DNA of 64,000 nt from Aeromicrobium panaciterrae (GTDB lineage: Bacteria > Actinomycetota > Actinomycetes > Propionibacteriales > Nocardioidaceae): positions 2,108,001 to 2,172,000 of the forward strand of contig NZ_JAVDWH010000001.1 in the NCBI RefSeq assembly GCF_031457275.1, written 5' to 3'. Shown here piece after piece: positions 1-64,000 of this stretch. Made by a program: the position numbers and the translations under genes. Within the stretch, counting starts at the first letter, position 1; each line of letters opens with the position of its first letter. The notes beneath the pieces are model-generated. The model saw only the letters and a program-made list of their open reading frames with translations, was not told where the DNA came from and made no database searches.

Positions 1-123
1 GGCATTACTGCCCCGATCATCGCGCTCTCCGTATGGCTGGTGCTGGGCCTCATCGCGACCTCGATCGCAGCTCATCGAGAGCGCACCGTCACTGTGACGC
101 AGGTACAGATCAGCGCAGCATGA
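1..123 (+). CDS. C-terminal fragment of a membrane protein (partial)
   Basis: The frame is open from the first base and ends at TGA 121-123, giving the last 40 residues of a protein that begins outside the window. The first roughly 24 visible residues are strongly hydrophobic (a transmembrane helix). A basic turn (HRER) and a short polar tail follow, so the C-terminus is probably cytoplasmic. There is too little sequence to name a family; a transporter or permease tail is one possibility. The next gene starts 39 bp downstream with its own promoter-like box, so the two need not be co-transcribed. Confidence 0.55.
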   Translation, partial: GITAPIIALSVWLVLGLIATSIAAHRERTVTVTQVQISAA

Positions 124-150
124 ACTATGGCGGGTAGAGACTCGATCCCC

Positions 151-156
151 TAGTTT
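151..156 (+). promoter_or_regulatory. Candidate -10 box, leaderless start of QueC-like copy 1
   Basis: TAGTTT (TANNNT type) ends 6 nt before the GTG at 163, and no Shine-Dalgarno sequence is present. This is the spacing expected if the transcript starts at the initiation codon. Confidence 0.45.
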
Positions 157-162
157 CAGACC

Positions 163-1260
163 GTGACAATGAAGGTCGGTCGGACGCGGCAGGACGTTCT
201 TGAGGACGGACGACACCGCACAAGGGCGAAGGTGACGTTCACCGACGGCACCCGTCGAGTCCTCACGTTTGTGACGTCACCCAACATTCCGTTCGTGAAG
301 ACGAACAAGGGCGATCTGTGGCTGCCAACCATGTTGATGGTGGCCAAACGCCGTGGTGAGGATCTGGAGCTCACGGACCCAATCTCCGAACGAGCTGCCT
401 CAATCACCCGCATTCAGGACATCTTGTCGACCTGGTACCCGCAGCGGATGAAGCGAGTCGAGGTGCACGCGCCTCCCGCCGAGCGAAACCGCCGCCGACT
501 GGGGTCACCGAAGAGGATCACTGGCACGTTCTTCACCGGCGGCGTGGACTCCTTCTACACCCTGACCAAGAACGCTGATCGCATCGGAGCGATCGTCTAC
601 GGCTTCGGCATTGACGTGCCACTCCGCGAGATCGAGGCCGTCGAACGCACCAACGCACTGCTTGAGGATGTCGCGGCCGAAAGCGGGGTGCGACTCTTGA
701 CCGCGAGGACAACGATCCGCAAGTTCCTGCAACCGGACACCCGCTGGGGTAGCGAGGCCCACGGCGCGGCTCTCGCCTCTCTCGCGACTCTGTTCTCTCC
801 GATTGTCGACCGGATCCTCGTCCCTGCGTCCCACACGTACTCGAACGCTCCCAAATGGGGGTCACACCCCATGCTCGATGGCCTGTGGTCGACAGACCGT
901 CTTGCCGTCGAGCACGACGGCTCGGAAGCCGGCCGTCCCTGGAAGGCTCAAGTGATCGCCGACAATCCAGTTGCCCAGCGGAATCTCCGCGTCTGTTACA
1001 TGAAGTTCGCGGACATGAACTGCTGCCGCTGCCTCAAGTGTCAGCGCACCATGGCGGGCCTCGCAGCGATTGACCGCCTCGACGACTTCCCGACCTTCCA
1101 CGAGCCACTCGACCTCGAACTGATGGCTGCCTACGTGATGCGCCGCCGGGGAAATGACGTCACCAACGTGCGCAATCTCTACGACTTCGTCCGGCGACAG
1201 CCAGGCCACGACGACATCAAGAAGATCCTTTGGGATCTGCTCGAAAAGCCCACGGTGTAG
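163..1260 (+). CDS. QueC-like PP-loop ATPase-family protein, tandem copy 1
   Basis: A 365-residue protein. Residues 125-130 read TGGVDS, a variant of the SGGxDS pyrophosphate loop of N-type ATP pyrophosphatases. Cys278, 287, 290 and 293 are spaced C-x8-C-x2-C-x2-C, the spacing of the QueC (7-cyano-7-deazaguanine synthase) zinc site, with one extra Cys at 288. About 120 N-terminal residues that look beta-rich precede the PP-loop and are not part of ordinary QueC. QueC-like proteins adenylate a carboxylate; some belong to phage-defence systems (QatC, CBASS Cap9). No queuosine genes are nearby, so the substrate is unknown. The start is GTG, apparently leaderless. A near-identical copy follows at 1305. 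Confidence 0.75.
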   Translation: MTMKVGRTRQDVLEDGRHRTRAKVTFTDGTRRVLTFVTSPNIPFVKTNKGDLWLPTMLMVAKRRGEDLELTDPISERAASITRIQDILSTWYPQRMKRVEVHAPPAERNRRRLGSPKRITGTFFTGGVDSFYTLTKNADRIGAIVYGFGIDVPLREIEAVERTNALLEDVAAESGVRLLTARTTIRKFLQPDTRWGSEAHGAALASLATLFSPIVDRILVPASHTYSNAPKWGSHPMLDGLWSTDRLAVEHDGSEAGRPWKAQVIADNPVAQRNLRVCYMKFADMNCCRCLKCQRTMAGLAAIDRLDDFPTFHEPLDLELMAAYVMRRRGNDVTNVRNLYDFVRRQPGHDDIKKILWDLLEKPTV

Positions 1261-1291
1261 GCGGTTCAGAAGTCGCCAGGACGCCGTGGTC

Positions 1292-1297
1292 TATCTT
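1292..1297 (+). promoter_or_regulatory. Candidate -10 box, leaderless start of QueC-like copy 2
   Basis: TATCTT lies 7 nt before the GTG at 1305, mirroring the box in front of copy 1. The second copy therefore has its own promoter rather than depending on read-through. Confidence 0.45.
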
Positions 1298-1304
1298 TCT
1301 ACCC

Positions 1305-2402
1305 GTGACGATGAAGGTCGGTCGAACGCGGCAGGACGTTCTTGAGGACGGTCGACACCGCACCAAGGTGAAGGTGACTTTCACCGACGGCAGCCGTCGA
1401 GTGCTCACGTTTGTGACGTCTCCCGACATTCCGTTCGTGAAGACGAACAAGGGCGATCTGTGGCTGCCGACCATGTTGGTCGTGGCGAAACGCCGTGGTG
1501 AGGATCTGGAGCTCACGGACCCGATCTCAGAGCGGGCCGCCTCGATTGCACGCGTTCAGGACATCTTGTCGACCTGGTACCCGCATCGAATGAAGCAGGT
1601 CGAGGTGCACGCGCCTCCCGCCGAACGAACCCGTCGCCGACTGGGGTCTCCACAGAAGATCACCGGCGCGTTCTTCACCGGCGGTGTCGACTCCTTCCAC
1701 ACGTTGACCAAGAACGCTGATCGCATCGGAGCGATCGTCTACGGCTTCGGCATCGATGTCCCCCTTCGCGAAAGGGAGGCCATCGCGCGTACCAACGCGC
1801 TCCTTGAGGATGTCGCGGCCGAAAGCGGAGTTCGACTCCTGACCGCCAGGACCACGATCCGCAAGTTCTTGGCCGAGGACACCCGCTGGGGAAGCGAAGC
1901 TCACGGCGCGGCTCTCGCCACCTTGGCGACGCTGTTCTCCCCAATCCTGGACCGGATCCTGATTCCCGCCACGCACACGTACGCGACCGGTCAAAAGTGG
2001 GGTTCTCACCCCTTGCTCGATGAGCAGTGGACCACCGACAGGCTCACCGTCGAGCATGACGGAGCCGAAGTCGGTCGATCGGTGAAGGCCCAACTGTTCG
2101 CCGACAATCCTGTTGCCCAAAGACACCTTCGCGTCTGTTACGAGAAGTTCACCGACATGAACTGCTGCCGCTGCCTCAAATGCCTACGCACCATGGCGTG
2201 CCTCGCCTCGATTGACCGTCTGGACAGCTTCCCCACGTTCCATGAGCCACTCGACCTCGAGCTGCTTGCCTCGAAAACGTTGCGGCCGCGCAAGGTCGCC
2301 CAGGCCCGCGAAATCTACAACTTCGTGCGCCGCCAGCCGGGGCACGACGACATCACCGAGGTTCTCCTGGGGATGCTCCAAAAAGCTGGCCACGAAAAAT
2401 GA
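1305..2402 (+). CDS. QueC-like PP-loop ATPase-family protein, tandem copy 2
   Basis: 365 residues, exactly the length of the upstream gene and about 80% identical to it by eye. Identity is highest over the first 130 residues and lowest in the last 40. The TGGVDS PP-loop and the C-x8-CC-x-C-x2-C zinc motif are both kept, so both copies look catalytically competent. The GTG at 1305 is chosen because it aligns with the GTG of copy 1 (both begin MTMKVGRTRQDV) and has a TANNNT box 7 nt upstream; an in-frame start at 1230 would lie inside the end of copy 1. A hairpin-rich noncoding stretch and tRNA-Val follow. The role is unknown; a modification or defence enzyme is an inference. Confidence 0.75.
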   Translation: MTMKVGRTRQDVLEDGRHRTKVKVTFTDGSRRVLTFVTSPDIPFVKTNKGDLWLPTMLVVAKRRGEDLELTDPISERAASIARVQDILSTWYPHRMKQVEVHAPPAERTRRRLGSPQKITGAFFTGGVDSFHTLTKNADRIGAIVYGFGIDVPLREREAIARTNALLEDVAAESGVRLLTARTTIRKFLAEDTRWGSEAHGAALATLATLFSPILDRILIPATHTYATGQKWGSHPLLDEQWTTDRLTVEHDGAEVGRSVKAQLFADNPVAQRHLRVCYEKFTDMNCCRCLKCLRTMACLASIDRLDSFPTFHEPLDLELLASKTLRPRKVAQAREIYNFVRRQPGHDDITEVLLGMLQKAGHEK

Positions 2403-2407
2403 TTGAT

Positions 2408-2568
2408 GGTGACACCGGCCAAAGGACAGCCGGCCTCACCATCGAAGTGGGCGAAGAGGGATCCCTCGTCAAGGCCGTACGACGTGGCGGCTGCGCCGCG
2501 CCTGCGTACGGTCGGTGGTGGGGCCCGACTCGAGTACTCGCTTGGATTCACCGAAGGGCAGGGCTCCC
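2408..2568. other. Hairpin-rich noncoding stretch
   Basis: I see no convincing gene here. It contains an imperfect hairpin at 2408-2440 that could end transcription of the QueC-like pair, a perfect 12-bp palindrome GAGGGATCCCTC at 2456-2467, a 7-bp stem 2475-2481/2505-2511 around a GC-rich loop, and the left arm (2550-2568) of a long stem that pairs with 2605-2623. Confidence 0.5.
2447..2461. repeat. 15-bp direct repeat of the tRNA-Val 3' end
   Basis: GTGGGCGAAGAGGGA occurs here and again at 2622-2636, where it is the 3' end of tRNA-Val plus its flank. Duplicated tRNA 3' ends are typical attachment-site cores, but no integrase is visible and the repeats are only 175 bp apart. Confidence 0.5.
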
Positions 2569-2578
2569 AGAATGACTA

Positions 2579-2613
2579 AGGGCTCCTCACCTAGCACTCA
2601 GGTGGGGAGCCCT
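2579..2613 (-). terminator. Likely terminator of tRNA-Val
   Basis: Arms 2579-2592 and 2600-2613 form a 14-bp stem with one G-U pair and a 7-nt loop, directly downstream of tRNA-Val on the minus strand and followed there by a moderately T-rich stretch. The right arm can instead pair with 2550-2568 (19 bp), so two exclusive folds exist. Confidence 0.55.
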
Positions 2614-2622
2614 GTCCTTCGG

Positions 2623-2696
2623 TGGGCGAAGAGGGACTCGAACCCCCGACCTCCCGGGTGTAAACCGGATGCTCTAACCAACTGAGCTATTCGCCC
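2623..2696 (-). tRNA. tRNA-Val (anticodon TAC)
   Basis: A full cloverleaf is readable on the minus strand. The acceptor GGGCGAA pairs with TTCGCCC, the D arm is GCTC/GAGC, and the anticodon stem TCCGG/CCGGG encloses TTTACAC, giving anticodon TAC. The T arm is GGGGG-TTCGAGT-CCCTC. The discriminator is A and CCA is not encoded. Confidence 0.95.
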
Positions 2697-2747
2697 TCGG
2701 GAACCAGCGGAACATTACCGCAGACCTACGCCGATCAAGAAAATGAA

Positions 2748-2781
2748 GCGGCTGCCAAGGTCTCGGGTCCCTGGCAGCCGC
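2748..2781 (-). terminator. Rho-independent terminator of the peroxiredoxin transcript
   Basis: A perfect 10-bp inverted repeat (GCGGCTGCCA/TGGCAGCCGC) is separated by 14 nt. On the minus strand it is followed by TTCATTTTCTT, a T-rich tail, about 57 bp after the peroxiredoxin stop codon. Confidence 0.7.
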
Positions 2782-2837
2782 AGCAGCAATATCAAACCGC
2801 ATCCGAGACTTGCTGCGCAGCCAAATTGACCAAGAAT

Positions 2838-3317
2838 TCAGGAAATATCCGCAAGAACTTCACGAACGTCATTGAGGTTCCGTGGCTCGCCGATCCCCTG
2901 AACGATCTTCCAGCGCAGCAGACCTTCGCGATCAATCACATACGTACCCCGATTCGGGGCGCCCGCACCCTCGTTGAACGCGCCATACGAGCGAGAAACA
3001 TCGCCATGCGGCCAGAAGTCGCTGAGCAACGAGAACTCGTATCCATCACGATCCGCGAACGCTCGGTTGGAGAAGAAGTGATCGCAGGAAACGGCCAAGA
3101 TCTCGGCATCGAGCTCGGCGAAGTCACCGAGGTTGTCGCGGATCTCGCACAGCTCGCCCGTACAGATGCCACTGAACGCGAACGGGAAGAACACGAGCAC
3201 GACGTTCTTCTCGCCGCGGAACGACGACAGCGAGATCTCCTCGCCATGCTGGTTCTTCAGGGTGAAGTCGGGAGCGACGTCACCGATCTCGATGGTTGCG
3301 TTCTCGAGTGACGTCAC
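2838..3317 (-). CDS. AhpE/Bcp-type peroxiredoxin
   Basis: 159 residues, the normal length for a small thiol peroxidase. Residues 45-52 (PFAFSGIC) carry the peroxidatic Cys52 in the usual Pro-x3-(T/S)-x2-Cys setting, with a conserved-type Arg further along. The region resembles actinobacterial AhpE, which reduces organic hydroperoxides and peroxynitrite. A second Cys57 lies five residues on, as in two-cysteine Bcp proteins, so an internal disulfide is possible. The start is GTG, within a perfect palindrome GTGACGTCAC. It lies downstream of the DUF3052 gene on the same strand and has its own terminator. Confidence 0.88.
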   Translation of the reverse strand: MTSLENATIEIGDVAPDFTLKNQHGEEISLSSFRGEKNVVLVFFPFAFSGICTGELCEIRDNLGDFAELDAEILAVSCDHFFSNRAFADRDGYEFSLLSDFWPHGDVSRSYGAFNEGAGAPNRGTYVIDREGLLRWKIVQGIGEPRNLNDVREVLADIS

Positions 3318-3372
3318 GAGTGTTTCGACTTTCCTGACGCCTTCGGCGTGGCACGCTCAACCCGGCTCAGCG

Positions 3373-3392
3373 TTCGCTCGCAGAGCTCGCTC
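3373..3392. repeat. Degenerate copy of the dispersed intergenic repeat
   Basis: TTCGCTCGCAGAGCTCGCTC is identical to 59717-59736, which belongs to a longer repeat unit. It lies just past the stop codon of the DUF3052 gene, the same setting as the other copies. Confidence 0.5.
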
Positions 3393-3396
3393 AGCT

Positions 3397-3783
3397 TCAC
3401 CGCTTGTGAGCGGTGAGGCGAGTCGCGGCCCATTCGGCTGACGCAGACGAAGTCGTCGTGGTCGACAGACCCGCGATTGGGGCAGCCTCTACGACGTCAG
3501 CGCCGGGCACATAGCCGGGCCGTCCGATCTTGGGAGTCAGCAGCCATACGGAGCCGCCCTCAACGAGGTCTTGCAGCGATCCGACGAGCTCGTCGACCAG
3601 GTCGCCGTCCCCATCGCGCCACCAGAGAATGACTCCGTCAACCACATCGCCGACGTCGCCGTCGACCAGGTTGTTTCCGGTGTGACGCTCGATCTCGACA
3701 CGGAGCTCCTCGTCGACGTCCTCATCCCAGCCAAGCTCCTGGATGACGGTGTCAGGACCGAAGCCCAACTTGCCCGCGTCCAC
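3397..3783 (-). CDS. DUF3052 family protein
   Basis: 128 residues, acidic, of a conserved actinobacterial family of unknown biochemical function that is often found beside aceE and a peroxiredoxin, as here. The sequence has a mixed alpha/beta pattern with no membrane segment or signal peptide. The start is GTG at 3783, supported by AGGGAGA at a normal distance upstream. The last roughly 25 residues are Ser/Thr/Ala-rich. The gene is divergent from aceE across about 127 bp that contains a perfect inverted repeat, so the two may share control. Confidence 0.8.
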   Translation of the reverse strand: MDAGKLGFGPDTVIQELGWDEDVDEELRVEIERHTGNNLVDGDVGDVVDGVILWWRDGDGDLVDELVGSLQDLVEGGSVWLLTPKIGRPGYVPGADVVEAAPIAGLSTTTTSSASAEWAATRLTAHKR

Positions 3784-3808
3784 CGCGATGTCTCCCTACG
3801 TTCGTTGA

Positions 3809-3830
3809 AAACCTACTGAAAAGTAGGTTT
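3809..3830. promoter_or_regulatory. Perfect inverted repeat between DUF3052 and aceE
   Basis: AAACCTACT and AGTAGGTTT are exact reverse complements separated by GAAA. It could be an operator for either divergent gene or, in RNA, a 9-bp hairpin capped by a GNRA tetraloop in the leader of aceE. No T-run follows, so a terminator is less likely. Confidence 0.45.
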
Positions 3831-3910
3831 GTCTGCCCTGTTGCCGGTATCACAGTAGCGAACCGAGGGTGGAATGATGGAGGGGTCCACAAGACACCAA
3901 GGGAGTGAGC

Positions 3911-6667
3911 ATGTCGCCTACCGGCCAGGAACGTCCGCCCGTCATCCACGAGGGCCTGCCGACGCAGCTCCCTGACATCGACCCTGAAGAGACGGCGGAA
4001 TGGGTCAGCTCGCTCGACGAGATGATCGAAAGCGGCGGACGTAGCCGCGCCCGGTACGTGATGCTCAAGCTCCTCGAACGTGCCCGCGAGCAGAACGTCG
4101 GCGTGCCTGCGCTGCGCAGCACTGACTTCATCAATACGATCCCGCCCGAGCGCGAACCCTGGTTCCCCGGCAACGAAGCGATCGAACGCCGCATCCGCTC
4201 CTACATCCGTTGGAACGCAGCCGTCATGGTTTCACGCGCCAACCGCCCGGGCCTCGGCGTCGGTGGCCACATCGCGACGTACCAGTCAGCAGCCAGCCTC
4301 TACGAGGTCGGCTTCAACCACTTCTTCCGTGGCAAGAACCACCCTGGCGGTGGCGACCACCTCTACTACCAAGGCCACGCAGCGCCCGGCATCTACGCGC
4401 GCTCGTTCCTTGAAGGCCGGCTCGACGAAGAACAGCTCGACCGGTTCCGCCAGGAGCGCTCGCACGGTGAAGGCAAAGGCCTCTCGTCCTACCCGCACCC
4501 TCGCCTCATGTCGGACTACTGGGAGTTCCCCACGGTCTCGATGGGCCTCGGCGCCATCAACGCGATCTACCAAGCGCGCTTCAACCGCTATCTCCACAAC
4601 CGCGGCATCAAGGACACCAGCCAGCAGCACGTATGGGCGTTCCTTGGCGATGGCGAGATGGGCGAGGTCGAGTCGCTCGGCGCGATCGGTGTCGCAGCTC
4701 GCGAAGAGCTCGACAACCTGACGTTCGTCATCAACTGCAACCTGCAGCAGCTCGACGGCCCCGTACGCGGCAACGGCAAGATCATCCAGGAGCTGGAGTC
4801 CTACTTCCGCGGCGCCGGCTGGAACGTCATCAAGGTCGTATGGGGTCGCGAGTGGGACGACTTGCTCGCCCGCGACACCGACGGCGCTCTCGTCAACCAG
4901 ATGAACCGCACCCCCGACGGCGAGTTCCAGACGCTGTCGGTGGAGTCGGGTGCCTACAACCGCGAGAACTTCTTCGGCCCCGACCCGCGCCTGCAGAAGA
5001 TGGTCGAGCACCTCTCGGACGAAGAGATCGAGCGTCTCCCCCGCGGTGGCCACGACTACCGCAAGGTCTACGCCGCGTTCGAGGCTGCACAGAAGCACAC
5101 CGGCCAGCCGACCGTGATCCTCGCGCACACCATCAAGGGCTGGCTCCTCGAGTCGTTCCAGGGCCGCAACGCGACCCACCAGATGAAGAAGCTGACCAAG
5201 GACGACCTCAAGGGCTTCCGCGATCGCCTCAACATTCCGATCTCCGACGAGCAGATCGACGGCTCCGACATCGCGCCGTTCTATCACCCGGGCGACGACA
5301 GCGAAGAGATCCAGTACATGAAGGCCCGCCGCGATGCTCTTGGCGGATCGCTGCCCAAGCGCGTCGTCAGCCCGGTCAGCGTGAAGCTGCCCGAGGACTC
5401 GATGTACGACGAGCTCAAGAAGGGCTCGGGCAAGCAACAGATCGCGACGACGATGGCTTTCGTACGTCTTCTGCGCGATCTGATGAAGGACCCCGAGATC
5501 GGACAGCGCATCGTGCCGATCGCGCCTGACGAGTACCGCACCTTCGGCATGGACTCGATGTTCCCGTCGGCCAAGATCTACAACCCGGCTGGCCAGACGT
5601 ACGACGCCGTCGACCGCAAGCTGCTCCTCGCCTACAAGGAGTCCAAGCAGGGCCAGCTCCTCCACGAGGGCATCAGCGAGGCCGGCGCCATGGCGTCAGC
5701 CACGGCCGCAGGCAGCGCGTACGCGACGCATGGCGAGCCGATGATCCCGATCTACATGTTCTATTCGATGTTCGGCTTCCAGCGGACCGCCGACTCGATC
5801 TGGGCCATGGCTGACCAGCTGGCGCGCGGATTCCTGATTGGCGCCACTGCGGGTCGTACGACGCTCACCGGCGAAGGTCTGCAGCACGCTGACGGTCACT
5901 CGCCACTGATCGCGCAGACCAACCCCGCGGTCGTGCACTACGACCCGGCGTTCGGCTTCGAGATCAGCCACATCATGCAGTACGGCCTTGAGCGCATGTA
6001 CGGCACAACGGACGCCAAGCCGCACGGCGAAGACATCATCTTCTACCTGACGGTCTACAACGAGGCGTACGTACAACCACCGCAGCCGGCTGACCTCGAC
6101 GTCGAAGGACTGCTCAAAGGCACGTACCTCTACCGCAAGGCACTGAGCGGCGAATCAACCGCGCGCATCATGGCGTCCGGCGTCGCAGTGCCGTGGGCGC
6201 TCAAGGCTCAGGAGATCCTCGCGACCGAGTACGGCGTACCTGCCGACGTGTGGTCTGTGACGTCGTGGAACGAGCTCGCGCGGGACGCCGTCGAGGCCGA
6301 GCGTTGGAACCTCAACAACCCCGGCGAGTACAGCCGTATGCCCTACGTGACGGTCAAGTTGATGGACACGTCCGCCGTGACAGTCGCCGTCAGCGACTAC
6401 ATGCGCGCCGTGCCTGATCAGATCGCCCGTTGGGTGCCTGGTCCGTGGCAGTCACTCGGAACTGATGGCTTCGGCTTCGCGGACACCCGTGCCGCAGCAC
6501 GTCGAACGTTCCAGGTCGACGCCGAGTCAATCGTCGTCAGCGTCCTGCAGAGCCTCGCTCATCGCGGCCTGGTCGCGCCTGAGACTGCACGTGACGCGTT
6601 CACGCGGTTCCGCATCGACGACCCGACTGCCGTGACCGGAGTGCCGCAGGAAGGCGGAGACGCCTAG
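3911..6667 (+). CDS. aceE: Pyruvate dehydrogenase E1 component, homodimeric type
   Basis: 918 residues, typical for the single-chain E1 used by actinobacteria. E1 decarboxylates pyruvate with thiamine diphosphate and passes the acetyl group to the E2 lipoyl domain in the cytoplasm, feeding the TCA cycle. The ThDP motif begins at [10 protein letters not shown] and ends at the NCN region about 28 residues later. ATG 3911 is preferred over GTG 3905 because AAGGGAG lies at the right distance from it. The gene stands alone: E2 and E3 are not in the window. A hairpin terminator follows the stop codon. Confidence 0.95.
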
Positions 6668-6678
6668 GAGCGTCTTAC

Positions 6679-6701
6679 GGGGAGATGGCCCTCATCTCCC
6701 C
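6679..6701 (+). terminator. Terminator after aceE
   Basis: A perfect 9-bp stem GGGGAGATG/CATCTCCCC with a 5-nt loop starts 12 bp after the aceE stop codon. The tail (TTAAGG) is only weakly T-rich. Confidence 0.55.
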
Positions 6702-6720
6702 TTAAGGATCCACCCCTAGG

Positions 6721-7803
6721 ATGAACTGCATGCGACGTTGGCCCTACACCTTTGGCGTGTGCCTTTCCATCGTCGTAGGCGTCACCGCGATCATCGCTTC
6801 ACAACGACTCGACGTGAAGTTGCGAGACCCTGACGGATTCCTCGGGCCCGCCTACGTACGTCTCCCCGTGATCGGACTGCTGTTCTTCGCAGTCGGCGTC
6901 ATCCCCGTGGCGATTCGCCGCGGCTGGCGCAAAGGATTCGGTGGAGTCGTGGGAGCATTCCGCGACATCATCAAGGCGGACTGGAGCCTCAAGCGCGTTG
7001 GCTACATCGCGACCGGACTCATCACCTTCTACGTCTGTTACGTCAGTTACCGCAACCTCAAGAGCGATCTCCCGCTGATCCGCGAAGGTGTCCTGTACGA
7101 CCGCGACATGCTGCGGTTCGACCACTACCTGTTCTTCCAGCACAACCCTGCTGAGGTGCTACACAACTTCCTCGGCACTGATGTCGCCGCACAGGTGCTT
7201 GCCACGGCATACGTGGCCTACCTGCCGCTCATCCCGCTGACGCTCGGTGCGTTCCTGGTGTGGGGCAAGGACCTCTCGCTTGGCGCCTGGTACGCCACTG
7301 CGTTGAGCCTCAACTGGGTGCTCGGCGTCGTGAGCTACTACTCGCTGCCGACTCTCGGTCCGGCGTTCGCGCAGTCGTCGATGTTCCAAGACCTCCCGGT
7401 CACAGGCGTGACGGCACTGCAACGCTCATTGTTCAGAGCTGGGGCGGGCTTCAAGGAAGATCCGGGGGGCAGCTCGACGTACGGCATCGCCGGCTTCGCT
7501 TCGCTGCACGTGTCAGTCGTCGTGACAGCGTGCATCTTCTTCGAGCGCACCGGCCAGAAGCTCGCGATCCGCGTGCTCGCCTGGGCGTTCTTGGTCATGA
7601 CGATCCTCGCCACGATCTACTTCGGTTGGCACTACATCCCGGACGATGTCGCGGGTCTGTTCATCGGCTGGCTGTCGGTCTCGATCGGCGCCTGGGCCTC
7701 AGGCAATCGCGGGCGACGGCGACGAAGTCCGGCGCGTGAGGCCGAGATCGCCTCAAAGGCCGACATCGCCGATCCAGAACCGGCCGCAGAATCAGTTAGC
7801 TGA
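6721..7803 (+). CDS. PAP2-superfamily integral membrane protein
   Basis: About 360 residues with around six hydrophobic helices. The C-terminal half carries PAP2 phosphatase signatures: a Ser-x3-His motif in FASLHVSVV and the WHYIPDDVAG motif typical of lipid phosphatases and inositol-phosphoceramide-synthase-like enzymes. It probably removes or transfers phosphate head groups on lipids at the outer membrane face; the exact substrate is not evident. ATG 6730 is an alternative start with AGGA upstream. The C-terminal tail is Arg-rich then acidic. The gene converges on the hydrolase at 7796 with an 8-bp overlap of coding ends. Confidence 0.75.
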   Translation: MNCMRRWPYTFGVCLSIVVGVTAIIASQRLDVKLRDPDGFLGPAYVRLPVIGLLFFAVGVIPVAIRRGWRKGFGGVVGAFRDIIKADWSLKRVGYIATGLITFYVCYVSYRNLKSDLPLIREGVLYDRDMLRFDHYLFFQHNPAEVLHNFLGTDVAAQVLATAYVAYLPLIPLTLGAFLVWGKDLSLGAWYATALSLNWVLGVVSYYSLPTLGPAFAQSSMFQDLPVTGVTALQRSLFRAGAGFKEDPGGSSTYGIAGFASLHVSVVVTACIFFERTGQKLAIRVLAWAFLVMTILATIYFGWHYIPDDVAGLFIGWLSVSIGAWASGNRGRRRRSPAREAEIASKADIADPEPAAESVS

Positions 7804-8755
7804 TCGCGGGCTGAGCGGCCGCTTCGGCTCCGGTCGGAACGCTCTCGAGCTCGAACTGGTCGCCACGGCGCAGCAGCGCGCGCCACTTGCCCCTGTGATA
7901 GTGAGCCGGCTCGTTGTCAGCGATGAACTTCGTCACGATACGTACGAAGTCCTTCGGGTGATCCTTGTGCGGGAAGTGGCCCGAATCTTCAAAGACGTGG
8001 ACGTCAGACATCTCGTGCGTGGGTGCCATGTCGGCGTGCGCTGACGGGATGACCATGTCCTGGCGGCCCCATACGACGAGCACCGGCATCAGTCGCGCCA
8101 GGTAGCTGCGATCGGTCATGGTGACGAACTGGCCGCGCCAGTTGAGGACATGGCTGGTGACGCGCTGCACGGCCGTACGCTGCGCCGGATCGCCGAGAGT
8201 CTCGTAGATGCGAGCGACTTCGTCGAGGTCGCGGGTGGCGCTGAGCGGTGACTTGGCCAGGGTTCGCAAGGCGCCCGCAACGACGGGGCGCCACGGCTTG
8301 AACGTCGCCGCCGCCAGCACTGCACCGCTGCCCGGCACCGTGAGGAAGCGAATGAGTGGAGTGACTTCCTTGCCGAGGCCACCGGTCGAGACCAGGATCA
8401 CGCGCTCGGTGCGGTCGGGGAACTGATAGGCGAACTGCATCGCCACACCGCCACCGAAGCTGTGACCGACGACGGTCACCTTGTCGATGCCAAGGACAGT
8501 CAGCAGGTCACGCATACCGTTGGCGTAGCCGCCGAGCGAGTAGTCAGCGTTGGGCTTGTCGGACTCGCCGTGACCGAGCAGGTCAGGAGCGATAACCGTG
8601 AACTGCTTCGACAGCGCCGGGATGACGTCAACCCAAGTCGACGAGTCACAGCCGAGCCCGTGCAGAAGCAGCAGGGCGGGGCCAGATCCGGATATGCGGA
8701 ACGCGCGACGGTAACCGTGAACGGTGAGGTATTGGACTTCGCCAAGCGTCTCCAT
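7796..8755 (-). CDS. Alpha/beta-fold hydrolase
   Basis: 319 residues with a complete alpha/beta hydrolase layout: oxyanion-type HGLG near residue 33, nucleophile elbow GHSFGG near 97-102, acidic residue in WGRQD, and catalytic His in DSGHFPH. It resembles non-heme haloperoxidase or ester-hydrolase proteins; the substrate cannot be told from sequence. No signal peptide is seen, so it is cytoplasmic. It appears leaderless (TAGGAT 6 nt upstream of ATG) and is divergent from the acyl-carrier fusion gene, which is also leaderless; the two starts are 90 bp apart. Confidence 0.85.
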   Translation of the reverse strand: METLGEVQYLTVHGYRRAFRISGSGPALLLLHGLGCDSSTWVDVIPALSKQFTVIAPDLLGHGESDKPNADYSLGGYANGMRDLLTVLGIDKVTVVGHSFGGGVAMQFAYQFPDRTERVILVSTGGLGKEVTPLIRFLTVPGSGAVLAAATFKPWRPVVAGALRTLAKSPLSATRDLDEVARIYETLGDPAQRTAVQRVTSHVLNWRGQFVTMTDRSYLARLMPVLVVWGRQDMVIPSAHADMAPTHEMSDVHVFEDSGHFPHKDHPKDFVRIVTKFIADNEPAHYHRGKWRALLRRGDQFELESVPTGAEAAAQPAIS

Positions 8756-8761
8756 CGCCTC

Positions 8762-8767
8762 ATCCTA
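8762..8767 (-). promoter_or_regulatory. Candidate -10 box of the alpha/beta hydrolase
   Basis: TAGGAT on the minus strand, 6 nt before ATG 8755, with no ribosome binding site. Confidence 0.4.
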
Positions 8768-8833
8768 AGGTGGCCAGGGAGCATCCAAACGGTGAACCCC
8801 GATAGATGCGTACGTGACTCTCCACACGCGACA

Positions 8834-8839
8834 TAGACT
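8834..8839 (+). promoter_or_regulatory. Candidate -10 box of the acyl-carrier fusion gene
   Basis: TAGACT lies 6 nt before GTG 8846, in the leaderless arrangement. Confidence 0.4.
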
Positions 8840-8845
8840 CGGGGC

Positions 8846-9706
8846 GTGCCGGCTCCCAAAGACGTACTCGCAGAACTCGCCGACATCCTGGCCGCAGTGC
8901 AGGGGTGTGAACCTGAGGCTGTTCAACTCGACGCCAAGCTCAAGGATCTGGGCGTCGACTCGATCACGATGATCGAGATCGGCGAGGAACTCGGGCGACG
9001 CTTCAACGTCTATCTGTCCGATGAGGCGATCGACGGCTTCACGACCGTCAAGAGCGCTGTCAACGCCGTCGTCCATCACGATGGCGCGCCTCAGGGCTCG
9101 CGCCCGCCAGCCGTACCCGCCAAGCTCGCTCCCCCAGTGCCGCGAGTTTCGACGCCTGAGCCAGCGCCCGTACGGTCGTACGACGCTGCACCGGCTCGCG
9201 AGCACCTCGACAGCGAGAAGGTCCGCGTTGCCGGTCGGTTCGCAACGTGGATGGCAATCATCGGCGCAGGGCTGGGTGTGTTCATCGGTCTGGGCAGCGC
9301 GGCCGTGATCGGTGCGACTGGCTTGGGCGCTGCCAACCTGCCACCGCTCAGCGTCACGACGCCCGACGCGCCCACCACAACTGCTACGACAACCCCGGCC
9401 CCTGTTGAGACAGACGGCGAGCCGACCGAGGATCCGACGCTCGTGGTCTCCAGTACTCGGGTCTCTCCCGGCGAACGGTTCCGACTTGAGGGCGCCTTCC
9501 CGGAGCTTGGGGCTGGCGCGACACTTCAGGTGCAGGTCAAGGATCCCGGTAGCGACTGGGATGACTTCCCGGTCGACACCCAGACCAAGGCAGGCGGCAG
9601 GTACGCGACAGAGATCTACACGTCGCGTACGGGCAGGCGTGAGTTCCGCCTGTTCCACGAGGAGTCGGGCAAGTCCTCGCCCTCGGTCGCGGTCGAAATC
9701 GGCTAG
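8846..9706 (+). CDS. Membrane-anchored acyl-carrier domain fused to an extracytoplasmic domain
   Basis: 286 residues in three parts. Residues 1-78 form an acyl/peptidyl carrier domain with the phosphopantetheine attachment motif LGVDSI (Ser39). Residues 80-130 are a Pro/Ala-rich linker. A transmembrane helix spans about 134-158, followed by a Thr/Pro-rich stalk and a beta-rich, Ig-like domain (about 200-286). The carrier would sit in the cytoplasm and the last domain outside. Carrier proteins are normally soluble or part of synthases; no synthase, ketosynthase or transferase is next to it. The partner enzymes and the acyl cargo are unknown. The stop codon falls in a terminal inverted repeat. 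Confidence 0.75.
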   Translation: MPAPKDVLAELADILAAVQGCEPEAVQLDAKLKDLGVDSITMIEIGEELGRRFNVYLSDEAIDGFTTVKSAVNAVVHHDGAPQGSRPPAVPAKLAPPVPRVSTPEPAPVRSYDAAPAREHLDSEKVRVAGRFATWMAIIGAGLGVFIGLGSAAVIGATGLGAANLPPLSVTTPDAPTTTATTTPAPVETDGEPTEDPTLVVSSTRVSPGERFRLEGAFPELGAGATLQVQVKDPGSDWDDFPVDTQTKAGGRYATEIYTSRTGRREFRLFHEESGKSSPSVAVEIG

Positions 9707-9870
9707 GGCGTCTCTCTCAATTGGTGGTCGATCAGGGAGCGTGGCATCCGCGCCCGGATGGCAAGGCAGAGGAGGGAGTCGCACCGGGGTTGTGCGGCGA
9801 CGACGATAACGCCGCCAGACGGGATGCGGGGCCGCGCGAGCCGACCATCGAATTGGGAGAGATGCCCTAG
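9703..9870. repeat. 168-bp element bounded by imperfect terminal inverted repeats
   Basis: Positions 9703-9730 and 9842-9870 are about 28-nt imperfect inverted repeats (shared outer part CTAGGGC, then TCTCTC, CAATT and TGGTCG blocks). The interior holds smaller hairpins, for example CATCCG-CGCC-CGGATG. The repeats contain the stop codons of both convergent neighbours. It may be a MITE-like insertion or a very long bidirectional terminator. Confidence 0.5.
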
Positions 9871-10382
9871 ATGACCTTGTGGAGCCAGCGGACGGGAGCG
9901 CCGTCGCCGGCGTGACGGAACGGTTCCAGCTCGGCATCCCAGGCAGCGCCCAGGAGACCGTCGAGGGCTTCGTCCATCGTGATCTCGCCGAGGGCGGTCT
10001 TGACCCGGAAGGCCTTGATGCGGTCCTCCGGGATCAGGATGTCGCCGTGCAACCCAGTCAGTGCGTGGAAGATGCCGAGCTTCGGCGTGTACGAGAAGCG
10101 CGCGCCTTCGGAGCGTGCGGTCGGCTCCTCGGTGACCTCGAAGCGAAGCTTCTCCCAGCCACGAAGGGCTGAGGCGAGTGCGGCACCCGTACCGGCCTCG
10201 GCCTGCCAGGACAGCTCGGCGCGGTACGTACCGGGATCGGCGAGCTGAGGCACCCAGGCGATGTCGGGAGTTCCGCCGAGTACGCCAGCAGCAGCCCACT
10301 CGACGTGAGGGCACAGCGCAGACGGAGCTGAGTGCACGAAAAGCACACCCCGGGTCGGGGTGGTCGGCGAAGACATGTTCAT
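9867..10382 (-). CDS. DUF3145 family protein
   Basis: 171 residues of a conserved, soluble actinobacterial family without assigned activity. The sequence is rich in Trp and alternates beta-strands and helices; no catalytic motif stands out. ATG 10382 is chosen because GGGAGG lies 7 nt upstream; ATG 10376 is an alternative. Its stop codon lies inside the inverted-repeat element shared with the acyl-carrier fusion gene. It is divergent from the small GNAT gene over 107 bp that contains a perfect 17-bp palindrome. Confidence 0.8.
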   Translation of the reverse strand: MNMSSPTTPTRGVLFVHSAPSALCPHVEWAAAGVLGGTPDIAWVPQLADPGTYRAELSWQAEAGTGAALASALRGWEKLRFEVTEEPTARSEGARFSYTPKLGIFHALTGLHGDILIPEDRIKAFRVKTALGEITMDEALDGLLGAAWDAELEPFRHAGDGAPVRWLHKVI

Positions 10383-10458
10383 TTGGGTGCCTCCCTAGTG
10401 TCGCCTTCCCCAGCGTCTTGGGAGCACCTGCGACCATTGTGACGCATTGCAGCGACCA

Positions 10459-10475
10459 GGGACAACATTTGTCCC
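10459..10475. promoter_or_regulatory. Palindromic operator candidate
   Basis: GGGACAA-CAT-TTGTCCC is a perfect 7-bp dyad with a 3-nt centre, 15 bp before the GNAT start, in the divergent interval with the DUF3145 gene. It fits a dimeric repressor site; the regulator is unknown. Confidence 0.4.
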
Positions 10476-10489
10476 GAGAGGAATGTCGA

Positions 10490-10795
10490 ATGGCGACGAC
10501 TGTCCAGGACGCCCCCGAGCGGTCCCGCTTCGAGATCGAGGTCGACGGTGAGCTCGCGGGATACGTCGAATACAGCAAGCACGGCGACGAGTACAAGGTT
10601 CCACACACCCGCATCTACCCGCACTACGAGGGAAATGGCCTGGGCCATGAGCTCGTACGCGGTGCTCTCGCACAGATCGCCGAGCGTGGCGGAACTGTGC
10701 TTCCCTACTGCCGATTCGTGGCTCGCGTCATCCGCGATGACCCCGAACTCACCGACCTCGTACGAGAAGAAGAACGCCCCGTCTTCGGTCTCTAG
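10490..10795 (+). CDS. Small GNAT-fold acetyltransferase-like protein (COG2388 type)
   Basis: 101 residues, the length of the minimal YjdJ/GTLF3B-type GNAT domain. Residues around YPHYEGNGLGHELV match the acetyl-CoA-binding loop (R/Q-x-x-G-x-G/A) of this short family. ATG 10490 is chosen over upstream in-frame starts because GAGAGGAA sits 6-7 nt before it. The substrate is unknown. The gene ends on CTAG, which also contains the stop of the convergent HAD gene, so the two coding regions share 4 bp. Confidence 0.8.
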   Translation: MATTVQDAPERSRFEIEVDGELAGYVEYSKHGDEYKVPHTRIYPHYEGNGLGHELVRGALAQIAERGGTVLPYCRFVARVIRDDPELTDLVREEERPVFGL

Positions 10796-11220
10796 CCCAC
10801 CGGGTGGACGTCGATGCCGTTCTCACGCCACAGGTCGAGCACGGCGGGCTTGTCGTCCCACGCCGCGACGACGTTGAATCCGTCAGCCTTGATCTGCTCG
10901 AGGATGTCGGTCTTGATCAGGACGTCCTTGCGGTAGTCGCCGACGATCCGCATGTAGACCGCGTCATGCGGTACGTCGTGCTTGGTCAGCCACGTCAGCG
11001 TCGTGTCACGCCACTGGAACTCGCGCGACGTGACCACGAGGATCGCTCGGCCAGCCTTGTGTTCCTTCTTGACGGCGTCGACCACGTCCGAATGAGGCGG
11101 GCAGTCGGCAGAGGCAGCGTGGAAGGCCCAGAAGTCCTTCTCGTCGCCCTCGATCAGGTGCTCAATACTCGAGGTGTCGCACAGCGTGCCGTCCATGTCG
11201 AAGATCACCGCGTCGCGCAC
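10792..11220 (-). CDS. HAD phosphatase related to the polynucleotide kinase 3'-phosphatase domain
   Basis: 142 residues. The nucleophile motif FDMDGTLCDT is at the N-terminus, motif II is a VTSRE segment, and motif IV is AWDDKP. The spacing and the segment MRIVGDYRKD strongly resemble the phosphatase domain of T4-type polynucleotide kinase (removal of 3'-phosphate or 2',3'-cyclic phosphate in nucleic acid repair). No kinase domain is attached. The start is GTG with GGAGG 6 nt upstream. It begins only 24 nt downstream of tRNA-Met on the same strand, so co-transcription is likely. Confidence 0.75.
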   Translation of the reverse strand: MRDAVIFDMDGTLCDTSSIEHLIEGDEKDFWAFHAASADCPPHSDVVDAVKKEHKAGRAILVVTSREFQWRDTTLTWLTKHDVPHDAVYMRIVGDYRKDVLIKTDILEQIKADGFNVVAAWDDKPAVLDLWRENGIDVHPVG

Positions 11221-11244
11221 GTACGCCCTCCTGTCACGTTCAAG

Positions 11245-11318
11245 TAGGGAGGGCGGGGCTCGAACCCGCGACCCAGGGATTATGAGTCCCCTGCTCTAAC
11301 CAGCTGAGCTACCTCCCC
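11245..11318 (-). tRNA. tRNA-Met (anticodon CAT)
   Basis: On the minus strand: acceptor GGGGAGG/CCTCCCT (first pair G-U), D arm GCTC/GAGC, anticodon stem GGGGA/TCCCT around CTCATAA, and T arm GCGGG-TTCGAGC-CCCGC. Anticodon CAT fits elongator Met; tRNA-Ile with a lysidine-modified CAT cannot be excluded by eye. CCA is not encoded. Confidence 0.85.
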
Positions 11319-11333
11319 AAGGGAATGCGGGCT

Positions 11334-11339
11334 TAGCCT
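11334..11339 (+). promoter_or_regulatory. Candidate -10 box of the PIG-L gene
   Basis: TAGCCT lies 6 nt before ATG 11346, in the leaderless arrangement. Confidence 0.4.
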
Positions 11340-11345
11340 AGCCGG

Positions 11346-12086
11346 ATGGACCCTCTTCCCCTTGAACCTGTCGATGAGAGCTGGGAGACCGCTCTCGTTG
11401 TCGTTGCCCACCCCGATGACGTCGAGTTCGGTGCCGCTGCTGCAGTCGCCCGTTGGACCGATCAAGGCAAGGCCGTCGTCTATTGCATGGTCACCAGTGG
11501 CGAGGCCGGGATCGACGGCATGACGCCTGATCAAGCGCGTGAAGTGCGCATCGGCGAGCAGATTGAGTCCGGCAAGATCGTTGGCGTCGAGGTTGTCGAG
11601 TTCCTCGGCCTCCCCGACGGAATCGTCGAGTACGGCGTACCGCTGCGGCGTGTCATCGCCGAGGTCATCCGCAAACACAAGCCCGAGATCGTGATCACCA
11701 ACAACTTCCGCGAGACTTGGGGCGGCTCGATGCCCAACCAGGCTGATCACATCGCAGTGGGCAAGGCGTCACTCAATGCCGTCAGCGACGCCGGCAACCG
11801 CTGGATCTTCTCCGAGCAGCTCATCGACGGCGTCGAGCCGTGGGGCGGCGTGAAGCAGGTCTGGGCGGCGGGCTCACCAGACAGCAAGCACGGAGTCGAC
11901 ACAACCGAGACCTTCGACCGAGGCGTCGCATCCCTGATGGCTCACAAGGCGTACATCGACGGTCTCGGCTGGGAGCACTTCGATCCTGCCGAGTTCCTCG
12001 AAGGTATGTCGCGTCCGACCGGATCACGCCTCGGCGTCACGCACGCAGCACCATTCGAAGTCTTCTCAATGTCCTGGGGCGAATGA
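11346..12086 (+). CDS. PIG-L family deacetylase
   Basis: 246 residues with the zinc-binding AHPDD motif at about 21-25 and a second metal His in NQADH. This is the GlcNAc-PI / MshB-type de-N-acetylase fold, which removes an acetyl group from a glucosamine derivative using zinc. Relatives in actinobacteria act on mycothiol precursors or on secondary-metabolite sugars; no mycothiol genes are adjacent, so the substrate is open. It appears leaderless and is followed after 1 bp by a SnoaL-like gene, making a two-gene operon. Confidence 0.85.
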   Translation: MDPLPLEPVDESWETALVVVAHPDDVEFGAAAAVARWTDQGKAVVYCMVTSGEAGIDGMTPDQAREVRIGEQIESGKIVGVEVVEFLGLPDGIVEYGVPLRRVIAEVIRKHKPEIVITNNFRETWGGSMPNQADHIAVGKASLNAVSDAGNRWIFSEQLIDGVEPWGGVKQVWAAGSPDSKHGVDTTETFDRGVASLMAHKAYIDGLGWEHFDPAEFLEGMSRPTGSRLGVTHAAPFEVFSMSWGE

Positions 12087-12087
12087 C

Positions 12088-12648
12088 ATGAACCGATTTG
12101 CGATCCCGAACGAGACCGTCCTTCGAGCACGAGAGAAGCTCGTCCTCGACCACTTCCATGACGAGGTCGCGCACGACTGGGACGCAACCCTGTCGACGTT
12201 CCCACATCCGCACTACGAGCTGATTCCGATGATGGTCGTCCACGATGGTGACACCGAGGTTCGTGACTACTACCGCGACACACGAGTCGCATTCCCCGAC
12301 CAGAACCACGAGATCATCGAGATCCGCCACAGCGCGGACTCCGTCATCGTCGAGTTCTGGCTGCTGGGCACCCACCTCGGTCCGTTGGGCAAGATCCCCG
12401 CCACCGGTGGCAAGCACCGCACGAGGATCACGGCCTTCTTCATCTTCGATGAGGACGAACGCCTCATCACGGAGCGCATCTATTTCGATCAGCTCTCGGT
12501 CCTCAAGCAAGTCGTGGGCGGATTGAACAAGAAGGATCCGCGTGACCTCATGAAGCTCGTCCGAGCTCTCCTCGGCATGCTGACGATGTCGGGCTCAGAG
12601 CCCGACCCTCGTCTCGTCAACACGACAGCACCGGACCTCGACACCTAG
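12088..12648 (+). CDS. SnoaL/NTF2-like protein
   Basis: 186 residues. The central region, with alternating strands and the segment MVVHDGDTEVRDYYRD, resembles the SnoaL-like cone-barrel fold (polyketide cyclases and related small-molecule isomerases or hydrolases). Family members bind hydrophobic substrates in a deep pocket, but the fold is used for many reactions and none can be assigned here. It starts 1 bp after the PIG-L stop codon and ends before a strong terminator, so it is the second gene of a two-gene operon. Confidence 0.7.
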   Translation: MNRFAIPNETVLRAREKLVLDHFHDEVAHDWDATLSTFPHPHYELIPMMVVHDGDTEVRDYYRDTRVAFPDQNHEIIEIRHSADSVIVEFWLLGTHLGPLGKIPATGGKHRTRITAFFIFDEDERLITERIYFDQLSVLKQVVGGLNKKDPRDLMKLVRALLGMLTMSGSEPDPRLVNTTAPDLDT

Positions 12649-12663
12649 GCCTGGGAATGACGA

Positions 12664-12689
12664 AACGGCGCCGAATCTTCGGCGCCGTT
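12664..12689. terminator. Bidirectional terminator between the SnoaL-like gene and tRNA-Asn
   Basis: A perfect 12-bp GC-rich inverted repeat (AACGGCGCCGAA/TTCGGCGCCGTT) with a 2-nt centre. It is flanked by T-containing runs on both strands and lies between convergent transcripts. Confidence 0.75.
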
Positions 12690-12698
12690 GCTGTCTTG

Positions 12699-12771
12699 CT
12701 CCCCCGATTGGACTCGAACCAATAACCTGCCGATTAACAGTCGGCTGCTCTGCCAATTGAGCTACAGGGGA
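12699..12771 (-). tRNA. tRNA-Asn (anticodon GTT)
   Basis: Minus strand: acceptor TCCCCTG/CGGGGGA, anticodon loop CTGTTAA (anticodon GTT), T arm ATTGG-TTCGAGT-CCAAT, and discriminator G as usual for Asn. Its first bases overlap the end of the upstream sigma-factor gene. Confidence 0.95.
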
Positions 12772-13352
12772 TCGGCCCCACGGTGTGGAGCACGGTGCAC
12801 AACCTTAGCAAGTCCCACGCGCAGATGCCGCATCGCCTTCGCCTCGCGTTGCCTGACTTGCGCGACCGTCAGGCTGCAGGTGTGCGCGACTTCACTGAGC
12901 GTCATCGGAGCAGCATCTGCGGCGCCCAATCCGTAGCGCAGACGGAGCACTTCGGCGAGCTCGTCGGGAAGACCCAGGAGGAGTTCGTGACCGTCACCGA
13001 TCGCGTCCTCGACGAACGGTTCGTCGGCGGCATTGAGCGGATCGTCGCGGCGCGCCTGCTTCATGGCTGAGCCGATCCAGTGCCAGGCGTACGTCGACAA
13101 ACGCGTGCCGCAATCAGGATCGAAGCGGTCGACAGCGCGGATCAGGCCGAGCGCGCCGGACTGCACGGCGTCGCGCATCTCGTCGCCCCTGAATCCGTGA
13201 AGCATCGCGCGTAGCGCCACGGCCCGCATGCCAGCGGTGATGAGCGTGTCTCGAGCCTCGGGATCGCCATCTCGGGCCCGTCGCGCCAACGACTGCTCGT
13301 CCGCTGCAGCGAGCTGTGGTTGGGCGAGCAGGCTCTTGATGAAGGCGTCCAT
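12762..13352 (-). CDS. Sigma-70 family RNA polymerase sigma factor
   Basis: 196 residues. Region 2 is recognisable by the segment GLIRAVDRFDPDCGTRLSTY, which is close to the primary-sigma core-binding and -10-melting region. Region 4 is the C-terminal helix-turn-helix (TLSEVAHTCSLTVAQVRQRE). Region 1.1 is absent, so this is a small alternative or group-3-like factor whose regulon is unknown. It lies downstream of dnaG on the same strand. Its stop codon TAG lies inside the 5' part of tRNA-Asn (10-bp overlap), so RNase P processing would cut off the messenger tail. Confidence 0.85.
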   Translation of the reverse strand: MDAFIKSLLAQPQLAAADEQSLARRARDGDPEARDTLITAGMRAVALRAMLHGFRGDEMRDAVQSGALGLIRAVDRFDPDCGTRLSTYAWHWIGSAMKQARRDDPLNAADEPFVEDAIGDGHELLLGLPDELAEVLRLRYGLGAADAAPMTLSEVAHTCSLTVAQVRQREAKAMRHLRVGLAKVVHRAPHRGADPL

Positions 13353-13423
13353 GACGCCAGCCTCGGCCGCCCGCGACCGCTGCTGGGAAGCCCGCGTACG
13401 GGCTGTGGACGTCGCCTGACGCT

Positions 13424-15304
13424 CTAGAGGGTGGGGATGCCGATCGAGCGGTCACGCAGCGTGCGGTGCTGCTGCTCGAGGGCGATGAGCTCACCGAACA
13501 TTCGGTTGTAGGGCTCGGCCTCGTCGATCGGGTTGGTGCGCTGCAGCTTGGACTTGACCTCATTGATCCGCCGAGCCGTCGTGAGCAGCTGGAGCCGCAG
13601 GATGACCGACTCGACGACGGAGCTCATGTTGCTCTCCCCCGCGCGCATCGGCTCGACCGCGGCAACGGCGAGTACGCGTTTGAGTTCGTCGCTGGCGACC
13701 GAGTCCGACAGCTTGGGCAGCCAGTTGGAATCGGGGGCATCGGGCCATGGCATGACCTGGATGAAGCCCCAGAGCTCCTGCGAGATCGGGTGGGTGAAGT
13801 CGTTGGCGTCGAGCCCCTGGGCAAGCTCCTTGGCCAGGTGCGGGTGCTGAACGATCGCCTTGAGCGCCTCACGCTCGTCGAAGAACTGCGGACCGCCGAA
13901 GCTCGAAACCTCAACCGGCGGAATGTCGCTGGTTGGCTCGGTCGGACGCGTGGTGGTCGTTGGCGCGGGCTTGGGCGCCGCAGCGCGCTTGCGGTGCTCG
14001 GCGCGTACCTGATCGATGTCGACACCGACTCGTCCGGAGATCTCACGCATAAGCTCATCGACCTTGGACTTGTCACGGATCGCCGATGCGAGCGAGACCG
14101 CTTCGCGTACAGCGTCGACGCGCTGGTCACCTCGATCGAGGTCGTACTTGCTGAGCATGTTGTCGAGTACGAAGCGGTAGAGCGGGATGCGCGACGCTAC
14201 GAGCTCGCGTACGGCAGCGTCTCCGTCGGCTAGACGCAAATCGCACGGATCCATGCCGCGCGGCTCGACGGCTACGTACGTCTGCGCGACGAACTGCTGG
14301 TCACCACTGAACGTCTTGAGTGCCGCACGCTGACCGGCTTCGTCACCATCGAACGTGAAGATGACTTCGCCGTGGAACGCATCGTGATCAAGCATGAGGC
14401 GGCGCATCACGCGGGCGTGATCCTCGCCGAACGCTGTGCCGCACGTGGCGACAGCCGTCATCACGCCAGCCTGGTGGCAGGCCATGACGTCGGTGTAGCC
14501 CTCGACGATGACGGCCTGGCTCGACGACGAGATCGCCTTGCGGGCCATGTCGAGTCCGTAGAGGACCTGGCTCTTCTTGTAGATCGGTGTCTCGGAGGTG
14601 TTGAGGTACTTCGCCTCGACGCGGTCGTCGTCGAACATGCGGCGAGCGCCGAATCCGATGATCTCGCCGGTCATCTCGCGGATCGGCCAGAGCAGTCGAC
14701 CGCGGAACCGGTCATAGAGACCGCGGTTGCCCTTGGCTGCGAGTCCACCGATCGTGAGCTCGTCGTCGGTGAATCCCTTGCCTTTGAGGTGGGCGACGAG
14801 CGCCTCTCCCCCACGTGGCGCGAATCCCATACCAAAGACCTCGGCGGCAGCCTGGTCGAAGCCTCGATCCTTCACGAACTGACGGCCGACCTCAGCGTCC
14901 GTCGATGACTGCAGCGCGGCGGCGTAGAACGCGCCCGCTTCTCGGTGCGCCTCGAGCAGTCGATTGCGCTGCTGCGGATCGCGGCGAGGACCGGCGTCGC
15001 CGTCTTCATAGCGGAGGGTGATGCCGTACTTGGCGGCCAGTCGTTCGACGGCTTCGACGAAGGTGAGGCCTTCGATCTCCATCAGGAACTTGTAGACGTC
15101 ACCGGACGCGTCGCAACCGAAGCAGCGATAGAACCCCTGCACCGGTCGTACGTTGAACGACGGCGACTTCTCGTCGTGGAACGGGCAAAGACCGATGCGG
15201 TTGCCGCCGGCGTTGCGGAGGGTGACGTATTGCTCGATGACCTCATCGATGCGGGCGCGCTCGCGGACGATCTGAATGTCCTCGTCCTTGATCCGCCCTG
15301 GCAT
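13424..15304 (-). CDS. dnaG: DNA primase
   Basis: 626 residues, the usual length. The N-terminal zinc-binding domain carries CPFH...CFGC (about residues 38-63), followed by the Toprim catalytic core (VEGYTDV) and a C-terminal helicase-interaction domain. It synthesises RNA primers at the replication fork. ATG 15304 matches the family start MPGRIKDEDI. TAACAT sits 7 nt upstream, so the messenger looks leaderless; an in-frame start 30 bp further upstream is rejected. The sigma gene follows. Confidence 0.97.
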   Translation of the reverse strand: MPGRIKDEDIQIVRERARIDEVIEQYVTLRNAGGNRIGLCPFHDEKSPSFNVRPVQGFYRCFGCDASGDVYKFLMEIEGLTFVEAVERLAAKYGITLRYEDGDAGPRRDPQQRNRLLEAHREAGAFYAAALQSSTDAEVGRQFVKDRGFDQAAAEVFGMGFAPRGGEALVAHLKGKGFTDDELTIGGLAAKGNRGLYDRFRGRLLWPIREMTGEIIGFGARRMFDDDRVEAKYLNTSETPIYKKSQVLYGLDMARKAISSSSQAVIVEGYTDVMACHQAGVMTAVATCGTAFGEDHARVMRRLMLDHDAFHGEVIFTFDGDEAGQRAALKTFSGDQQFVAQTYVAVEPRGMDPCDLRLADGDAAVRELVASRIPLYRFVLDNMLSKYDLDRGDQRVDAVREAVSLASAIRDKSKVDELMREISGRVGVDIDQVRAEHRKRAAAPKPAPTTTTRPTEPTSDIPPVEVSSFGGPQFFDEREALKAIVQHPHLAKELAQGLDANDFTHPISQELWGFIQVMPWPDAPDSNWLPKLSDSVASDELKRVLAVAAVEPMRAGESNMSSVVESVILRLQLLTTARRINEVKSKLQRTNPIDEAEPYNRMFGELIALEQQHRTLRDRSIGIPTL

Positions 15305-15311
15305 GTGGTGA

Positions 15312-15317
15312 ATGTTA
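15312..15317 (-). promoter_or_regulatory. Candidate -10 box of dnaG
   Basis: TAACAT on the minus strand, 7 nt before ATG 15304. Confidence 0.4.
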
Positions 15318-15345
15318 GTCGGCCGAACCCACACTCATACGGCGG

Positions 15346-16578
15346 TCAGTTGAGGAGACGCAAACCCCACGCGCGGGCCGACACATCGGTGAGGCTGGCG
15401 ACCTGGTCGATGAGCGCTCGACGCCGGCCAGCATCGTCCGTCGCGCGCTGGAAATCGGCCGCGAACTCGGGCTCGAGGTCGCGTCCTTCACCGCGATCCA
15501 GCACCTCGACGAGGGCATGGAGCAGCTCGCGCTGACGGCCCTGTGGACCGACCCGATCGTCAGATCGCATGACGTAGTGAGCCGCGATCGACTTGAGCAC
15601 GGTGATCTCGTCGCGCGTATCTGTGGGCACTTCGAGGTCAGCGTCGAACCGTATGAGCGGGCCTTCGCCCCATTGCTGCTTCGTTGCGAGCTCAGCGGCG
15701 TTGGCGAACCGACCGATCAGTGCGCTGGTCAGGCTTTTGAGCACGGCTCCCTCGGCACGACTGCCGTCAAAGCGGGAAGTCGGCCACTCCGGCATTTCCT
15801 GCAGTCGCAGCGAAGCAGCATCGAGTCGATCGTCAGTTGCCTCGGTGTCGTACCAGTCGCGCGCCACGTCGTGGATCGCTGCGCGGTCGAGCTCGCCCGT
15901 ACCGAGAGCGAACCAGCCGCCGACGACTCCGTCTTCGACGTCATGCACTGAGTACGCGATGTCGTCCGCCAGATCCATGACCTGCGCCTCGATCGGGCGG
16001 CGCTTCGCCGGAGCACCTTCGCGCAACCATTCGAAGACAGGTAGGTCATCGGCGTACGCGCCAAACTTCGCGCTGCCATCGGGCGCCTCGCCACGCGCCC
16101 ACGGGTACTTCACGCAGGCCGACAGCGTCGCGCGGGTGAGGTTGAGACCGACGCTCGTACCGTCGGCCGCGAACGCCTTCGACTCGAGTCGGCTGAGAAT
16201 GCGGAGGGTCTGGGCGTTGCCCTCAAAGCCACCACACGACTGCGCAGCCTCGTCGAGGGCAACTTCGCCGTTGTGACCGAACGGCGGGTGACCGAGATCG
16301 TGAGCGAGAGCCGCCGAGTCCACGATGTCGGGATCGCAGCCGAGCGCCTTGCCCAGCTCTCGGGCGACTTGGGCAACCTCGAGCGAGTGCGTCAGCCGAT
16401 TGCGTACGAAGTCATCAAAGCCAGCGCCCATGACCTGAGTCTTGGCCGAGAGCCGTCGCAATGCTGCCGAGTGGACGACGCGAGCGCGATCGCGCTCAAA
16501 CGGCGTACGACCTGCGCGCTTGGGTGGCTCGTCGACAAAACGAACGCGCGCCTCGTCGCCGTACGGTGCGTCGGTCAT
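15346..16578 (-). CDS. dgt: dGTP triphosphohydrolase-like HD protein
   Basis: 410 residues of the bacterial dNTPase family. The HD metal site is seen in LTHSLEVAQVAR and AHDLGHPPFGHNGE, with later Asp in VMDLADDIAYS. The enzyme cleaves dGTP (and often other dNTPs) to the nucleoside and triphosphate, limiting dNTP pools. Its ATG overlaps the stop of the upstream GNAT gene as ATGA, so the two are translationally coupled. It lies just upstream of dnaG on the same strand, a common actinobacterial order. Confidence 0.93.
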   Translation of the reverse strand: MTDAPYGDEARVRFVDEPPKRAGRTPFERDRARVVHSAALRRLSAKTQVMGAGFDDFVRNRLTHSLEVAQVARELGKALGCDPDIVDSAALAHDLGHPPFGHNGEVALDEAAQSCGGFEGNAQTLRILSRLESKAFAADGTSVGLNLTRATLSACVKYPWARGEAPDGSAKFGAYADDLPVFEWLREGAPAKRRPIEAQVMDLADDIAYSVHDVEDGVVGGWFALGTGELDRAAIHDVARDWYDTEATDDRLDAASLRLQEMPEWPTSRFDGSRAEGAVLKSLTSALIGRFANAAELATKQQWGEGPLIRFDADLEVPTDTRDEITVLKSIAAHYVMRSDDRVGPQGRQRELLHALVEVLDRGEGRDLEPEFAADFQRATDDAGRRRALIDQVASLTDVSARAWGLRLLN

Positions 16579-17045
16579 CGGATGATCTTCGCCATGTTGA
16601 TGTTGGTGGCCTCAAAGCCTGCTGACTCATACAGGCTGACCGCGGTGGTGTTCTTTGCGAACACATGGAGCTTGAGCAGGCCGATGCTGTGATCGGCACA
16701 CCACTCCTCCGCGGCTGTCAGGAGTTCGCGACCGAGACCCTTGCCGCGGTGGTCCTCAGCGATCTCGATGTCGTAGATCATCGTCTCGGGCGTCTTCAGC
16801 GCCGGATCGGTGAACAGCCAGAGCACGCCGACCTCTTCACCGCCGGAAAGCCCCACGAAGATGCCGTGGCCAGGAGTGTCGAGACCATGAGGTAGATCCC
16901 GCTGGTTCTCCTTTGCCGAGCGCTCCAAAGCACCTTCGGCCGGCCAGTTGCCCGAATCGACCTTCTCCTTGGCGTACTCCACGACCAGCCGCTCGTTCCA
17001 CGAGACGAATCGCTCGGGAGTCATCGGCTGCAGAGTGACGGTCAC
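16575..17045 (-). CDS. GNAT family N-acetyltransferase
   Basis: 156 residues from GTG 17045. The acetyl-CoA loop is EDHRGKGLGRELL, followed by a helix and the segment LHVFAKNTTAVSLYESAGF, the usual C-terminal part of the GNAT fold. An earlier in-frame start (17102) would run into mutM and is not favoured. The substrate is unknown. It lies between mutM (15 bp upstream) and dgt (4-bp overlap), so it is part of the rnc-mutM-dgt-dnaG gene string. Confidence 0.85.
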   Translation of the reverse strand: MTVTLQPMTPERFVSWNERLVVEYAKEKVDSGNWPAEGALERSAKENQRDLPHGLDTPGHGIFVGLSGGEEVGVLWLFTDPALKTPETMIYDIEIAEDHRGKGLGRELLTAAEEWCADHSIGLLKLHVFAKNTTAVSLYESAGFEATNINMAKIIR

Positions 17046-17059
17046 GGGGGTCAGCGTAC

Positions 17060-17926
17060 TTAGAACTTGCCGTTGCGCGGGCGCGGCTGACACGACGGGC
17101 ACCAGTAGGACGAGCGGTTCATGAATGCATCGCGGCGCATCCGGGTGCCGCAGCGCTGGCAGGGCTTGCCCTCTTGCCCGTACGCCTGCAGCGAGCGATC
17201 GAAGTAGCCACTCGTTCCGTTGACGTTGACGTACAGCGCATCGAATGACGTGCCGCCCTGTTCGAGCGCCTCATGCATGACCTGCGTGATGTGGCCCAGC
17301 AGCGCCTCGATCTCACGCGTCTTGAGGTGTCGTGTGTTGCGGGCGTAGTGCAGCGGCGTACGCCAGAGCGCTTCGTCGGCGTAGATGTTGCCGACGCCGG
17401 AGATCAGTGTCTGATCGAGGATCGCGCGCTTAACGCCGGTCTCGCGCTTGCGGAGCCGAGCCGCAAAAGCAGCGGCATCAAACAGTGGGTCGAGCGGATC
17501 GCGAGCGATGTGGGCGATCTCGTCCGGCAGCTCGGCACCGTCCTCGCTGAAGGACATACCGCCGAAGATGCGCTGGTCAGCGAAACGCAGCTCGCGACCA
17601 TTGTCGAGCGCCAGCGAGACGCGGAGGTGGCGAGGCGGCTCGTCGCCGGCATTGGCAATGAGGAACTGGCCGCTCATCCCGAGATGGCAGAGCACGGCGT
17701 CGCTCGCCCCAAAATCAGGATCAGAGAGCTGCATCCAGAGGTACTTGCCGCGTCGAGCAGCGCCGACGACCGTACGACCTTCAAGTCGTGAAATGAAGTC
17801 AGCCGGTCCAGCAAGGTGGCGGCGTACGGATCGCACGTCGAAGACCTCGACGGCCGAGATGGTGCGACCAACGACGTGGTCAGTGATGCCGAGGCGCACG
17901 ACCTCGACTTCAGGAAGCTCAGGCAC
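17060..17926 (-). CDS. mutM: Formamidopyrimidine-DNA glycosylase
   Basis: 288 residues. The mature protein begins PELPEVEVV, whose N-terminal Pro is the catalytic nucleophile; this fixes the start at GTG 17926. The C-terminal zinc finger CQRCG...CPSC is intact, and the helix-two-turn-helix includes the conserved GVGNIYADE segment. It excises 8-oxoguanine and other oxidised purines and nicks the abasic site. It overlaps the end of rnc by 8 bp on the same strand. Confidence 0.96.
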
Positions 17927-18686
17927 TGGCTTCGAGGTCGCGGGTGATGGCCTGCCAGGCGATCTCGGCCACCATCTGCTCGGCTTCCTTCTTGGACGGA
18001 CCGATGCCGCCCTCAAAGACTCGCTCGCCGACCTTCACGCTCGCGGTGAACGTCTTGTCGTGATCGGGGCCCGTGCCGTCGAGCGTGTATTGAGGAACGC
18101 CCAGATCGTTGTTGGCGGCGATCTCCTGGAGCGAGGTCTTCCAGTCGAGGCCAGCGCCGAGCTTGGCCGCATCGGCAATCACCGGATCGAAGATGCGGTG
18201 GATGACCTCGGCGGAGCGTTCGATGCCGAACTGCACGTAGATCGCACCAAGCAGCGCTTCGACGGTGTCGGACAGGATCGATGCCTTGTCGCGACCGCCG
18301 GTGGCTTCTTCGCCGCGACCGAGACGTACGTGGTCGCCGACGCCGAGCGTACGAGCGACAACAGCCAGGGCCTTCGCGCTGACAACCGCAGCGCGTAGCT
18401 TGGCCAGCTGGCCTTCGGGCAGATCGGGGTGCTTGGTGAAAAGCGTGTCGGTCACGACGAGACCGAGCACGGAGTCGCCCAGGAACTCAAGGCGCTCATT
18501 GTTGGGGACGCCACCGTTCTCGTACGCGAACGAACGGTGCGTCAGGGCATGCTGAAGGAGCCCGGGATCGAGATCCTGGACTCCAAGGACATCCCGGAGT
18601 GCGTCAGTGGATACTGACGCCCCCGTTTTGTCGGGGTGGATCAGAGAACCTGGCGGCTCTCGCCGCGAGCTCCGTACTGTCCGCAC
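17919..18686 (-). CDS. rnc: Ribonuclease III
   Basis: The catalytic domain carries the signature [15 protein letters not shown], and the double-stranded RNA-binding domain occupies the last 75 residues. It processes rRNA and structured mRNAs. The start is unclear. The only canonical start codon in frame is GTG 18686, which lies inside rpmF. Family alignment suggests initiation near the GTA at 18614-18612 (preceded by GGGGG), or at a CTG at 18644-18642 that overlaps the rpmF stop as CTGA. The first 15-24 residues of the listed frame are therefore probably not native. It follows rpmF and overlaps mutM. Confidence 0.93.
18601..18636. other. Two back-to-back hairpins at the rpmF-rnc junction
   Basis: GCGTCAGT-GGAT-ACTGACGC (18601-18620) and CCCCG-TTTTGT-CGGGG (18621-18636) are perfect dyads covering the probable rnc start region. 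They could gate rnc translation or mark processing sites; RNase III autoregulation through leader hairpins is known in other bacteria. Confidence 0.5.
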
Positions 18687-18826
18687 TTGGTGCAGGCGTG
18701 GTGCGGCTGCACCTTGGAGTCACAGGCAGGGTTGGCGCAATCAACGATCTGCGTTGCAGTGGTCTTCCACTGCGAACGACGGTGGCGCGTGTTGCTGCGC
18801 GACATCTTCCTCTTCGGGACTGCCAC
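18641..18826 (-). CDS. rpmF: 50S ribosomal protein L32
   Basis: 61 residues beginning [19 protein letters not shown], the L32 signature. Zinc-ligand cysteines are present (Cys30, 35, 45, 48), so this is the zinc-binding form. GTG start, with AAGGAG lying in the last codons of yceD. It follows yceD by 3 bp, the standard yceD-rpmF pairing, and precedes rnc. Confidence 0.97.
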
Positions 18827-18829
18827 GAT

Positions 18830-19411
18830 CTACTCCTTGCTGTCATCGGGAACGTTCCCCGACTCTGATGTCTCGGCTGTCCGGACCGGTTGGTCCGCCA
18901 GCTGGCTCAACGCCGACCAACGAGGGTCGATCGCGTCACCGTGTGTGTGATCTGGATCGTCCGCGAGTCGAGCGCCACATTCAGCACACAATCCCGGACA
19001 GTCCGGACCACACAATGGGTTGTGCGGCAGTGCAAGCACCACCGCGTCCCGCAGTGCGGTTTCGAGGTCGAGTAGCTCGTCCTCAAGGATGAAACTGTCT
19101 TCAGATTTCTGATCTTCGGGTGCATCGTCGTAGAGGTAAAGTTCCGTGAATCCGATGACAACAGCGTTGTCGATCGAGTCCAGGCACCGTACGCACTCAC
19201 CTGTTGCTCGCGCCGAGGCGGTCCCTGTTGCCAGGATGCCTTCCATGATGGCGTCGAGCCGAAGCTCGATATCCACCTTGGAACCCTCGGGCACGCCGTA
19301 GACGTCGTAACCCAAATCTGCCGGTGCTTCTATCGTGACGGTGAAAGTACGTTCGGCGCCCGGTTTGCGACCCATCTCATGGGTATCGAAAACCAGAGGT
19401 CCCGACAGCAC
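18830..19411 (-). CDS. YceD family (DUF177) protein
   Basis: 193 residues from GTG 19411. The family core is seen from LVFDTHEMGRKPG onward, with conserved ECVRCLD and the Cys-rich C-terminal CGPDCPGLCAECG motif, probably a metal site. YceD proteins sit upstream of rpmF across bacteria and are linked to 23S rRNA/50S biogenesis. GTG 19411 has GGATGG upstream; in-frame starts at 19435 and 19489 would add residues not typical of the family. It is divergent from dinB. Confidence 0.88.
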   Translation of the reverse strand: MLSGPLVFDTHEMGRKPGAERTFTVTIEAPADLGYDVYGVPEGSKVDIELRLDAIMEGILATGTASARATGECVRCLDSIDNAVVIGFTELYLYDDAPEDQKSEDSFILEDELLDLETALRDAVVLALPHNPLCGPDCPGLCAECGARLADDPDHTHGDAIDPRWSALSQLADQPVRTAETSESGNVPDDSKE

Positions 19412-19612
19412 GTTTGACCATCCATCCAGATGCACGACAAATCTTCGACCCGCAAGCAGGCCGAAGAGAATCGTAACCCGCGGAGCCACGCCTGAGCCAA
19501 TCGAGTGACCAAGCGAGCCCTGCGAGCGGCGTCACTCGAGGTTGAGCGTGCCGCGCCGAAGGCGCCAGGAAGGTCGAAACCTAGTGTCAGCCCTCGATGA
19601 CACGATGCTGGC

Positions 19613-20812
19613 ATGGGTGAAAGCACACTGACCGAGGGCACAGTGCTGCACGCTGACCTCGACGCGTTCTTCGCCTCGGTCGAACAGCGTGATGACCCGT
19701 CCTTGCGGGGCCGGCCGGTCATCGTCGGCGGCGGTGTCGTGATGGCCGCTTCGTACGAGGCCAAGCGTGCCGGCGTACGTACGGCGATGGGTGGGCGCCA
19801 GGCGCTGCGCATCTGTTCTGACGCGATCGTCGTGCCACCGCGTATGCACGCATATACGCAGGCCAGCCGCGATGTTTTCGACGTCTTTCACGACACGACG
19901 CCGATGGTCGAAGGATTGTCGATCGATGAAGCATTCCTCGAGGTTGGAGGGCTGCGGCGCATACGCGGGCTGCCGTCAGAGATCGCCGCTCAGCTCCGTG
20001 TGGACGTCATGGAGCGCGTCGGTTTGCCGATTTCGGTCGGTGTGGCGCGTACGAAGTACCTCGCCAAGGTCGCCAGCGCCGTCTCCAAGCCCGAGGGTCT
20101 TTTGGTCGTGCCGATCGAGCGCGAGCTGCACTTCCTGCACGCGCTGCCGGTCGAGCGGCTGTGGGGCGTTGGCAAGGTCACCTCGGGCAAGCTTCGGGCA
20201 GCACGCATCAACACGGTCGGCGATGTCGCAGCGATGTACGAAGGCGAGCTGGTCCAGCTGCTCGGACCTGGCAGTGGCCATCACCTGCATGCGTTGGCGC
20301 ACAACCGTGACCCACGGCCTGTGGTCGTGGGCAAGCGCCGAGGTTCCATGGGAGCTCAGCACGCGATCGGCCGCGGCCATCACACCGCCGAAGAGCTGGA
20401 TCTGACCCTGCTGGGACTCGTCGACCGCGTCGCTGGTCGCATGCGAACAGCGGGTCGTACGGGAAGTACGGTCACCATCCGGCTGCGGTTCGGTGACTTC
20501 ACCCGCTCAACGAGTTCGCATACGTTGCCGCGTCCCACCGCTCATACGCTGACGATCCTCGATGTCGCTCGCCAACTGCTTGCCTCACGCGCAGCGGCGA
20601 TTGCCGAGAAGGGCATCACCCTGATCGGCGTCTCGGTTGGATCGCTCGACGACAACCCAATGCAACTCGCGCTGCCGATCGACGTGGTCGGCGGGGCGAC
20701 GATCGATGACGCAGTCGACGCCATCCGCGACAAGTTCGGTTCGAAGTCGCTCCGCCGGGCCGTGCAAGTCGGGCGGCCCGATCGAGATGCCATGCCGATC
20801 CTGCCCGACTGA
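19613..20812 (+). CDS. dinB: DNA polymerase IV (Y-family translesion polymerase)
   Basis: 399 residues. Catalytic carboxylates lie in LHADLDAFFASVEQ (about 12-25) and GLSIDEAFLEV (about 102-112). The thumb helix-hairpin-helix (LWGVGKVTSGKL) and the little-finger domain follow. A C-terminal QLALPID resembles a beta-clamp-binding motif. It synthesises past DNA lesions with low fidelity. No LexA-type CGAAC-N4-GTTCG box is visible upstream, so SOS control is not indicated. The gene stands alone, divergent from yceD. Confidence 0.95.
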   Translation: MGESTLTEGTVLHADLDAFFASVEQRDDPSLRGRPVIVGGGVVMAASYEAKRAGVRTAMGGRQALRICSDAIVVPPRMHAYTQASRDVFDVFHDTTPMVEGLSIDEAFLEVGGLRRIRGLPSEIAAQLRVDVMERVGLPISVGVARTKYLAKVASAVSKPEGLLVVPIERELHFLHALPVERLWGVGKVTSGKLRAARINTVGDVAAMYEGELVQLLGPGSGHHLHALAHNRDPRPVVVGKRRGSMGAQHAIGRGHHTAEELDLTLLGLVDRVAGRMRTAGRTGSTVTIRLRFGDFTRSTSSHTLPRPTAHTLTILDVARQLLASRAAAIAEKGITLIGVSVGSLDDNPMQLALPIDVVGGATIDDAVDAIRDKFGSKSLRRAVQVGRPDRDAMPILPD

Positions 20813-20848
20813 TCCGGACGTTTCGCCACGGCGAACCTGCCGCGCTCG

Positions 20849-20854
20849 TAGCAT
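20849..20854 (+). promoter_or_regulatory. Candidate -10 box of the 117-aa hypothetical gene
   Basis: TAGCAT, 6 nt before ATG 20861, leaderless arrangement. Confidence 0.4.
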
Positions 20855-20860
20855 CTTTCA

Positions 20861-21214
20861 ATGGGAGAGGGAGTAGATCGCAACACCGTGGTGCTTGAGC
20901 TGCGCCGCGTCGTCTACCGCTGCGAACTCCTCCAGACCACCGAGTTCTCCGACGAAGTGCGCCAGGCGCTCTGGGAATCGGTCGTCGTCACTCTCGCTGA
21001 CATCAAGCAGAGCGGTGACTGCCAGCGAGCGACTCACGAGCTGATCGTCCACGAACGCTCACGTCATGTCGCGCAGCGTGGCGACACAGCTGTCGTGCCC
21101 GACGGGGTTTCGTTGGAGGACCTGGAGACCGGCTGTCTCGCTCCCCCATACGTCGACCCCGACGCAGCAAGAGCGCTGGCCGAAGCCCTGATCGCCGAAC
21201 TTTCCGGCCCCTAG
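20861..21214 (+). CDS. Hypothetical protein, 117 aa
   Basis: I do not recognise this family. The protein is soluble, acidic overall, with predicted helices (an N-terminal amphipathic segment around LELRRVVYRCELL and a C-terminal Ala-rich helix). No cysteine cluster, signal peptide or known motif is seen apart from scattered Cys. Coding support comes from GC-rich third positions, a leaderless-type promoter and clean flanks. It stands between dinB and coaD and ends before a dispersed intergenic repeat. Confidence 0.6.
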   Translation: MGEGVDRNTVVLELRRVVYRCELLQTTEFSDEVRQALWESVVVTLADIKQSGDCQRATHELIVHERSRHVAQRGDTAVVPDGVSLEDLETGCLAPPYVDPDAARALAEALIAELSGP

Positions 21215-21232
21215 CGACGAAGTCGCGGGAGG

Positions 21233-21269
21233 GAGCTCGCTCCCAGTCGGCCGCGGACGGCCTCCTTAG
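21233..21269. repeat. Dispersed intergenic repeat, copy A
   Basis: It contains CCCAGTCGGCCGC-GGAC-GGCCTCCTTAG, the core shared with 40648-40710 (inverted), 43623-43687 and 59716-59763. It lies between the convergent ends of the 117-aa gene and coaD. The GGCCGC/GCGGCC-type inner dyad could fold as a hairpin. Confidence 0.65.
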
Positions 21270-21285
21270 GGAACGGAGTACCCGC

Positions 21286-22302
<1,017 letters not shown>

Positions 22303-22306
<4 letters not shown>

Positions 22307-22386
22307 GTCGTCATCTCCGTCGGAAAAGGAGCGTACGGAAACGACGACATGACAGCCTTGTCGTGACCTCGCTGGCGCTCGGTCAT
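22303..22386 (-). CDS. Putative 27-residue ORF linking recG and rsmD
   Basis: The ATG (22386-22384) overlaps the recG stop as ATGA, and its stop (22305-22303) overlaps the rsmD ATG as ATGA. The frame therefore fills the whole recG-rsmD gap with 4-bp overlaps at both ends. The product begins MTERQRGHDKAV and has no recognised motif. It might be a real micropeptide, or act only to carry ribosomes from recG to rsmD. Coding status is unproven; the exact double overlap is the only direct support. Confidence 0.4.
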
Positions 22387-24521
22387 GTGCGCTCCAGGTA
22401 GTCGGCTTGCTCGGAACGCTCCAGATCGGCGACGGCATCGGCGAGTGCTGGGTGGCACGACAGCGACGGATCGGCGGCGACCACAAGTTCGGCAGCAGTA
22501 CGCGCTTCATCAATGATTTCACCGTCGCGTACGACCGACAGCAGGCGCAGGCTCGAACGCACACCGGATTGACGGGCGCCCAAGACGTCACCTTCGCGAC
22601 GGAGCTCGACGTCGAGCCGCGAGAGCTCGAAGCCGTCATTGGTGCCGGCGACTGCATCAAGGCGCTCGCGTGCCGGCGAGCCCTCCTCGGCTGACGTCAC
22701 CAACAGGCAGAGACCCTTCTCGCTGCCTCGTCCCACGCGTCCTCGTAGCTGGTGAAGCTGCGACATTCCGAATCGATCGGCGTCCATGATCACCATGACG
22801 GTGGCGTTGGGTACGTCGACGCCAACCTCGACGACCGTCGTTGCGACGAGTACGTCGAGAGAGCCGCCGGAGAACGAGTTCATGGCTGCGTCCTTCTCCT
22901 CAGAACTCATGCGGCCGTGAAGGCTGCCAACTCGCAGACCCTGGAGCGGCCCAGCTGTCAGCTCATCTGCCAGCTCGACCAGCGAGCGGGTGTCCTTGTC
23001 ATCGACCTCGCCGCCCTCACCGATGCGCGAGACCACGACGTACGCCTGACGGCCGTTGCCGACTTCTTCACGTACGCGTTCCCACGCGCGGTCGAGCCAT
23101 GAACGGCGATCAGACGGTACGACGGTGGTCTGGATCGGTTGGCGCCCTGCCGGGAGCTCTCGCAGCGTCGACACTTCGAGGTCGCCGAAGACGCTCATCG
23201 CGATGGTTCGTGGGATCGGCGTTGCAGTCATGACGAGTACGTGGGGCGTCACTTCGGCGCGGTCGACCAGCGCTGACCGTTGCTCGACGCCAAAGCGGTG
23301 TTGCTCGTCGACAACAAGGAGTCCAAGCTCGGCGAACTGCACGTGATCCTGGATCAAGGCATGCGTACCAACCACGATCCCGGCTTCGCCGGACGCAGCA
23401 TCGAGGAGCGACTCGTTGCGCGCCTTGGCACCCATCGAGCCAGTCAGCAGCCGTACGCGGGTGGCCCCATCGGCGCCGCCGAGCATGCCGCCTTTGGCAA
23501 GATCCCCCAGCAGCCCGGTGATTGCCCGATAGTGCTGCGATGCCAGTACTTCTGTGGGCGCGAGCAGGGCCGCTTGGCCGCCTGAGTCGATGACCTGGAG
23601 CATCGCGAGCAGAGCCACGATCGTCTTACCGGAACCCACCTCGCCCTGGAGCAGTCGGTGCATCGGATGGGGTTTCTCGATGTCCGCGGCAATCTCAGCG
23701 AGAACCCCGCTCTGACCGGCAGTCAACGTGAACGGGAGCTGCTGCTCGAACCGCTCGCGCAGTCCCCCCGGCGCGACTGGTCGCGCCTTCGCGCGCTCGT
23801 TCTCGACCGCGAGACGCCGCTGCGCGAACACGGTCTGTACGACGAACGCTTCCTCGAACCGGAAGCGATCTCGAGCACGCTGCCAGTCCTTCGCATTGCG
23901 AGGACGGTGGATTGCCTCGAACGAGCCCATCAGGTCAAAGAACCCACGCGGGTCTCGTACGTCGGTTGGCAGCGGATCAGCGACTGGGTCGATTGCATCG
24001 AGGCACATACCGACGCAGCGTTCGATCTTCCAGGTCGCCATCTTGGCGGTGGCCTTGTAGATCGGGATGATGCCGCGGCTCAGCCGACTCGCCTCGGTCG
24101 GATCGTCGGACGCTTCGATCGACTCCCAGTCGGGGTGCGTGAGCTGGAGCTTGCGGTTGAACTCGGTCACCTCACCGGCAGCGAGACCCAGCGTGCCGGG
24201 GACCATCGACTTGAGCCGCCAGGCCTGCTGGAAGAACGTCAGCGTGAGATATCCGGTGCCGTCCGTGACGACAACCTCCGTACGCGTACGCCGACCGCCC
24301 GACCCGAACGAGTGGTTCTTGACCGAGTCAATGCGGGCCATGATCGTGACGTGCTGGCCGACCACCAGCTCGGAGAGATCGGTGAGCTTGCCGAGCTCGG
24401 CGTACCGGCGCGGGTAGTGCCGCAGCAGATCGCCGACGGTCTTCATCTCGAACGCCGTGGCCAATGGCTTGGCCGTCTTGTCGCCAAGGATGTTGCCGAG
24501 CTTGGTGTCGAGGCCGACCAT
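22383..24521 (-). CDS. recG: ATP-dependent DNA helicase RecG
   Basis: 712 residues. It has an N-terminal wedge/OB region, Walker A GEVGSGKT, Walker B-type DEQHRFG, and C-terminal helicase motifs including the QLRGRVGRG segment. It reverses stalled forks and branch-migrates recombination intermediates. ATG 24521 overlaps the DAK2 stop by one base (TGATG); GTG 24524 just upstream is an alternative. It is followed by the micro-ORF and rsmD, giving a DAK2-recG-rsmD-coaD operon. Confidence 0.96.
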   Translation of the reverse strand: MVGLDTKLGNILGDKTAKPLATAFEMKTVGDLLRHYPRRYAELGKLTDLSELVVGQHVTIMARIDSVKNHSFGSGGRRTRTEVVVTDGTGYLTLTFFQQAWRLKSMVPGTLGLAAGEVTEFNRKLQLTHPDWESIEASDDPTEASRLSRGIIPIYKATAKMATWKIERCVGMCLDAIDPVADPLPTDVRDPRGFFDLMGSFEAIHRPRNAKDWQRARDRFRFEEAFVVQTVFAQRRLAVENERAKARPVAPGGLRERFEQQLPFTLTAGQSGVLAEIAADIEKPHPMHRLLQGEVGSGKTIVALLAMLQVIDSGGQAALLAPTEVLASQHYRAITGLLGDLAKGGMLGGADGATRVRLLTGSMGAKARNESLLDAASGEAGIVVGTHALIQDHVQFAELGLLVVDEQHRFGVEQRSALVDRAEVTPHVLVMTATPIPRTIAMSVFGDLEVSTLRELPAGRQPIQTTVVPSDRRSWLDRAWERVREEVGNGRQAYVVVSRIGEGGEVDDKDTRSLVELADELTAGPLQGLRVGSLHGRMSSEEKDAAMNSFSGGSLDVLVATTVVEVGVDVPNATVMVIMDADRFGMSQLHQLRGRVGRGSEKGLCLLVTSAEEGSPARERLDAVAGTNDGFELSRLDVELRREGDVLGARQSGVRSSLRLLSVVRDGEIIDEARTAAELVVAADPSLSCHPALADAVADLERSEQADYLERT

Positions 24522-26107
24522 CACTCGACCGCGATGAAGAGCGGGTAGTTCTCCTGGCCCCCGTCATAGACCACGAGGTCGACGTCCGGTCGGGCCTGGC
24601 GCAGGTGCTCGGTCAGGTGCGCCTCGACGCCGTCGGCGCCGCCCTCGCCAAGCACGACGGTCACCATCTCGCCGCCCGGCGACAGGATGCGATCGAGCAC
24701 TTCGACGGTCACCTCGAACACGTCGTTGCCGACAACCGCGAAGTCACCGGCGATCACGCCGAGTACGTCACCTGGCTTGCACGGTCCGACCATCGTCATA
24801 CCGGGCTCGGTCGCGATCGTGACGGCGCCGTGCTGCGTATGCGCGGCAGCGCTCGACATGGCAACGACAACCTCGTCAAAGCCAAGGCCCGGATCGTGAA
24901 CGGCCAACGCTGCGAGTCCCTGCACTTGGGCGGTGGTCGGGATGACAGCCACACGTATGCCGTCCTGTCGCGCCGCCTGCGCTGCGGCTTCAAACTGGCC
25001 GATGTAGCGGTAGTTGTTGGGCAGCACGATGATCTCGTCGGCGCCCGAGTCCTTGAGCGATGCACTCATTGCGGCGACCGTCAGCGGCGCTTCGCGCGTA
25101 AATGCGAGCGGTTGCGCTCCGGCTTCCTCGCACAGCGCCGTGAGACCAGCGCCTGTTGTCGCAGCGATAACCACGCGCCCGCCCTTGGGGCGCTGCGCGA
25201 TCTGGTCGGCGAAGTGGGTGACGGTGACCCGGTAGGGCCGACCGGCCGCGATTCCGGCCTCGATCGCAGCACCCACGTCGTCGACGTGCACGTGGATGTT
25301 CCAGAGCCGGTCGCCGCCGACCACGACGAGCGAGTCGCCAAGCGGCAGCAGCTTCGCTCGCAACTCAGGGATCGCGTCGTCATCCGCATCGAGCAGGTAC
25401 ATCACCTCGTACGAGGGTCCATCGGCGCTGAGGTCATCGCCGGGTACGAGAACCGGCACGGGCACGGGCGCGGTGACCTTCTCCGGCACGCGTCCGGTGA
25501 GGGCTTGCTCCGTGGCATCGAGCACGACGACCAGCGCACGGCCGCCTGCGTCGACGACGCCAGCGCGGGCCAGCACTTCCATCTGCTCCGGTGTGCGCGC
25601 CAATGCAACGCGAGCCGAGTTGGCGGCTTTGCCGAAGACCGTACGGCCATCGACGCCTGCCTCAGCAGCCTCCGTGGCTCCGACGGCAGCAGCGCGGGCC
25701 ACCGAGAGGATCGTGCCCTCGACCGGTACGCCGACCGCGGCATACGCAGCGTCGGCGGCGGCGACGAACGACGCAGCAACATCGGTGGCAGTCACGTTGC
25801 TCGCGAGGTCGAGGTCAGAGAAGCAGGCGCGTACGAGCTGCGACAGGATCACGCCGGTATTGCCCTTGGCGCCCGTGAGCAGCCCATCGACGTACGCCTT
25901 GACCAGCGCCTGAAGCTCCGTGCCCCTGGGAAGCGCGTTGACTGCGTCTGCGCCGGACACGAAGGTCAGGTACGCGTTCGTGCCGGTGTCGCCATCAGGG
26001 ACCGGGAACACGTTGAGGGCATCGATCTCGGCCCGAGCGACAGAAAGGGCTTCAGCGCACAGCTGAGTCCACGCCCGAAACGCCGTGGAGTTGAGGGTGA
26101 GGCCCAT
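24521..26107 (-). CDS. DAK2 domain protein (FakA/YloV-like)
   Basis: 528 residues. The N-terminal DhaL-type kinase domain carries the Mg-ATP motif FPVPDGDTGTN (DGDTGTN at 38-44) and GAKGNTGVILSQ. A central DAK1-like region follows, with a C-terminal domain (IIVLPNN...). The family includes FakA, which phosphorylates fatty acids bound to FakB. No fakB is in the window, so the substrate is inferred only. The gene is leaderless by its TAGCCT box 6 nt before ATG, upstream of recG, and divergent from rpmB. Confidence 0.88.
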   Translation of the reverse strand: MGLTLNSTAFRAWTQLCAEALSVARAEIDALNVFPVPDGDTGTNAYLTFVSGADAVNALPRGTELQALVKAYVDGLLTGAKGNTGVILSQLVRACFSDLDLASNVTATDVAASFVAAADAAYAAVGVPVEGTILSVARAAAVGATEAAEAGVDGRTVFGKAANSARVALARTPEQMEVLARAGVVDAGGRALVVVLDATEQALTGRVPEKVTAPVPVPVLVPGDDLSADGPSYEVMYLLDADDDAIPELRAKLLPLGDSLVVVGGDRLWNIHVHVDDVGAAIEAGIAAGRPYRVTVTHFADQIAQRPKGGRVVIAATTGAGLTALCEEAGAQPLAFTREAPLTVAAMSASLKDSGADEIIVLPNNYRYIGQFEAAAQAARQDGIRVAVIPTTAQVQGLAALAVHDPGLGFDEVVVAMSSAAAHTQHGAVTIATEPGMTMVGPCKPGDVLGVIAGDFAVVGNDVFEVTVEVLDRILSPGGEMVTVVLGEGGADGVEAHLTEHLRQARPDVDLVVYDGGQENYPLFIAVE

Positions 26108-26113
26108 GGGGCG

Positions 26114-26119
26114 AGGCTA
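26114..26119 (-). promoter_or_regulatory. Candidate -10 box of the DAK2-recG operon
   Basis: TAGCCT on the minus strand, 6 nt before ATG 26107. Confidence 0.4.
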
Positions 26120-26262
26120 TCGGTCACCACCGCGCACCCAGCGGACCCAACGCGATTCGCGTCAGCGTCGAGTGATCGGCTATTCTTGAGCGGTTGTCTG
26201 CTGATGCATGCGTCGGCGGCACCCACATTCGTCCAAGCAATCTGATTCAACAGGAGTTCGCC

Positions 26263-26448
26263 GTGGCTGCGGTTTGTGATGTGTGCGGCAAGGGACCCGG
26301 CTTCGGCCACAACGTCTCCCACTCGCACCGACGCACGAAGCGTCGTTTCGATCCCAACATCCAGCGTGTTCGCGCTGTGGTTGAGGGCACCCCGAAGCGC
26401 GTCAATGTCTGCACGTCGTGCCTCAAGGCCGGCAAGGTCAGCCGCTAA
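26263..26448 (+). CDS. rpmB: 50S ribosomal protein L28
   Basis: 61 residues with the L28 pattern [20 protein letters not shown]. Two CxxC pairs (near the N-terminus and at CTSC) make this the zinc-binding form. The start is GTG with AGGAG 6 nt upstream; the longer upstream frame is not used. It is monocistronic, with a TATTCT box at 26181-26186 as a possible -10. Many actinobacteria also carry a zinc-free L28 paralogue elsewhere, made under zinc limitation. Confidence 0.96.
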
Positions 26449-26506
26449 CTCGTTTCTCTCTGGACCTGTACCGGTCGAACGGCGAGTGGTCCTACGGATC
26501 GCCGTC

Positions 26507-26512
26507 TAGAGT
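26507..26512 (+). promoter_or_regulatory. Candidate -10 box of the amidase gene
   Basis: TAGAGT, 6 nt before GTG 26519. Confidence 0.4.
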
Positions 26513-26518
26513 CTTCTC

Positions 26519-27937
26519 GTGACCAACGAGACCAACTCCCGAGTACACGCCTTCACCGATGACGCTCTCGGCGACCTCGACGCAGTCGGGGTCGCCGCTG
26601 CCATTGCTGCAGGCACCATCAGCGCACGCGAAGCTGCAGAAGCCGCGATCGCCCGCGCCGAGGCCGTCAACCCGGCCATCAACGCCATTCAGGTACCCGA
26701 CTTCGATCGGGCACTGAAGGCTGCCGACAACCCCGCCCCCGGACTTCTGTCCGGCGTGCCCAGCTTCGTCAAGGACAACACCGAGGTCGAAGGGCTCACG
26801 ACCGACCAGGGCTCACTTGCGGTGAAGTCGCGTGTGGCAACCAAGAACGAAGCGTTCACTGACCAGTTCCTGTCAGCCGGGTTCACCATGCTCGGCAAGT
26901 CGACGATGCCGGAGTTCGGATTCAACGCCAGCACTGAGTACGCCACGCTCCCGCCGACCCGCAACCCCTGGAACACCGGCTACTCGGCAGGCGCATCCTC
27001 GGGTGGCGCCGCAGCTCTCGTGGCGTCTGGCGTCGTACCAATCGCCCACGCCAACGATGGCGGCGGCTCGATTCGTATCCCGGCAGCCGCATGCGGTCTC
27101 GTGGGCCTCAAGCCCACCCGCGGTCGCGTCGCACCCGCTCACGCCGCAGCCTCGCTGCCGGTCGACATCATCTCCAACGGAGTCGTGACGCGGTCTGTAC
27201 GCGACACCGCGCACTTCATGGCTGCGACCCAGATCCACCAGGCCGCCGCCGGAATGCCCGAGCTCGGATTGGTCGAAGGGCCGTCGGATCGTCGACTGAA
27301 GATCGGCCTGATCGTCGACTCGATCACCGGTTTCTCCACTGACGACGACACCCGCAAGGCGGTCGAGCACACCGCTGGCCTCCTCACGTCGCTCGGTCAC
27401 GACGTCGTCGAGGTCGAGCTCCCGGTTGATCAGAAGTTCATGGAGGACTTCAAGCACTACTGGGCGATGCTGGCGTTCTCAACGCAGCACTTCGGCAAGC
27501 GGGTCATGAGCCCCGACTTCGACAAGACCCTCACCGATCCGTTCACCCGCGGACTGGCCAAGACGTTCAAGCGCAATGCGTGGCGTACTCCGGCCGCGAT
27601 CCGCGGACTCAAGCGATCGACGCAGGTCTATCACCAGGCATTCGCGGACGTCGACGTGATTCTGTCGCCGACGCTCGCCTACGCGACGCCTGAGCTGGGA
27701 CACCTGTCCCCCGCCGTCGACTTCCCCGTCGTCTTCGAGCGCCTGATCAACTACGCAGCGTTCACCCCGCTCAACAACGCGTCCGGTGGACCGGCAATCT
27801 CGCTACCGCTCGGTCGGTCGTCCGCGGACATGCCGATCGGCGTACACATCTCGGCTGATCACGGTGACGAGCAGACGCTGCTGGAGATCGCGTACGAGCT
27901 CGAGGCTGCCCAACCCTTCGCCAAGATCCAGCGCTGA
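26519..27937 (+). CDS. Amidase-signature family hydrolase
   Basis: 472 residues. The Ser-cisSer-Lys triad of the amidase signature is visible: Lys in FVKDN (about 83), Ser in [15 protein letters not shown], and the nucleophile Ser in [10 protein letters not shown]. Such enzymes hydrolyse amide bonds of small molecules. It is not a GatA by context (no gatB/gatC nearby), so a stand-alone amidase of unknown substrate is likely. The start is GTG, leaderless. Its end abuts thiL in convergent orientation with one base between stop codons. Confidence 0.88.
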
Positions 27938-27938
27938 T

Positions 27939-28895
27939 CTAGCGCCAGTGCTGGTGGCCCGCAGGGCCTTCGTACGGCTTGCCGTCGACTGTCACACCCG
28001 AGCCGTCGGATACGACGCCGATGCGCGTCCAGCCCTTCGGCAGGGTCGTTTCGGAGCTGAATGTGGCGACCAACGCGTAGTCGTCGCCGCCGGTGAGCAT
28101 GAACGCCATGCCGTCTGCACCAAGGGCCTCTCCGACCGTGACAACCGGCTCGGGAAGCGTGAACGCTGACGACGTGAGGTCGATGGCGACACCACTGGAC
28201 TCAGCGATGTGACCGAGGTCGGCCAGCAACCCGTCACTGATGTCGGTCATTGCGGTTGCTCCCGCATTCGCTGCCTGGGGCCCGGCCGCATACGGCGGGG
28301 TGGGGATTCGGTGCGCATCCACGGCGGCGCGCGGCGAGCGGAATCCGCGACTGAGCGCAGCGAATCCGGCGCCAGCGAGTCCGAGCTGGCCTGCGAACGC
28401 GACGACATCGCCCGGCAGTGCACCATCGCGACGCACAGGTCGTACGGCGTCGCCGAGTGCTGTCACCGCAAGGATGATCAGGTCTGACGCCGTGACGTCA
28501 CCGCCGACGATATGGGCGCCGACCTTCGAGCACTCCTCCTCGAAACCTCGCACCATGTCGACGGCCCACGCCACCGGCAGGTCTGCGGGAGCTCCGAAGC
28601 CGATCGTCAGCCCGGTCGCCACACCTCCCATGGCGTTGATGTCCGAAAGGTTGCACGCGGCCGCCTTGCGACCGATCTCGTACGGGCTCGACCAGTCGCG
28701 CCGGAAGTGCCGGTTCTCCACCAGCAGATCGGTCGACACGAGAACCTTGCCGTCACTGGTTGCTAGGTACGCGGCGTCATCGCCAGGCCCGATCAACACG
28801 TGCTTGCTGGTGCCGATGCCCTGGCGGATCAACTCGATCAGCCCGAATTCGCCAACCTCACCGACTGTCGGTTCACCACCTGCACCAGAGTCCAT
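27939..28895 (-). CDS. thiL: Thiamine-monophosphate kinase
   Basis: 318 residues of the PurM/ThiL ATP-binding fold. GPGDDAAYL and STDLLVENRHFRRDWSSP are the N-terminal metal/ATP motifs, and TDISDGLLADLGHIA is a ThiL hallmark. It phosphorylates thiamine monophosphate to the active cofactor, which AceE upstream in this window needs. ATG 28895 (MDSGAGGEPT) is preferred; earlier codons lie in the divergent promoter region of the RAM-domain gene. No TPP riboswitch is evident upstream. Confidence 0.93.
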   Translation of the reverse strand: MDSGAGGEPTVGEVGEFGLIELIRQGIGTSKHVLIGPGDDAAYLATSDGKVLVSTDLLVENRHFRRDWSSPYEIGRKAAACNLSDINAMGGVATGLTIGFGAPADLPVAWAVDMVRGFEEECSKVGAHIVGGDVTASDLIILAVTALGDAVRPVRRDGALPGDVVAFAGQLGLAGAGFAALSRGFRSPRAAVDAHRIPTPPYAAGPQAANAGATAMTDISDGLLADLGHIAESSGVAIDLTSSAFTLPEPVVTVGEALGADGMAFMLTGGDDYALVATFSSETTLPKGWTRIGVVSDGSGVTVDGKPYEGPAGHQHWR

Positions 28896-28977
28896 AGGGG
28901 CATTGTGGCGCAGGTAGCGGGTCGGACGCGGGAGGCATCGGATACCGTGGCAAGTCTCGCCCCCACGAAGGAGTTTC

Positions 28978-29217
28978 ATGATGGCTGTTCAGGCCTACAT
29001 CCTCGTCCAGACCGAGGTCGGCAAAGCGGCCGATGTCGCCCGGGCAATCGCCGACATAGAGGGCGTCACGATGGCCGAGGACGTCACCGGCCCGTACGAC
29101 GTCATCGTCCGCGCCGAGGGCGCCAGCGTCGATGAGCTTGGCGCCATGGTCGTCACCAAGGTGCAGGGCGTTCCCGGCATCACCCGCACGCTGACCTGCC
29201 CGATTGTGCGCATCTGA
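28978..29217 (+). CDS. Stand-alone Lrp/AsnC ligand-binding (RAM) domain protein
   Basis: 79 residues covering only the alpha/beta sandwich of Lrp-family regulators (Pfam AsnC_trans_reg); there is no DNA-binding helix-turn-helix. Segments VGKAADVARAIADIEGV and GPYDVIVRAEGA are typical. Such single-domain proteins bind amino acids or assemble with full-length Lrp proteins. AAGGAG lies 4 nt before ATG 28978 and 7 nt before ATG 28981, so the second ATG may be used. It is followed after 3 bp by the DUF3515 lipoprotein gene. Confidence 0.88.
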   Translation: MMAVQAYILVQTEVGKAADVARAIADIEGVTMAEDVTGPYDVIVRAEGASVDELGAMVVTKVQGVPGITRTLTCPIVRI

Positions 29218-29220
29218 CGC

Positions 29221-29655
29221 GTGAAGCGACTCCTGCCCGCGCTGCTGTTGCTCGCGGGGTGCAGTTCGGGGCTCGTGGTGGACACGTACCCCACGACGCC
29301 TGACACCGACGCTGACTGCAAAGCCCTGTACGCCGACGGCGTCCAGAAGGTTGCGGGTCAGAAGCAGGTGCTCGTGAAGGGTTCGAAGGCCACGGCATGG
29401 GGTGATCCAGCGATCATCCTGCGCTGCGGCGTCACCAAGCCAGATGAGCTCCTGGCGACATCACGCTGCGACATGGTCGCCGATGTCGGCTGGTTCACCG
29501 AGAAGATCGCGGACGGCTACCTGTTCACGACGATCGGTCGCCAGTTCTTCATCAGCGTCGAGGTGCCGGCCGCATACGACCCGGCCGCCGACGCATTGGT
29601 CGACATCGCACCGTCCGTGCTCAAGCACGACCCGGTGGTCAAGGCCTGCGTCTAG
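29221..29655 (+). CDS. DUF3515 family lipoprotein
   Basis: 144 residues. A short signal peptide ends in a lipobox (LLLLAGC, Cys14), so the mature protein would be anchored outside the membrane. The rest matches DUF3515, an actinobacterial family often found beside ddl and thiL, with several Cys residues that may pair. The function is unknown; the context suggests the cell envelope. The start is GTG. Its stop shares the palindrome CTAG with the stop of the convergent ddl gene. Confidence 0.82.
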   Translation: MKRLLPALLLLAGCSSGLVVDTYPTTPDTDADCKALYADGVQKVAGQKQVLVKGSKATAWGDPAIILRCGVTKPDELLATSRCDMVADVGWFTEKIADGYLFTTIGRQFFISVEVPAAYDPAADALVDIAPSVLKHDPVVKACV

Positions 29656-30722
29656 CGCAGACCTGTGTCGCGGTTGAGCGCCAGCTGGATCAGGCGATCG
29701 ACGAGCTCGGCGTACGGCACACCACTCGCCTCCCACAGCAACGGGAACATCGAGAATGGGGTGAATCCGGGCATCGTGTTGATCTCGTTGATGATCAGGC
29801 CGTCTGATGTGTCGAAGAAGTCGACGCGCGCCAGGCCTTCGGCACCGATCGCCTCGAACGCCTGCACCGCGTAGGTACGGATCCGCTCGCTCAACGTCGT
29901 CGAGATGTCGGCGGGCACGATGTTGACGCTGGTGCCGTCGAGGTACTTCGCCTCGAAGTCATAGAACTCATGGTTGGACTCTTCGGCGACGGTGATCTCG
30001 CCGACGACACTGGCGATCGGCGTACCGTCCGGCTGCTGCATGACAGCGCACTCGAGCTCGCGCTTGTTCTTGGCGGCGGCTTCGACGACAACCTTGGGAT
30101 CGAAGTCCTGAGCCTTGGCGACGGCACCGTCGAGCTCGTCCCACGAGTCGACCATCATCACGCCCGAGCTTGATCCTGCGCGGGCCGGCTTGACGAACAC
30201 CGGCAGGCCGAGTGCCTTGATCCGGGCAATCACCCGATCGTGCTGGCTCTTCCACTGCCACAGCTGGATCGTGACGTACGGGATCTGCGGCAGACCGCCA
30301 GCGGAGAACACGGTCTTGGTGAACGGCTTGTCCATACCGACGGCACTGGCGAGGACGCCGGCGCCGACGTAGCGGACATTCGCCATCTCGAGCAGGCCCT
30401 GGATCGTGCCGTCTTCGCCCCACGGGCCGTGGAGCAGCGGGAAAACGGCATCGAACTCGTGCAGAGCTTCCCAGGTGAATGCGGCGTTGCCGGCGCGCAC
30501 CTCGGGCAGCGTGCCTGGCTCGAGGTCCGGCCATTCGGCCGTTTCGGACACCCAGTCACCCTCACGGGTGATGCCGATCGGCTGTACGTCGTACTTCTCG
30601 CGATCGATCACAGCGAGCACCTCGCGCGCCGTGAGGCAGGAGACGCCATGTTCGCTGGAACGACCGCCAAAGATCACGGCCAGGCGGGGCTTGTCGACTG
30701 AGGGGTCCATCGAGAGGCTCAT
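29652..30722 (-). CDS. ddl: D-alanine--D-alanine ligase
   Basis: 356 residues of the ATP-grasp fold. It has the N-terminal FGGRSSEHGVS loop, HGPWGEDG, the ATP-binding Lys in PVFVKPARAGSS, and the metal/D-Ala site EINTMPGFTP. It makes the D-Ala-D-Ala dipeptide for peptidoglycan precursors. ATG 30722 is used; ATG 30710 is possible. The sequence shows the standard D-Ala ligase form; I see no sign of a D-lactate variant. It is divergent from the trans-sulfuration gene over 38 bp. Confidence 0.95.
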   Translation of the reverse strand: MSLSMDPSVDKPRLAVIFGGRSSEHGVSCLTAREVLAVIDREKYDVQPIGITREGDWVSETAEWPDLEPGTLPEVRAGNAAFTWEALHEFDAVFPLLHGPWGEDGTIQGLLEMANVRYVGAGVLASAVGMDKPFTKTVFSAGGLPQIPYVTIQLWQWKSQHDRVIARIKALGLPVFVKPARAGSSSGVMMVDSWDELDGAVAKAQDFDPKVVVEAAAKNKRELECAVMQQPDGTPIASVVGEITVAEESNHEFYDFEAKYLDGTSVNIVPADISTTLSERIRTYAVQAFEAIGAEGLARVDFFDTSDGLIINEINTMPGFTPFSMFPLLWEASGVPYAELVDRLIQLALNRDTGLR

Positions 30723-30760
30723 TGCGGACCAAGATACCGGTCAGTGTCACAATGGGGCGC

Positions 30761-31828
30761 ATGCACGGACACGATCTCTCGCCCTCGACCATTGCGGTCG
30801 GCGCGGGACGGCCAAACCGCGTGCCAGGGGGCCCGCTCAACGCACCGATCACGCTTGCCAGCGCGCTGGTTCCGGGTGGTCAGTCCGAGTACGGACGCCA
30901 CGGCAATCCGACCTGGGACTCGTTTGAGCAGGTGCTCGGTGCCCTCGAAGGTGGGCGTGCGCTCGCGTTCGCATCGGGCATAGCTGCCTCCACTGCGCTC
31001 TTTGATCTCGTGCCGGCCAAGTCTGTGGTTGTCGCCCCCCGTGGTGCCTACTACGGCACGGTCGACCAGCTCAAGGAGCGTGCGCGCCGCGGTCAGATCG
31101 AGCTCCGCCTCGTCGACATGGACAACACAGCCGAGATCATCGCCGCGTCCGAGAGCGCTGCGCTCGTCTGGATCGAGTCGCCCACCAACCCGGGACTCCA
31201 GATCGCCGATATCGAAGCCATCACACATGCCGCCGCCAAGTCCGGCACCGCGGTCGCGGTCGACAACACCTTCGCCACTCCCCTGCGCCAGCGCCCACTC
31301 GAGCTCGGCGCCGACTTCGTCGTCCACTCCGCATCCAAGCTGCTGTCAGGGCACAGCGACGTGGTGCTGGGTGCGATCGTCACCAACAGCGAACGCGCCC
31401 ACAAGGCGATCGAGAAGCGCCGGTCAACGCTCGGCGCAATCCCCGGAGCCATGGAGACCTGGCTGGCTGCTCGCGGCATCCGCACGCTCCACGTTCGGCT
31501 CGACCGCGCCGAGGCAAACGCCAAGGAACTGCACAAGCGCCTGTCGGCACACCGGCTCATCAGCTCGTCGCGCTACCCCGGCTTCGGCACGATCATCGCT
31601 CTCGAAGTCGTCGGCGGCCCGCAGGTCGCGCAGAAGATGACTGAGCAGAGCGACATCATCACGTACGCCACCAGCCTCGGCGGTGTGGAGTCGACGTGGG
31701 AGCGCCGTCGCCGTCACCCTGGTGAGTCTGAGTCCGTCCCAGAGGGACTGATTCGACTCTCGGTCGGCATCGAAGATGTTGAGGACCTCTGGATCGATAT
31801 CCAGAACGTCCTCGCCGCGACGAACTAG
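30761..31828 (+). CDS. PLP-dependent trans-sulfuration enzyme (cystathionine gamma-synthase/lyase type)
   Basis: 355 residues, slightly shorter than most family members (about 380-400). The PLP-binding Lys lies in HSASKLLSGHSDVV, and the active-site loop GRHGNPTWDSFE and VDNTFATP are typical of Cys/Met-metabolism PLP enzymes. Whether it is a synthase, gamma-lyase or methionine gamma-lyase cannot be told from these motifs. ATG 30761 is chosen for the GGGGCG before it; ATG 30752 is possible. It ends before a long dispersed repeat. Confidence 0.88.
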   Translation: MHGHDLSPSTIAVGAGRPNRVPGGPLNAPITLASALVPGGQSEYGRHGNPTWDSFEQVLGALEGGRALAFASGIAASTALFDLVPAKSVVVAPRGAYYGTVDQLKERARRGQIELRLVDMDNTAEIIAASESAALVWIESPTNPGLQIADIEAITHAAAKSGTAVAVDNTFATPLRQRPLELGADFVVHSASKLLSGHSDVVLGAIVTNSERAHKAIEKRRSTLGAIPGAMETWLAARGIRTLHVRLDRAEANAKELHKRLSAHRLISSSRYPGFGTIIALEVVGGPQVAQKMTEQSDIITYATSLGGVESTWERRRRHPGESESVPEGLIRLSVGIEDVEDLWIDIQNVLAATN

Positions 31829-31844
31829 CCGCACCCCGCCCCCC

Positions 31845-31982
31845 TAGCGACGAGCTCTGCGAGGAGCGGGAGCGAAGCGAAGGGGCGTGCGACTAGAGGC
31901 TCGCTCGAGCCCTCGAACTCACCACGCTTCGGGGCTCGTTCCTCGCCCCTCCCAGTCGCTTCGCTCCTTAGCGAGCGAGGGG
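31845..31982. repeat. Dispersed intergenic repeat, copy B (long, diverged)
   Basis: The segment 31918-31976 matches the module CTCACCACGCTTCGGGG-CTCGTTCCTCG-CCCCTCCCAGTCG...CTCCTTAGCGAGC seen at 43623-43690, with CTTCG replacing the GGCCGC dyad. The flanking 31845-31917 is rich in short GAGC/GCTC palindromes. It fills the gap between two convergent genes. Confidence 0.65.
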
Positions 31983-32984
31983 TTAGACCTTTTCGGGCTT
32001 TGCCTGTCGCGAGATCAGGGCTGAGACGAGCTCGTTCGGGGTCATCTTGCCGGCGATCAGCGCCGCGACGTGCTCGACGATCGGCATCTCGACGCCATAC
32101 ATGGCTGCGAGCTCGCTGACGGACTGGCAGGACTTCACGCCCTCAGCCACCTGGCGGGTCTGCGCCGTCACTTCCTCGACCGACATACCTTCGCCGAGCT
32201 TCTCGCCGAACGTACGGTTGCGCGACAGCGGCGACGAGCAGGTGGCGACGAGGTCGCCCATACCCGCCAGACCCATGAACGTGACCGGATCAGCGCCAAT
32301 TGCTGCGCCGAGCCGGGCTGCCTCCGCGAGGCCTCGCGTGATCACAGACGCCTTCGTGTTGTCGCCATAGCCGAGGCCGACGCACACGCCGACTGCGAGG
32401 CCGATGATGTTCTTGGCGGTGCCGGCAAGCTCGCAGCCGATCACGTCCGTCATCGAGTAGGGACGGAATGCTGCTGTGTGGCACGCCTTCTGGATGCGCT
32501 CAGCAACCGCCTGATCGGTGCACGCCACCACGCTGGCGGCAGGCTCGCGGTTGGCGATCTCCTTGGCAAGGTTGGGGCCGGAGACAACGGCAATGCGCTC
32601 AGGTCCGGCGCCAGTGATCTCGGCGATGACCTCGCTCATGCGCTTGTGGGTGCCGAGCTCGACGCCCTTCATGAGGCTGACCATGACGGCGTCGGCGGGG
32701 ATGTGCTTGCTCCACGACTCGAGGTTCGAGCGCAGCTGCTGTGACGGTACGGCGAGCACGACGATCTCCGCACCCTCGAGCGCCTTGGCCGGATTGTGCG
32801 TCGCTGTGATGGTCTCTGGGAGAGCGATGCCGGGAAGGTAGTCGGTGTTCTCGTGCTTGGAGTTGATCGTCTCGCAGAGCTCTTCGCGGCGACCCCACAT
32901 GCATACGTCGTTGCCGGCATCAGCGAGCACCAGAGCGAACGCGGTGCCCCAGGACCCTGCACCCATCACGGCTGTCTTGGCCAT
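31983..32984 (-). CDS. gpsA: Glycerol-3-phosphate dehydrogenase [NAD(P)+]
   Basis: 333 residues. The N-terminal Rossmann loop is MGAGSWGTA (7-15), the catalytic Lys lies in [12 protein letters not shown], and [12 protein letters not shown] is conserved. It reduces dihydroxyacetone phosphate to sn-glycerol-3-phosphate for phospholipid synthesis. It starts 2 bp after the stop of plsC, so glycerol-3-phosphate formation and its later acylation are encoded as one unit; the upstream plsC gene looks leaderless. Confidence 0.96.
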
Positions 32985-32986
32985 TG

Positions 32987-33739
32987 TCAGGAGTCCAATC
33001 GCTTGTAGTTCTGCCCCTTGTAATTGCTCCGGGGCTTGCTCAACGTGTGAATGTCGATCCTCGGTGTCGAGGGAAGCTCTCCACGTACCTCAGACATCAT
33101 GGCAGTAAGGGTGTCCATCAGCTCGTCAGTTGCCGCATGAAGGAGCTCTTCGGTGAGCGGCTTGCCTTCGTACGCGCTGAGGTCCATCGGCTTGCCGACC
33201 CGCACGTGGATCGTCTTGCGCGGGAGAAGCCTGAGGCGCTTGGAGTACGGCCATAGGACCGCCTGAGGGCCCCACTGCATGACCGGGATCAACGGCTTGC
33301 CGCTCGCCAGCGCCACGCGTACGGCGCCCGTCCGGCCGCTCATCGGCCATGCGGCAGGATCGCGAGTGATCGTGCCCTCGGGGTAGATCGTGATGATCTG
33401 GCCGTCATTGACCGCTGCGACGGCGGCACGCAGCGACTCAGCGGCGCCTTCGGTGCTGCGATAGACCGGGATCTGCTCCGCCGATCGGAGGATCCGACCG
33501 ATCACGGGCAGGTCCATGATCGTGTCCTTGCCGAGGAATCGCGGCGGCACGTTGTTGTCGAGCATGAAGAGCGCGATGAACAGCGGATCGAGATGCGAGA
33601 GGTGATTGGGCGCGAGTACATATCCGCCCTCGGGCAGATTCTCGACCCCTGCATAGTCACGCTTTGAGAAGATCCGAAACAGCGGACGCAGGAAGAATGC
33701 GATGACCCGTGTGGTGCGCGGGACGACACGTTTCTGCAT
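32987..33739 (-). CDS. plsC: 1-acyl-sn-glycerol-3-phosphate acyltransferase
   Basis: 250 residues. The acyltransferase motif NHLSHLD (NHx4D) appears near residue 45 and the glycerophosphate-binding motif YPEGTITRD near 120. The N-terminus has a short hydrophobic membrane-associating segment. It makes phosphatidic acid from lysophosphatidic acid. The C-terminal 60 residues are basic and polar. ATG 33739 has TAGGCT 7 nt upstream, a leaderless arrangement, and is divergent from the cold-shock-like gene. Confidence 0.92.
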
Positions 33740-33746
33740 GAGGGCG

Positions 33747-33752
33747 AGCCTA
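33747..33752 (-). promoter_or_regulatory. Candidate -10 box of plsC-gpsA
   Basis: TAGGCT on the minus strand, 7 nt before ATG 33739. Confidence 0.4.
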
Positions 33753-33770
33753 ACCCCGAGCCACCGCCAC

Positions 33771-33776
33771 TAGGGT
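33771..33776 (+). promoter_or_regulatory. Candidate -10 box of the cold-shock-like gene
   Basis: TAGGGT, 6 nt before ATG 33783. The plus- and minus-strand -10 boxes of this divergent pair are only 18 bp apart. Confidence 0.4.
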
Positions 33777-33782
33777 GAGGGC

Positions 33783-33968
33783 ATGCAAGGCACCGTCTCC
33801 AGCTTCGACCCCGCGGATCGTTCAGGAAAGCTCCTGACCGACGAGGGCATGCCGATGGAATTCGGCGCGGCGACACTGGCAGAGCACATCCGCCACCTAC
33901 GTGTCGGTCAGCGCGTATTCGTCGAGACTGACGGCGACACCATCACCGGCATCAAGATATGGAACTGA
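33783..33968 (+). CDS. Small cold-shock-domain-like protein
   Basis: 61 residues that fit the five-strand OB pattern of cold-shock proteins (GTVSSFDPADRSGKLLTDEG then GQRVFVETDGDTITGI). The aromatic RNP1/RNP2 residues that bind RNA in classical Csp proteins (K-G-F-G-F-I and V-F-V-H) are mostly absent. It may therefore bind a different ligand or be a structural relative. It is leaderless; its TGA directly abuts the leuD stop (TGATCA). Confidence 0.7.
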   Translation: MQGTVSSFDPADRSGKLLTDEGMPMEFGAATLAEHIRHLRVGQRVFVETDGDTITGIKIWN

Positions 33969-34568
33969 TCAGAGCGTTGCAGGCTTGAAGCTGGGGCGCT
34001 TCGCTTCGTACGCGACGATGTCGTCCTCGTGGCTCAGCGTGATGCCGACGTCGTCGAGTCCCTCAAGCAGGCGCCAACGCGTGTAGTCGTCGATCGTGAA
34101 CGAGTCCTCGATCGCGTCGGGGCCCTCGCCGGCCTTGACCGTACGAGTCTCGAGATCGATCGTGATCGACGCGCCGGGGTTCTCGTCGAGGTAGTCCCAC
34201 AGACGCTGGACAACCTTGTCGTCGACCTGAGCCGCGAGCAGGCCGGCCTTGCCGGAGTTGCCGCGGAAGATGTCACCGAAGCGCGGCGAGATGACGACCT
34301 TGAAGCCGTAGTTCTGCAGCGCCCAGACGGCGTGCTCGCGCGACGAACCCGTACCGAAGTCGGGGCCGGCGACGAGGACGGTCGCGTTCTTGAAGGCGTC
34401 CTGGTTGAGCACGAACGAAGGATCGTTGCGCCAAGCCGAGAACAGTCCCTCTTCGAAGCCGTCGCGAGTGACCTTCTTGAGCCACACGGCGGGGATGATC
34501 TGGTCGGTGTCGACATTGCTGCGACGAAGCGGGGCGCCAACACCAGTGTGAGACGAGAACTTCTCCAT
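33969..34568 (-). CDS. leuD: 3-isopropylmalate dehydratase small subunit
   Basis: 199 residues. It has the swivel domain of the aconitase family, with [14 protein letters not shown] as the family signature. Together with LeuC it isomerises 2-isopropylmalate to 3-isopropylmalate in leucine biosynthesis. It starts 2 bp after the leuC stop, so the subunits are co-translated. Regulation is expected through the divergent NdgR/LtbR-type gene. Confidence 0.96.
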
Positions 34569-34570
34569 GG

Positions 34571-35992
34571 TCAGTTACCTGCCTTTGCGAGCTCAGCCAG
34601 GTCAGCAGGACCGGCGAGGTGTCCGAGGATGCCTGTTGCAACGGCGACATCGGGCGAGACGAGGTGCGTACGGCCACCCTTGCCCTGACGTCCCTCGAAG
34701 TTGCGATTGGAGGTCGACGCGCTGCGCTCACCGACCGCGAGCTGGTCGGGGTTCATGCCGAGGCACATCGAGCAGCCAGCGCCACGCCATTCGGCTCCGG
34801 CGTCCTTGAAGATGACGTCGAGGCCTTCCTGCTCGGCTTGCAGACGTACGCGTACGGATCCCGGTACGACGAGGATCCGGGTGTCAGCGGCGACCTTGTG
34901 GCCTTCGATCAGCGAGGCCGCAACGCGGAGGTCCTCGATACGACCGTTGGTGCACGAGCCGATGAAGACCGTGTCGACCTTGATGTCTTTCATCGGCGTG
35001 CCAGCGGTGAGCCCCATGTAGACGAGGGCGTTCTCGGCGGCGATGCGCTCGTTGTCGTCCTCGAACGAGGCCGGGTCGGGAACGTTGCCCGACAGCGGCA
35101 CGCCCTGGCCGGGGTTGGTGCCCCAGGTGACGAACGGCGTGATGGTCGACGCGTCGATCGTGATCGTCTTGTCGAACTCGGCGTCGTCGTCGGTGACCAA
35201 GCTGTCCCAGTGCGCGACAGCGGCATCCCAGTCGGCGCCGGTCGGCGCGCTCGGGCGGCCCTTGAGGTAGTCGTACGTCGTCTGGTCCGGTGCGATGAGC
35301 CCGGCCTTGGCGCCCCACTCGATCGACATGTTGCAGATCGTCATGCGAGCTTCCATCGACAGTGCGCGGATCGCGTCGCCGCGGTATTCGACGATGTAGC
35401 CCTGGCCGCCGCCGGTGGTCTCCTGCGTGATGAGCGCGAGGATCAAGTCCTTGGCGGTGGAGCCGACGGGCAGGTCGCCGACAACTTCGACGGCCATCAT
35501 CTTGGGCTTGGCCTGCGAGAGCGACTGTGTGGCGAGTACGTGCTCGACCTCGGACGTACCGATACCGAATGCGATCGAGCCGAAAGCGCCGTGCGTCGAG
35601 GTGTGCGAGTCGCCGCACACGATCGTCATACCGGGCTGGGTCAGGCCGAGCTGCGGGCCGACGACGTGGACGATGCCCTGGTCGATGTCACCCATGGGGT
35701 GCAGGCGGACACCGAACTCCTCGCAGTTGCGGCGGAGCGTCTCGACCTGCGTACGCGACACGAGGTCGGCGATCGGCTTGTCGAGGTCGGTCGTCGGGAT
35801 GTTGTGGTCCTCAGTGGCGAGGGTCAGGTCGGGCCGGCGAACCGTGCGACCGGAAATGCGGAGACCGTCGAAAGCCTGGGGGCTGGTCACCTCGTGAATG
35901 AGGTGGAGATCTACATAAAGGAGGTCGGGCTCGCCTTCGTGGCTGCGTACGACGTGTTCGTCCCAGATCTTCTCGGCAAGTGTCTTGCCCAT
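34571..35992 (-). CDS. leuC: 3-isopropylmalate dehydratase large subunit
   Basis: 473 residues. The 4Fe-4S ligands are in IGSCTNGR and GCSMCLGMN, and the dehydratase segment [13 protein letters not shown] is intact. It holds the active-site cluster of the LeuCD isomerase. ATG 35992 is preceded by GAGGAG. It is divergent from an IclR-family regulator with a 56-bp intergenic region carrying a short dyad, the arrangement known for ltbR-leuCD in Corynebacterium and ndgR-leuCD in Streptomyces. Confidence 0.97.
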
Positions 35993-36029
35993 GATTCTCC
36001 TCGTGCGTCAGGCTTGCGTCTCACTATGC

Positions 36030-36043
36030 GATACGGCAGTATC
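36030..36043. promoter_or_regulatory. Candidate NdgR/LtbR operator
   Basis: GATAC-GGCA-GTATC is a dyad in the leuC-ndgR gap. It overlaps a plausible -10 (CAGTAT, 6 nt before ATG 36049) of the regulator gene, which fits autoregulation and control of leuCD. Confidence 0.45.
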
Positions 36044-36048
36044 AAGAC

Positions 36049-36765
36049 ATGGACAACTCTAGCGGAGTCGGCGTTCTCGACAAAGCGGCACTTGTCTTGG
36101 CTGCTTTGGAGCCAGGACCCGCCACGCTGGCCGGACTGGTGACCAGCACCGGTCTCGCCCGCCCGACGGCACACCGTCTCGCCGTTGCACTCGAACACCA
36201 TCGCCTTGTCGCCCGCGACATGCAAGGGCGCTTCATCCTCGGCCCGCGCCTGGGCGAGCTCGCTGCCGCCGCTGGCGAGGACCGCCTCCTCGCTGCCGCC
36301 GGACCTGTACTCGCTCGCCTGCGCGACATCACCGGTGAGTCGGCTCAGCTGTTTCGCCGCCAGGGTGACTTCCGCGTATGTGTTGCTGCCGCCGATCGTC
36401 CTACCGGCCTGCGTGACTCGATCCCCGTTGGTGGCCAGCTGACCATGAACGCCGGCTCTGCCGCGCAGATCCTGCTGTCGTGGGAAGACCCCGAGCGCAT
36501 GAACAAGGGCCTGCTCAAGGCAACGTTCTCCGCTGCCGAGTTGTCGGCCGTACGCCGTCGTGGCTGGGCCCAGAGCGTCGGCGAACGCGAGAACGGCGTC
36601 GGCTCGGTGTCAGCGCCGGTCCGCTCCCCCTCCGGCAAGGTCGTCGCCGCAGTGTCGGTGTCAGGTCCGCTCGAACGCCTCACGCGTCAGCCCGGTCGTA
36701 TGCACGCCCCGGCCGTCGTTGCTGCCGCAGAGCGCCTGTCGCAGACGCTCCGCCGCAGCAGCTAA
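36049..36765 (+). CDS. ndgR: IclR family regulator, NdgR/LtbR type
   Basis: 238 residues. An N-terminal winged helix-turn-helix (SGVGVLDKAALVLAALE...GLARPTAHRLAVALE) is followed by the IclR effector domain. Sequence style and position divergent from leuCD match NdgR of Streptomyces and LtbR of Corynebacterium, which repress leucine genes and autoregulate. The effector is probably a leucine or branched-chain amino acid signal. No ribosome binding site is seen; transcription may begin at the ATG. Confidence 0.88.
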   Translation: MDNSSGVGVLDKAALVLAALEPGPATLAGLVTSTGLARPTAHRLAVALEHHRLVARDMQGRFILGPRLGELAAAAGEDRLLAAAGPVLARLRDITGESAQLFRRQGDFRVCVAAADRPTGLRDSIPVGGQLTMNAGSAAQILLSWEDPERMNKGLLKATFSAAELSAVRRRGWAQSVGERENGVGSVSAPVRSPSGKVVAAVSVSGPLERLTRQPGRMHAPAVVAAAERLSQTLRRSS

Positions 36766-37200
36766 CTACTTGAGCGCGGCGACCAGCTGGTCTTTGCGCA
36801 TCGACGAATAGCCTGCGACACCCTTGGCCTTGGCGAGGGCGCGCAGTTGCGCGACCGTACGCGGGTCTCCTGAAGGCGCTGCCTTCTTGGCTGGGGCTGC
36901 CTTCTTGGCTGGGGCTGCCTTCTTGGCTGGGGCTGCCTTCTTGGCCGGCGCGGATGCCGGCTTGGCTGCCGCCTTCGGAGCCACGTCCTTGGGTACGAGC
37001 TTGGTGCCCTTGACCGTCGGCGCCTTGATCTTGGGTGCCTTGTCCCTGGCCTTCTTGGCAGCCTTGCTCGCCGCCTTCTCGAGCTGGGCGATCGTCGCCT
37101 GGAGCTTCTTGATCGTCGCCTTGGCGGCCTTCAACTCATCTGCGCCGGGCTTGCTCGACTTCTTGGACTTGCTGGGCTTCTTGTCCTTTGATTTCGCCAT
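36766..37200 (-). CDS. Lysine-rich histone-like protein with C-terminal SAP/Rho-N-type domain
   Basis: 144 residues starting at ATG 37200 (MAKSKDKKPSKSKK). A highly basic N-terminus is followed by a coiled-coil-like helix (about 25-60), Lys/Ala/Pro repeats (PAKKAA four times, about 92-115), and a last 30 residues that read like a SAP or Rho N-terminal helix-extension-helix (TVAQLRALAKAKG...MRKDQLVAALK). Such composition implies DNA or RNA binding, by analogy to actinobacterial HU-tail or histone-H1-like proteins. No enzymatic motif is seen. Confidence 0.7.
   Translation of the reverse strand: MAKSKDKKPSKSKKSSKPGADELKAAKATIKKLQATIAQLEKAASKAAKKARDKAPKIKAPTVKGTKLVPKDVAPKAAAKPASAPAKKAAPAKKAAPAKKAAPAKKAAPSGDPRTVAQLRALAKAKGVAGYSSMRKDQLVAALK
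36878..36949. repeat. Tandem 18-bp repeat encoding PAKKAA units
   Basis: Four consecutive 18-bp units (GCTGCCTTCTTGGCTGGG; the last diverged) lie inside the histone-like gene. The first three are identical at DNA level, so copy number may vary between strains. Confidence 0.85.
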
Positions 37201-37238
37201 GGCGGGATCATGCCAGTCCAAGATGAACAAAAGGTGAC

Positions 37239-37703
37239 TCAGAACAAGCCCGGCGTCTCGAGGTCGAGCAGGATCTTCTTGCGATCCAGTCCCCCGGCAT
37301 ACCCGGTCAGCGAGCCGTCAGCGCCGATGACGCGATGGCACGGAACGATGATCGGGATGGGGTTGGCGCCGTTGGCCGCACCCACAGCCCTCGAGATCAC
37401 CGGCTCGTAGCCGAGTCGTCGGGCGATGTCGCCATAGCTGGCGGTCTCGCCGTACGGGATGCGCCGAAGCTCACCCCATACCTTCTTCTGGAACTCCGAT
37501 CCCTCACTCGCGAGCGGCAGGTTGAAGTCCTTGAGCTCGCCGTTGAAGTACGCGGTCAGCTGCGCTTCTGCCTCGTCGAGCAGCGGGTCGGCCGTGCGCT
37601 CCTTGCGCGGCTTGGCCGCGCCGAAGTCGATCGCGGTGATCAGTCCGGCCGACGCGTGAATGCGCAGGCCACCGATCGGTGAGTCCATCCATCGTGTGCT
37701 CAT
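37239..37703 (-). CDS. ogt: Methylated-DNA--protein-cysteine methyltransferase
   Basis: 154 residues. The acceptor motif IPCHRV (here IVPCHRVIG) is intact, followed by GYAGGLDRKKILLDLE typical of O6-alkylguanine transferases, with the Arg finger region upstream. It removes alkyl groups from O6-guanine in a single-turnover reaction. Its ATG overlaps the stop of the Ada-AlkA fusion (ATGA), so the two alkylation-repair genes form one operon. Confidence 0.95.
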   Translation of the reverse strand: MSTRWMDSPIGGLRIHASAGLITAIDFGAAKPRKERTADPLLDEAEAQLTAYFNGELKDFNLPLASEGSEFQKKVWGELRRIPYGETASYGDIARRLGYEPVISRAVGAANGANPIPIIVPCHRVIGADGSLTGYAGGLDRKKILLDLETPGLF

Positions 37704-39145
37704 GCTTCAGTCCTCTCAGGGTCGGCGCTGTTGCGCCACAGGTGCATTGCGGCGTAGGAACGCCAGGGCTTCCATCGTTCGGTTCGGTCTGCGTCGACGC
37801 CGTGGCGCTCGAGAATGCGCTTGATGATCAAGTCGGTCTCGAGCATGACGTCGGGATTGGCTAGGGCTCGCATGCTGATGTAGTCGGCCGTCCACGGGCC
37901 GATGCCGGGCAGGTTGATGAGCCTTTCGCGTACGACTTCGCGGTCTGAGCCGGGATCGAGCTCGATCTTGCCGTCGGCGACTGCCTGGGCAACGCCGATC
38001 AGTGCCCGGGCACGTGATCGCGGCATGCTCAGCGACGTGTCGTCGGCCTCGGCCAGTGCCTCTGGCGTTGCGAACGCGTGGGTGAGCCCGTGCGCCGCGG
38101 CGAGGTCGAAGGTGACGGCAGTTCCGTACGTCTCCGCGAAGCGGCCGAGGATCGTACGAGCACCGACAACAGAGACCTGCTGCCCGACGATCGCGCGTAC
38201 GGCGACTTCGAATCCGTCGACCTGGCTCGGCAGCCGTAGTCCCGGCGCTGCAGCCACCATCGGTGCGAGCAGCGGATCGGCCGACAACACCTCGTCGATC
38301 GCGAGCGGATCGGAGTCAAGGTCAAGCAGTCGCCGACACCGCTGAACCGCAACCGCGGTGTCGCGAAGGTCGGCCAGTTCGAGCTCGCAGGCGACGTGAT
38401 CGTCGTGGAGCGTCAGTTGTACGACGCCGAGCCCGTGAGGCAGGCGCAGCACGCGGGCGTACGTACGGTCTTCGACGCGCTCGACACCGGTGATGGCTCG
38501 GCCGCCGAGGAACTCGATCAGCCCGTCCGCGTGGAACGGCTGCCGTACGGCAAGACGCAGCGTGACGTGACCTGTCGGCGTACCGCGACGCCTCCCCCGC
38601 ATATCCGTCGGCGACAACGCATACGCGTGGCGTACGGAGTCGTTGAACTGCCGGATCGAAGAGAAACCCGAGGCGAATGCGATATCGGACATCGGCATGT
38701 CGGTGGTCTCGATGAGCACACGTGCTGCATGTGAACGGTTGCTGCGAGCGAGAGCGAGTGGCCCGGCGCCAAGCTCCTGGGTCAGCATGCGCGTGACGTG
38801 ACGCTGGCTGTAGCCAAGGCGGCTGGCCAGCCCTTCGACACCTTCACGTTCGACGACGCCGTCTCCAATCAGCCGCATCGCGCGACCGACGGCGTCGGCA
38901 CGTACGTTCCACTCCGGCGAGCCCGGCGTGGTGTCGGGGCGGCAGCGACGGCAGGCGCGGAAGCCCGCGTCCTGAGCGGCAGCCGCCGAGGCGTAGAACA
39001 GCACGTTCTGTCGCTTCGGCGTCACCGCCGGGCAGGACGGTCGGCAGTAGATACCGGTCGTCTTGACGCCCACGAAAAAGACGCCGTCGAATCGAGCATC
39101 GCGCGATTCAGCCGCCCGGTAGCATCGCTCGTGGTCTGTGTGCAT
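37700..39145 (-). CDS. Ada regulatory domain fused to AlkA DNA glycosylase
   Basis: 481 residues. Residues 1-75 are the Ada methyl-phosphotriester sensor with zinc cysteines 34, 38, 65 and 68. An AraC-type helix-turn-helix follows (about 80-180). AlkA_N (about 195-300) and the HhH-GPD 3-methyladenine glycosylase domain then follow, with catalytic Asp in LETDLIIKR. The fused protein can sense alkyl damage and excise alkylated bases; Ada-AlkA fusions are known in actinobacteria. It is upstream of and coupled to ogt, so the operon is probably self-induced by methylation. Confidence 0.92.
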   Translation of the reverse strand: MHTDHERCYRAAESRDARFDGVFFVGVKTTGIYCRPSCPAVTPKRQNVLFYASAAAAQDAGFRACRRCRPDTTPGSPEWNVRADAVGRAMRLIGDGVVEREGVEGLASRLGYSQRHVTRMLTQELGAGPLALARSNRSHAARVLIETTDMPMSDIAFASGFSSIRQFNDSVRHAYALSPTDMRGRRRGTPTGHVTLRLAVRQPFHADGLIEFLGGRAITGVERVEDRTYARVLRLPHGLGVVQLTLHDDHVACELELADLRDTAVAVQRCRRLLDLDSDPLAIDEVLSADPLLAPMVAAAPGLRLPSQVDGFEVAVRAIVGQQVSVVGARTILGRFAETYGTAVTFDLAAAHGLTHAFATPEALAEADDTSLSMPRSRARALIGVAQAVADGKIELDPGSDREVVRERLINLPGIGPWTADYISMRALANPDVMLETDLIIKRILERHGVDADRTERWKPWRSYAAMHLWRNSADPERTEA

Positions 39146-39193
39146 ATGTCCATCATGCGTCCCAGCACTGACAACTTCTAGCGGAAATCAGAC

Positions 39194-40651
39194 ATGGTGA
39201 GACGTCTCAATCCCCGGTATCTCGCGGCAGCCGCGTTGGTGTTCGGCGCCACGTTCTTCGTCAGGACATTCGTGCTGTGGCAAGACGGCGCCCTGATGTA
39301 CCAAACGCACGCTGACGAATGCATTTACTACGCGTCGACGATGGCATTTTGGCAAGGGTCCATGCCGTATACGGACTTCATCCACCTACACCCGCCGGGC
39401 ATTCTGGCCGTCCTGACTCCTTTCGTTGCAATCGGTTCGGTGTTCACCGAGAGCACCGGGATGTTCCTCGCCCGGATGGGGTTCGTTGCTCTCGCAGCCT
39501 TGAACGCAGTGATCGTGACGACCCTGATTTGGCGGTACGGACGGATCGCCGCCGTCGGCGCGGGCCTGTTCTACGCCTCGTGGAACGTTGTGGCGATCCC
39601 CGAGGGCAATGTGCAACTCGTGACGATCGTGAACACGATGTTCTTGTTTGCAGCGCTGCTGCTGCAGCGCTGGCCCAAGCGAACCCTGCTAGCAGGACTC
39701 TTCATTGGCTTCGCATGCGCCACGAAGGTGTGGGCCGTCGTGTTTGTGCCAGTGTTCGTGCCCTATATCTGGGCAAAGCACGGCCGCGCCGCGGCTTTTC
39801 GCTTTCTTGCCGGAGTCGCAGCCATGGTCACGGTGGTCTGCGGTCCGTTCGCCATCATCGACCCAGGAGCGGCTTGGAAGTCAGTCGTCACGGAACAGCT
39901 CGGACGCCCATCAGAATTCCCACCGTTCAATGTCGTCCTCAACATGTTCGTCAGTGGGGGCTCCAGTGAGACCAGCACGTTAGGCGCCCTATTCGTCGCA
40001 GCCGTTCTGGTCGCCATTGCTTCGCCGCTCGTCGTTGCCCTCGCGAGTCGCTCCCATCCCCGCGAATGGAGCGATGCTGCATGGTTGGCAATGGTGGTCG
40101 TGGTGCAGCTGACCATGCTGTTCACGGCGCCGGTGTTCTACAAGCCGTACGCCGCGTTTGTCGGCCCCCAGGTCGCCTTGCTCTGGGGTGGCCTGCTTGT
40201 CCTCACGATGCGGCACCTGCGTGCGGCGACTCTCGTGGCCGTGCCGGTCATCGCCGGCGCCGCGCTCACGACGATCTCGGGAACACAGTTCACGGCAGTC
40301 GACCGTCCGAAACTGGTGGACGCGACCTCCGGGTACGACTGCATCTGGACCCTCAACGCCTCGTACCTGGTTGAGTCCGACACCATGTCACGCAACCTCG
40401 CTCATGGCTGCGGCTTCCAGATCGATGGCTATGGCTTTCACATGATCAATAGCAAAGATGATCGCCGGTCTGAGGCGTGGCAGCGCGAGGTTCAGGGTCA
40501 GCTCGAGAAGGCTGATGCGGTCGTCATGGGCCCGCTCGAGTCCTGGTACCTCGACGAAACCAATCGCGACTACATACGCGCCAACTTCCACAACGATGTG
40601 AAGTTCGAAGCCAGCTTCTTCGACATACGCGAACGCAAACCCGCCCGCTAA
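39194..40651 (+). CDS. GT-C fold membrane glycosyltransferase-like protein (family 39/83 type)
   Basis: 485 residues with about ten transmembrane helices. The first periplasmic loop has HADE (39-42), the acidic motif that GT-C enzymes use to bind a lipid-phosphate sugar donor. The last 115 residues form a soluble extracytoplasmic part with two Cys. It probably transfers a sugar from a polyprenyl-phosphate donor to an envelope acceptor. No sugar-nucleotide or wall-polymer cluster adjoins it. Its TAA stop lies within a dispersed repeat. Confidence 0.65.
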   Translation: MVRRLNPRYLAAAALVFGATFFVRTFVLWQDGALMYQTHADECIYYASTMAFWQGSMPYTDFIHLHPPGILAVLTPFVAIGSVFTESTGMFLARMGFVALAALNAVIVTTLIWRYGRIAAVGAGLFYASWNVVAIPEGNVQLVTIVNTMFLFAALLLQRWPKRTLLAGLFIGFACATKVWAVVFVPVFVPYIWAKHGRAAAFRFLAGVAAMVTVVCGPFAIIDPGAAWKSVVTEQLGRPSEFPPFNVVLNMFVSGGSSETSTLGALFVAAVLVAIASPLVVALASRSHPREWSDAAWLAMVVVVQLTMLFTAPVFYKPYAAFVGPQVALLWGGLLVLTMRHLRAATLVAVPVIAGAALTTISGTQFTAVDRPKLVDATSGYDCIWTLNASYLVESDTMSRNLAHGCGFQIDGYGFHMINSKDDRRSEAWQREVQGQLEKADAVVMGPLESWYLDETNRDYIRANFHNDVKFEASFFDIRERKPAR

Positions 40652-40710
40652 GGAGGCCGCCCGCGGCCGACTGGGAGGGGCCGAGGGACGAGGCCCCGAA
40701 GCGTGGTGAG
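40648..40710. repeat. Dispersed intergenic repeat, copy C (inverted)
   Basis: CTAAGGAGGCCGCCCGCGGC, CGACTGGGAGGGGCC and CGAAGCGTGGTGAG are the reverse complement of the 43623-43687 module. The repeat begins on the stop codon of the membrane glycosyltransferase gene. Confidence 0.7.
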
Positions 40711-40716
40711 CCGAAG

Positions 40717-41118
40717 TCAGGGGGCTTGGAAGGCACCGATGATGATGCCCATGACTCCGAGTCCGATGATCGTGTAGCCCGCGTTGATGAGCCAGAACCG
40801 GATCGACTTCTGCTCATACACGTAGTTCTGCGCGAGGATCGCGGCTCCGACGCCAGCGCCGACTCCGGCACCAACCTTGAGGCCGTACTCGACGCTCGTC
40901 TCGCCAATCAGCTTGGCAAGAGTGAACGCGATGACCAGCGAGACCAAGATCGACCACGCGAAGATCAGCGGGCTGGGGTTCTGGTTGACGGCATCCTCTT
41001 CGGAGATGCCCATCTCTGCTCGCCATGGCTTGCCGAACAGAACCGTGTACCAAGCACCGCCCAGGAAGAAAAAGGCCAGCGCCGCAACGATGATGCCAAC
41101 AATCGAAATGTTGTCCAT
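40717..41118 (-). CDS. DUF1761 family membrane protein
   Basis: 133 residues with four predicted transmembrane helices. The segment FFFLGGAWYTVLFGKPWRAEMG near the N-terminus is characteristic of DUF1761, a family of small bacterial membrane proteins without known activity. A short charged loop (ISEEDAVNQNPSP) separates helices 1 and 2. The gene stands alone between a dispersed repeat and a strong terminator. Confidence 0.8.
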   Translation of the reverse strand: MDNISIVGIIVAALAFFFLGGAWYTVLFGKPWRAEMGISEEDAVNQNPSPLIFAWSILVSLVIAFTLAKLIGETSVEYGLKVGAGVGAGVGAAILAQNYVYEQKSIRFWLINAGYTIIGLGVMGIIIGAFQAP

Positions 41119-41165
41119 GGCCTGAAAGTACGCCCGCGAGACCTCTCAAACGGGGATTTCAGATA

Positions 41166-41200
41166 CGAAGGAGGGCAGCGCGCCGCGCTGCCCTCCTTCG
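41166..41200 (-). terminator. Strong terminator after the 304-aa membrane protein gene
   Basis: A perfect 16-bp stem (CGAAGGAGGGCAGCGC and its complement) with a 3-nt loop, 15 bp past the stop codon on the minus strand. It may also slow plus-strand transcription. Confidence 0.75.
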
Positions 41201-41214
41201 CTCGTTTCTGTTCG

Positions 41215-42129
41215 CTACGAGGCGTTGACGTCCTTGAGCGCGTCCTCGAGCGAGTCGAGTGCGCCGCCGGACGGAGCGTTCTCCACGCCAGTCCAGTCGG
41301 GCGACGGCAGAACCTGCTCGGTTGCCTGTCCCTGCTGTACGGCGCGGATCGCCTCGACGATCTCGTCCAGGTTGTTGGGGACGGGACGCTCGCATGCCTT
41401 CAGCTCAGATCCGAGCTTCAGCGTCAGACGCGGCTTGCCTGCGGCGACGGCGTCGGCCGTGGTGCCGTCCTTCACGTCGCTGCCCGACAGGTCGGAGACG
41501 TTGCCACATACGTGGTAGACCTCGCCGCCGCCGGCGTAGTAGACCTTGTCCTCGCCGAGGAGCTGGATCACGGCCTGCTTGTCAGCGGTGTACTTCTCGA
41601 CCGAGGCGGGGTTGAAGTCGATGCCCAGGGCCACAGCGGCGAGCGCGACGGCGATGCCGACACCGCCGGCGATGCCCTTCTGCGTCTTGCCCATGTCCTT
41701 GTTCAGGAAGATCAGGATGATGATCGGCAGGAACGCGATGATCGGGATGAACGCGCCGAGCTGGTTCTGAACGAAGAACTTGAACTTCTGCTGCTCGGAA
41801 GCCGGGTCAAGCTTGTTGGCCTTCTTCCACAGCATCGATCCGATGATGACCAGGATCGCGTCGAGGACGAGGAGTCCGATCAGGAGCGCGAACGCCCACG
41901 TCGGGAAACTGTTGTCAGTCGACAGGACGCCCTTGGCGTCAACCGATGCCTTCTCTTCGAGGATCGACTTGTTGAGCAGCAGACCGAAGATCGCACCGAT
42001 CTCAACTGCGATGCCAAGTCCCCACAGAAGGAAGGCAAGAATGCGGTTCTTCTTGGCCTTAGCTTCCGACTCAGCGGAGGCTTTCCACGTTCCTGTGCCT
42101 TCTGCTTCATCCTTGCCCGAGCTGGTCAT
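41215..42129 (-). CDS. Hypothetical four-helix membrane protein with soluble C-terminal part
   Basis: 304 residues; family not recognised. A charged, Lys/Ala/Glu-rich N-terminus precedes helices at about 28-50, 76-100, 123-142 and 152-169. About 130 residues with two Cys (VYHVCGN and KACERP) follow and are probably extracytoplasmic. The C-terminus is acidic. The gene is monocistronic with a strong terminator. Codon usage resembles its neighbours, so it does not look recently acquired. Confidence 0.7.
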   Translation of the reverse strand: MTSSGKDEAEGTGTWKASAESEAKAKKNRILAFLLWGLGIAVEIGAIFGLLLNKSILEEKASVDAKGVLSTDNSFPTWAFALLIGLLVLDAILVIIGSMLWKKANKLDPASEQQKFKFFVQNQLGAFIPIIAFLPIIILIFLNKDMGKTQKGIAGGVGIAVALAAVALGIDFNPASVEKYTADKQAVIQLLGEDKVYYAGGGEVYHVCGNVSDLSGSDVKDGTTADAVAAGKPRLTLKLGSELKACERPVPNNLDEIVEAIRAVQQGQATEQVLPSPDWTGVENAPSGGALDSLEDALKDVNAS

Positions 42130-42277
42130 GAAGTTCTCCTAGGGAGTTCGAGGTTCGACGAGATCGAAATGTTACCGCTCAGAAAGGCGCTCAACAGGGG
42201 CGGATCACTCCAAGAAAGAGCCGAACACCCCAACACGGCGGGCGGGACGTTCGCGGCCTGAACTCGTTAAGGCGTAC

Positions 42278-43186
42278 GTGCGTCTAAAAACCCTTGTCAT
42301 CGCCGCCCTTGTCGCGGGTACGTTCGCTGCTCCCAACACTGCGACCGCGGCTCCCAATCCGTGTGCTCCGTGGACCGTCAAAGTACTCGCGAGCGGGCTC
42401 GGAAGCCTCGAGAACGTCGAGCCCGATGGTGGGAAGGGTCTGTTCATCAGTACGACCTCGGGAGTCGCCCGCTACACGCGTTCGGGAGGGTCGAAACTAT
42501 TTGCCGCAGCGGCCAGCCCCGGCGGTCTGCGAGTCCGTGGCAACTTCTTGTACTTCAACACTGGCGACTCGCTTCAGTCAGGTTTGCTCGGCACCGCCGA
42601 TGGCACGATCCAGAAGCTCGACCTGAGGAACGGCAAACGTACGACCTTCGCATCGGGTCTGGTCATGCCGAATGGCCTCGCGTTCTTGCCGGACGGCAGT
42701 GCCGTCACGAGCCGGGATCTTGGCATCGTGAATCCCACGGGCATTACCCGCGTATCGCCGAAGGGCGTCGTACAGCCGAAGTGGTCGAACCAATCCGACA
42801 GCAACGGCATGGCCGTCGACCCCACCGGGAAGTGGCTCTACAGCGATGAAACATTCACCCTCGGAGCCAAGGTCTACCGCACTGAGATCGCCCACCCATC
42901 GAACCGACAGGTCGTGACTTCGCTCCAAGGCCTCGGAATCTTCAAGGGCCTCGACGACCTCACGATCGCCACTTCCGGCAAGCTCTACATTGCCGCGAAC
43001 CTGTCCGGCGAGGTGATCCGCCTCGACCCGCTCACCAAGCAGTCGTGCGTCATTGCCAGCGGCCTCAAAAACACCAGTGCCGTGAAGCAGGGCCGGGGCA
43101 CGACGTTCCCGTCGAGTCGCCTCTACGCCGTCGGCTTCGACGGCAAGCTGCTTGAGCTGATCCCGCCTGCCGGCGTCAAGCCCTAA
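42278..43186 (+). CDS. Secreted SMP-30/gluconolactonase-like beta-propeller protein
   Basis: 302 residues. A Sec signal peptide (RLKTLVIAALVAGTFAAPNTATA, about 1-25) is followed by repeated beta-propeller blades of the SMP-30/LRE type (for example MPNGLAFLPDGSAVTSRDLG and SNGMAVDPTGKWLYSDE). Family members are often calcium-dependent lactonases; the metal Glu/Asn/Asp set cannot be confirmed by eye. The start is GTG. The gene is followed by a hairpin terminator and two tRNAs on the other strand. Confidence 0.7.
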   Translation: MRLKTLVIAALVAGTFAAPNTATAAPNPCAPWTVKVLASGLGSLENVEPDGGKGLFISTTSGVARYTRSGGSKLFAAAASPGGLRVRGNFLYFNTGDSLQSGLLGTADGTIQKLDLRNGKRTTFASGLVMPNGLAFLPDGSAVTSRDLGIVNPTGITRVSPKGVVQPKWSNQSDSNGMAVDPTGKWLYSDETFTLGAKVYRTEIAHPSNRQVVTSLQGLGIFKGLDDLTIATSGKLYIAANLSGEVIRLDPLTKQSCVIASGLKNTSAVKQGRGTTFPSSRLYAVGFDGKLLELIPPAGVKP

Positions 43187-43202
43187 CTGGTCCCACAAAA
43201 GC

Positions 43203-43238
43203 GAAAGTGTCCCTAACCCGCAGGTCAGAGACACTTTC
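43203..43238. terminator. Bidirectional terminator before tRNA-Glu
   Basis: GAAAGTGTC and GACACTTTC form a 9-bp stem around 18 nt. On the minus strand it is followed by GCTTTTGT, so it can end tRNA-Gln/tRNA-Glu transcription; it also serves the plus-strand propeller gene. Confidence 0.6.
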
Positions 43239-43247
43239 TATCCATGG

Positions 43248-43320
43248 TAGCCCCGACGGGATTCGAACCCGCGCTACCGCCTTGAGAGGGCGGCGTGCTA
43301 GGCCGCTACACAACGGGGCC
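43248..43320 (-). tRNA. tRNA-Glu (anticodon CTC)
   Basis: Acceptor GGCCCCG/CGGGGCT, anticodon stem CCGCC/GGCGG around CTCTCAA (anticodon CTC), and T arm GCGGG-TTCGAAT-CCCGT. It lies 63 bp downstream of tRNA-Gln on the same strand. Confidence 0.95.
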
Positions 43321-43383
43321 ATGGGTGGTCTTGCGACCGGAGACACCATATCGTGCGTGTGAATCTCGCTCGAAATGGCCTCG

Positions 43384-43455
43384 CTGGGATACTAGGACTC
43401 GAACCTAGAATGGCGGTACCAGAAACCGCTGTGTTGCCAATTACACCATATCCCA
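43384..43455 (-). tRNA. tRNA-Gln (anticodon CTG)
   Basis: Acceptor TGGGATA/TATCCCA, anticodon stem GCGGT/ACCGC around TTCTGGT (anticodon CTG), T arm CTAGG-TTCGAGT-CCTAG, and discriminator G. It sits with tRNA-Glu close to gltX, whose product charges Glu (and, in this phylum, usually tRNA-Gln first with Glu). Confidence 0.95.
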
Positions 43456-43550
43456 ATGGCTCTGCCGGGGGCCGAGCCAAGCACCGACTTTACCCGACTC
43501 CCCCGCCTGCGCCCAAACCGGGATGGCCCTTGAGCGAGTCGGATAAGTCA

Positions 43551-43698
43551 TAGTTGCGTGGTTTCGATACGCCCTCGTTCCTCGGGCTACTCAACCACCA
43601 CGTACTTGCTCTGACGAGCTCTCTCACCACGCTTCGGGGCCCTCGTTCCTCGGGCCCCTCCCAGTCGGCCGCAGGCGGCCTCCTTAGCGAGCGATTAG
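43551..43698. repeat. Dispersed intergenic repeat, copy D (longest)
   Basis: Two parts. 43558-43602 holds a GTGGTTTCGATACG...CTACTCAACCACC-type unit with complementary ends (TGGTT/AACCA), a pattern I associate with dispersed repeats in Nocardioides-like genomes. 43623-43687 holds the module CTCACCACGCTTCGGGG...CCCAGTCGGCCGCAGGCGGC...CTCCTTAG shared with other copies here. It ends at the gltX stop codon. Confidence 0.7.
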
Positions 43699-45170
43699 GC
43701 CAGCGCGGCGTCCAATCTGGCCAGTGAAGGCGCCTGGCCGAGCAGCTCCAGCGACTCGAACAGCGGCGGCGAGATACGACTGCCTGTAACCGCAACGCGT
43801 ACGGGTCCGAATGCCAGTCTCGGCTTGAGCTCAAGACCTTCGATCAGGCTCGTACGAAGCGCCTCCTCGATCGCCGGCGTCGACCAATCAGACAGTTCCG
43901 CAAGGGCTTCACGAGCGGCTCGTACGACGTCGAGACCCTTCTCGTCGAGGTTCTTGGCGGCGTCCGCCTCGTCGATCGCGAAGTCGTCTTCGGCGATGAA
44001 CAGGAAGCGCAGCATGTCGACCGCTTCGGTCAGCAGCCCCATGCGCTCGTGCACCAGCGGCGTTGCGGCCGCCAGTGTGGCGAGCTGCTCTGCGGTCGGC
44101 GGATCGGAGATTAGACCGGCGTCCTGGAAGTACGGCACCAGGCGATCGCGAACGTCGTCCTCGGCGAGCAGGCGGATGTGCGATCCGTTGATCGCTTCAG
44201 CCTTCTTGATGTCGAAGCGCGCGGGGTTGGGGTTGACCCGACCAATCTCGAACGCCTCCACCATCTCCGGGATCGAGAACACGTCACGGTCGTCGGCGAT
44301 CGACCAGCCGAGCAGCGCCATGTAATTGAGCAGCGCTTCGGGCAGGAAGCCCTTGGGCTTGTAGTCGAGCAGGTTGGACTCGGGATCACGCTTCGACAGC
44401 TTGCGGTTGCCCTCGCCCATGACGAACGGCAGGTGACCGAACTCGGGCGTGAACCCACCGCCGATACCGATCTCGGCGAACGCCTCGTACAGGGCAATCT
44501 GGCGCGGGGTCGAGCTCAGCAGATCCTCGCCGCGCAGCACGTGGGTGATGCCCATCATCGCGTCGTCGGTGGGGTTGGTCAGCGTGTAGAGCGGCTGGCC
44601 GTTGGCACGCACGATCACGTAGTCCTGCACGTTGGCGGAGTCGAACGTGATCTCACCGCGTACGAGGTCGTTGAACGTGTAGACCTTCTCGGGCATCTTG
44701 AAGCGGATGACCGGCTCGCGGCCCTCAGCCTCGTACGCAGCCTGCTGCTCGGGCGTCAGGTCGCGGTGGAGTCCGTCGTAGCCGCTGGGCTTGCCAGCAG
44801 CGCGGGCTGCATTGCGGCGCTCCTCAAGCTCCTCGGCGGTGTCGTACGCCTTGTACGCGTGACCGCTCTCGAGCAGCTGCTTCGCGACGTCGGCGTAGAT
44901 GTCCATGCGCTCGGACTGGCGGTAGGGGCCGTTGGGGCCGCCGACCTCCGGGCCCTCGTCCCAGTCGAGACCGAGCCAACGCATGACGTCGATCAGGAGT
45001 TGGTAGGACTCCTCGTTGTCGCGCGAAGTGTCGGTGTCCTCGATGCGGAAGACGAACTTGCCCTGGTTGTGGCGCGCAAACGCCCACGAGAACAGCGCCG
45101 TACGCGCCATACCGACGTGCGGGTTGCCGGTCGGTGACGGGCAGAAACGTGCAACTACGGGCCTAGTCAT
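43695..45170 (-). CDS. gltX: Glutamyl-tRNA synthetase
   Basis: 491 residues of the class I synthetase fold. The HIGH-type motif is [10 protein letters not shown] (near residue 10) and the KMSKS-type motif is KLSKR. ATG 45170 gives the family start [15 protein letters not shown]; it overlaps the end of the FAH-family gene by 8 bp. It charges tRNA-Glu, and in bacteria lacking GlnRS also mischarges tRNA-Gln for GatCAB. The tRNA-Glu and tRNA-Gln genes lie just downstream. Confidence 0.96.
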
Positions 45171-45957
45171 GCGAAACCACCGGGTTCGTGAGGGTGCCGA
45201 TGCCTTCGACGGTGACGCTGACCGAGTCACCCGGGTGCATCGGACCGACGCCCTCCGGTGTGCCGGTGAGGATCACGTCGCCGGGCAGCAGCGTCATGAA
45301 GGACGAGATGTACTCGATGATCTCGGGCACCTTGAAGAACATGTCTGAGGTGTTGCCGTTCTGCTTGAGCTCGTCTCCCCCGCCCAGGCTCTCGAGCCTT
45401 GTGGTGACGCCGACGCTCGACGGGTCGAAGTCTGTCTCGATCCATGGTCCGAGCGGGCAGAACGTGTCGAAGCCCTTGGCGCGAGCCCACTGACCGTCCT
45501 TGGCCTGCAGGTCTCGTGCGGTGACGTCGTTGGCGACGGTGTAGCCGAAGATCACCTTCGCGGCGTCCTCAGCGGCGATGTCGCGGCAGATGCGGCCGAT
45601 CACCACGGCGAGCTCGGCCTCGTAGTGCACGTCCTCGCTCTGCGTGGGGTAGAAGATCGGGTCGCCAGGACCGATGACGCTGGTGTTGGGCTTGAGGAAG
45701 ATCAGCGGCTCGGCCGGCACCTCACCGCCCATCTCCGCAGCGTGCCCGGCGTAGTTCTTGCCGACACACACAACCTTGCTGCGCGGGATGACCGGAGCGA
45801 GGAGACGTACGTCTGCCAGCGGGATCTTCTGACCACTCAGGTTGAGCCCGGCGTACAGCGGATCGCCGTTGAGCACCGCGATCGTGGGGACCCCGTTGTC
45901 ATCGCCAATGACTCCAAAACGGGGATCGTCGTCACCCGCGAAACGTGCAATTCTCAT
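45163..45957 (-). CDS. Fumarylacetoacetate hydrolase family protein
   Basis: 264 residues. A short N-terminal domain precedes the FAH barrel; metal-binding acidic residues are in [11 protein letters not shown] and NDVTARD, and [13 protein letters not shown] is the conserved C-terminal loop. Relatives include acylpyruvases and 2-oxopent-4-dienoate hydratases in aromatic breakdown; without pathway genes nearby the substrate is open. It is upstream of and overlapping gltX, a pairing common in actinobacteria. Confidence 0.9.
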
Positions 45958-45975
45958 ATGGCTCCATCGTATCGG

Positions 45976-46800
45976 TCACATGGCGAGCTCCATGTTGCAG
46001 ACCGAGCCGGCGATGACTCCCGCGGCGATGGCTGTCGCAACGGATGGCATCGGGCCGGGCAACGCGGGTACGTGGCCCAGGTCGCCGGCCGCGAAGACGC
46101 CGGGAACGTTGGTGCGGCCCATGGCGTCGATCTGGACGAACCCGGACTCGTATAGGTCCACGCCGAGCTGCTCGGCGAACGGTGCCTGCTGCGACACCTG
46201 GGTCGCGATGAACATGCCGCCGACCCCGATCGTCTCGTCGTCGAGGGTGATGCGGAGGCCGAAGTTGGTGCGCTCGACTTCGCGTACGGAGTCCTCGTCG
46301 AGCACGATGAGCTCGCTGGCGATGTTGCCGAGCAGGGCGGTGAGGTGTTCGGCGCGCTCGGTGCCGAGGATCGCGACGCGCTCACCGGCGAACTCGTGGC
46401 CGTGGCAGTACGGGCAGTGGGCGATCTCGCGACCCCAGGCCTCGGCGATGCCGGGCACGTCAGGGAGCGTGTCGCGCACGCCGGTGGCGAGCACGATCTT
46501 GCGAGTGGCGAGCACTTCGTCGCCGACGATCACCTCGAAGGTGTCACCCGTGCGGCGTACCGAGTCGACGGTCACCTCGCGGATCTCGGCGGTGTCGTAT
46601 GCGGCGATGTCCTTGCGCGCGAGCCGGCGCAGCTCAGCAGGGTCGCGGCCGTCGTGGGTGATGAAGTTCTGCATGTGCTCGACCGTGGCGTTGCGGTAGG
46701 TGCCGGAGTCGAGGAGCAGTACGTCGCGGTGCATACGGCCGAGAGTGAGCGTGGCCTGTAGGCCCGCTGGTCCCCCGCCGATGACGATGGCGTCAAGCAT
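45976..46800 (-). CDS. Thioredoxin-reductase-like FAD/NAD(P) oxidoreductase
   Basis: 274 residues, shorter than TrxB (about 310). It has the FAD loop GGGPAGL (8-14), a redox-type motif CPYC in AHCPYCHGHEF (about 128-136) in place of CATC, and a C-terminal FAD contact GDLGHVPALPGPMPSVATA. The second (NADPH) Rossmann loop is weak. It may reduce a small thiol or disulfide partner rather than thioredoxin. It is divergent from a MerR regulator; AAGGAG precedes its start. It is separated by 18 bp from the FAH gene downstream. Confidence 0.82.
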   Translation of the reverse strand: MLDAIVIGGGPAGLQATLTLGRMHRDVLLLDSGTYRNATVEHMQNFITHDGRDPAELRRLARKDIAAYDTAEIREVTVDSVRRTGDTFEVIVGDEVLATRKIVLATGVRDTLPDVPGIAEAWGREIAHCPYCHGHEFAGERVAILGTERAEHLTALLGNIASELIVLDEDSVREVERTNFGLRITLDDETIGVGGMFIATQVSQQAPFAEQLGVDLYESGFVQIDAMGRTNVPGVFAAGDLGHVPALPGPMPSVATAIAAGVIAGSVCNMELAM

Positions 46801-46844
46801 GATTTCTCCTTCAGATTTGCTGTTGAGTCCATCGTGCGAGTTAA

Positions 46845-46850
46845 TGTCAA
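46845..46850 (-). promoter_or_regulatory. Candidate -35 box of the thioredoxin-reductase-like gene
   Basis: TTGACA on the minus strand lies in the 51-bp divergent gap with merR, followed by GTTGA/TCAAC dyad halves. MerR regulators usually bind stretched spacers of such promoters, so this is the likely control site. Confidence 0.35.
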
Positions 46851-46851
46851 C

Positions 46852-47271
46852 ATGAAGTCAAATCTGCGCTCAATCGGCGAAACTGCCTCCCGTTTTGGGC
46901 TCGAAACCCACGTTCTTCGCCATTGGGAGGCCGTTGGGCTTCTCGAACCGGAACGTGACAGTGCGGACCGACGCCTCTACAGCGACGACGACCTCGTACG
47001 CATTGCGGTCATTCTGCGGAGCAAAGCTGCCGGTATGAGCCTCGAGCAGATCGCTGTGTTGATCGCGGACGACCACGGGCCGAAGCGGCATGCCGTACTT
47101 CAGGAGCATCTGGCCGACCTGGATCGGCGCATGGAGGACATGCAGCGCTCCCGGGAGATGACGGTGCACGCATTCGAGTGCAAAGCGCATGACATCACTG
47201 CATGCCCGCATTTTCGGACGATGATCGCCGACGTACTCGAAGGCACCCGCGACTGGTCGTTAACTCACTAA
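46852..47271 (+). CDS. MerR family transcriptional regulator
   Basis: 139 residues from ATG 46852. The MerR winged helix (SIGETASRFGLETHVLRHWEAVGLL then RRLYSDDDLVRIAVIL) is followed by a dimerisation helix. The short C-terminal part has Cys residues in FECKAHDITACPHF that could bind a metal or sense redox state. It is divergent from the thioredoxin-reductase-like gene, its likely target. Its TAA overlaps the stop of the last mce-operon gene (CTAA). Confidence 0.9.
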   Translation: MKSNLRSIGETASRFGLETHVLRHWEAVGLLEPERDSADRRLYSDDDLVRIAVILRSKAAGMSLEQIAVLIADDHGPKRHAVLQEHLADLDRRMEDMQRSREMTVHAFECKAHDITACPHFRTMIADVLEGTRDWSLTH

Positions 47272-47762
47272 CGGAGCTCGACGTCGTCGACGAGCCAGTC
47301 GCTTCCGCTCTTGACCATCGACATCACGACTCGATTGCGCTCTGTACGGATCTTCGAGTCCTTGCCGTTCGTGATCGTCTGGTCGACGAACAGCAGCACT
47401 GTGGCGCGATCCGAGCCATCCAGGGTCACGGCTGCCTCCACGACTGCGCCCACCGCCTTGCCCTCGAGCTTGGTGACAACTTTGCTGAGCTGCTTGGTGG
47501 CGGGCCCGTACTCCTTCTTGAACGACGCCGTTCCGGCGTCATCGACCCAGGCGAAGTCCCGATCGAGGTGCCTGTAGCTGTACGTCGTCATGTCCCCTGC
47601 CGCCGAGGTCGCGGCGGCGAGCACGTCCAGCCTGACCGTGGAGTCGTCTTCATCGCCTCCGCGCCCGTTCCACAGCACAATCGCCAGCGCTGCGACGAGC
47701 AGCGCGATGATCGAGCTAAAGATGACTGTCGACCGCTGCGGGCCGTCCTTGACCAGCCTCAT
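47268..47762 (-). CDS. Mce-associated membrane protein
   Basis: 164 residues from ATG 47762, which overlaps the mceF stop (ATGA). One N-terminal transmembrane helix (VIFSSIIALLVAALAIVLW, about 14-32) is followed by an extracytoplasmic alpha/beta domain resembling the SnoaL-like Mas/Mam proteins found after mce genes (segments ATVLLFVDQTITNGK and WLVDDVELR). Mas proteins stabilise Mce complexes in mycobacteria. It is the last gene of the mce operon. Confidence 0.85.
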   Translation of the reverse strand: MRLVKDGPQRSTVIFSSIIALLVAALAIVLWNGRGGDEDDSTVRLDVLAAATSAAGDMTTYSYRHLDRDFAWVDDAGTASFKKEYGPATKQLSKVVTKLEGKAVGAVVEAAVTLDGSDRATVLLFVDQTITNGKDSKIRTERNRVVMSMVKSGSDWLVDDVELR

Positions 47763-48844
47763 CGCAGCGGCGCCGGTACGTGGGCCGAGCCGCGCTGCTG
47801 GCCGCTGACGTTCGCGGTGCATTCACGGCCATGAACGAGAGGCTCGCGGTCGGTTGAGCGTGGCGACGGCTGGTCGACACCGTACGAGCAGACCTCACCC
47901 GGCGAGACGAGCATGTTGACGCGCAAGAAGCCCTCCACGATGGTGTCGGCGAGACGCTGCAGTCCGTTCGGGAAGTCAGTGAGCAGCTGACGCAAGTGTG
48001 GATCACGATCGGCCAGCGTGCCAGTGAGATCGTCGGCAGCGGTCAGGAAGTCGGGCAGGACGTTCGCAATCGAGGCGGTCAGCGCGCGGATCTCCTTCAC
48101 CTGCTTCGGCGTCTTGTCGAGGATCGATCGGAGCTTGGGGTCGTACTCCTCCAGCGATGCCGTCAACGACTTCAATGAGCTGGACAGCTCAACGAACTGG
48201 TCCTTGCTCTCGACCCCTGTGCGCAGGACTGTGCGAGCGTTCTCGAGCGTGCGCAGGGTCTGGGGCCAGCTCTCATCGAGGAGGTCAACAAGGTGGGAGC
48301 CTGACGTGAGGATGCGGCTGAGGTCGTCGGTGTCGCTGAAGGCGGTATGCAACTCGTCGAGCACTGTGGCTAGGTCGTCAGAGTCGATCTGCGACATCAG
48401 CGAGTCGATCGACTCCAGCGCGGTGGCAATCGAGGTCGGCGTCGCCGTATGCGTCGCCTCTATCGTGTCGCCGTTCTTGAGCCACGGCCCCTTGGATGCA
48501 GTGGGCTGGAAGTCGAGGTACTGCTCGCCAGCCGGCGACAGCGTACGTACGGCAGCCTCGCTGTCAGCCGGTACGTGTGCCGACGGCTCGAGGTTGAGCA
48601 TCGCGACGATCCGGCCGTCGTCGAGCTTCACGCTCTCGACTTTGCCGACTCGTACGCCGCGGTAGGTGACACCGGATCCGCCGAAAAGACCGCCGGTCTC
48701 CTCCAGCTCTACGGCGACGTGCACCGGGCGTTTTGTCAGCGAGCCGTCGAGGATGGCTCCGTACAGGTACGCGATGGTCGCCAGGAAGATCCCGAGCAGG
48801 CCGATCGCGGCCACGAAGTGCTTGCGGTGGACGCGGCGCCTCAT
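47759..48844 (-). CDS. mceF: Mce family protein, MceF position
   Basis: 361 residues. One N-terminal membrane helix (about 9-29), an MCE/MlaD beta-domain (about 37-115, with GVTYRGVRVGKVESV), a long helical region (about 130-290) and a Ser/Arg-rich tail. As the sixth Mce protein it would form part of the heterohexameric lipid-transport shaft spanning the envelope. Its ATG overlaps the stop of mceE. Confidence 0.9.
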   Translation of the reverse strand: MRRRVHRKHFVAAIGLLGIFLATIAYLYGAILDGSLTKRPVHVAVELEETGGLFGGSGVTYRGVRVGKVESVKLDDGRIVAMLNLEPSAHVPADSEAAVRTLSPAGEQYLDFQPTASKGPWLKNGDTIEATHTATPTSIATALESIDSLMSQIDSDDLATVLDELHTAFSDTDDLSRILTSGSHLVDLLDESWPQTLRTLENARTVLRTGVESKDQFVELSSSLKSLTASLEEYDPKLRSILDKTPKQVKEIRALTASIANVLPDFLTAADDLTGTLADRDPHLRQLLTDFPNGLQRLADTIVEGFLRVNMLVSPGEVCSYGVDQPSPRSTDREPLVHGRECTANVSGQQRGSAHVPAPLR

Positions 48845-49953
48845 CGTGCACCCCCAAACAAGCCGAACAAGCCAGCACCGGACTGCTGCGACGAACTCTG
48901 GTCGAGCATGTCCTGCAGCGAGGGCGGGAGCGGAAGCTTCTTGAGCAGGCCTTCACCCAGCTCGATCGACGGAAGTCCGAGATCGCCCACGATCGGCAGG
49001 TTCGGGAGGCCGAGATTCAGCGTGCCCTGGAACTTCAGGTAGACGTTGAGGTAGTTGCCCGGCACACCCTTGTCGATCGCCTCAGCGAACGTCACGAGCG
49101 AATCCAGCCCTGGCCCGAACTCGCCCTTGAGCGATACGAGCTGGTCGAGGATGGGGCCGAGCTCCTCGAAGGTGGTCAGCAGGTCGGCGCGGGTCTCGCG
49201 TACGACGCGGGTGGTGGTGCCACTGAGCTGGTCGACCGCCTGCAACAGCTTGGTCAGGTCGTCGGTGCTTTCGCTCAGTACGCGCGCGGCGGGTGCGACG
49301 TCGACCAACGCTTGGTCGATCGTGTCGTTGCGCCGGTTGAGCGTCTCCGACAGGTCGGCGAGAGCGTCCAGCGTGGCGTCAATCTCCGCGCTGCTGTCGT
49401 TCACGCTGCTCGTGGCCGTGTTGAGCGACGTGAGCAGATCGCGGGCAGTGTCCTCGCGTCCACCGAGAGCCTCGTTGGCTTCGCGCACAATCGTCTGGAG
49501 CTGGCCCAGGCCTCCCCCGTTGATCAGCATCGACGCTGACGCCAGGGTGTCCTCGACCGTCGGAGCTGCCGACGCACTGTCCGCGTCGATCGATCCGCCG
49601 TCGGCGAGCAGCGCGCCCTTCGGCTTGTCGGTGACGTCGACGAACAACTCACCCAACGGCGTCGTCGAACGAAGGCGGATCGTCGAGCCGGCGTGCAGTG
49701 GTGACGACTTGCGTACGTCCATCGTGATGCGGGCGGTGAAGTCGTGCGCCGTCACCGTCTTCACGCGGCCGACTGTGACTCCGTTGAGCTTCACGGGCGC
49801 ACCGACAGCCAGGTTGAGCGCGTCGTCGATCTTGGCGGAGATCTCGTAGCTCGGCCCGGACAGCTTCGAACCGGGCAGCGGGAGGTCAGAAGCCGAGGTT
49901 CCGCACGCCCCGAGCGTCAGGACGGCCATCAGCAGGATCGCGAGCCGCTTCAT
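48841..49953 (-). CDS. mceE: Mce family lipoprotein, MceE position
   Basis: 370 residues from ATG 49953 (overlaps the mceD stop as ATGA). The signal peptide ends in a lipobox LTLGACG, so the protein is lipid-anchored, like mycobacterial MceE/Lpr proteins. The MCE domain (NGVTVGRVKTV) is followed by a long helix rich in Asp/Leu heptads. A polar C-terminus follows. Earlier in-frame starts within mceD are rejected because they bypass the signal peptide. Confidence 0.9.
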   Translation of the reverse strand: MKRLAILLMAVLTLGACGTSASDLPLPGSKLSGPSYEISAKIDDALNLAVGAPVKLNGVTVGRVKTVTAHDFTARITMDVRKSSPLHAGSTIRLRSTTPLGELFVDVTDKPKGALLADGGSIDADSASAAPTVEDTLASASMLINGGGLGQLQTIVREANEALGGREDTARDLLTSLNTATSSVNDSSAEIDATLDALADLSETLNRRNDTIDQALVDVAPAARVLSESTDDLTKLLQAVDQLSGTTTRVVRETRADLLTTFEELGPILDQLVSLKGEFGPGLDSLVTFAEAIDKGVPGNYLNVYLKFQGTLNLGLPNLPIVGDLGLPSIELGEGLLKKLPLPPSLQDMLDQSSSQQSGAGLFGLFGGAR

Positions 49954-50993
49954 GACTTCACCCCCGCGATTGCGCCGAGGACGTCGAGCAGCGACAGATT
50001 CTCGAGCCCCGTGGCGTCGCAGACGGCCGGCGGTAGCGACTCGCACAGCAAGTTGACGACGTCCTGCGCCGGTATGAGGTCGCCGGGTCGCGTACGCATG
50101 TTGAGTCGGTCGTCCTCGTCAATCGCGCGGTCGACGTTCTGCATCATCAGCGGCAGGGTCGACACCGCGTCCTCAAGACCCTTGCGGTGCTCAAGCAGCG
50201 TGTTCGACAGCGAGGTGATGTCCTTGATCTGGCTGGCGATCTTGGCGCGGTGGTCGTGTGAGAACGCAGCCACCCGCTGCAACATCGCCGACAGGATCGT
50301 GAACGTCGACTCGATTGCCTCATGCTGGTCGTCGAGCATCGACGCGGCCGAAGTGACCTCGCCGTTGAAGCGACGGATCAGCGCATCGTTGTCGGCGAGG
50401 GTCTGCGTGAGCTGATCGAGGTTGTCGAGCGTGCCCTTGATGTCGCCGGAGGCGTCGTCGAGTGTGCCCAGGGTGTCGGCGAGGCCGTGCATGCTCTCCG
50501 AGATCTTCTTGCCCTTACCGTCGAGCGTCTTGGCACCGGTCTCCAACAGCTCGTTCAGCGGCGCGGTCTTGTCCTGACCTGCCAGTTCGTCGGAGATGTC
50601 AGTCAACGACGCGAGAAGGTCATCGAACTCGACCGGCGTACGCGTACGAGCGAGCGACAGCACGGTTCCTGACGCGAGGACGGGACCGGAATCGTAGACC
50701 GGCGTCAGCTCGACGTACCGGTCCGTCGCGACCGAGCGAGAGACGATGACTGCGCCAGCCTTGGCGGGCACCTTTACGCCGTCGTCGATCTGGAGCGTGA
50801 CGTCGACGTGGTCGCCCTTGGGTTCCACCTTGGTGACGCTGCCGACTCGTACGCCCAGCACGCCGACATCGTTGCCTTCAAAGAGTCCAGCGGCATCGCT
50901 GAACTGGGCAGTGACTGTGGTCGGACCGGATCCGCCGCAACCCGACAGCGGGGTCACGACGAGCACGAGGACAACGAGCAGACGTTTCAGCAT
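49950..50993 (-). CDS. mceD: Mce family lipoprotein, MceD position
   Basis: 347 residues from ATG 50993 (7-bp overlap with mceC). The signal peptide ends LSGCGG, a lipobox, so the MceD-position protein is also predicted to be a lipoprotein; in M. tuberculosis only MceE has this feature. The MCE domain contains VGVLGVRVGSVTKV. The helical region follows, ending in a short polar tail (LLDVLGAIAGVKS). Confidence 0.88.
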   Translation of the reverse strand: MLKRLLVVLVLVVTPLSGCGGSGPTTVTAQFSDAAGLFEGNDVGVLGVRVGSVTKVEPKGDHVDVTLQIDDGVKVPAKAGAVIVSRSVATDRYVELTPVYDSGPVLASGTVLSLARTRTPVEFDDLLASLTDISDELAGQDKTAPLNELLETGAKTLDGKGKKISESMHGLADTLGTLDDASGDIKGTLDNLDQLTQTLADNDALIRRFNGEVTSAASMLDDQHEAIESTFTILSAMLQRVAAFSHDHRAKIASQIKDITSLSNTLLEHRKGLEDAVSTLPLMMQNVDRAIDEDDRLNMRTRPGDLIPAQDVVNLLCESLPPAVCDATGLENLSLLDVLGAIAGVKS

Positions 50994-51952
50994 GCTGGCC
51001 CCCTCGCTGCGCAGGTGAGGTTGTCGCCGAGCGGAGCTGGGACCTTGAGGTCGAGCCACCGACCGTTGCCGGTCGCGTTGGCGAAATAGGTCGCCATCGT
51101 GGCGAGTCCGTCGATCGACTGCGTCAGTGACTTCTTCTGCGACTTCATGGTGTCGAGCGCCTTGGTGAGGTCTCTCATCAGCGGCGTGAAGTCCTTCTCG
51201 GTGTCGTCAAGAACACCGATCACGGCGCGGGCCAGCCGCTGGCTGTCCGTGAGCAGCTGGTCGATTGCGTCGCGCCTGCTGGTGAGTTCGTGAAGTACGA
51301 GCGACGACTGCTCGAGCAGGTCGATGATGCGTTCCTTGTTGCGAACCAGGTCATCCGTGACGTCGTTGGTGGCGGCGAGCAGCGCCCGCATCTGGTCGGA
51401 ACGCTTGCCAGCAACCTCAGTCAGCCTCGCAACGCCGTCGATTGCCTCACGGGCGGCAACCGGCGTACCCCGCAGGGCTTCGGCCAGCACTGTCATCGAG
51501 TCGCTGATCGCTTCGCCGTCGAGCGCGTTCAATGCGCCGCTGCCGCCGTCGATGACGTCTTGCAGGTTGTAGGGCACGGACGTCTGGGCCAGCGGGATTG
51601 TGTCGTCTTTGAGGTCGCCACCCTTCTTGGCCGTGACGTCGAGGAAGTGCGTGCCCAGCAGCGTCGCCACCTTGACCGCGGCGCGCGACTGACTGCCCAG
51701 CTCGATGTCCTTGTCGAGCGTGAATTCGACGCGTACGTGCTTGCCCTCGAGCTTGATATCGCGAACTTCGCCGACGCCGACACCCGCGACCTGCACTTCC
51801 TCGCCCACTCGCAGTCCTGCCGAGTGCTCCATGAGAGCCGAGTAATGCTTCTGCCCGAACGGGATCACGCTGAGCGCGAGCACGAACAGGCCCATGATCA
51901 CCGTGCCGACGACGCCGGCGATCCCTATCTGTCGGGTGCTGAAATTCTTCAT
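50987..51952 (-). CDS. mceC: Mce family protein, MceC position
   Basis: 321 residues from ATG 51952 (ATGA overlap with mceB; GTG 51961 is possible). It has an N-terminal helix (about 8-28), an MCE domain with GLRVGEEVQVAGVGVGEVRDI, and a long helical segment. The C-terminus is short with a final Cys. Confidence 0.9.
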   Translation of the reverse strand: MKNFSTRQIGIAGVVGTVIMGLFVLALSVIPFGQKHYSALMEHSAGLRVGEEVQVAGVGVGEVRDIKLEGKHVRVEFTLDKDIELGSQSRAAVKVATLLGTHFLDVTAKKGGDLKDDTIPLAQTSVPYNLQDVIDGGSGALNALDGEAISDSMTVLAEALRGTPVAAREAIDGVARLTEVAGKRSDQMRALLAATNDVTDDLVRNKERIIDLLEQSSLVLHELTSRRDAIDQLLTDSQRLARAVIGVLDDTEKDFTPLMRDLTKALDTMKSQKKSLTQSIDGLATMATYFANATGNGRWLDLKVPAPLGDNLTCAARGPAC

Positions 51953-52953
51953 CGGCTGCACACCGCCGAGTAGGGGCCATCGGGGCCGAGCGGCACCGAG
52001 GCGCCGCGAATGACCGTCTCGATGTTGCAGATGTAGATGTCGAGCCAGGTGCCGGACGACATCGGTCGCGCAAACGCTTCGGTCGTCTTGGGAAGTGTCT
52101 TGAACGCTCTGATGAGGGCTTCGGTGTTGTCGACGAACAGTTTCGCGGTCTGTCGCAGTGATGCCACGTCCTTGTCGAACGACGGGCGTACGTCGGTGGC
52201 CAGGTCGGCGGTCACGGCGGACAGCTCGGTCACGCCGTCGATCGTGTCGCCAATGGTCTTGCGCTCAGAGGCGAGTCGAGTCATCAGCGTCTGCAACGAC
52301 TCAATCGTCGAATCGAGCTGCTCGTCCTGCCCGCTCACGTTCTTCAGGACCGGGGTCAAGTTGTCGAGGACTCTCCCCAGCACCTCGTCCTTGTCCGCAA
52401 GGTGGTTGGTGAGCTCGGCGGTCTCGGACAGCAGCGACTCGATCGTTCCACCCTGTCCCTGCATGACGGCCATGATCGATTCGGACAGGCGGTTGATCTG
52501 CTCGGGCTCGAGGGTTGCGAAGAGCGGTTCGAAGCCATTCAGCAGCGCCGTCAGATCGAAGCCAGGGCTCGTTCGCGACTCCGGCACGATGCTGTCGCCG
52601 ACTAGCCGCTTGCCCTTCTCTTCGCCCGGGGTCAGCGAGAGATAGCGCTGGCCGAGCAGGTTTTGATAGCGGATCACGATGCCCGTCGTGTCGAACAGAC
52701 CCTGCTCGTCCGACAGCGTGAACTTCACGCGCGCGGTGTCTCCCCCGCGCAGGTTGATCGACTCAACTCGACCCACTCGTACGCCGGCGGCACGCACATC
52801 GTCACCGACGCGAAGCCCGCTGACGTTGCTGAAGTCGGCCGAGTACTCGTGCGACGAGCCAGCGACCTGGTTGTCCATCGTGTTGGCAAGAACGACCAAG
52901 GCGATCAGCGCGGCCACGGCGAACGCAACGAACTTGATGAGGATCGGCTTCAT
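51949..52953 (-). CDS. mceB: Mce family protein, MceB position
   Basis: 334 residues. A hydrophobic N-terminus (about 4-22), an MCE domain with GLRVGDDVRAAGVRVGRVE, a helical segment and a C-terminal pair of Cys (YICNIETV and AVCSR) that may form a disulfide. The start overlaps the mceA stop (ATGA). Confidence 0.9.
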   Translation of the reverse strand: MKPILIKFVAFAVAALIALVVLANTMDNQVAGSSHEYSADFSNVSGLRVGDDVRAAGVRVGRVESINLRGGDTARVKFTLSDEQGLFDTTGIVIRYQNLLGQRYLSLTPGEEKGKRLVGDSIVPESRTSPGFDLTALLNGFEPLFATLEPEQINRLSESIMAVMQGQGGTIESLLSETAELTNHLADKDEVLGRVLDNLTPVLKNVSGQDEQLDSTIESLQTLMTRLASERKTIGDTIDGVTELSAVTADLATDVRPSFDKDVASLRQTAKLFVDNTEALIRAFKTLPKTTEAFARPMSSGTWLDIYICNIETVIRGASVPLGPDGPYSAVCSR

Positions 52954-54161
52954 GACGCTTCACCCACGTAGGGGCCGATCAGCAGCTGTCCGACGCCGCC
53001 GTCGGTTGGCACGTTGGCGTCGAGTCCGGAGAGCAGGCCACGGATCTGGCCGAGCAGAGCCGCGTCGTCCTGAGCCGTTGCTTGCGACCGTCGCGATGTA
53101 CTGGCTGCTCCCCCGCAGTTGTCTCCGCGTACCGGGCCGAAGACCGGGCAGTCCGCCGATGTGTAGGGCGCATCGTCACCGGTCTTGATGATGACGTCGG
53201 TTGCCATCCAGGGGCCAGCCGAGAACACGCCCTTGCCCTTGCTAGCGAACGATACGAAGTTGCGGAAGCCCGAAGCGATGCCCGTCCGCTTGTCGAACAC
53301 CGCGTCGACGACGATCGCTGACTGACGCATCGTCTCGACGAACGGCTTCTCCTGATCCGCGAGCAGCCGCTCGGCATCGTCGGCCAGGGCTGTCCCTCCC
53401 GCCATGATTGAGATGAGCTGAGCTCGCTTCGCCACGATCGTTCGGGCGGTGACGAGCCCGCTGTCGACTGCCGCCAATAGGTCAGGTGAGACCTGCGCGA
53501 ACGTGTCGAGGTTCTGGGCCAGCAGCGCCAGATCTTCCTTGAGCAGCGGCGTGTGCGTCTCTAGTCGCTGCAGGAAGGAGTTGAAGGTCTCCATCGTGGC
53601 GCCGAGCTGCTCTCCGCGGCCGTCGAGCGCATCGGCGATCGCCCCGAGAGTGATCGACAGGTCTGCCGGCCGTACGGCTGTCATGACGCGGTACGTGCTG
53701 TCGAGCGAGTCCTGGAGCTCGAGAGTCGACTCTCGTCGATCCTGCTCGATCACTTGACCTGCCGCGAGATGCGTAGCGGTGGCCTTCTCGGGGACAGCGA
53801 GGTCGACGAACGAGGTGCCGAACACCGAGGCAGGCAAGATCCGAGCAGACACATCGCGTGGGATCTCGGAGGCAGCGTCGCCATCGATCACGAGACCGAG
53901 GCGTACGCCGCCGTCACGCGCTTCGATCGACGAAATGCGTCCAACGATGACGCCTCGTACCTTGACGTCCGCTCCTGCCGCCAGCGCACCACCGATCTCG
54001 TCGACCTGCGCCGACACGCGTACTTCGTCGCTGAACATGCCTTTGCCCCACGCAAGCAGTCCCGTACCGATGAGTGCCGCGACGACTGACATGACGAGGG
54101 CATAGCGAAGCAAGATCCCGCGGTTGTCGATCCGCGGGTCGATCATGGTTGCGTCGATCAC
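52950..54161 (-). CDS. mceA: Mce family protein, MceA position
   Basis: 403 residues. A transmembrane helix (about 15-37), the MCE domain with GADVKVRGVIVGRIS, a long helical part and a low-complexity C-terminal tail with two Cys (ADCPVFGPVRGDNC). GTG 54161 is used, 4 nt after the YrbEB stop; ATG 54146 is an alternative. MceA starts the six-protein lipid-transfer tube. Confidence 0.9.
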   Translation of the reverse strand: MIDATMIDPRIDNRGILLRYALVMSVVAALIGTGLLAWGKGMFSDEVRVSAQVDEIGGALAAGADVKVRGVIVGRISSIEARDGGVRLGLVIDGDAASEIPRDVSARILPASVFGTSFVDLAVPEKATATHLAAGQVIEQDRRESTLELQDSLDSTYRVMTAVRPADLSITLGAIADALDGRGEQLGATMETFNSFLQRLETHTPLLKEDLALLAQNLDTFAQVSPDLLAAVDSGLVTARTIVAKRAQLISIMAGGTALADDAERLLADQEKPFVETMRQSAIVVDAVFDKRTGIASGFRNFVSFASKGKGVFSAGPWMATDVIIKTGDDAPYTSADCPVFGPVRGDNCGGAASTSRRSQATAQDDAALLGQIRGLLSGLDANVPTDGGVGQLLIGPYVGEAS

Positions 54162-54165
54162 CTGA

Positions 54166-54993
54166 TCACCCCGAGATCCGCACGCCGGGATTGCCGCCCC
54201 AGAACAGCAGGGTCATGACCATGTCGAGTAGCACGACGATCACGATGCTGGCGCGAATCGCGCGACCCGTGGCTTCGCCGACGCCCTGGGCGCCACCGTT
54301 CGCCATGAAGCCGTACCAGCAGTGGATGAGCGTCACAGCGAACGCAAACACCAGCACCTTGGCCACCGATAGCCAGATGTCTCCCGAGCTGATGAACGTC
54401 TGGAAATAGTGCAGATAGGTGCCCTTGGGTTGCCCGAAAAGCACTGTGACCGCAGCCTGTGACGCGATGTAAGAGCCGACCAGACCGATCAGGTAGAGCG
54501 GCAGGATCGCGAGCATCGAGGCTACGACGCGGGTGGCAATCAGGTACTGCATGGGCGGCACGCTGATGACCGAGAGCGCATCGATCTCCTCGCTCGTGCG
54601 CATCGTGCCGAGTTGTGCCGTGAACCGGCAGCCCACCTGAGCGGCAAGCGCCAAGGCCGCGATCAGCGGTGCCAGTTCACGTGTGTTGACGATCGCGGAC
54701 ACGAAGCCCGTGAGCGGCGCCAGACCGATCGTCTCGAGCCCGTTGAAGCCCTCGATGCCCAGGGATGTGCCTGCTGAGACGGCGAGCAGGATCATCACGC
54801 CGATCGTTCCGCCGCCGACCACGAGGGCACCACTGCCCCAGCTGATGTCGGCGAGGACACGGAAGGTCTCTTGCCGGTACGTCGTCATCGCAGCGGGGAT
54901 CGACTGCAGCGTGCGTCGTACGAAGGTCGCCTGCGCACCGATGACGGCGACGCCGTCGAGCGCCTTTTCGCCGGTCTGCCGCGCCCAGCCCAT
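54166..54993 (-). CDS. yrbEB: Mce permease, YrbEB (MlaE family)
   Basis: 275 residues with about five or six transmembrane helices. The MlaE-type motif region (ELAPLIAALALAAQVGCRFTAQLGTMRTSEEIDAL) marks the ATPase-coupling segment. ATG 54993 overlaps the YrbEA stop by one base (TGATG). With YrbEA it forms the inner-membrane permease of the Mce importer; the energising MceG ATPase is not in the window. Confidence 0.92.
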   Translation of the reverse strand: MGWARQTGEKALDGVAVIGAQATFVRRTLQSIPAAMTTYRQETFRVLADISWGSGALVVGGGTIGVMILLAVSAGTSLGIEGFNGLETIGLAPLTGFVSAIVNTRELAPLIAALALAAQVGCRFTAQLGTMRTSEEIDALSVISVPPMQYLIATRVVASMLAILPLYLIGLVGSYIASQAAVTVLFGQPKGTYLHYFQTFISSGDIWLSVAKVLVFAFAVTLIHCWYGFMANGGAQGVGEATGRAIRASIVIVVLLDMVMTLLFWGGNPGVRISG

Positions 54994-55796
54994 CACGCCA
55001 TCCTCTGCGGCACGAGCATTACGTACGCCTGGGTGATGGCTACGTTGACGACGGCAAGCATGACGACGCTCAGCACGACGGCCTGGTTGACCGCGTCGGC
55101 GACCTGCTTGGGTCCACCGACGACATTAAGTCCCTTGTGACACGCCACGATCGTGGCGAGGAAGCCGAAGATCGCGGCCTTGCCCATGGCGAGCCACAAG
55201 TCAGTCGGTTGGGCGAAGCTGGTGAACGAGCCGAGGTAGGCACCGGAGCTCACGGTGCCGCCGCCGACGTTGAGGATGAAGCCGGTGGTCATGGCAGTCA
55301 CGGCAACAACGACGTTGAGAAGCATGCCGACGACAACCGCTGCCAGCAGGCGTGGTGCCACGAGACGCTGCACGGGGTTGAGGCCCATGACACGCATGGC
55401 GTCAACCTCTTCGCGTGCGGCCTGGGCTCCCAACTGGGCGCACATCGCCGATCCGACCGCGCCAGCGAGGAGCAATGACGTCACCAGTGGTGCGCCCTGA
55501 CGGAGGATGCCGATGCCGTTGACGGCTCCCGTGAACGACACTGCGCCGATCTGTTGAGCAATGGCGCCGACCTGGATCGACACGATCACACCGAATGGGA
55601 TCGCGACCAGGATCGTCGGAAGCAGAGAGACACGGGTCATGAACCAGGCCTGCTCGAGGAACTCGTGCCAGGCAAAGCGCCGCTTGACGATGTCGACCAC
55701 CGTGAACACGCTCGCCTGGATGGCGAGCACGATCATCGCGCCGAATGTCTCAAGACCCGCGTCGGTCTTGGACCGTACGGCAGCAATGACGCTCAC
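54993..55796 (-). CDS. yrbEA: Mce permease, YrbEA (MlaE family)
   Basis: 267 residues, six hydrophobic segments. The coupling segment GAVGSAMCAQLGAQAAREEVDAMRVMG is the typical MlaE/YrbE feature. The start is GTG, 1 bp after the SCP2 gene stop, so its translation is tied to that gene. Confidence 0.92.
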   Translation of the reverse strand: MSVIAAVRSKTDAGLETFGAMIVLAIQASVFTVVDIVKRRFAWHEFLEQAWFMTRVSLLPTILVAIPFGVIVSIQVGAIAQQIGAVSFTGAVNGIGILRQGAPLVTSLLLAGAVGSAMCAQLGAQAAREEVDAMRVMGLNPVQRLVAPRLLAAVVVGMLLNVVVAVTAMTTGFILNVGGGTVSSGAYLGSFTSFAQPTDLWLAMGKAAIFGFLATIVACHKGLNVVGGPKQVADAVNQAVVLSVVMLAVVNVAITQAYVMLVPQRMA

Positions 55797-55797
55797 G

Positions 55798-56730
55798 TCA
55801 GCCCTTCGCCGAAGGGATGCGTACGGCGCCGCTGAGGGCGAGTGCGGAGGCGAGATCGCCCTTGACCTTCAGCCTGCCTTTCATGAACGCGATCGTCGGG
55901 TTGAGGTTGCCGGTTGCGAGTTTCAGGAACTCGGCACCGCCGAGAGCGATCGTGACCGATCGTTCCCCTTCACCTTCAGGCGTGACGGTGCACTTGCCGT
56001 GGTCGATCTCCACGAGATAGCGATCGTCTCCGTCGGGTCCCCCGCCAATCTTGAAGCAAGCGGCAAGCTTGAGCTTGTCGGCGCTGCGCTGGTTGAGGTA
56101 CTCGGGGAACCGGCGGAAGATCTCATCGAGCACGACGTTGCGGAAGCCTCCGCGCATGACGTCCTGCAGGTGCGAGTCCTTGGCCTTGGCGATGACGCCG
56201 GCCACCTGCACGGCGTCGAGCGCAGTTGGGTCGACGGCCACGCCTTCCTGGCCTGGCACACGGAACACGCCGCCGGTCTGCAGTGCGAGCTGCTCGTCCC
56301 CGCTGACTTTGATCGTGCCCTGCAGCACGAGAAGCGCAGCGCTGGCCGTACCGGAAAGAAGCCGCAGGAACGTCAAGGCATCCGTACTGATCGTGACGTC
56401 AGGCGCGTCGGCACCTGCTGGCTTCACCTCGACGGTGGCGTTGCCGAAGTGCGCGTCATACGTTTCGTCGACTCCTCTGTCGCGGCGAACCACGAACCGT
56501 ACGACGCCATCCATGGTCTTGAGCTGTTCTGGCACGGCGAAGTCGGCAAAGCGACCGAAGCCCGCACTCAGCGCTGCCTGACGGATCGACTCGTCAGCGA
56601 TCAGCTCTTTGAGCTCGGCATCCGACGCCTGGCCAAGCATGCGGGCGATCTCTTCGGCATCAACGCTCGCGAAGTGCTTGTCGAGCTTGTCTTCAGGTAT
56701 GCCGCTCAACCACGTACGAAGTTCGCTCAC
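55798..56730 (-). CDS. Tandem SCP2 sterol-carrier domain protein, first gene of the mce operon
   Basis: 310 residues. A short helical N-terminus (1-65) is followed by two SCP2-like domains at about 70-160 and 230-305. Their ends are clearly homologous: VTISTDALTFLRLLSG...GTIKVSGD and VTIALGGAEFLKLATG...GRLKVKGD. SCP2 domains carry sterols or other lipids in a hydrophobic tunnel. Placed first in a lipid-import operon and without a signal peptide, it could receive lipid from the permease in the cytoplasm; this is an inference. The start is GTG with AGAGGT upstream. It is divergent from TetR. Confidence 0.82.
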   Translation of the reverse strand: MSELRTWLSGIPEDKLDKHFASVDAEEIARMLGQASDAELKELIADESIRQAALSAGFGRFADFAVPEQLKTMDGVVRFVVRRDRGVDETYDAHFGNATVEVKPAGADAPDVTISTDALTFLRLLSGTASAALLVLQGTIKVSGDEQLALQTGGVFRVPGQEGVAVDPTALDAVQVAGVIAKAKDSHLQDVMRGGFRNVVLDEIFRRFPEYLNQRSADKLKLAACFKIGGGPDGDDRYLVEIDHGKCTVTPEGEGERSVTIALGGAEFLKLATGNLNPTIAFMKGRLKVKGDLASALALSGAVRIPSAKG

Positions 56731-56749
56731 GTTTACCTCTGGGAGTGTT

Positions 56750-56767
56750 TCCTACCCTGCGGTAGGA
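56750..56767. promoter_or_regulatory. Operator candidate between the mce operon and tetR
   Basis: TCCTACC-CTGC-GGTAGGA is a perfect 7-bp dyad, 20 bp from the mce-operon start codon and 55 bp from tetR. It has the size of a TetR-family site. Confidence 0.55.
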
Positions 56768-56782
56768 TTTTGTAAACAGTAG

Positions 56783-56803
56783 TGACACCCCTGTGGAGTG
56801 TCA
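56783..56803. promoter_or_regulatory. Second dyad upstream of tetR
   Basis: TGACAC and GTGTCA are exact complements 9 nt apart, 18 bp before ATG 56822. It may be a second operator or part of the regulator's own promoter. Confidence 0.35.
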
Positions 56804-56821
56804 ACGAGATTGGGCAATCCC

Positions 56822-57442
56822 ATGACGACCGAAACCCGCATCCGCGCGGAGCACCTCGGACCCGAGGTCCGACGCCCGCTGGTGCTGGATGCCGCGCTCG
56901 AAGTGTGGATCGAACATGGCTATGCCGGCACGACGATGGCGCGCATCGCCAAGGCCGCCAACGTCAGCAAACCCGTTCTCTACGCCTGCTACGCCCACAA
57001 GGACGAAGCCCTACGCGCCCTCATGTCACGCGAGGAAGAACGGCTCGTCGGCGCAGCGCAGGATGCGCTCCCCGAGTCGATCGACCTCGACGACGTCGGC
57101 GAGGTCATGCGTACGGCGTACGAGGCCTTCTTCCGCGCGACCCTGGAGCACCCCGCGTCGTGGCGTGTCGTGTTCGACGCTCCACACGTCAAGGATCCCG
57201 TCATCACGACGAAGGTGAACGTTGCTCGCGCCCTGATCACAGGTCAGCTCACCGCATTGCTGGCACACCATCTTGAGTCGATGGATCGCGTGCTGCCCGA
57301 GCGAACGGTGCGCCTCTACGCGCAAAACCTCATCGCCCTCGCCGAGGCCAACGCTGCGACGCTTCTGCAGAACCCTGGCGAATGGGACCCCGCGGAGCTC
57401 GCACAGTCGGTCACCGACCTCGTGCTCACCAGCTGGCTCTGA
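56822..57442 (+). CDS. TetR family regulator, divergent from the mce operon
   Basis: 206 residues. The N-terminal helix-turn-helix is seen in VLDAALEVWIEHGYAGTTMARIAKAANVSKPVLYACYAHKDE, followed by a TetR-type all-helical ligand domain. The ATG at 56822 (MTTETRIRAEHLG) is preferred over GTG 56798. It probably represses the mce operon and responds to the imported lipid or an acyl-CoA derived from it; that is inferred from position. Confidence 0.92.
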   Translation: MTTETRIRAEHLGPEVRRPLVLDAALEVWIEHGYAGTTMARIAKAANVSKPVLYACYAHKDEALRALMSREEERLVGAAQDALPESIDLDDVGEVMRTAYEAFFRATLEHPASWRVVFDAPHVKDPVITTKVNVARALITGQLTALLAHHLESMDRVLPERTVRLYAQNLIALAEANAATLLQNPGEWDPAELAQSVTDLVLTSWL

Positions 57443-57444
57443 CG

Positions 57445-57450
57445 TAGCGT
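57445..57450 (+). promoter_or_regulatory. Candidate -10 box of the VOC gene
   Basis: TAGCGT, 7 nt before ATG 57458 and just past the tetR stop codon. Confidence 0.4.
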
Positions 57451-57457
57451 TGAGGGC

Positions 57458-58150
57458 ATGAGTTCTTCCCTTCATGCACTCAGCTTTGCCGCAGCCGATC
57501 CAACGCGACTCGCCTCGTTCTGGGGAGGTGTCCTCAACCGCCCGGTCGACGGCACCACGCTTCCGGCCACCGACACGGCCATCCCGATCCGTTTCGTCCC
57601 GAACGACGACCCCAAGGTCGAGCCCAACCAAATGCATTTCGACACCACGACGACCTCATGGGAGGACCAGCAGGAGACGGTCGAGCGCGCGATCAGCCTG
57701 GGTGGCGCCCACCTCGACTTCGACCTGGAGCCGGACGAGCTGCACGTCCCACTCCAAGACCCTGAGGGCAACGAGTTCTGCGTCATCGAGCCGATCAACA
57801 ATTTCCTCAAGGACACTGCCCGCATTGGGGCCTACTCCAGCGACGGCACTCAGGCGGTCGGCTACTTCTGGAGCAAGGCACTCGACTGGCCGCTGGTGTG
57901 GGACCAGGACGAGGAGACTGCGATCCAGTCTCGCGACGGCGGTTCCAAGATCAGCTGGGGCGGCCCTCCTGTGCACATACGCACGAGCCCAGTCCGTCTC
58001 CACTTCGATCTTGCACCTGACGGCGATCAGCAGTCAGAGGTCGAACGCCTGATCTCTCTCGGAGCAACTCGTACGGACACCACGCCATGCGAGGACGGCG
58101 CGGTGGCCATGGCCGATCCAGACGGCAACGCGTTCTGCGTGATGGGCTAG
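57458..58150 (+). CDS. VOC superfamily (glyoxalase-like) protein, two-module
   Basis: 230 residues made of two similar halves of about 110 (each ends in a PDGNAFCV/PEGNEFCVIE-type strand). This is the vicinal-oxygen-chelate fold, whose members are metal-dependent dioxygenases, isomerases or antibiotic-binding proteins. Metal ligands (His in MHFDT and LHFDL, Glu in FCVIE) can be seen in the first half. The substrate is unknown. It is leaderless. The stop shares CTAG with the stop of the convergent lipase. Confidence 0.82.
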   Translation: MSSSLHALSFAAADPTRLASFWGGVLNRPVDGTTLPATDTAIPIRFVPNDDPKVEPNQMHFDTTTTSWEDQQETVERAISLGGAHLDFDLEPDELHVPLQDPEGNEFCVIEPINNFLKDTARIGAYSSDGTQAVGYFWSKALDWPLVWDQDEETAIQSRDGGSKISWGGPPVHIRTSPVRLHFDLAPDGDQQSEVERLISLGATRTDTTPCEDGAVAMADPDGNAFCVMG

Positions 58151-59163
58151 CGCTTCGTATAACTACGCAGAGCGGGCTCCTGGGGCACCTGCGGGGCGCC
58201 CACGAGGTTGAAGCTAGGCAGCGGGACGCTGGCCAGGCCCGGAGCGGCGGACAGAATGCTGAGATACATGGCGACATTCGCCGGGTTGACGCCCGGGTGA
58301 TAGAGCTTGCCGCACTCAGCCTTGTCGAACCGCGACAGTTTGGCTGGACCGTCATGATTCAGCGCATCCATGGCGAGCACGTAGGCAGCATTGTCGATCG
58401 TGCCGACTGTGAGGTGTTCGTAGAACGCCTGCGGGCACACATCCTGCGTGGCCACGTTCGTGATTCGACCCTGGCCGGTGTGCAAGGTCGCCGATACCGC
58501 TGGAGTCACCACCTCGTCCGTCTTGGTGTAGATCTCCGTGTAGGAGATGCCCTTCCAGGTCTCGGCACCACTGTTGAGGGCGTTGATGAACTGGGCGTTC
58601 GCGCCTTGCTGCCATACGGCAGGCATGCAGGTCGTCACACCGGCGATACACCCCGGAATGCCGGTCGTTCCGTGGTTGGAGCCGGCCATGCCGATCACAT
58701 CATCGACCATCGCCCGAGTGTCGGGCCAGAAGCGGAGCGCCCAGCGCATCGACATACCGCCCTGGCTGTGGCCCATGATCGCGATGTCGCGGGTCGACTT
58801 GGCTCGCATCGTGCGGATCGCGTAGACGAGGTACTCCCCCGACACCTGGATGTCGCCGAGCGTGTGGGACGGCATGTGAATCGCGCACCACGGGCGCTTC
58901 TGTGCCGTGAATGCTGGCTCGTAGTTCCACGAGTAGTTCTCATCGACCGTGACGCCTGTTGCGGGGTTCAGCAGGATCGGCTGGAGCTTGGAGTGCTTGA
59001 AGTCGCCGCTGCACTGCAGGGCAGCCTTGAGCGTCGCGGTGGGCACCGTCAGCTTCGGCCCGGGACGATCGACCGGCGCGTACGGCGAAGCTGCCGTCGC
59101 CGGTGAGGCGGACATCGCCATCACGAGACCAACAACAACGGCCACACTTCGCATTCGGGTCAT
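58147..59163 (-). CDS. Secreted lipase-like alpha/beta hydrolase
   Basis: 338 residues. A Sec signal peptide (about 1-25) precedes an alpha/beta hydrolase with nucleophile elbow IMGHSQGGMSMRWALRFWP, Asp in TKTDEVV and His in ALNHDGPAKL, similar to CalB-type and actinobacterial secreted lipases. Six Cys suggest disulfides (for example Cys in ALQCSGDF and RPWCAIH; GCIAGVTTCMP). It may release fatty acids outside the cell, possibly feeding the neighbouring Mce importer (inference). ATG 59154 is an alternative start. Confidence 0.85.
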   Translation of the reverse strand: MTRMRSVAVVVGLVMAMSASPATAASPYAPVDRPGPKLTVPTATLKAALQCSGDFKHSKLQPILLNPATGVTVDENYSWNYEPAFTAQKRPWCAIHMPSHTLGDIQVSGEYLVYAIRTMRAKSTRDIAIMGHSQGGMSMRWALRFWPDTRAMVDDVIGMAGSNHGTTGIPGCIAGVTTCMPAVWQQGANAQFINALNSGAETWKGISYTEIYTKTDEVVTPAVSATLHTGQGRITNVATQDVCPQAFYEHLTVGTIDNAAYVLAMDALNHDGPAKLSRFDKAECGKLYHPGVNPANVAMYLSILSAAPGLASVPLPSFNLVGAPQVPQEPALRSYTKR

Positions 59164-59194
59164 GGCACCACCAACGACCCGAAGACGACGCGCG

Positions 59195-59653
59195 TTACGA
59201 CTTGGGTGTCACCCAGAGGTGGATGACGCCTTCGACAGTCACAGTGCCGTCAGAGGTGACTGCCTTGACCTTGACCGGTACGTCCGGCGCACCGGCCCAG
59301 TCGGCTTCGGTCGTCTCGGCCGTACAGGTGAGGGCCGTCGTCGACTTGGCGAGGTAGCTGACTTCCATGCCCTTGGGGAGCCAGCGCATGTCGTCGGGGC
59401 ACGTCGCCTCGGCGAGCAGACCCATGGCCGCTTCAAGGCCATTGCACGCAGCGATCGCATGGATGGTGCCGATGTGGTTCTTGACCGAACGACGCTTGGG
59501 GATACGGATCTGACCTAGGTGCGGCTTCATCTCCTTCACCTCGAGGTGGATCGACGCGAAGTACGGCGCCTTCTGGCTGAACGCGACGGAGAACAGTCGC
59601 TTGCCCTGAGGCAGGGCGGTGAACTTCTTGTACAGATCAAGGGTCGAAGACAT
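59195..59653 (-). CDS. DUF4442 hotdog-fold protein
   Basis: 152 residues matching DUF4442, a PaaI/YiiD-like thioesterase fold group. Segments KPHLGQIRIPKRRSVKNHIGTIH and NGLEAAMGLLAEA fit the central helix and strands; the catalytic residues of well-studied thioesterases cannot be assigned. It may act on acyl-CoA or a related thioester. It is leaderless by TACACT 6 nt before ATG, upstream of the lipase gene on the same strand. Confidence 0.8.
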   Translation of the reverse strand: MSSTLDLYKKFTALPQGKRLFSVAFSQKAPYFASIHLEVKEMKPHLGQIRIPKRRSVKNHIGTIHAIAACNGLEAAMGLLAEATCPDDMRWLPKGMEVSYLAKSTTALTCTAETTEADWAGAPDVPVKVKAVTSDGTVTVEGVIHLWVTPKS

Positions 59654-59659
59654 GCGGCG

Positions 59660-59665
59660 AGTGTA
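59660..59665 (-). promoter_or_regulatory. Candidate -10 box of the DUF4442 gene
   Basis: TACACT on the minus strand, 6 nt before ATG 59653. Confidence 0.4.
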
Positions 59666-59715
59666 GAACCGTTACACCACTACTGTCAGCGTCACGAGCG
59701 TCACACCAGCTCGTC

Positions 59716-59763
59716 CTTCGCTCGCAGAGCTCGCTCCCGGTCGGCCGCGGGCGGCCTCCCTAG
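59716..59763. repeat. Dispersed intergenic repeat, copy E
   Basis: CTTCGCTCGCAGAGCTCGCTCCC followed by GGTCGGCCGCGGGCGGCCTCC matches copies A, C and D, plus the degenerate copy at 3373-3392. The final CTAG contains the stop codon of the GNAT gene downstream. Confidence 0.65.
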
Positions 59764-60299
59764 GAACCGAAACCCTCGAATAGAGCTCGCGATGCAGTAC
59801 ATACGACCTCGGGATGCGTCACGGATTCTGGCTGGATCCAGAGGCCCTGGGTGAACCCACACTTCTCGAGAACGCGGATTGATCGGGTGTTGCGCACGTC
59901 GGGACTCGCGACGAATCGTGGTGCATCCGGATAGTCGCGACACAAGACCTCAGCGCAGAACGTGGTGATCATCTGGGTCCCGATCCCCCGGTCGATCAGC
60001 TCTGGCACGCCGATCAGGTAGTCGAAGGCGATCGCCTTGGGGTCCTGAACGCGTACGGCGTAGTCGTCGTAGGCGATGACGGGATAGTCCTGGATGTAGC
60101 CGATGTCGACCGCGTCGAGCACGACAATCCACATACGGGTGGGACTGGTGCCGTCGAGTTCCTTGGCGTAGTGCTCACGAGCCAGCTCGGGCGTCCGGGG
60201 CTCGTCACCGAACCAAGGCTGAGCGTGCTCCGCCGCCATCCAGCCGACCAGAGCTGGCATGTCGGCATCGGCCAGCCGCCGGAACGCGATTGTTCCCAC
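59760..60299 (-). CDS. GNAT acetyltransferase, AAC(6')-like
   Basis: 179 residues. The CoA loop is ELIDRGIGTQMITTF, and the flanking strand and C-terminal ASPDVRNTRSIRVLEKCGF match the Acetyltransf_8 / aminoglycoside 6'-acetyltransferase branch, which also includes siderophore-related acetylases (IucB/MbtK type). Drug resistance cannot be concluded from sequence. The start is GTG with TAGGCT 6 nt upstream, i.e. leaderless. The stop lies in the dispersed repeat. Confidence 0.85.
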   Translation of the reverse strand: MGTIAFRRLADADMPALVGWMAAEHAQPWFGDEPRTPELAREHYAKELDGTSPTRMWIVVLDAVDIGYIQDYPVIAYDDYAVRVQDPKAIAFDYLIGVPELIDRGIGTQMITTFCAEVLCRDYPDAPRFVASPDVRNTRSIRVLEKCGFTQGLWIQPESVTHPEVVCTASRALFEGFGS

Positions 60300-60305
60300 G
60301 GGACG

Positions 60306-60311
60306 AGCCTA
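60306..60311 (-). promoter_or_regulatory. Candidate -10 box of the AAC(6')-like gene
   Basis: TAGGCT on the minus strand, 6 nt before GTG 60299. Confidence 0.4.
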
Positions 60312-60314
60312 GGG

Positions 60315-60809
60315 TCACATGCTGTCGAGTGCCGCTGCTTCCGCGCCGAGCTCTTGGCGGACGACGTCGAAAGCAATCGACGGCGAGTAGCCCTTGCGGG
60401 CGAGCATGCTGGTCAGCCGCCGAGTCTTGGTGGTGTTGTCGAAACGAGCCATCGATCGCAGCTTGCCCTGCACCAGTCGGTGCGCCGCCTGCAGCTCGTC
60501 GGCGGGGTCGAGCTCGGCCAGCACCTCTTTGGAGATCTCGTCGTCGACGCCCTTCTGGCGCAACTCCATCGCCAGCACGCGCGAGGACAACCCCTTGCTG
60601 CGCTGACGAGACTGGACCCAGGCGCGAGCAAACTCTTCGTCGTCGATCAGGCCAGCAATCTCGAACTTGTCGAGCATCGCCAAAGCGACCTCCTCAGGCA
60701 CCAGCTTCTTGGCCAGTGCCTGAGCGAGGTCGCTGCGGCTTTGGGCGCGGACGGCCAGACGGTCGTAGATGACCTTCTTGGCGAGCGCTTCGGCTTCTTC
60801 CCTGAGCAA
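60315..60809 (-). CDS. recX: RecX regulatory protein
   Basis: 164 residues of three-helix RecX repeats (for example RSDLAQALAKKLVPEEVALAMLDKFEIAGLIDDEEFARAW). RecX binds RecA filaments and limits their activity. The start is TTG 60809, 2 bp after the recA stop; no Shine-Dalgarno is seen, so it is probably translated by reinitiation and at low level relative to RecA, as expected for an inhibitor. Confidence 0.92.
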   Translation of the reverse strand: MLREEAEALAKKVIYDRLAVRAQSRSDLAQALAKKLVPEEVALAMLDKFEIAGLIDDEEFARAWVQSRQRSKGLSSRVLAMELRQKGVDDEISKEVLAELDPADELQAAHRLVQGKLRSMARFDNTTKTRRLTSMLARKGYSPSIAFDVVRQELGAEAAALDSM

Positions 60810-60811
60810 GG

Positions 60812-61888
60812 TCAGAAGTCGATGTCGGTCGGCGGCTCCTCGACGATCTCGAGGGCGGGCTTGTCGGCCTGTGCGCCGATTCCCATGTGCTCCATGATGC
60901 GCTTCTCGAGCTCATCGGCCAGGTCAGGATTGTCCTTGAGGAACTTGCGGGAGTTCTCCTTGCCCTGTCCAAGCTGATCGCCTTCGTAGGTGTACCAAGC
61001 GCCGGCCTTGCGGACGAAGCCTGTGTCGACACCAACGTCGATCAGGCTGCCTTCGCGGCTGATGCCGGTGCCGTACATGATGTCGAACTCGGCCTGCTTG
61101 AACGGCGGGGCGAGCTTGTTCTTGACGACCTTGATGCGGGTGCGGTTGCCGACCATGTCGGTGCCGTCCTTGAGCGTCTCGATGCGTCGTACGTCGAGGC
61201 GGACCGAGGCGTAGAACTTCAGCGCCTTGCCACCCGTCGTGGTCTCGGGCGAACCGAACATCACGCCGATCTTTTCGCGCAGCTGGTTGATGAAGATCGC
61301 GGTGGTGCCGGACCCGTTGATCGCACCGGTCATCTTGCGCAGTGCCTGGCTCATGAGGCGAGCCTGCAGACCCACGTGGCTGTCACCCATCTCGCCATCG
61401 ATCTCGGCGCGGGGCACGAGTGCCGCCACGGAGTCGATCACGATGATGTCGAGCGCACCCGAGCGGATCAGCATGTCGGCGATCTCGAGCGCCTGCTCAC
61501 CGCTGTCGGGCTGTGAGATCAGAAGCGCATCCGTGTCGACACCGAGACGCTTGGCGTACTCAGGATCGAGTGCGTGCTCTGCATCGATGAAGGCAGCGAC
61601 CCCGCCGGCCTTCTGTGCGTTGGCGATCGCATGGAGGGCGACCGTCGTCTTGCCTGAGGACTCCGGACCGTAGATCTCGACAACACGGCCGCGCGGAAGA
61701 CCGCCAATGCCGAGTGCGATGTCGAGCGTCGTCGCTCCAGTGGGGATGACTTCGATCGGTGCGCGAGCCTGGTCGCCAAGTCGCATCACGGCACCCTTGC
61801 CATGTGCGCGGTCGATCTGGGCCATCGCGTTTTCGAGGGACTTGCCTTTGTCCTTGTCGCTGGCGAGGGAGCTATTGGGTTGTGCCAT
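60812..61888 (-). CDS. recA: Recombinase RecA
   Basis: 358 residues from ATG 61888 ([16 protein letters not shown]). Walker A GPESSGKT is at 74-81, L1/L2 loops are present ([32 protein letters not shown]), and the C-terminus is acidic. It forms nucleoprotein filaments for recombination and activates LexA self-cleavage. No intein interrupts it. A perfect CGAAC-N4-GTTCG box lies upstream. recX follows. Confidence 0.98.
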
Positions 61889-62012
61889 GGTGGGTCCGTT
61901 TCTGCTCGTGGGCGGCGGGTCATCGACGACGCTAGAAGGACCCTCAGACATATGTGGGCCTCATCGACCCGACTGTGGAATCCGTCCTTCTGACGTCCAA
62001 CCTGTGCACGAG

Positions 62013-62018
62013 ATTATC
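62013..62018 (-). promoter_or_regulatory. Candidate recA -10 box
   Basis: GATAAT on the minus strand, immediately downstream of the LexA box, so a bound repressor would cover the promoter. Confidence 0.45.
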
Positions 62019-62032
62019 CGAACGTCTGTTCG
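62019..62032. promoter_or_regulatory. LexA (SOS) box of recA
   Basis: CGAAC-GTCT-GTTCG matches the Gram-positive/actinobacterial LexA consensus CGAAC-N4-GTTCG exactly. A further palindrome GTTCGAAC lies at 62041-62048. It stands 131 bp upstream of the recA start. Confidence 0.8.
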
Positions 62033-62070
62033 ATCACGGTGTTCGAACCCGGCGTGTCGCGGAAGTTTTT

Positions 62071-62268
62071 CTAGCGCTCCGAGGCGGGCAGGCCGAGGGT
62101 TTCGTGGATCGCGCGCCACACGGTCTTGGGCGTCTCGCCATCTTCGAGCGCAGCGGTCGCCGTACGGCCGCCAAGCTCGCGCATCACGTGGTTGTCGGCC
62201 CAAACGCGGGCATAGCCACGATCGCCGAAATGCTGGTCCATGCGGACCCAGAATTCGCTGTACTTCAT
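62071..62268 (-). CDS. DUF3046 family protein
   Basis: 65 residues, small and helical, beginning MKYSEFWVRMDQHFG; matches DUF3046, an actinobacterial family almost always found next to recA. No motif suggests activity. It is downstream of clgR on the same strand (16 bp gap), and its stop precedes the recA promoter region. Confidence 0.85.
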   Translation of the reverse strand: MKYSEFWVRMDQHFGDRGYARVWADNHVMRELGGRTATAALEDGETPKTVWRAIHETLGLPASER

Positions 62269-62284
62269 TTAGTCAGCAGAGGAT

Positions 62285-62587
62285 TCAGGCAGCGGAAGCG
62301 GAAACGTCACCGCGAGCGATGGACGAGATGCTCGCGATATGTGCTTCTGCGGCTTCTTCGACTTCGAGCAGCGAGCTGACGTCGAGCAGAACCTTTGACA
62401 GCGGAACCTCGAGTGCGGCGGCAAGAGCGGCGAGCAACTCAGAGCTCGGCTCCTTCTGCCCACGCTCAACCTCGGAGATGTAGCCGAGGCTGACCCGGGC
62501 CTTGCCTGACACATCGCGGAGCGTCAGCCCCTGCGAGATGCGGCGCGCACGGAGGACCTCGCCGACCAGCTGTCGCATTGCGGTCAT
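62285..62587 (-). CDS. clgR: ClgR-type XRE regulator
   Basis: 100 residues from ATG 62587 with GAGGAGG 6 nt upstream. The helix-turn-helix reads LTLRDVSGKARVSLGYISEVERGQKE, closely resembling ClgR, the activator of clp proteases and stress genes in Corynebacterium, Streptomyces and Mycobacterium. Gene order (pgsA-pncC-clgR-DUF3046-recA) supports it. The C-terminus ends SASAA; ClgR itself is a Clp substrate in other species, and a hydrophobic Ala-ending tail would fit that (inference). Confidence 0.88.
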   Translation of the reverse strand: MTAMRQLVGEVLRARRISQGLTLRDVSGKARVSLGYISEVERGQKEPSSELLAALAAALEVPLSKVLLDVSSLLEVEEAAEAHIASISSIARGDVSASAA

Positions 62588-62600
62588 CGGGCACCTCCTC

Positions 62601-62624
62601 GGTTGTTCATACAAACCTACAACC
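62601..62624. promoter_or_regulatory. Inverted repeat upstream of clgR
   Basis: GGTTGT and ACAACC are exact complements 12 nt apart, 14 bp before the clgR start and just past the pncC stop. It could be an autoregulatory operator. Confidence 0.4.
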
Positions 62625-62633
62625 CTGTGTGGA

Positions 62634-63107
62634 TCAGGTTTCTTCCCTCAGCCTACCGACCAGTTGCGACAGCAGCGCGTCGACCGTCCCATTGCGGACC
62701 GTGTCGCGGTCACCAGCGAGTTCCAGGGCGGTCGTGACCACGCCGTCGGGGCCCGCAATGGCGATAAACACAGTCCCGGCGGGCTTTCCTTCGCTGTCCC
62801 CCGGGCCGGCGACTCCCGTCGTCGCGAGGCCGTACGTCGCGTTGAACCGTTCCTGAGCGCCGAATGCCATCTGAGCCGCAACATCGGCGTCAACAGTGCC
62901 GTGATCTTCGATCAGCTCGACATCGACGTCGAGCAACTCGATCTTGGCTTCGGCCGCATAGGCGACGACTCCCCCGAGCACGACATCAGACGCACCAGGG
63001 ACGTTGATGAGCGTCGCGCAGACGAGTCCGCCTGTCAGCGACTCACCAGTGGCCACTGTTGCACCGGCCGTACGAAGTGCGCCGATGACGTCATCGGCGA
63101 GGCTCAT
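62634..63107 (-). CDS. pncC: Nicotinamide-nucleotide amidohydrolase (CinA C-terminal domain)
   Basis: 157 residues. The PncC motif TGESLTGGLVCATL and the downstream GVAGPGDSEGKPAGTVFIAI segment are intact. It deamidates NMN to NaMN, recycling NAD. It is the free-standing CinA C-terminal domain, without the N-terminal COG1058 domain. Its start overlaps the pgsA stop by 4 bp (ATGA-type). Confidence 0.93.
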   Translation of the reverse strand: MSLADDVIGALRTAGATVATGESLTGGLVCATLINVPGASDVVLGGVVAYAAEAKIELLDVDVELIEDHGTVDADVAAQMAFGAQERFNATYGLATTGVAGPGDSEGKPAGTVFIAIAGPDGVVTTALELAGDRDTVRNGTVDALLSQLVGRLREET

Positions 63108-63724
63108 GTGCGAGCTGCAGCCTTGGAGTCACGGCGCAGCTTGCGGGCATCGCGTACGTACGCGACCGCTGTGCTCACCGTGATGAAGAACGCCGCGGCC
63201 ATGAAGCCGTGCGTGATCCAGCGAAGAATGTCGGAGATCGTGTTGTCCCAGATCTCGAACGGGAGCAGGTAGCCACCGATCGCGACGGCCTGGAGGGTCG
63301 TCTTGATCTTGCCGTTCTGGCCGGCCGGCATGACGCCGTACTTCTTGACCACGAACCGCATGAGGGTGATGCCCCACTCGCGAACCAGCACGATGATCGT
63401 GACGGTCCAGAACAGCCAGCCAAACCGTGTGTCCGTGAAGATGATCGCGAGTCCGACGAATGCCATGCCGGTGAGCGCTTTGTCAGCGATCGGGTCGGCC
63501 AGCTTGCCGAAGTTGGTCACCAGGTTGTGCTTGCGCGCGAGGTCGCCGTCGATCTTGTCGGTGGCCATGAGCAAGAGGAACGCGACCCACGACCAGACGC
63601 GGAACTCGACCGACTGTCCGTCCTGTGTCAGCAACAGCCAACCGAACAACGGGACGCCGGCAATGCGAAGGACGGTCAGCACGTTGGCAATGTTGAGCCT
63701 GCTCGGCTGGTGTGCCGTTTCCAT
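63104..63724 (-). CDS. pgsA: CDP-diacylglycerol--glycerol-3-phosphate 3-phosphatidyltransferase
   Basis: 206 residues with four or five membrane helices. The CDP-alcohol phosphotransferase signature D-x2-DG-x2-AR-x8-G-x3-D-x3-D is seen beginning DKIDGDLAR. It makes phosphatidylglycerol phosphate (or a related lipid; paralogues are common in actinobacteria). It is upstream of pncC and clgR in one gene string. Confidence 0.93.
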   Translation of the reverse strand: METAHQPSRLNIANVLTVLRIAGVPLFGWLLLTQDGQSVEFRVWSWVAFLLLMATDKIDGDLARKHNLVTNFGKLADPIADKALTGMAFVGLAIIFTDTRFGWLFWTVTIIVLVREWGITLMRFVVKKYGVMPAGQNGKIKTTLQAVAIGGYLLPFEIWDNTISDILRWITHGFMAAAFFITVSTAVAYVRDARKLRRDSKAAART

Positions 63725-63747
63725 GGGTCCCTCTCGCTGGTGACGTC

Positions 63748-64000
63748 TCAGTATGCGGCAGCGGGACGGCGCCGCGCCAACTGGACTTCGGCCTCCCCCG
63801 GCGAGGTGTCAGTCGCCAGGCCCAGCGGTGAGGTGTAGAAACGGGTGCCGTCCTTGCTGACGACCTTGACCCGCGGATCGTGGCGGCCAGCACGGCGTTC
63901 AATCCGGATTTCAGCCATCTCGCTCCACAGCAGGCCAACCCAGCCCTCGCGGCCACGAAGACGTACGCCGTGGTCGTCCGCGACGAACAGCGGCGCACGG
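63748..64000 (-). CDS. C-terminal fragment of an unrecognised protein (partial)
   Basis: The minus-strand frame is open from the window edge to TGA at 63750-63748, giving 83 residues. The sequence alternates short strands (APLFVADDHGVRLRG, VGLLWSEMAEIRIERR, VKVVSKDGTRFYTSP) and ends in an Arg-rich tail, so it looks like a beta-rich domain, possibly PH-like. GC-rich third positions support coding. The family cannot be named from the visible part. It lies upstream of pgsA on the same strand. Confidence 0.6.
   Translation of the reverse strand, partial: RAPLFVADDHGVRLRGREGWVGLLWSEMAEIRIERRAGRHDPRVKVVSKDGTRFYTSPLGLATDTSPGEAEVQLARRRPAAAY

Follow-up and report, generated by a model that had tools for sequence, protein, structure and literature searches.

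QueC-superfamily proteins of QatC layout encoded by a tandem gene pair in Aeromicrobium panaciterrae, and their possible role in tailoring surface glycans

PP-loop enzymes such as QueC, Cap9, ArtA and the NASAT/WbpG group use ATP-dependent chemistry that yields an amide, a nitrile or an amidine (PMC13329287, PMC13279940, PMC13060819, PMC10607449). In each of them, ATP is expended at a carbonyl group: QueC and Cap9 couple CDG with ammonia or with an N-terminal amine (PMC13279940, PMC13329287), ArtA dehydrates an amide to a nitrile, and NASAT-type enzymes transfer nitrogen onto an N-acetyl sugar (PMC13060819, PMC10607449, PMC13329287). Canonical QueC is marked by the substrate motifs YPDC, VPxRN and YxQxHxxE, and these motifs are kept in Cap9 of type IV CBASS, a minimal protein of about 185 aa (PMC13329287). 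Modification of a protein N-terminus has been shown for Cap9 and proposed for QatC (PMC13279940), which belongs to the qatABCD anti-phage system. The N-acetyl sugar amidotransferases (NASATs; WbpG, WbuX and LpNASAT) combine a PP-loop with a zinc tetracysteine and transfer nitrogen to a sugar during surface-polysaccharide synthesis (PMC10607449). A 2026 survey of the QueC superfamily considered PF06508 alone, and its polysaccharide branch consists of WbpG-type amidotransferases only (PMC13329287); our literature search for QueC-like or PP-loop proteins in connection with polysaccharides found nothing relevant.

Here, we describe a tandem pair of genes whose family lies outside PF06508, occurs in more than 20 phyla, has the layout of QatC and is tied to glycan clusters. 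Our best explanation, to which we give about an even chance, is that the pair are orphan members of a large, undescribed branch of the QueC superfamily, with a QatC-like layout, that normally serves in the synthesis or decoration of a cell-surface glycan; a sugar-polymer tailoring enzyme is a likelier identity for the pair than a phage defence. If the family does act on glycans, it would represent a new tailoring chemistry for surface polysaccharides and would provide a concrete evolutionary relative for QatC. As the reaction of QatC is still unknown, an assay on either protein could then inform the other.

The tandem gene pair and its motifs

The window (the whole stretch of 64,000 nucleotides that was analysed) carries the two genes on the forward strand, gene 1 at 163..1260 and its tandem paralogue at 1305..2402. 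Each is an open reading frame of 365 aa with a GTG start, gene 1 matches the family profile with an E value of 8.5e-125, and the two proteins share 81.5% identity (about 81-82%), in line with the estimate of roughly 80% made by eye in an earlier note on this DNA. The motifs on which that note had relied are intact in both proteins, namely an 'FFTGGVDS' PP-loop, with TGGVDS at 535..552 in gene 1 and 1677..1694 in gene 2, and a zinc-type tetracysteine motif of the form C-x8-C-x2-C-x2-C (C278, C287, C290 and C293), at 994..1041 and 2136..2183, respectively, all on the forward strand and all placed by the 93-row family alignment. Because both proteins are full length and intact and carry the family-invariant residues, the pair is no chance match. 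On the opposite strand within gene 2, ARAGORN called a tRNA-Ala(CGC) at 1710-1803, which we regard as most likely a false positive.

Each gene also has its own TANNNT box 6-7 nt before the GTG, as the earlier note had described; these putative -10 elements on the forward strand are TAGTTT (151..156), 6 nt before GTG 163 of gene 1, and TATCTT (1292..1297), 7 nt before GTG 1305 of gene 2. A TATCTT box is found at the same place ahead of a 74%-identical congeneric homologue, G732. Together, the box before each GTG and its retention in G732 support a putative leaderless transcription of each gene. In agreement with the same note, a PF06508 (QueC) profile search of the host's own genome (2.82 Mb, one contig) gave no match; similarly, neither queD nor queE was recognised among the adjacent genes that were read.

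Predicted structure and relation to known systems

The AlphaFold2 model of the gene 1 protein, calculated with the 93-row alignment, reached a pLDDT of 94.1 and a pTM of 0.93. Foldseek returned QatC as the sole significant PDB match (E 8.9e-7), and VIA aligned the model with QatC (9y02_B; Z 14.6 over 298 residues, model 1-363, rmsd 5.4), with QueC (3bl5; Z 12.7 over 177 residues, model 117-305, rmsd 3.0) and with the core of Cap9 (9nto; Z 11.1 over 166 residues); LarE, ArtA, NAD synthetase and argininosuccinate synthase were also structural neighbours by VIA. In addition, hhalign matched the family to the QatC profile over nearly the full length (E 1.2e-6), setting the GSHP loop of the family against the THP loop of QatC. 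An SGGxDS-type PP-loop, the QueC core fold and a C-terminal tetracysteine predicted to bind zinc, by which members of the QueC superfamily are recognised, are all present in the window family. Thus, the QatC and QueC structure matches and the near full-length alignment with the QatC profile identify the window proteins, on the predicted fold, as QueC-superfamily proteins of QatC layout. The earlier description of the pair as QueC-like PP-loop proteins with an extra N-terminal domain is upheld by the predicted fold, the PP-loop and the tetracysteine, and its comparison with QatC was apt, QatC being the closest solved relative. A fold lacking the zinc site of QueC, which would have counted against that description, was not what emerged, as the four cysteines are invariant in the 93 rows and the QueC core is aligned.

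The N-terminal domain of gene 1 (residues 1-118, 163..516 on the forward strand) is predicted to have the order b-b-b-b-a-b-a. Within the full model it aligns with the N-terminal region of QatC; modelled alone it reached a pLDDT of 90, and fold searches with the domain alone gave RNase-H-like topologies with a best Z of 5.8. Because the matches of the isolated domain stay below Z 6, we claim no fold for it beyond the match to QatC in the full model. The structure prediction that the earlier note had called for produced a confident model and a counterpart in QatC, and no convincing fold match for the domain by itself.

Across the 93 aligned members, residues D129, C278, N286, C287, C290, K292 and C293 are invariant, and G126, G127 and S130 of the PP-loop are near-invariant. 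The pattern C-x6-11-NC-x2-C-x-K-C occurs in 90 rows and the exact x8 spacing in just 17, which on this alignment is not a family-wide feature, and an aromatic residue follows the first cysteine of the zinc motif in most rows. By motif order, R258 and K261 would form an arginine-lysine pair where the QueC superfamily keeps a conserved lysine.

The resemblance to QatC (PDB 9y01/9y02, NF041925, PDLC02214) extends to an N-terminal domain, a QueC core and C-terminal helices, as well as an FSGGxDSF loop and an HP motif in an active-site loop; however, identity is about 13% only. It is in this context that a role in immunity has to be weighed, in which the pair would attach a deazapurine-like group to the N-terminus of a partner protein and thereby arm an anti-phage effector. 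The proposal draws on QatC ranking first both among solved structures, when whole chains are compared, and among profile matches, yet the details that distinguish QatC are not retained: its Thr pair before HP (GSLSTRTTHP) is absent from the window proteins, which have WGSHP, and its long zinc-motif spacing differs from their QueC-like C-x8-C. Neither window protein is matched by the QatC model NF041925 (280 bits), which found nothing in the host's own genome at 1e-20 and matched 5 of the 93 family rows weakly. Moreover, QatC is encoded in Qat operons with QatA, QatB and QatD, whereas the window family is encoded for the most part in glycan clusters and the pair has no QatB partner.

Canonical QueC (7-cyano-7-deazaguanine synthase, PF06508, 3bl5) shares with the window proteins the PP-loop core, the SGG/TGGxDS signature, the C-x8-C-x2-C-x2-C motif and, as in most family rows, the aromatic residue after the first cysteine, and the window proteins differ from it in their extra N-terminal domain and C-terminal helices. 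Each of the three canonical substrate motifs is found in none of the 93 rows, and PF06508 gave no match to either window protein up to E 10 and weak matches to 5 of the 93 rows (best 2.6e-4). Judged by their sequences, the window proteins are neither canonical QueC nor QatC as modelled. Cap9 shares the core fold, but it is shorter than the window proteins and keeps the QueC motifs that they lack; no CD-NTase or Cap10 gene was seen among the adjacent genes read beside the pair. The NASATs are the closest known functional analogue, with a cysteine motif of the form CxxC-Xn-[GN]xCxxC (PMC10607449) in place of the C-x8-C-x2-C-x2-C of the window proteins, and no NASAT structure is among the structural matches listed.

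Searches of both window proteins with Pfam, NCBIfam and PADLOC models gave no meaningful match and a PHROGs search gave a weak QueC-like match; none of the Pfam, NCBIfam and PADLOC models is dedicated to the family. Placement in a well-characterised metabolic PP-loop family, the other outcome that would have spoken against the earlier note, did not occur, as no Pfam or NCBIfam model matched. Weak profile similarity to DUF6395 (PF19932) was seen in 8 of the 93 rows (best 9.4e-5), and DUF6395 may be a further QueC-like branch. A DUF6395 protein is encoded at 18426-19742 of L020, a Priestia glycan plasmid region that also holds a family gene.

Spread and genome neighbourhood of the family

On plasmids, tblastn identified relatives with 23-34% identity among Bacillota, Cyanobacteriota, Alphaproteobacteria and Halobacteria, and none was found in the phage records searched. 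A scan of genome contigs with a single protein returned no relatives and a 16-row alignment was too divergent; a 6-row alignment was used, and this alignment-based scan gave at least 524 encoded relatives, of which the best 80, together with the plasmid relatives, cover more than 20 phyla. The family is sparse: it was found in 11 of the 396 genomes that represent the phylum, in 6 of 294 at the level of the order and in 3 of 49 within the genus.

The family is recurrently associated with glycan genes. Genes annotated as polysaccharide pyruvyl transferase (PPT; PF04230) and glycosyltransferase genes lie beside or near the plasmid relatives of Gemmobacter, Gloeothece, Azospirillum, Priestia and Pseudobutyrivibrio, and on actinobacterial chromosomes of the same order PPT-like, flippase and sugar-transferase genes accompany the family gene in glycan clusters, as judged from open reading frames annotated by eye. 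PF04230 proteins are not all true pyruvyltransferases. Across 37 genomes, a PF04230 gene lies within 10 kb of 21 of 38 family genes, most of them its direct neighbours, and within 700 bp of 15, where the overall density of 52 PF04230 matches per 168 Mb would predict 0.25. Genes were paired by their coordinates, and one locus (L097) was removed by hand as a likely between-contig coincidence. Home-made profiles for three PPT subtypes, adopted after a first profile had proved too narrow, found a PPT in 51 of 109 loci (within 500 bp in 38) and none in 364 kb of control DNA, with some PPTs still missed. Other recurrent neighbours are GT2 and GT4 glycosyltransferases, ABC exporters, sugar epimerases, Kdo-type kinases, carbamoyltransferases and Asn-synthase-like proteins. 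These frequencies come from a genome-contig sample that was seeded with an alignment of mostly glycan-linked rows. By the home-made profiles, 43 of the 109 loci have no PPT, GT2, GT4 or epimerase; some of these 43 hold PPTs or Asn synthases that the profiles overlooked, and a number of family loci are plain orphans beside housekeeping genes.

The Asn-synthase-like proteins, of about 600 aa, adjoin family genes in 13 of 109 loci by profile (e.g. L068 832-2616 and L061 7950-9800) and are a possible second nitrogen-transfer enzyme of these clusters. One Priestia 'plasmid' record (L032, 2633 bp) contains little besides one family gene and part of a second and is probably a misassembled piece of plasmid pS2.

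This neighbourhood bears directly on the immunity proposal. The earlier note had suggested a survey of neighbouring genes for conserved partners, and the dominant neighbourhood that was found is surface-polysaccharide synthesis. Even among orphan-type members, the neighbours match any PADLOC model at 1e-10 in only 1 of 85 cases, and no QatA, QatB, QatD, CD-NTase or Cap10-type gene adjoins the pair. The immunity role entertained in that note thus did not find support, and we consider it unlikely.

Alternatively, the enzyme might tailor peptides or proteins, with amidation or conjugation of a small peptide or of a protein terminus as its reaction. Precedents are Cap9 and possibly QatC, whose targets are protein N-termini (PMC13279940), and the asparagine-synthetase-like PesC, which works on the C-terminus of a peptide (PMC13060819); in addition, two relatives of the window proteins lie near NRPS genes. 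Among the neighbours of family members, however, it is PPT and glycosyltransferase genes that recur, and no small, conserved ORF that might be a partner was recognised; peptide or protein tailoring appears distinctly improbable.

We now return to glycan tailoring, for which known PP-loop enzymes suggest a chemistry. The PP-loop would bind ATP, and the enzyme would adenylate a carboxylate, carried either by a sugar building block or by a carboxylated substituent; attack by ammonia or another amine would then yield an amide, while a structural zinc would keep the C-terminal part of the active site in place. The carboxylated part of the glycan might be the product of the adjacent PF04230 enzyme, and the window pair would still act in trans after its move to a tRNA-Val flank. 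The family, its predicted fold, its conserved residues of catalytic type, its statistical link with glycan clusters and the upkeep of both copies are supported by the data; the carboxylate-activating chemistry, the glycan-part substrate and the in-trans action of the pair are inferred. As a tentative generalization, this zinc PP-loop class might turn a carboxylate, such as a pyruvate ketal or a uronic acid from the PF04230 neighbour, into an amide or nitrile, with paralogues serving different residues and QatC being a sister or a recruit.

Two to four family matches occur in 21 of the 109 loci, a few of which (e.g. L021 and L032) reflect split or partial genes; tandem paralogues are therefore a habit of the family and not a peculiarity of the window. 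At L060, L091, L075, L102 and L127, three or four diverged members of the family form an array, and two ancient paralogues are kept together at the Pseudomonas-type loci L101 and L107.

The tRNA-Val site and the maintenance of two copies

The window pair forms one clade with G732 and G255 (support 100), which is nested (SH-aLRT 99) among glycan-cluster members of mainly actinobacterial origin (G289, Brachybacterium and Cryobacterium). No glycan genes were recognised next to the gene in any of the three genomes of this clade, which has therefore probably moved out of a glycan cluster. Upstream of the pair is a 598-aa YhgE-type membrane protein whose gene ends at 123, and downstream are a tRNA-Val and a peroxiredoxin; no glycan, Qat or CBASS genes were seen among the adjacent genes read. 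The region further upstream (L005 10725-16000 to window 123) encodes a TetR regulator, an MMPL-type transporter ORF running into an ATPase-like part, and the YhgE-type protein, and no YhgE gene was found at the tRNA-Val site in the congeneric genomes compared.

The tRNA-Val(TAC) gene called by ARAGORN occupies 2621..2696 on the reverse strand, and a 15-bp perfect copy of its 3' end, an att-like scar, is present at 2447..2461 (an exact repeat with 2622-2636), 175 bp from the intact tRNA. The congeneric genomes compared differ in the 3' flank of this tRNA, and the G732 copy lies at the same flank in opposite orientation. A variable flank and a partial tRNA copy are marks of an insertion site, and the best reading is that the window pair was acquired horizontally. 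A sporadic distribution and an island-type location at a tRNA flank are typical of defence cargo, and to this extent they favour the immunity proposal.

The isolation of the clade raises the further possibility that it was re-used for small-molecule metabolism unrelated to glycans, making a cofactor, amino-acid or natural-product amide or nitrile. The clade is alone in all three genomes where it is found, the superfamily is catalytically versatile (PMC13329287), and LarE, ArtA, NAD synthetase and argininosuccinate synthase are among the structural neighbours noted above. However, the clade is nested among glycan-linked members and no biosynthetic cluster lies beside it; we regard such re-use as rather unlikely.

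The host's own PPTs were compared with the partner type of the family and are not of it. Its three PF04230 proteins have no similarity to the PPT subtypes linked to the family and represent a different subtype that is common in the genus, with a PF04230 match in 40 of 49 congeneric genomes versus the QueC-like gene in 3 of 49, so that their presence does not track the gene. Because these proteins are of another subtype and PF04230 is common in the genus regardless of the gene, the glycan role proposed for the pair is drawn from its ancestry.

Occurrence of the gene in so few congeneric genomes would also fit useless cargo, that is, two recently acquired, drifting copies. In the 47%-identical relative G255, a frameshift is present in the G run of the PP-loop codons (L021, about 10485-10500), which marks either a pseudogene or a sequencing error. 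Both window copies, by contrast, are intact with a conserved promoter box, and gene 1 and gene 2 differ by a dS of 0.59 and a dN of 0.12, giving a dN/dS of 0.20, with values of 0.17-0.20 for the window copies against G732. Such ratios show that both copies are maintained by purifying selection, and they largely refute the drifting-cargo explanation, which is very improbable.

Silent divergence (pS) between the copies is uneven along the gene: it is 0.18 over codons 1-60 and climbs to 0.53 over codons 301-360, and pS of the copies against G732 over the same codons is about 0.4-0.75. The simplest reading is an old duplication whose 5' halves were homogenised by gene conversion, not uniform divergence. 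The earlier note had seen in the two copies 'selection for divergence or dosage'. It was right that two functional copies are kept (dN/dS about 0.2), but 'divergence' was too strong, because the 5' halves were converted toward each other and divergence is confined to the C-terminal parts.
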